Source of the DNA: Candidatus Bathyarchaeota archaeon | GTDB taxonomy: Archaea; Thermoproteota; Bathyarchaeia; EX4484-135 | Reading direction: 5' to 3' | Assembly (NCBI GenBank): GCA_011040545.1 | Contig: DQYM01000073.1 | Coordinates: forward strand, 1 to 15,555 | DNA length: 15,555 bases | Shown here: one piece after another, positions 1-15,555 of the stretch | Layout: the number at the start of each line of letters is the position of its first letter | Position numbering within the stretch: the stretch's first letter is position 1 | Notes under the pieces: model-generated | Seen by the model: the letters and a program-made list of their open reading frames with translations, nothing else | What the model was told of the DNA's origin: nothing | Databases searched by the model: none | Translations under genes and position numbers: made by a program

Positions 1-354
<354 letters not shown>

Positions 355-422
355 TGGCCCAACTGGGGAGCACGGCCAGTGGCGGGGCAGCACGCATGGG
401 GCCCTCTTGAGCCTACCTCAGA

Positions 423-538
423 CCTAAGCGTTATGGCCTGCTTAGGCCCTCATTATTGTGGCTGTAGCTGGAGGCCGGGCCATCACGCCGGGGCGGTTAC
501 GCCCCAATCCGGCCGTTACCGCCGCCGGAGCTACAGCC
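423..538 (-). other. 16S rRNA 5' leader with two inverted repeats
   Basis: Between the rRNA promoter and the 16S 5' end lies a leader of about 190 nt with no coding signal. It holds two stem-loops. One pairs CCTAAGC (423-429) with GCTTAGG (440-446). The larger has an outer stem GGCTGTAGCT (460-469) with AGCTACAGCC (529-538), enclosing GGCCGG/CCGGCC (473-478/509-514) and a terminal GGGGCG/CGCCCC stem (490-495/500-505). Local hairpins are common in archaeal pre-16S leaders. The long 16S processing stem with its bulge-helix-bulge needs the 3' flank, which is outside the window, so its role in processing is inferred. Confidence 0.6.
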
Positions 539-560
539 ATTTTAGAGCTGAGGGCAGAGG

Positions 561-574
561 GATATAAGCCTTTC
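561..574 (-). promoter_or_regulatory. rRNA operon promoter (BRE/TATA)
   Basis: On the minus strand the sequence reads GAAAGGCTTATATC: a purine-rich BRE-like stretch followed by the TATA element CTTATATC (561-568). It should start transcription about 25 bp downstream, near 538-542, at the base of the leader stem-loop. It lies only about 25 bp beyond the stop codon of the upstream minus-strand gene, so transcription of that gene probably runs into or ends at this promoter. Confidence 0.6.
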
Positions 575-593
575 TGAAGCTGGAAGGGCTCGC

Positions 594-1943
594 TTAAGGG
601 CATGAAGAGGTGGGAGGGCGGACGATGTGGGCTAGTGACTGGATCGCCTTCTCGGCCTTTCGGGCAGAGCGCTTCACACGCCTTATGGAGTAGGCGGCGA
701 GGGACGATGAGATGGCCAGGGCTATGAGGGGCCAGTAGCTCAATAGCAGGGCGCCCTCAGTTACGTGGGGTGGAGGCGTCGCCTGGTCGCCACCCCTGGG
801 CGTGCTGCCCTCCTGTGGCCTGTACGGCTTCCTGGGTAAGTCATCATAATCATCGTACCACCCCCATTCTAAGGGCCCTTCATTCTTGACTTCCCCGGTA
901 TCGGCCCATACCTCCATGGCATACCCCCATACCTCTCCGTACCGCTCTGACTGGAAGATATCGGAGTACCAGATGCACACGCACCACACTGGGTATAGCT
1001 TGAAGATGTCGTCCCTGAGGATATCGTCGGTGTAGGGGTCAGGGGGGTCCAGATATAGGCTGGTCGAGTACTCTGCTATCGTTACATTAGCGCCCTCCTC
1101 CTCGGCGAACCTCGTAGCTGCCTCCACGGCCATCTGCAGGGCCTCCTCCTCAGAGATGTTCACCTCAGTGGAGCCTACCTCGTAGTGTGCCCAGTCGTCA
1201 CCAAAGTAGCTTAGGAAGCCGTCCATATCGACCCTGAGGTACACGCTTTCCCAACTTTCCGCCATCATGCCGTTGGAGAGCTCAACTAAGCGGTAGAACA
1301 GGAATTCCACGTCGTTCCATGGCTCCTCGTACACCTCTATCTTAAGCACAACGTCCTCCTTGCGTAGCGTGGCGTTCTCCACCTCGCCAACGGCATCTAG
1401 CATGAACAAGAAGAGGGAGCAGTATGGTGCATCGGCAAAGTCCATGTAGCCCCTGATGATGGCCTTAGCTGCGTCAAGAGGCCCGTCGAAATCCCTGGTG
1501 AGCTTGGGCCTAGACCTGCTAGCTGGCCGGACCCCGGCTGGCCAGTATCTGTCGTCCGCCCAGAGGTCAGCGTCGTAGTATATGAAGACACCATCAACGA
1601 ACTCCACGTGCACGTCTATGAGCGTCGTGTTGTCATAAGCCCCAAGGTAGAACTGGACGCCCTGGAGGATGTGCCCCACGTACATCTCCCTGTCGCTGTA
1701 GTAGTAGGGCTTGCTCATCCTATACGAGTCCAGGTCTATGTGTGCGACGTAGCGGACGAACGCCAGGGCTCTCTGCAGGAGGGTGCTGTTGTCCCAATCG
1801 CACGGAGAGCTCAGCAGTGGCTGAGGCCCAGGTGCCCTACCGAAGGTCGAGCTGGACGCTGCACAAGATGCGCACGTGGGCAGCAGCATCGACACCATGA
1901 GCGTGAGGGCAGCCATAATGGCGAGGGACTTGGGCGCCCTCAT
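594..1943 (-). CDS. Secreted, C-terminally anchored protein with PepSY/YcdB-like region
   Basis: A predicted 449-residue surface protein of unknown function. The N-terminus (residues 1 to about 28) is a signal peptide: Arg and Lys, then a hydrophobic stretch ending in Cys/Ala/Ser-rich sequence. Residues about 399-420 form one transmembrane helix followed by an Arg/Lys-rich tail, giving an outside body with a cytoplasmic C-terminus. The body holds five N-x-S/T sequons (NST, NTT, NAT, NIS, NVT), typical of archaeal surface glycoproteins. An ISEEEALQMAVEAA segment followed about 100 residues later by YAMEVWADTGEV resembles the helix and strand of PepSY/YcdB-type domains; this is a pattern-level match only. 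The ATG at 1943 is chosen over the longer frame from 2060 because GAGGTG precedes it, it exposes the signal peptide, and a TATA box at 2027-2036 would lie inside the longer frame. The gene points straight at the rRNA promoter. Confidence 0.75.
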   Translation of the reverse strand: MRAPKSLAIMAALTLMVSMLLPTCASCAASSSTFGRAPGPQPLLSSPCDWDNSTLLQRALAFVRYVAHIDLDSYRMSKPYYYSDREMYVGHILQGVQFYLGAYDNTTLIDVHVEFVDGVFIYYDADLWADDRYWPAGVRPASRSRPKLTRDFDGPLDAAKAIIRGYMDFADAPYCSLFLFMLDAVGEVENATLRKEDVVLKIEVYEEPWNDVEFLFYRLVELSNGMMAESWESVYLRVDMDGFLSYFGDDWAHYEVGSTEVNISEEEALQMAVEAATRFAEEEGANVTIAEYSTSLYLDPPDPYTDDILRDDIFKLYPVWCVCIWYSDIFQSERYGEVWGYAMEVWADTGEVKNEGPLEWGWYDDYDDLPRKPYRPQEGSTPRGGDQATPPPHVTEGALLLSYWPLIALAISSSLAAYSIRRVKRSARKAEKAIQSLAHIVRPPTSSCP

Positions 1944-2026
1944 CCTCCACCACCTCAGATGGGGGTAGAACACCAATCTCCCCCATTTCCATCCAAACCC
2001 CCCTCGTGGTAACCATGGTGGCCCTC

Positions 2027-2036
2027 CTATTTTAAG
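2027..2036 (-). promoter_or_regulatory. TATA box of the secreted-protein gene
   Basis: The minus strand reads CCTTAAAATA, matching the archaeal TATA element. Transcription would start near 2005, giving a leader of about 60 nt before the ATG at 1943. The element overlaps the stop codon end of the decayed frame upstream. Confidence 0.45.
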
Positions 2037-2347
2037 GCTGCTGTCCCCATAGACCACCATCCTCGTACAGTAGAAGCTTCTGTAGTAAGGATTTTTCCGA
2101 AGTTATCGACATATAGTGGGCGATGTCCCCACACCCTCCTTGATGCGTAATCTAATGCGCTCGCTACGGTATAGCCCTCCTTGAACACGACCTTGAAGAA
2201 GTTCCTTAAGAAGTGATACTCCTCATTGTCAAACCGCCGTCCTTCTCTCTCGAAGCCTAATGTGAGAACTGGCGCAGGTCCATATCATTCGATAAGCACA
2301 TATCCTCTGCCGTCCGCATCGGCGTAACCATCCCCCAGGCCTATATT
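2027..2347 (-). pseudogene. Remnant of a protein-coding gene (unidentified)
   Basis: This roughly 490-bp stretch between the secreted-protein start and tRNA-Ile has no intact gene. One minus-strand frame nevertheless reads like real protein from 2347 to a TAG at 2027-2029, broken only by TGA at 2285-2287. Upstream of the TGA is GLGDGYADADGRGYVLIE. Downstream are stretches such as FDNEEYHFLRNFFKVVFKEG and YTVASALDYASRRVWG, with well-spaced aromatic and charged residues. A TAA at 2348-2350 and the lack of a start codon argue against a functional gene. I infer the 3' part of a degraded gene, perhaps an envelope protein related to its downstream neighbour. Recoding at the TGA is possible but less likely. 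The family is not recognised. Confidence 0.45.
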
Positions 2348-2393
2348 TTAGGGCAGCGCTTGGCGACAGCCGTCCCGTGGTCCCCCAGCTATG

Positions 2394-2407
2394 GGAAACC
2401 TTAATAT
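2394..2407 (+). promoter_or_regulatory. tRNA-Ile promoter (BRE/TATA)
   Basis: GGGAAACC followed by TTAATAT resembles a BRE plus TATA element. Its centre is about 30 bp upstream of the mature tRNA 5' end at 2434, the usual distance for an archaeal tRNA with a very short 5' leader. Confidence 0.55.
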
Positions 2408-2433
2408 CGGCCCGTCGGGGGCGGTAGCTACTG

Positions 2434-2511
2434 GGGCCGGTAGCTCAGCTTGGTTAGAGCGCTCGGCTGATAACCGAGAGGTCGTGGGTTCAAATCCCAC
2501 CCGGCCCACCA
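2434..2511 (+). tRNA. tRNA-Ile (anticodon GAT), CCA encoded
   Basis: The full cloverleaf can be read. The acceptor stem is GGGCCGG/CCGGCCC (2434-2440/2501-2507). The D arm is GCTC...GAGC. The anticodon stem CTCGG/CCGAG encloses the loop CTGATAA, with anticodon GAT at 2469-2471. The T arm is GTGGG-TTCAAAT-CCCAC. Discriminator A2508 is followed by an encoded CCA. GAT reads the isoleucine codons ATC and ATT. No intron is present. It is a lone tRNA, and its 3' end lies 5 bp from the stop codon of the convergent DUF35 gene. Confidence 0.97.
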
Positions 2512-2516
2512 AGCCA

Positions 2517-2939
2517 TTACTGGCCTTCTCCAGCCTCTGCCTCCCACTTTATAACTGGCCTGAACTTATAGCCGTACTCTATGACTCCTGCTGGCCCATG
2601 GACCCTTATGCGCCTTAGCGTGGCCTCAAGCTCTAGCCCTGGCTTTAGCTCTGCTGGGTCGCAGTCCACCACCTGGCTTAGGACCTTAACGCCATCCTCA
2701 AGCTCGATTAGGCCAACTACGTAGGGCCTTAGGTCTGCCATATCCGAGGGCGCCCTCCTTATGACCGTGAAGGCAAGTAGGCGCCCCCTGTGGCTTAGCT
2801 TGACATCCTCCATATCCCTTGATCCACATCTTGGGCAGATAGGCCTCCTTGGATGGTATATTGCCCCGCAGGAACGGCACCTGCTCCCAACGAGCCTGTA
2901 CTTATGTGGGATTTCACGCCAGAACTTAGGGACGCTCAA
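2517..2939 (-). CDS. DUF35 zinc-ribbon/OB-fold protein of the thiolase-HMGCS complex
   Basis: A DUF35-family protein of 140 residues. An N-terminal helix carrying FWREIPHKYRL leads into a rubredoxin-like zinc ribbon with two CxxC pairs (Cys21/24 and Cys35/38). An OB-fold follows, with typical segments RGRLLAFTVIRRAP and YVVGLIELEDG. In archaea this family bridges acetoacetyl-CoA thiolase and HMG-CoA synthase and helps channel the intermediate; the co-directional order here fits. The start is taken as TTG at 2939. It overlaps the thiolase TGA in the sequence TTGA and has a strong ribosome-binding site, GGAGGTG, five bases upstream. The ATG at 2954 would contain that site, so it is less likely. 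It is the last gene of the operon. Confidence 0.93.
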   Translation of the reverse strand: MSVPKFWREIPHKYRLVGSRCRSCGAIYHPRRPICPRCGSRDMEDVKLSHRGRLLAFTVIRRAPSDMADLRPYVVGLIELEDGVKVLSQVVDCDPAELKPGLELEATLRRIRVHGPAGVIEYGYKFRPVIKWEAEAGEGQ

Positions 2940-4111
2940 GCCATCACCTCCCACCTAGCTAGCACGTGGACGCACGATATAGAGCCTAGGCCACACATGT
3001 TGCTCGTAAGCCCGATTTCAGCTCCATCAACTTGGTTCTTGCCAGCCTCACCCCTCAGCTGCCAGACGGCCTCAACGACCTGGTAGACGCCAGTTGCCCC
3101 CCAGGGATGGCCACGCCCCTTTAGGCCACCCATGGTGTTCACTGGCCAGCGACCACCGATGGCCACCGCTCCTTCCTTTAGGAGGTCCACGCCCTTGCCA
3201 GGCTCCGCAAGGCCAAGGGCCTCAAGGGATAGTATGCCAATTACGCTGGTCGTGTTGTGGAGCTCTATGAAGCTCAGCCTATCTAGGCCTACGCCAGCCC
3301 TCCCTAGCGCCTTCCCAGCTGCTAGCCTAAGGGAGCGTAGGGCCAGTAGGTCTTCCCTCTCGCAGATATTCACCTTATCGGTTGCGACCTCTGAGGCCAG
3401 CACGGCCACTGGCGTATCTGATGAGCTCCTAGCCCCCTCTGGCCCCTTGAGCACGATAGCAGCAGCCCCATCCCCTATGCCAGCTGTATCAAATAGCCTA
3501 ATTGGGTCAGCTACTAGGGGCGAACTCAGGACGGTCTCAACTGTTATTGGGAATGGATACTGGGCATATGGGTTATTAGCAGCGTTCTTGTGGTCATTAA
3601 CGGCTAGGAGCACGATGTCCTCGTAGCTAACGCCGTAGGTGCTCATGTAGAGGCTGGTGAGGAGGGCGCAGAGGCCATATATGGTTACGCCAGAGTGGAA
3701 GGTGCTCCTTGAGTCCTCAAATAGCATTTGTATCCGAGCTACCTCAGGTGCCATTACATCCGTCATCTTCTCAACGCCACAGACCAAAATGGCCCCCTCT
3801 TGCCCTCGGCTGAAGCTGGCATCTAGGCAGGCTTGGTGGATGGCTAGGGATCCAGAGGCATCACCAGCCCTTACCTCAACTGCCTTCACGCCATCAAGGG
3901 CGAGGGCATCGGCTAGTAGGGCCGAGATGTTGCCCTGCTCGTTCATGAGCTCTGAGGCAGCGTTGCCCACGTAGAGTGCCCTAACAGGTGGGTTGCCAGC
4001 ATCCTCAAGGGCCTTCTCACAGGCCTCAATGGCTAGGTCTAGCAGGGAGCGCTCCCAGTGCTCCCCTACCTTAGTGCACCCAACACCTAAGATAGCTGCA
4101 ATTGGCTTCAT
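2936..4111 (-). CDS. Archaeal-type thiolase (acetyl-CoA acetyltransferase-like), active-site variant
   Basis: A 391-residue thiolase-fold protein placed between HMG-CoA synthase and DUF35, the arrangement of the archaeal mevalonate-entry complex, where the thiolase makes acetoacetyl-CoA from two acetyl-CoA. Conserved parts include CGVEKMTDV (111-119), the glycine-rich [13 protein letters not shown] (211-223), and [14 protein letters not shown] (331-344) with catalytic His335. The usual nucleophile motif, normally A-C-A-S-G, reads GDASG (83-87), so Asp84 occupies the catalytic Cys position. The HDAFT-like motif is HNTTS (285-289), and the C-terminal GG loop reads NMCGLGS (371-377). It is either a catalytically altered member or a lineage-specific variant. 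The start ATG overlaps the HMGCS stop (ATGA), indicating translational coupling. Confidence 0.93.
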
Positions 4112-5154
4112 CTCAAGAGCTTACCCCTGAACCTAGCATAGGAGGCGTAATCCACGTACTTCTTCCTAGCTATGAAGGCCCTTATCGGTGGTGCAAGTGG
4201 CCTCTTCTCCTCAATTGCATCTTGGACTATAAAGCTGAAGGCATCTGAGCCAGCCCCAGAGCCATAGGAAACCATGAGTATCCTATCCCCTGGCCTAGCG
4301 ACATCAAGTGTAGCAGCAAGGCCAAGTGGGGAGCTCCCTGAGTAGGTATTGCCTATGTAGCGTACCAGCAGGCCTGGCTCAAGCTTCTCAGTAGGTATGC
4401 CAAGCATCTTAGCAGCCTTAATTGGGAACTTAGCATTTGGCTGGTGGAAGACGGCCCAATCAAAGTCCTCAGGCCCTAGGCCAAGCTCCTCCATGAGCAT
4501 CCTCGCTGCCGTTATCACATGCCTGAAATAAGCTGGCTTACCAGTGAAGCGACCAAAGTGGGCTGGGTATGGCTGGCCAGCCCTACGCCAGAAGTCCGCT
4601 GTATCAGTTGTGTATGAGCATGAGCCTTCTACGTAGGCCACGGTTTCATCTGACTTAAGGCCGAATACGAAGGCAGCCCCACCTGAGGCTGCCGTGTACT
4701 CAAGCTCATCGGCAGGCTTGCCCTGAGCCGTATCCGCACCTATGGCCATAGCATACTTGGCCATTCCCGAGCTAACAAGGCCTATACAGGTCTGGAAGGC
4801 CTCCGTGCCTGCCTTACAGGCGAACTCGTAATCAGCAGCTAGGAGCTGGCTGCCTATCCCAAGGGCCTCTGCTACTATGGTGCCAGATGGCTTGACAGCA
4901 TATGGCTTTGATTCACTGCCTATGAATACTGCCCCTATCTCATGTGGATCTATGCCAGCCCTCTGTAGGGCATAGCGGGCTGCCTCATAGGCTATGGTAG
5001 TCATATCCTCATCTGGGCCAGCTACCGCCTTCTCTATTATCGGTAGGGCACAACCATCATTACCCCACATACGACCTATCTCAGAGGCCTTTATCCTGTA
5101 GGCAGGCACGTAGCCACCATAGCCAACTATGCCTACAGGCCTTATGGGCTTCAA
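4108..5154 (-). CDS. Hydroxymethylglutaryl-CoA synthase (archaeal)
   Basis: A 348-residue HMG-CoA synthase, the usual archaeal length. It condenses acetoacetyl-CoA with acetyl-CoA to HMG-CoA, which feeds the mevalonate pathway and archaeal membrane lipids. The N-terminus has the typical [15 protein letters not shown]. The catalytic residues are visible: Glu81 in [13 protein letters not shown], nucleophile Cys113 in [11 protein letters not shown], and His237 in [10 protein letters not shown]. The C-terminal [13 protein letters not shown] is also characteristic. The start is TTG at 5154 (L decoded as M), and a TATA element at 5199-5206 predicts transcription from about 5177. It is the first gene of the three-gene operon and overlaps the thiolase by four bases. 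The protein itself has no missing key residue, in contrast to the thiolase beside it. Confidence 0.96.
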
Positions 5155-5198
5155 GGTTATTCCCCCGCCCCTCTTAGGCTGGGCTCTATCGCCCTCCG

Positions 5199-5213
5199 TT
5201 TAAAAGGTTTTCG
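5199..5213 (-). promoter_or_regulatory. Promoter of the HMGCS-thiolase-DUF35 operon
   Basis: The minus strand reads GAAAACCTTTTAAAC: a purine-rich BRE followed by a consensus TATA element (5199-5206). The predicted start of transcription is near 5177, about 23 nt before the TTG start at 5154. Confidence 0.65.
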
Positions 5214-5285
5214 CCTCCTGGCTAATAAATCCTCTGGTAACTTCCCTAAGGGTAAGATATATGTAGGTAAGGCCCTCTACGCAGC

Positions 5286-5534
5286 TTAAGCGCCTTTCTC
5301 CCTCTCCAGCAAGTGCTCTACTATGGATACGCCTATGGCCCTACCGCCTGATACCTCAAACTCAAGCATTACCCTATCCAATAGGGTCTCCCTTGGGTTA
5401 AAGCTCGTGCCACAGGAACCGCATTCTATTTCACAGCCAAGCTCAACTGCATACCAAGATGCCTCTGCGTAGAGGCGACCACAGGACGGACAGCGGAAGA
5501 GGGCCACATCTAGCCATGCCCTCTCACGCTCCAT
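5286..5534 (-). CDS. Small zinc-ribbon protein, unknown function
   Basis: An 82-residue protein. Two CxxC pairs, Cys15/Cys18 (CPSC) and Cys38/Cys41 (CGSC), sit 20 residues apart and should bind one zinc in a ribbon fold; a further Cys34 lies between them. The second half (about 50-80) is acidic and predicted beta then helix, without a recognised motif. No membrane segment is present. The ATG start at 5534 follows a purine-rich GGGGTAGG and a TATA box at 5571-5580. The gene is divergent from the SSO10a-like gene, and the palindromic operator 5583-5599 lies between the two promoters, so both may share control. It could act in nucleic-acid binding or in a complex, but nothing specific can be claimed. 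Confidence 0.75.
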   Translation of the reverse strand: MERERAWLDVALFRCPSCGRLYAEASWYAVELGCEIECGSCGTSFNPRETLLDRVMLEFEVSGGRAIGVSIVEHLLEREKGA

Positions 5535-5570
5535 GCCCTACCCCGACCCTCCCTGCCCTACCTCAATCCC

Positions 5571-5580
5571 CTATATGTAG
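5571..5580 (-). promoter_or_regulatory. TATA box of the small zinc-ribbon gene
   Basis: The minus strand reads CTACATATAG. The predicted transcription start is near 5550, leaving a short leader to the ATG at 5534. The palindrome at 5583-5599 starts two bases upstream of it. Confidence 0.5.
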
Positions 5581-5582
5581 GT

Positions 5583-5599
5583 GCTCACAGATCGTGAGC
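5583..5599. promoter_or_regulatory. Palindromic operator, copy A (GCTCAC-N5-GTGAGC)
   Basis: A perfect 6-5-6 inverted repeat, GCTCAC AGATC GTGAGC, inside the longer shared block TAGGTGCTCAC...GTGAGCT. It lies between the divergent TATA boxes of the zinc-ribbon gene (5571-5580) and the SSO10a-like gene (5605-5609). A second copy with the same spacing to the downstream T-tract lies at 5920-5936. A 17-bp palindrome abutting the BRE is a typical site for a dimeric regulator. It is unlikely to be a terminator because no plus-strand gene ends upstream of it. Confidence 0.6.
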
Positions 5600-5602
5600 T
5601 AG

Positions 5603-5610
5603 CCTTTTTG
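5603..5610 (+). promoter_or_regulatory. TATA-like element of the SSO10a-like gene
   Basis: CCTTTTTG lies six bases downstream of operator copy A. Its centre (about 5607) predicts a transcription start near 5633, essentially at the GTG start at 5636, so the mRNA is probably leaderless. The spacing matches the promoter of the bactofilin-like gene. Confidence 0.5.
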
Positions 5611-5635
5611 CCCTTGTGGGCGTGCTTAGCTCCTT

Positions 5636-5917
5636 GTGGTGAGGAGGGCTAAGAGGAGCAGGTACGATATATACGCAGATGTCCTAGATGCCATCAGGAG
5701 GAACGCTCCCTGTACGCTCACCAGGGCCTCTTACGGTGCTAGGATGCCCCTAGATAGGGCCAGGGAGGTCGTGAGGAAGCTCCTTGGGGCTGGGCTAATT
5801 GATGTAGTGCTCATAGGGGGCCGTAGGCACTACGTGCTAACGCCAAGGGGAGCTGAGTTCTTAGAGCTCTACAGGCGCCTAAAGGCCCTCCTAGCACCCA
5901 TAGAGCGATCACATTAG
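5636..5917 (+). CDS. SSO10a-like winged-helix DNA-binding protein
   Basis: A 93-residue basic protein. The N-terminal RRAKRSRYDIYADVLDAIRR, the helix-turn-helix region (about 28-50) and the wing with GGRRHYVLTPRGAEFLELYRRL match archaeal small winged-helix proteins of the SSO10a group (HTH_45 type). These dimerise through a long C-terminal helix, here residues about 72-90, and bind DNA as chromatin proteins or regulators. The usual YxLTxxGxxFL signature is present as YVLTPRGAEFL. Start codon GTG at 5636, with another GTG directly after; no ribosome-binding site, consistent with a leaderless mRNA. Palindromes lie immediately upstream of this gene and immediately downstream, before the bactofilin-like gene. 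It is the obvious candidate to bind both, which is an inference. Confidence 0.85.
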   Translation: MVRRAKRSRYDIYADVLDAIRRNAPCTLTRASYGARMPLDRAREVVRKLLGAGLIDVVLIGGRRHYVLTPRGAEFLELYRRLKALLAPIERSH

Positions 5918-5919
5918 GT

Positions 5920-5936
5920 GCTCACTTGATGTGAGC
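5920..5936. promoter_or_regulatory. Palindromic operator, copy B (GCTCAC-N5-GTGAGC)
   Basis: A perfect 6-5-6 inverted repeat, GCTCAC TTGAT GTGAGC. It begins three bases after the SSO10a-like stop codon and lies just upstream of the TATA-like element of the bactofilin-like gene. Together with copy A it shares TAGGTGCTCAC, GTGAGCT and a T-tract starting on the sixth base after the palindrome. The N5 spacers differ, as expected for an operator whose half-sites are what is conserved. A hairpin-type terminator for the preceding gene is the main alternative. Confidence 0.6.
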
Positions 5937-5939
5937 TTC

Positions 5940-5947
5940 CCTTTTAG
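5940..5947 (+). promoter_or_regulatory. TATA-like element of the bactofilin-like gene
   Basis: CCTTTTAG is centred near 5944 and predicts transcription from about 5970, coinciding with GTG codons at 5971 and 5974. The palindrome-to-start distance (about 35-38 bp) is the same as for the SSO10a-like gene, which also starts with GTG GTG. Confidence 0.5.
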
Positions 5948-5970
5948 CCCTTCCCGCCAGGGTGTGCTTG

Positions 5971-7230
5971 GTGGTGCTATTGGAGGGCAGGAGGAAGGTA
6001 GTAGTCCCAGATGGCGCTACCGTAGAGCTTGGGCTCGTGGACGGCGACCTCCTAGTTGGCTGGGATGCCGTAATCAGGGGCGAGGGCACGCCACCGAGGG
6101 TGGTCGTGAAGGGCGTAGCGAAGTTCAAGGGCGATTGTACTGTTCAAGCGAACCTAGAGGCTAGGAGGGTGGAGTGTAGGAATGGCGATCTAGAAGTAGC
6201 TGGCGACCTAAGGGCCAAGACCAGGATACGCATTAAGCATGGCTCACTAAGTGTTTCTGGCTCCCTTGAAGCAGATGTAGTTGATGTTGATAGGAAGCTG
6301 ATCGTCAAGGGGAAGGCAGAGGTAAGGGAGGCAAGCGTTGGCGGTAATCTTGAGTCCTTTAGCGAGTTCAGGGCAGATAGCATAAGCGTTGGTGGAACCC
6401 TAATTGCCCATGGTCCCCTCAGGGCCAGGAAGGTAAGCGTTGGTGGTGTAGCTAGGCTAGCAGGCGAGGTTGAAATTGAGGAGCTAGATGTAGGTGGCCA
6501 TGCCAGCCTAGCTGGTGGCCAGGTCGGGAAGGTGGACGTGGGTGGCAGCCTTGAGGCAAGTGGTGGGCTCGTGTTCAACGATATAGATGTTGGTGGCTCC
6601 GTGGTCCTAGCTGGTGGTAAGGGGGGCGATATAGATGTTGGTGGCATTCTGGTGTCCAAGGGACCCCTAGAGTCCTTTGGATCCATAAATGTCGGTGGGC
6701 GGGTTGAGCTACAGGGGCCATCTAGGGGCCAGGCCATAAGCGTTGGTGGTAGCCTGAGGGTAGATGGAGACCTTGAGCTAGCCTCTAGCCTCAAGGTCGG
6801 TGGGACAGCTAGGATAGCTGGTCGCCTCCTAGCTAGCTCCATCAGCGTTGGCGGGGAGCTGAGGGCCGAGGAGGTTAGGGCCATAGATAGCATCAAGGTA
6901 GGTGGCCTCCTCTCAGCACCAGGTGGCATTAGGGCGAGGTACGTTGAGGTAGGCCATAGGGGCCGTATTGAGGGGCCAGTTAGGGCTAGGGAGGTTAGGG
7001 TGCGATCTAGGGCTAGGGTAGAGGACATATGGGCAGATGATATAACGCTTGAGGAGCGCTCTAGGGCCAGGAACCTATACGGCAGGTGGATATACATTGA
7101 GCGTGGCTGCGTTGTATCAGGTGAGGTCAAGTACGTAGATGAGCTCGTGGTTGAGGAGCACGTGAAGCTAGCTAGGGAGCCAGAGAAGGTGGAGAGGCCA
7201 GAGGACATAGGGCTTGGTGAAGCTACGTAG
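5971..7230 (+). CDS. Bactofilin-like polymer-forming beta-helix protein with VGG repeats
   Basis: A predicted protein of about 419 residues built almost entirely of short beta-strand repeats, as in polymer-forming cytoskeletal (bactofilin-like) proteins. The N-terminal part (1 to about 120) has irregular strands. The middle has twelve VGG turns spaced 16-18 residues apart plus a VGH thirteenth, with alternating I-x-V strands, as expected for a beta-solenoid stacking one rung per repeat. The last 90 residues keep the strand periodicity but lose VGG and become richer in Arg and Glu. No signal peptide or membrane helix is seen, so it should act in the cytoplasm or at the inner membrane face. Canonical bactofilins are much shorter (about 100-200 residues). 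The start is GTG at 5971 by promoter distance; GTG at 5962 is the alternative. The SSO10a-like gene lies directly upstream. Confidence 0.75.
   Translation: MVLLEGRRKVVVPDGATVELGLVDGDLLVGWDAVIRGEGTPPRVVVKGVAKFKGDCTVQANLEARRVECRNGDLEVAGDLRAKTRIRIKHGSLSVSGSLEADVVDVDRKLIVKGKAEVREASVGGNLESFSEFRADSISVGGTLIAHGPLRARKVSVGGVARLAGEVEIEELDVGGHASLAGGQVGKVDVGGSLEASGGLVFNDIDVGGSVVLAGGKGGDIDVGGILVSKGPLESFGSINVGGRVELQGPSRGQAISVGGSLRVDGDLELASSLKVGGTARIAGRLLASSISVGGELRAEEVRAIDSIKVGGLLSAPGGIRARYVEVGHRGRIEGPVRAREVRVRSRARVEDIWADDITLEERSRARNLYGRWIYIERGCVVSGEVKYVDELVVEEHVKLAREPEKVERPEDIGLGEAT
6337..6957 (+). repeat. Coding tandem repeat: 12 VGG units plus VGH, about 17 codons each
   Basis: GTx-GGx-GGx codons recur at 6337, 6388, 6439, 6490, 6538, 6589, 6637, 6691, 6742, 6796, 6847 and 6898, with a VGH variant at 6949. 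Steps are 48-54 bp, mostly 51. The DNA between the turns is diverged, so these are old protein-level repeats rather than recent duplications. Confidence 0.85.
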
Positions 7231-7247
7231 GAGCACTTATACGACAG

Positions 7248-7619
7248 ATGCCCCCGTCCTACTGGTGCTTGAGATTGGTGCTCCTTAGGGTCGCTAGGGT
7301 TGAGTCCTTTGAGACGGTTGAGGGGGAGCTAGGTAGGCGCATAGAGCTCGTGGAGGAGAAGCCCGCCACGGCTTCCATAACGCCAGCTGGCCCCCAGCCA
7401 GAGGAGGTCAGGTTGGCCCACGAGCTAGCGCAGACCATGTTCCAGGCCATGCAGATGCACATACCCATATTCAGGGCCAGTCGCAGGGTGAGGAGCCCTA
7501 AGATAATCCTCTTCCTAACTGAAGCTGAGTGCGAGGAGCTAGGCTTGGAGTTCAACGTAAACCAGCTCTACGATGTTGAGTTCTTAAATGGCACGATAAG
7601 GTTCAAGAGGGTTGAGTAA
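7248..7619 (+). CDS. Small conserved-looking protein, unknown (possible arcadin-1-like)
   Basis: A predicted protein of up to 123 residues. The middle (about 50-75) is a predicted helix rich in Met and Gln (LAQTMFQAMQMH). The C-terminus, SPKIILFLTEAECEELG...NQLYDVEFLNGTIRFKRVE, has a strand-helix-strand-strand pattern. This C-terminal pattern reminds me of arcadin-1, a crenarchaeal protein linked to the actin-like crenactin, but I cannot confirm it. The gene follows the bactofilin-like gene after 17 bp and may be co-transcribed. A TATA-like ACTTATAC at 7235-7242 would instead place the start near 7265, so the true start may be TTG 7269, TTG 7275 or GTG 7278; the leading MPPSYWC is not convincing. 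Its last 17 bp overlap the convergent Nudix gene. Confidence 0.65.
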   Translation: MPPSYWCLRLVLLRVARVESFETVEGELGRRIELVEEKPATASITPAGPQPEEVRLAHELAQTMFQAMQMHIPIFRASRRVRSPKIILFLTEAECEELGLEFNVNQLYDVEFLNGTIRFKRVE

Positions 7620-8058
7620 GATCTACTAGCTCCCTAAGCCTATCGCCATGCTTCTCAAGGAGGCGCCTCAAGGGCCTTGTTATATCCATGCTGAGGGCCT
7701 CATCTATGCCAACCCACCTAGCATCAAGGGCATCGGTAGCTGGCCTTAGCTGGCCTGAGATCGGGCGTGCTACGTAATCAACGATGACGTAGTGGTAGCG
7801 CACACGGCCTTCCTCATCCCTCCTTATGACCTCTACTACATCAAGGACATCTAGCACCTCTACTAGGAGGCCAGTTTCCTCTAGCACCTCCCTAACGACG
7901 GCTTCCCTAAGGCGCTCCCCTAGCCTGACCACGCCACCAGGGAGGCTCCACTTCCCCCTCCCTGGCTCACTAGCCCTTCTGACGAGCAGGAGCCCCTTCC
8001 CTGAGATGACGGCTGCAGCAACAGCTACAACGGGCGCAACTGGGTACTCACGCCTCAA
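7603..8058 (-). CDS. Nudix (MutT-family) hydrolase
   Basis: A protein of about 151 residues with a complete Nudix box, G-x5-E-x7-REVLEETGL, in the segment GGVVRLGERLREAVVREVLEETGL. The preceding GRGKWSLPGG is also typical. These enzymes cleave a nucleoside diphosphate linked to another group, using divalent metal bound by the REVLEE glutamates. The similarity is to the ADP-ribose/8-oxo-dGTP clean-up type; the substrate cannot be told from sequence. The TTG start at 8058 gives MRREYPVAPVVAVAAAVI, the expected N-terminus; TTG at 8079 adds seven residues. It lies 35 bp downstream of the dph5 stop on the same strand, so co-transcription is possible. Its 3' end overlaps the convergent small gene by 17 bp. 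Confidence 0.92.
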   Translation of the reverse strand: MRREYPVAPVVAVAAAVISGKGLLLVRRASEPGRGKWSLPGGVVRLGERLREAVVREVLEETGLLVEVLDVLDVVEVIRRDEEGRVRYHYVIVDYVARPISGQLRPATDALDARWVGIDEALSMDITRPLRRLLEKHGDRLRELVDLTQPS

Positions 8059-8093
8059 GGCCGAGGGCCTAAGCAGCAAGCAGCTTATTATGC

Positions 8094-9209
8094 CTACCCC
8101 CTCCCGCCCTTGGGAGGCCAGCTGAACTCCACCAAGCCCAGCAGCCTTAGGGCATCTAGCAGCCCCTCGGCGTAGGAAGCAGCAGCTATGCTAGTTATGT
8201 GCTTCCCAGCCTCTAAGAAGCGTTCTGCATCTTCCTTATACCGCCTAGCTAGGTCAATTACGTGCTCTACTTCCCGCTCCCCTATGGCCCTACTGCCTTC
8301 CCTAGTGGATAGGGTTGAGAAGGCAAAATCAAGATTGCCTATGTACTTCTCAGAGAGCTCCTCTGCCCCCTCGGCCTTACGTTCACGGCTAGCTGGGCTA
8401 GGTGGCCTCTGGCTTGCTACCCAATCTGGCGCACCAGCGAGGGTCCTCAAGGCCTCTGCCTCCATGAAGTGTAGGTCGCCTGGGATTACGATGGCATGTG
8501 GTGGTGGCCCGAAGTCCTGCTCTAGGAGCTCCCCTACTGCATTGGCCCTTACTACTGGCTCAGGCGATCCAGCCCTCGCAACCCCTATGGCCAGCGTGCT
8601 AGGCCCAATTACGCCCTCGCCTAGCTCATCCTCAAGCTCAAGCAGGAGCTCTAGGCCCTCCCTGATGGTCATGAAGCGCCCTTCCTCAGCTCTCGCATCA
8701 AGGAGGCATAGGGTGTGGAGCCCCCTGGCCCTGTTCTCAGCAATAGCCCTGTACGGTGCCTCTGAGAGGATCCCTCCCTCACGGTAGGTGATGGTGGCCG
8801 TCCTACCGAACTTGTAGGCCTGAAGGCCAGTTAGGCCTACTACAGCCGATATTATGCTTGGGGCATGGATCAGCCTCGTCCTTATGCCTAGCCCCTCTGC
8901 CCTAAGCCTAATGGCCACGTGCGTTGTAGCTACCATTGGGTCGCCTGGGACTAGGAGGGCTACATCACGGCCAGCTAGGGCCTCACCTATTAGTGGCTCT
9001 GCATCCTGCTCCTCTAGGACGTGCCTGCTTACGAGTTCTACGGGCTTGCCTAGGAGTGCCTCAAGCCTGCTTATGGATACCCCTGGCATGAGGCTTGTGT
9101 ATAGCTCTAGGAAGACCACATCTGCCTTCTTAGCTGCTGAGAGGCCCTTAAGCGTCATGCCCCCCTCATCGTAGAGGCCAAGGCCAATGAAAGTAAGCGT
9201 GCCTGCCAC
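8094..9209 (-). CDS. dph5: Diphthine synthase fused to a C-terminal DUF357 domain
   Basis: Residues 1 to about 262 are a diphthine synthase of the tetrapyrrole-methylase fold. It uses S-adenosylmethionine to methylate the aminocarboxypropyl-histidine of elongation factor 2 on the way to diphthamide. Recognisable segments are LTFIGLGLYDEGGMTLKG (5-22), VFLELYTS (32-39), LLVPGDPMVATTH (85-97), HAPSIISAVVGLTGLQAYKFG (115-135) and PHAIVIPGDLHFMEAEAL (237-254). After a charged linker (about 263-285), residues 286-360 contain YIGNLDFAF, VIDLARRYKEDAERFLEAGK and AAASYAEGLLDALRLLG, matching the archaeal DUF357 helical domain. Dph5 is normally about 260 residues, so 371 with this tail is a fusion. The start is GTG at 9209, close behind a shared TATA palindrome, probably leaderless. 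Confidence 0.95.
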   Translation of the reverse strand: MAGTLTFIGLGLYDEGGMTLKGLSAAKKADVVFLELYTSLMPGVSISRLEALLGKPVELVSRHVLEEQDAEPLIGEALAGRDVALLVPGDPMVATTHVAIRLRAEGLGIRTRLIHAPSIISAVVGLTGLQAYKFGRTATITYREGGILSEAPYRAIAENRARGLHTLCLLDARAEEGRFMTIREGLELLLELEDELGEGVIGPSTLAIGVARAGSPEPVVRANAVGELLEQDFGPPPHAIVIPGDLHFMEAEALRTLAGAPDWVASQRPPSPASRERKAEGAEELSEKYIGNLDFAFSTLSTREGSRAIGEREVEHVIDLARRYKEDAERFLEAGKHITSIAAASYAEGLLDALRLLGLVEFSWPPKGGRG

Positions 9210-9222
9210 CTCAGCGCACCGA

Positions 9223-9234
9223 CCTTATATAAGG
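9223..9234. promoter_or_regulatory. Palindromic TATA box shared by dph5 and the aminotransferase gene
   Basis: CCTTATATAAGG is a perfect 12-bp palindrome centred at 9228.5. It is the only TATA-like element in the 41-bp gap between the divergent starts (9209 minus, 9251 plus). The starts lie about 20 and 22 bp from the centre, so both transcripts would be leaderless or nearly so. TBP could bind in either orientation; direction would depend on flanking BRE sequence. Confidence 0.6.
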
Positions 9235-9250
9235 AAGGGGAGCGATAAGC

Positions 9251-10480
9251 GTGAGGTGGTGGAGATTGGCTAGGCCCCTTAGGCTATCTAGCTGGGCGAT
9301 GTCCGTTGAGTATGCCATAAGGGATGTCGTAGTGCCAGCCAAGGAGCTAGAGCGCAAGGGCAAGAGGATAATATACTTGAACATAGGAGATCCAGTTAAG
9401 TTTGATTTTGATACGCCAGAGCACGTAAAGGAGGCGCTCTGCAGGGCCGTGAGGGAGGGCAAGAACTGGTATGGGCCATCTGAGGGCCTGTTAGAGCTCA
9501 GGGAGGCCATCTGCGAGAAGGAGAAGCGATATAACGATGTTGATATAACGCCAGATAAGGTAATCATAACGCATGGCGTATCAGAGGCCATCAGCTTCCT
9601 CACGACAGCAGTGTTGGAGCCTGGGGATGAGGTGCTAGTGCCAGGACCAACCTACCCACCATACATATCCTATCCAAAGCTATGTGGAGCTAAGCCCATT
9701 CCATACAGGACGGTTGAGGAAAAAGGCTGGAAGCCAGATGTAGATGACCTAAGGGCGAAGGTAAGTGAGCGCACTAAGCTACTGGTCTTGATAAACCCAA
9801 ATAACCCATGTGGGACCGTTTACGATCAGAAGACAGTTAAGGCCATATTGGATGTAGCTGGTGAGCATGGCTTGCTGGTGGCCTCAGATGAGATCTACGA
9901 TAGGATTGTATTTGAGGGGAAGTTCAAGAGCACGGCCTCCCTAGCCAAGGACGTGCCCGTCGTGGGCCTAAATGGCTTCTCAAAGACGTACCTCATGACG
10001 GGCTGGAGGCTTGGCTACCTCTACCTCCACGATCCAGAGGGCACCCTTGATGAGCTCCTTGAGACGATACTGAAGCTAGCTAGGGTTAGGCTTTGCCCAA
10101 ACACGCCAGTTCAGGTAGCAGCTATTGAGGCGCTGAGGGGGCCACAGGATCACGTAGCGGAGATGGTTGAGAAGCTGAGGAGGCGTAGGGACCTAGCCTA
10201 CAAGCGCTTAAACGAGATAGAGGGCATAAGCACGGCTAAGCCAGAGGGGGCCTTCTACATATTCCCAAGGGTTGAGGGAATTGGCTCTACCTGGAGGACG
10301 GATAAGGACTTCGTGCTAGAGCTCCTGAGGGAGGAGGGCGTCCTAGTAGTCCACGGCTCTGGCTTCTGCCCCACCTACGGCCCTGGCCACTTCAGGGCTG
10401 TCTTCCTACCGCCTGAGGAGCTGCTTGAGGAAGCCTTCGGCAAGCTAGAGGCGTTCATGGAGAGGCACGTAAGCCCATAG
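9251..10480 (+). CDS. Class I aminotransferase, alanine-aminotransferase type
   Basis: A 409-residue PLP-dependent aminotransferase of fold type I. The N-terminal YAIRDVVVPAKELERKGKRI and YLNIGDP are typical of the archaeal AlaAT-like subgroup. PLP-contact motifs are GPSEGLLELREAI (75-87), INPNNPCGTVY (181-191, with the conserved Asn), SDEIYDRIVFEG (212-223) and GFSKTYLMTGWRLGY (242-256), in which Lys245 forms the Schiff base. A conserved C-terminal Arg lies in GPGHFRAVFL. It probably exchanges amino groups between alanine or aspartate and 2-oxoglutarate; substrate choice is uncertain. GTG at 9251 is the start, 22 bp from the centre of the shared TATA box. ATG at 9299 would trim 16 residues. 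Confidence 0.93.
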   Translation: MRWWRLARPLRLSSWAMSVEYAIRDVVVPAKELERKGKRIIYLNIGDPVKFDFDTPEHVKEALCRAVREGKNWYGPSEGLLELREAICEKEKRYNDVDITPDKVIITHGVSEAISFLTTAVLEPGDEVLVPGPTYPPYISYPKLCGAKPIPYRTVEEKGWKPDVDDLRAKVSERTKLLVLINPNNPCGTVYDQKTVKAILDVAGEHGLLVASDEIYDRIVFEGKFKSTASLAKDVPVVGLNGFSKTYLMTGWRLGYLYLHDPEGTLDELLETILKLARVRLCPNTPVQVAAIEALRGPQDHVAEMVEKLRRRRDLAYKRLNEIEGISTAKPEGAFYIFPRVEGIGSTWRTDKDFVLELLREEGVLVVHGSGFCPTYGPGHFRAVFLPPEELLEEAFGKLEAFMERHVSP

Positions 10481-10515
10481 TGCTCTTGCTTCCCCCTAGC
10501 GCTCAGCCCTTAATG

Positions 10516-10524
10516 CTTAATAAG
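10516..10524 (+). promoter_or_regulatory. TATA element upstream of the PfkB kinase gene
   Basis: CTTAATAAG is centred near 10520 and predicts transcription from about 10546, about 14 nt before the TTG start. The surrounding 80-bp gap also holds TTAATG at 10510-10515, so the exact element is uncertain. Confidence 0.45.
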
Positions 10525-10559
10525 GCTTGAGGGGCTAAGGAGCTTGGAAGGCGAAGGCC

Positions 10560-11468
10560 TTGCCCACATACGACCTGGTGGTAGTTGGCCACTTCGCACT
10601 AGATGTGATAATAAGGCATGGAAGGCCAGTTCAGGGGGCATTAGGGGGGCCACCTACCTATGCCTCGCTAGCAGCTAGGAAGCTAGGTGCATTAGTCAGC
10701 GTAATATCAAAGATAGGAGATGACTTCCCAGCTGAATACATGCGCTTCCTAAACATGAGTGGCCTAGACCTCTCTGGCCTTAAGGTAGTTGAGGGGGCGC
10801 CTACGACCAACTACGTGCTTGAGTACCTAGATGGCGAGAGGAAGCTAGTTCTAAAGGCCAAGGCCCCGCCGATAGCACCTGATGATGTGCCCCCTGACCT
10901 AATGGCCAAGGCCGTGCTCGTATCGCCGATAGCAGGTGAGGTCTCCAACATAATAATCTCGGAGCTGAGGAGGCACTCTGAGTTCCTCTGCCTTGACCCA
11001 CAGGGCCTCGTCCGCTCCTTTAGGCCAGATGGCGCTGTTGAGCTTAAGAGCTGGTTTGATGCTTCCGTCCTAAGCATAACGGACATCTTCAAGGCCTCCT
11101 TCCGTGAGTATGAGCATGTAATTGGGACTAAGTGGATAAGAGAGGGCATCTCAAAGCTACACAGGCTAGGCGTGGGCATAGTGATAATAACGCTAGGTGA
11201 GGATGGCTCCCTCATCTCCACCCAGGGAGGCATATATGCTATCCCAGCCTATGAGACGAACGTGGTTGAGACGACTGGGGCAGGCGATGCCTACATAGGT
11301 GCCTTCCTAGCTGAGTACGTACGTGGTGAGGACCCCGTTTGGTGTGCCTGCGTTGGCTCTGCTGCAGCATCCTTTGTCGTAGAGGCCTTTGGCCCCTCTA
11401 GGTTTGGCGAGAGGGATGAGGTGCTAGCTAGGGCTCAGGAGCTCTACGATAGGGTAGTAAAGGTTTAA
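10560..11468 (+). CDS. PfkB-family carbohydrate/nucleoside kinase
   Basis: A 302-residue ribokinase-fold kinase. Residues 26-40 include GALGGPPTYASLAAR, equivalent to the N-terminal PfkB signature with its di-glycine hinge. VSVISKIGDDFP (46-57) follows. Near the C-terminus is ETTGAGDAYIGAFL (237-250), the PfkB signature 2, with the GAGD anion hole and catalytic base Asp243. It transfers phosphate from ATP to a sugar or nucleoside hydroxyl. The archaeal relatives I can recall are nucleoside or sugar kinases, so the substrate is open. The start is TTG at 10560, preceded by GGAAGGCGAAGG. The small Cys/His gene follows after 27 bp and ThrRS after that, but the context does not suggest a pathway. 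Confidence 0.92.
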   Translation: MPTYDLVVVGHFALDVIIRHGRPVQGALGGPPTYASLAARKLGALVSVISKIGDDFPAEYMRFLNMSGLDLSGLKVVEGAPTTNYVLEYLDGERKLVLKAKAPPIAPDDVPPDLMAKAVLVSPIAGEVSNIIISELRRHSEFLCLDPQGLVRSFRPDGAVELKSWFDASVLSITDIFKASFREYEHVIGTKWIREGISKLHRLGVGIVIITLGEDGSLISTQGGIYAIPAYETNVVETTGAGDAYIGAFLAEYVRGEDPVWCACVGSAAASFVVEAFGPSRFGERDEVLARAQELYDRVVKV

Positions 11469-11495
11469 TGGCCTCCTAGCCCTGGGTAGCTGGCC

Positions 11496-11708
11496 TTGGG
11501 GAAGATAGCTAGGGGACAGAAGTGCAGCGTGATAGGCTGTGATAAACCTGCAGTTCGCTCCCTCCCAGCCAGCAAGGTAATAGATGCTGGCCTTAGGGTT
11601 GGGGAGGGCCGTAGGGCCTATCTATGCAAGGAGCACTACAAGGAGTTCAAGCGTAGGACGAAGAAGGAGCGTAAGATTGAGCGCTGGAGGCACATGGCCT
11701 ACTTCTAG
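11496..11708 (+). CDS. Small basic Cys/His protein, probable zinc-binding
   Basis: A 70-residue, strongly basic protein. CSVIGCDKPAVRSL carries a CxxxxC pair (Cys10/Cys15), and YLCKEHY adds CxxH (Cys44/His47). Together these form a plausible zinc site of the C4H-spacing type seen in small archaeal zinc fingers. The C-terminal third is a Lys/Arg-rich helix (EFKRRTKKERKIERWRHMAYF), suggesting RNA or DNA contact. It looks like a conserved archaeal small protein of unknown function. The TTG start at 11496 leads directly into MGKIARGQKCSV. It lies 27 bp after the PfkB kinase stop and is probably co-transcribed with it; ThrRS follows after 34 bp with its own TATA-like element. Confidence 0.8.
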   Translation: MGKIARGQKCSVIGCDKPAVRSLPASKVIDAGLRVGEGRRAYLCKEHYKEFKRRTKKERKIERWRHMAYF

Positions 11709-11722
11709 GGGCTAGGGGAACC

Positions 11723-11730
11723 AATTTAAG
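11723..11730 (+). promoter_or_regulatory. TATA element upstream of thrS
   Basis: AATTTAAG preceded by the BRE-like GGGGAACC. The predicted transcription start is about 11753, which falls after the ATG at 11743. If the element is used, translation starts at GTG 11761 or a later GTG (11776, 11782). Confidence 0.5.
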
Positions 11731-11742
11731 TAATGCCTTCTT

Positions 11743-13191
11743 ATGCGCCTAGGCCAGGCGGTGGCAGGTGCCTTGGTGGGCGTGGAGTACTTGGTCATAG
11801 ATAAGTCAGGCCGTGAGCACGAGCTAGACCTAACCGACATAGACGCCTGCCCTCCCGTGGCCCAGGACGAGCTACTTAGGCAGTTCATACTTAGCGAGGA
11901 GGTCGGGCGCATACCACATGAGGCACCAGCCCACATAAAGCTCATGCAGAGGCTGGAGCTCGTGGATTACGAGCCAGCTAGCGATGTAGGGCACATGCGC
12001 TTCTACCCAAAGGGAGCCCTAATGAAGGACCTAATTGAGGATTGGGTTCTAAACGTGGCCCTTAGCCTTGGCGCCATGGTGATAGAAACGCCAACCATGT
12101 ATAGGGCAGATGAGCCTGATATAAGGGCACAGGCAGAGCGATTTATAGAGAAGGACTACAAGCTTGATGTAGATGGGAAAAAGCTCTTCCTCCGATTCGC
12201 AGGTGATTTCGGCCTCTTCAGGATGATGAAGAACGCTAGGATGAACGTTAGGCAGCTGCCAGTTAGGGTATTTGAAATAGCCCCAAGCTACAGGCTTGAA
12301 ACACGCCGTGAGTGCGTTGGCCTAAGGCGGATGAGGAAGTTCACCATGCCCGACCTCCACTGCTTCTGCAAGGACCTAGAGCAAGCTAAGGAGGAGTTCA
12401 GGCTCCTCACGCTGAAGTACGCTGAGCTCCTAAGGGGCCTCGGCCTGGATTTCGTCCACGCCTATAGGGCTGAGAGGGCCTTCTACGAGGAGAACCGTGA
12501 TTTCTTCGTAAAGGTAGCCGTTGAGCTAGGCAAGCCCACTATGGTCCAGCTCCTGCCAGAGCGCAAGCACTACTGGGCACTTAAGAACGAGTTCCAATAT
12601 GTTGATTCCGTCGGCAAGAACTTCCAGCTCTCAACCGTCCAGATAGATGTAGAGGATAGCGAGCGCTATGGCATCACATACACAGATGTAGATGGCTCCG
12701 AGAGGGGCTGTGTAATCGTGCACTCAAGCCCAGGAAGCATAGAGAGGCTGATGTGTGCTGTGCTTGAGGAAGCTGCTAAGGCCATAAAGGCAGATAGGCT
12801 AGCCATGGTACCGACCTGGCTCTCGCCTACGCAGGTCAGGTTGATACCAATAGCCGATAGGCACCTAGAGTACGCCATAAAGGTAGCTGAGGAGCTCGTG
12901 GGGGCAGGCATAAGGGCAGATGTAGATGATAGGAAGCACACCATGGATTGGAAGGTAAGGGCAGCTGCTATGGAGTGGGTGCCCTACGTGGGCGTGGTCG
13001 GCGATAGGGAGGTACGTGAGGGGCGTGTTATGGTAACCATAAGGGCCAAGTCGGAGCCAAATAGGCCATATAAGGTCAGCATGACAGTTCAGGAACTAAG
13101 GGATACCGTCCTAAAGGAGCTAGAGGGCAAGCCGAGGAGGCCAAGCTACTTACCAATGCGACTATCCATGAGGCCTGGCTTCAGGAGCTAG
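11743..13191 (+). CDS. thrS: Threonyl-tRNA synthetase, catalytic form without editing domain
   Basis: A class II synthetase that charges tRNA-Thr. The frame gives 482 residues, too short for the N-terminal editing domain of full-length archaeal ThrRS, and matches the crenarchaeal split form in which editing is done by a separate protein. Motif 1 lies near 88-116. Motif 2 is EIAPSYRLETRRECVGLRRMRKFTMPD (178-204), and motif 3 contains GSIERLM (331-337). The anticodon-binding domain starts near 360 (LSPTQVRLIPIADRHLEYA). Of the usual zinc ligands, the two His are kept (His206 in MPDLH, His327 in VIVHSSPGS), but the Cys in RFAxCFG is Asp155 (RFAGDFG). The start is uncertain: ATG 11743, GTG 11761 or GTG 11782, the last giving MEYLVIDKSGREHEL. 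Confidence 0.93.
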   Translation: MRLGQAVAGALVGVEYLVIDKSGREHELDLTDIDACPPVAQDELLRQFILSEEVGRIPHEAPAHIKLMQRLELVDYEPASDVGHMRFYPKGALMKDLIEDWVLNVALSLGAMVIETPTMYRADEPDIRAQAERFIEKDYKLDVDGKKLFLRFAGDFGLFRMMKNARMNVRQLPVRVFEIAPSYRLETRRECVGLRRMRKFTMPDLHCFCKDLEQAKEEFRLLTLKYAELLRGLGLDFVHAYRAERAFYEENRDFFVKVAVELGKPTMVQLLPERKHYWALKNEFQYVDSVGKNFQLSTVQIDVEDSERYGITYTDVDGSERGCVIVHSSPGSIERLMCAVLEEAAKAIKADRLAMVPTWLSPTQVRLIPIADRHLEYAIKVAEELVGAGIRADVDDRKHTMDWKVRAAAMEWVPYVGVVGDREVREGRVMVTIRAKSEPNRPYKVSMTVQELRDTVLKELEGKPRRPSYLPMRLSMRPGFRS

Positions 13192-13209
13192 GCCATTTGA
13201 CTGCCTAGC

Positions 13210-13611
13210 TTAGAGTACGACGGCCCTTAGGGCCTTTACACCTTTCTTAACCCTTAGGGCATCTGCTAGCTCCCTTATCTGCCTTGCCTCCCCTCTAACA
13301 GCTAGTACTTCAAGGCAGTCTTCTTCTGTCAGATGGATGTGTAGTGTAGCTGCTATTATCCCATCGTGCTCATGCTGTATTTCAAGTAGCTCCTCCACTA
13401 GGCCTGGCTTGCCATGCTCATATATCATCACGATAGCACCATTTACCATTCCGCTGAGCTCCTTGGAGCTCTTCAGCTCAGCTAGGAAGGCCCTCATGGC
13501 ATCCTGTAGTGCCTTTGAGCGGTTTGGATAGCCTATATCCATGACTACCTTATCAAACTCTGCTAGTAGGTCGGAGGGAACCGATATGCAGATACGCTCT
13601 GTCCTCTTCAT
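13210..13611 (-). CDS. nikR: NikR-type nickel-responsive transcriptional regulator
   Basis: A 133-residue NikR. Residues 1-47 form the ribbon-helix-helix DNA-binding domain (RICISVPSDLLAEFDKVV, then YPNRSKALQDAMRAFL). Residues 55-133 form the ACT-like metal-binding and tetramerisation domain. All four high-affinity nickel ligands of E. coli NikR are present with exact spacing: His80, His91, His93 and Cys99 in QHEHDG...TLHIH...DCLE. It represses nickel uptake genes when nickel-loaded. The ATG at 13611 is the start because it lies about 30 bp from a TATA-like element (13637-13644) and gives MKRTERI; the open frame extends upstream to 13674 only by chance. No nickel transporter is in the window, so its targets lie elsewhere. 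Confidence 0.93.
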   Translation of the reverse strand: MKRTERICISVPSDLLAEFDKVVMDIGYPNRSKALQDAMRAFLAELKSSKELSGMVNGAIVMIYEHGKPGLVEELLEIQHEHDGIIAATLHIHLTEEDCLEVLAVRGEARQIRELADALRVKKGVKALRAVVL

Positions 13612-13636
13612 GCCTATAGGACTATGCTGCTGCCCC

Positions 13637-13644
13637 TTTTTAAC
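13637..13644. promoter_or_regulatory. Shared TATA element between nikR and the UPF0282 gene
   Basis: TTTTTAAC on the plus strand (GTTAAAAA on the minus strand) is the only TATA-like element between these divergent genes. It predicts starts near 13615 for nikR (ATG at 13611) and near 13666 for the plus gene (TTG at 13674), so one element may serve both. An 8-bp palindrome CCTATAGG (13613-13620) lies at the nikR transcription start and could be an operator half. Confidence 0.45.
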
Positions 13645-13673
13645 ACTTGCCCCCAATAGCCTTAGGGGCTCCA

Positions 13674-14795
13674 TTGGCCACCGAGCTCAAGGCAGGCAGC
13701 ATAAGAGTACGCCTAGTGTGGTTTGATAGCCTTGGGGCGAAGAGCAGCTGCCTCCTAGTCAGGACGCCAGATGTGAGAGTGCTAGTAGACCCAGGGGCAG
13801 CAGCAATGCAGCCTAGCTTCCCCCTGCCGAGCCATGTGAAGGAGGAGCTTAAGCTAAGGGCCTACAGGGCCATAGAGGGGGCAGCCAGGAGGGCAGATGC
13901 CGTAATCATAACGCACTACCACTACGACCACCACGTACGCTTTGACTTCCCAATAGATGCTAGGTCCATCTACGCTGGCAAGGTAATATGGGCTAAGGAT
14001 CCAAATTGCTACATAAATAAATCACAGTGGAGCCGTGCTAGGCTCCTCTTCAGCCAGATGTGCCAGGAACTAGCTGGCCAGGACCTTAAGGAGCTCCTAG
14101 TGAGGCCAGGGCAGAGGGAGTTCAAGGACCCAATGGCGGGCCTCAGGCTAGCTGCTGAGAGGGACTTCGGTAGCTACCGTGCTAGGAGGGAAGAGCTCCT
14201 AGCCAAGGGGCGGGCCTGGCTCAGGAGGCTAGCTGAGGAGCTCTGGGCCAAGCAGCCCTGGCTGCCAAGCCACCTTGAGCTAGGCCCGACCACGGTGGAG
14301 TTCGTGGATGGGCGTGAGGTAGAGGTCGGCCACACGACCATAAGGTTCGCTGGGCCCCACTTCCACGGCATTGAGTACGCAAGGGTAGGCTGGGTCCTAT
14401 CCATAGTGGTTGAGAGGGGCGAGCACAAGCTCCTGTTCAGCTCGGACCTCCAGGGCCCCGTGATAGAGGATTACGCCGAGTGGATCGTGGCCGAGGACCC
14501 CGACCTGCTCATCCTAGATGGGCCTCCCACCTACTTGCTGGGCTACATGATGAACAGGATCAACCTGCGCAGGGCCATAGGGAACATCTGCCGAGTAATC
14601 AGGGCCGTGAGGGCGGACCCGATAATCCTGGACCACCACCTGCTGAGGGAGGCCCGCTACGCTGAGCGCCTCTCAGAGGTCTATCGGGTCGCTAGGGAGG
14701 CTGGCAAGCGTGTCCTAACGGCTGCTGAGCTAATGGGGCAGGAGCCCGTGGTCCTGAGGGCAAGCCGAGGGCAAGGCCTGCTCTATAGCCCGTGA
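13674..14795 (+). CDS. UPF0282 family metallo-beta-lactamase-fold protein
   Basis: A protein of about 373 residues of the metallo-beta-lactamase superfamily, matching the archaeal UPF0282 family. The metal-binding motif is ITHYHYDHH (T-H-x-H-x-D-H). Other family features are the early SLGAKSSCLLVRT and VLVDPGAA, YINKSQWSRARLLF, a FHGIEYARVGWVL loop, SSDLQGPVI with the metal-bridging Asp, LILDGPPTYLLGY, and LDHHLLREARY near the C-terminus. It is expected to be a metal-dependent hydrolase in the cytoplasm; the substrate is unknown for the family. The start is uncertain: TTG at 13674 fits the promoter, TTG at 13647 would lie upstream of the predicted transcript, and GTG at 13716 is shorter. It is divergent from nikR, so nickel control is possible but unproven. 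Confidence 0.9.
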   Translation: MATELKAGSIRVRLVWFDSLGAKSSCLLVRTPDVRVLVDPGAAAMQPSFPLPSHVKEELKLRAYRAIEGAARRADAVIITHYHYDHHVRFDFPIDARSIYAGKVIWAKDPNCYINKSQWSRARLLFSQMCQELAGQDLKELLVRPGQREFKDPMAGLRLAAERDFGSYRARREELLAKGRAWLRRLAEELWAKQPWLPSHLELGPTTVEFVDGREVEVGHTTIRFAGPHFHGIEYARVGWVLSIVVERGEHKLLFSSDLQGPVIEDYAEWIVAEDPDLLILDGPPTYLLGYMMNRINLRRAIGNICRVIRAVRADPIILDHHLLREARYAERLSEVYRVAREAGKRVLTAAELMGQEPVVLRASRGQGLLYSP

Positions 14796-14852
14796 TGGCG
14801 TATGGCCCTGTACTAAGCACACTCCTCAATAACGGCAGCAGCTATGCTGAAA

Positions 14853-14901
14853 CCCGTGCTGTACTTGCATGGTCCCCGCCATGCCTCCCTCTGCCCACGG
14901 G
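14853..14901. repeat. Nested inverted repeat between convergent genes
   Basis: The 111-bp gap between the UPF0282 stop (14795) and the propeller gene stop (14907) has an inner stem GCATGG (14867-14872) with CCATGC (14879-14884). An outer stem pairs CCCGTG (14853-14858) with CACGGG (14896-14901). It may separate the two converging transcripts, although there is no U-tract. No gene is seen in the gap. Confidence 0.35.
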
Positions 14902-14906
14902 CTCCC

Positions 14907-15555
14907 TCAGCACTCAAATTCCCAAGTAGGCCCCGTGAGCGCCCTTATGATGGTCCCCTCTATGATGAATATGGCCTCATCAATTACCTCAACATCGCTT
15001 GGTGAGCATGGGTAGGATTCCTTAACACGGCCACTATCAACTACTATAACGGCGTTCTCAACAGCTATGTAGAGCTTACCGCCTACTAGCTCAGCATCAA
15101 TTGGGCTATCAACGAGGTACTCAAGTACCTTGGAGCCAGATGTGTCCGTAAGGATCACCCTATCTGGGAGGCAGAGCAATATCCTATCTGGTGCTATGAA
15201 ATCAGCATCCCTTATGCCACTAAAGGCATCTGTGCGCCAGGTGATGTGGCCGCTTAGCTCCATGATGAATAGCTCATCCTCCCTAGCCACTAGGAGCTCA
15301 TTAGGCCCAGCGAACTCTATATCAACTAGGCCAGTTAGGCTTGAGTTATGCCAGATGGTCTGGCAAGTTGCATTCAAGATCCTAACGCCCCCTGCATCTG
15401 CCACAAGCGTTAGCTCACCGAGCACATCTATAGCGTAGGCACCAAGCAGGTACGGGTAGGCCCAATCCAGCTTTATTATGCCATCCCTCCTGGCTAGCTC
15501 ACCAGCCCAGCACTCACCAGTATCGCCAAGCCTAGCTACGTAGTAGACACGGCCA
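14907..15555 (-). CDS. Beta-propeller (PQQ/WD-like) protein, C-terminal part (partial)
   Basis: The open frame continues past the internal GTG at 15425 to the right edge, so this is the C-terminal 215 residues of a longer protein whose start is outside the window. The sequence consists of repeats of about 40 residues with a hydrophobic strand, a short turn and an acidic or Gly residue: LTLVADAGGVRILN, ELLVAREDELFIMELSG, RILLCLPDRVILTDTSG, KLYIAVENAVIVVDSG, AIFIIEGTIIRALTG. That pattern is typical of a beta-propeller of the PQQ or WD40-like kind. Two or more Cys (TCQTIW, CSPSD, final EFEC) may form disulfides if it is exported. No catalytic residue is visible. It may be a binding or scaffolding protein; no function is assigned. 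Confidence 0.75.
   Translation of the reverse strand, partial: GRVYYVARLGDTGECWAGELARRDGIIKLDWAYPYLLGAYAIDVLGELTLVADAGGVRILNATCQTIWHNSSLTGLVDIEFAGPNELLVAREDELFIMELSGHITWRTDAFSGIRDADFIAPDRILLCLPDRVILTDTSGSKVLEYLVDSPIDAELVGGKLYIAVENAVIVVDSGRVKESYPCSPSDVEVIDEAIFIIEGTIIRALTGPTWEFEC

Follow-up and report, generated by a model that had tools for sequence, protein, structure and literature searches.

Proteins with the Sso10a fold are mainly known for coating and bending DNA. Sso10a and Sso10a-2 of Sulfolobus are described as chromatin proteins, reported to bind with no apparent sequence specificity (PMC4941522), and AspA of the Sulfolobus plasmid pNOB8 is, by the title of its PDB entry, a plasmid centromere-binding protein and not a promoter regulator. 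TFB-RF1 (PF1088) of Pyrococcus furiosus, in contrast, is a promoter regulator that recruits TFB. As far as the accessible portion of that report goes, its motif TCTGAANTTCAGA, a 13-nt palindrome with an AANTT centre, lies upstream of a poor BRE and TATA box with conserved spacing, the regulator gene sits inside an operon under its control, with the partner gene PF1089 labelled 'hypothetical', and a second target is an exporter with ABC_tran+PF13732 and ABC2_membrane_3 domains (PMC5937170). For the Thermococcales glycolytic motif (TGM), TATCAC-N5-GTGATA, which belongs to the TrmB-family regulators TrmBL1/Tgr and to sugar-metabolism targets, the excerpted text relates the position relative to BRE and TATA box to the sign of control, and sites upstream of both go with activation (PMC4158304). 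EarA of Methanococcus maripaludis, according to a partial text of its description, is an activator with four 6-bp sites directly upstream of the BRE of the archaellum (fla) operon, where a change of the BRE bypasses the need for EarA (PMC5512572).

Here, we compare with these systems a locus in which a winged-helix gene of the Sso10a fold and a bactofilin-like gene are each preceded by a copy of the same palindrome. A literature search covering few subscription journals returned no paper combining Bathyarchaeia and bactofilin, and none combining Bathyarchaeia with a transcriptional regulator and an operator; among the matches listed, titles and opening parts of abstracts mentioned neither an Sso10a operator nor a bactofilin-linked archaeal regulator.

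Results

Two matching palindromes in the window

The DNA analysed (the window) is a stretch of 15,555 nucleotides from a Bathyarchaeia assembly of 1,060,883 bases in 257 contigs (85.85% complete), a placement to which the names of related proteins also point. On its plus strand it encodes a 93-aa winged-helix (wHTH) protein (5636..5917), which is the proposed regulator, a bactofilin-like protein (5962..7230, start possibly at the GTG at 5971; PF04519 at 48.2 bits, above the gathering cut-off of 27.9 bits) and, 17 nt after the bactofilin gene, an Arcadin-1 homologue (7248..7619; PF18653, 62.2 bits), and the latter two genes possibly form one operon. Arcadin-1 relatives occurred in 20 of 60 other genomes, yet near none of the 82 other bactofilin loci, and the bactofilin-arcadin pair looks specific to the lineage of the window. 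A small divergent gene on the minus strand (5286..5534) gave sub-threshold zinc-ribbon matches only; it is a candidate target of the nearer palindrome, and since no relative of it was found near the 82 other bactofilin loci, it is tied to the system by position only. At the contig end (1-354, minus strand) the window also carries the 5' portion of a 16S rRNA gene of archaeal type, and a tRNA-Ile(GAT) lies at 2434-2511 (plus strand). A genome of the same genus (G001, 75% complete) gave no match to bactofilin, wHTH or the operator model R1 described below at the thresholds used class-wide.

The original prediction saw in two copies of GCTCAC-N5-GTGAGC the operators through which the wHTH protein would regulate itself, the zinc-ribbon gene and the bactofilin gene. 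Both copies were found as described: copy A (GCTCACAGATCGTGAGC) at 5583..5599, with the core dyad TCACAGATCGTGA at 5585-5597, and copy B (GCTCACTTGATGTGAGC) at 5920..5936, with the core dyad TCACTTGATGTGA at 5922-5934. TAGGT stands directly before each copy and a T directly after it; a T-run (5605-5609 and 5942-5945) starts at the sixth base past each palindrome. These runs had been read as TATA elements, which agrees with their alignment to the TATA boxes of relatives: the run at 5605..5609 (plus strand) stands where the promoter of the wHTH gene should have its TATA box, with the spacing of the CTTTTAA/TTTAAA boxes of relatives, and the TATA box TTTTA of the bactofilin promoter (5942..5946, plus strand) likewise shows a spacing conserved in relatives. 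GTG-GTG starts follow at 5636 and 5971, with gaps of 36 and 34 bp.

In the entire host assembly the exact pattern occurred at two sites, both in the window, and the pattern written backwards, which served as control, at none. When two mismatches were allowed, 57 of 200 shuffles of the window also reached two matches, so that such a count is not rare; as this mismatch-tolerant count is weak, the weight of the palindromes was placed on their exactness, their uniqueness in the genome and their conservation. Origin of the palindrome by chance was rejected on account of genome uniqueness and conservation in relatives.

Both copies reach beyond the palindrome when aligned by model R1. Copy B is a double site, in which the unit at 5922-5934 is joined 13 bp upstream by a distal unit (TCACATTAGGTGC, 5909..5921). 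Copy A consists of one full unit and the right half, AGGTGC (5579..5584), of a degenerate upstream 13-bp unit, the GTG at 5581-5583 standing 13 bp before that at 5594-5596. The shared TAGGT is the right half of such an upstream 13-bp unit. By comparison with relatives, TCAC-N5-GTGA is the conserved unit, and the outer G/C pair a feature of the window's lineage.

Conservation of the operator in Bathyarchaeia

A search for bactofilin across 256 genomes of the class gave a match at E<=1e-20 in 81, the host included. Including the window, 83 loci were read, 6 of them with too little readable upstream DNA (contig ends and one N run). Within the 260 nt preceding the bactofilin start chosen for each locus, a perfect TMAC-N5-GTGA was present in 65 of the 77 readable promoters, window included, and absent from 12, as against 19 of 644 upstream regions of other open reading frames of at least 150 aa from the same loci; Markov-1 resampling yielded a mean of 0.45 in 77 and a maximum of 4. 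At least one locus with a perfect dyad was found for 35 of 41 genera. Bases that had played no part in the selection were conserved as well, namely T at -3 (45/51), A at -2 (44/51) and T at +14 (48/51).

An additional GTG stood exactly 13 bp after the GTG of the dyad in 44 of the 65 promoters and 26 bp after it in 10, all other offsets occurring three times at most. The operator is therefore described as an array in which the 13-bp unit NNAC-N5-GTGN occurs one to three times, with the dyad consensus TCACAANTTGTGA and at least one array unit close to it. The distance from the last GTGN to the TATA-like box was 5-7 nt in 65 of 66 assembled sites and 3 nt in one, although a TATA-like box was required for assembling these sites and their position upstream of TATA is partly given by construction. 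The full architecture was found in 61 of the 77 bactofilin upstream regions and in 1 of the 644 others. In 13 of 13 loci inspected of family f19, a conserved ORF of 29-30 codons lies between operator and bactofilin start, possibly a microprotein or the leader peptide of the operon.

A rigid pattern, TMAC-N5-GTGA-N6-TTTWW, matched 30 times over 61 genomes, compared with 16 times for its control; it did not recover the sites in the window, where the spacing differs by one. It was replaced by R1, a sequence-only model of 44 positions built from the bactofilin promoters of 50 relatives without the window, the E-values of which are rough. In the host genome, which is incomplete, R1 found at E<=10 copy B as the best match (23.0 bits, E 7.2e-5) and copy A (13.8-13.9 bits, E 0.059), with no further site; a model of the dyad only (R2, 25 positions) gave no match there at the same threshold. 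As R1 was trained on genomes of the same class, any association of its sites with the wHTH across the class is partly built in, and the independent tests of the model are the host genome and the Heimdallarchaeota genomes considered below. Taken together, the palindromes are a conserved operator: the predicted core recurs upstream of bactofilin orthologues, including those of six Heimdallarchaeota loci, and is not spread over the host genome. What had to be corrected is its form, which is a tandem 13-bp dyad rather than a single GCTCAC-N5-GTGAGC.

The winged-helix protein and its linkage to bactofilin

The 93-aa protein scored 39.6 bits against Pfam HTH_45 (PF14947; gathering cut-off 25.5), and HTH_45, HTH_20 and DUF4364 were its only Pfam matches at E<=1. 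In its AF2 monomer model (pLDDT 95) a winged helix is followed by a long C-terminal helix, the arrangement of the Sso10a fold, and the best fold matches include Sso10a-2, AspA and Sso10a; MarR/PadR proteins, MexR and MepR among them, are also similar. Against NCBIfam NF053610, the Sso10a chromatin family, the protein reached 37.5 bits, below the curated cut-off of 60. Its earlier designation as SSO10a-like is thus justified for fold and Pfam family and not for the chromatin subfamily, and because of the missed cut-off the label of a chromatin protein was not carried over. The recognition helix reads LPVDRAK, the P, D and R of which (alignment positions 34, 36 and 37) were invariant in 45 sequences. 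Among the best 120 of 999 homologous proteins, names were mostly those of Bathyarchaeia; for one close homologue (P0219) the source names a bacterium, 'Candidatus Acidoferrum sp.', and either a transfer or a mis-binned contig would account for this. In 16 of 73 loci (L142, L143, L087 and L084 among them; families f18, f22 and f8) the open frame of the wHTH exceeds 200 codons, and the two that were scanned (L142 and L143) showed a fusion of the wHTH with a KaiC-like ATPase domain (PF06745).

A wHTH gene was encoded on the strand of bactofilin within the fetched stretch at 73 of 83 loci, downstream of bactofilin in 43 and upstream in 30. Of the downstream genes, 36 had open frames within 34 nt of bactofilin or overlapping it, and 7 followed at 114-799 nt. 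Counted at 90 bits or more, a threshold that falls into a gap of the match list from 91 to 76 bits, both genes were present in 76 of the 256 genomes, bactofilin alone in 5, wHTH alone in 2 and neither in 173. The fetched stretch lacked a wHTH at 10 of the 83 loci, and four of the genomes concerned (G099, G193, G194 and G223) had none of at least 90 bits anywhere. Among 64 genomes with a strong R1 site, 53 had a wHTH at this threshold and 11 did not. Completeness is below 85% in seven of these 11. For 8 of the 11 the wHTH is present in another genome of the genus; the remaining 3 belong to genus g53, in which only weaker matches turned up (72.5 bits and partial; 68 bits; none).

By this linkage and co-occurrence, the wHTH is the foremost candidate for the binder of the operator. 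As for the predicted self-regulation, the wHTH gene of the window does have its own copy (A) in front, a feature specific to the lineage: in 29 of the 30 loci with the wHTH gene upstream no perfect site lay within 200 nt of that gene. In the 43 loci with the wHTH downstream, mostly in operon-like order, the gene would share the operator of bactofilin.

Three loci of family f8 (L085, L146 and L152) carry a small ORF between wHTH and bactofilin. In four genomes (G008, G160, G113 and G165) an R1 site occurs just after the wHTH gene, and the small ORF may therefore be a further target. At one locus (L097, genome G013) the wHTH is interrupted by stop codons and the bactofilin promoter is devoid of a perfect dyad, a possible case of joint decay of regulator and operator.

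The locus in Heimdallarchaeota

In all six Heimdallarchaeota loci, which had come from a genome scan with the wHTH, bactofilin was located directly upstream of the wHTH gene. The bactofilin operator reads ATCACAANTTGTGAT in four and GTCACAANTTGTGTT in two, followed after about 6 nt by a TATA box; compared with TCACAANTTGTGA, four sites are perfect and two have one change. The recognition helix is LPIDRAK or LPLDRAK. The Bathyarchaeia-trained model R1 found the bactofilin/S9 site in all six genomes, if weakly (E 0.011 to 0.19). In one locus (L003) an S9 peptidase is encoded divergently, and a gene for a GNAT acetyltransferase comes after that of the wHTH. Five loci have S9 proteins that share 48-51% identity with an S9 protein likewise encoded behind an R1 site in the Bathyarchaeia genome G193. 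A stronger R1 site (E 4.5e-4) in one Heimdallarchaeota genome precedes an MFS gene, the product of which is 39% identical to a Bathyarchaeial MFS protein also having the site. Most other R1 matches in these genomes precede genes without assigned identity.

Genes downstream of further sites in relatives

Strong R1 sites (E<=1e-3) were found in 64 of the 256 genomes; the expectation from the E-values is about 0.26. For a view of the regulon, 62 sites among the matches listed (E up to 2.1e-3; in 60 stretches, outside the training set) were inspected; these include a bactofilin start located at the end of a contig (L218) and two sites of further bactofilin-like genes (L241 and L242). An ORF of at least 100 aa started within 180 nt of 49 of the 62 sites, compared with 503 of 3720 positions drawn at random from these loci. 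After removal of near-duplicates and of very short ORFs, the Pfam scan covered the first downstream ORF of 47 of the 62 sites. Within the best 25 of 39 families, these 47 proteins comprised 12 MFS_1 and 6 S9 peptidases, 3 luciferase-like monooxygenases and 3 ABC_tran, 2 each of Cass2/GyrI-like, DUF4097, FMN reductase and bactofilin, and 1 each of M29 peptidase, TldD/PmbA, beta-lactamase (PF00144) and APH. The ABC operon recurs within genus g26 of family f19 and in one genome each from two other families; the gene next to the site is ABC_tran+PF13732 in L205, and ABC_tran is followed by ABC2_membrane_3 in the operon of L226.

Six genomes (G101, G110, G111, G181, G219 and G220) had 6-9 R1 matches each at E<=1, which suggests that they may possess a larger regulon; sites there precede the M29 peptidase (G101), TldD/PmbA (G181) and Cass2/GyrI-like proteins (G110 and G220). 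In G100 another HTH_45 protein (74 bits; L256, 2003-2317) is encoded after an MFS gene for which R1 gives a site (E 0.0012).

Discussion

The core idea of the original prediction, a regulator of the Sso10a fold connected to bactofilin by a palindromic operator, is well supported by conservation, linkage and co-occurrence. We propose that dimers of the winged-helix protein sit on the tandem 13-bp dyads NNAC-N5-GTGN (full site TCACAANTTGTGA), the last half-site ending 5-7 bp before the TATA box, and that the bound protein most likely recruits TFB/TBP at a promoter with a poor BRE and so activates transcription. The main target would be the bactofilin promoter in most genomes having the gene, efflux pumps, ABC exporters and peptidases would be further targets in relatives, and in the window's lineage the extra copy A would place the regulator gene under the same control. 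To this joint reading, in which the wHTH both binds the palindromes and activates, we assign a probability of roughly 0.6. The 93-aa protein is very probably the binder; given that it is, activation appears a good deal likelier than repression. It is favoured because of the poor BRE and the site at a fixed upstream distance, as for TFB-RF1. The six nt before the TATA box contained 0.62 A on average in the 66 operator promoters and 2.09 in 94 others (p 4e-13), the latter from the same loci with crude TATA calls and with related sequences not thinned, and the BRE of the operator promoters is thus poorer than that of other promoters.

The same geometry could be read with the opposite sign, the wHTH covering the BRE and blocking TFB until a signal arrives, in the manner of MarR/PadR-type regulators of efflux pumps. 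The proximal half-site does abut the BRE position, the similarity of the model to such regulators is in line with this role, and sites of relatives precede MFS pumps and ABC exporters. Repression is nonetheless rather unlikely: a poor BRE should leave the basal promoter weak without help, the spacing to TATA is tight and the arrays extend away from the promoter, the 93-aa protein has no Pfam domain beyond the HTH, and the TrmBL1/Tgr sites that lie upstream of BRE and TATA accompany activation (PMC4158304). This last source also brings in a different binder, for instance a TrmB-family protein like TrmBL1/Tgr, with the wHTH merely co-regulated, since the TGM has the same core, TCAC-N5-GTGA (PMC4158304), and the host genome has one TrmB-family match. 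However, such matches occur in 56 of 61 relatives irrespective of sites, whereas bactofilin, wHTH and sites co-occur and the link between the two genes holds in Heimdallarchaeota; moreover, the identified downstream genes are not sugar genes and the flanks differ (TAG..CTA or GC..GC), and we consider binding by such a protein improbable.

The fixed spacing to TATA would also be expected of an extended BRE read by basal factors without any dedicated regulator, which we regard as very improbable, as the full architecture is nearly confined to bactofilin promoters among the genes of these loci, the host genome has only two exact sites, and dyad symmetry with up to three 13-bp units is not explained in this way. 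Copy B, located 3 nt past the stop codon of the wHTH gene and followed by a T-run, could finally pass for the hairpin of a transcription terminator; at copy A, though, no real-looking plus-strand gene of the ORF list ends, the conserved sites precede genes, and half-sites outside the hairpin are kept in the 13-bp register. This reading, hardly credible, was rejected on the position before genes and the register beyond the hairpin.

Activation by the winged-helix protein from the tandem dyads, if true, would give a protein of the Sso10a fold a defined operator and would predict the genes co-expressed with archaeal bactofilins (pumps, exporters and proteases), providing a handle on their function in uncultured archaea. 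It would also mean that two archaeal phyla have both retained, or have exchanged, an operator together with its gene pair. The palindromes are part of a conserved archaeal regulon, which is probably old, and a role in export or stress is proposed for it. Whether an ancient regulon common to Bathyarchaeia and Heimdallarchaeia, with a bactofilin-linked activator of the Sso10a fold on tandem 13-bp dyads, ties bactofilin, efflux pumps, ABC exporters and peptidases into one envelope- or xenobiotic-stress response is a more tentative proposal, to which we give slightly less than even odds.

Among the described systems, the LPVDRAK recognition helix sets the protein apart from the Sso10a sequences compared. 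The operator has the TCAC-N5-GTGA core of the TGM; the flanks are TAG/CTA in relatives and GC/GC in the window instead of TA..TA, and the linked regulator contains no TrmB domain. With EarA it shares several repeated sites directly upstream of the BRE, the units being 13 bp long here. The locus also resembles TFB-RF1: in both, a 13-nt palindrome with an AANTT centre lies at a conserved distance upstream of TATA and a BRE poorer than that of other promoters, the regulator gene lies in an operon that it controls or, here, would control, and the exporters of L205 and L226 correspond in their domains to its second target. The locus does not belong to the TFB-RF1 regulon proper, as the half-sites are TCAC/GTGA and not TCTG-N5-CAGA, the dyads form tandem 13-bp arrays, and the partner gene encodes a bactofilin. 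New with respect to TFB-RF1 are the unusual candidate binder, the tandem register, the cytoskeletal target and the occurrence in a second phylum.
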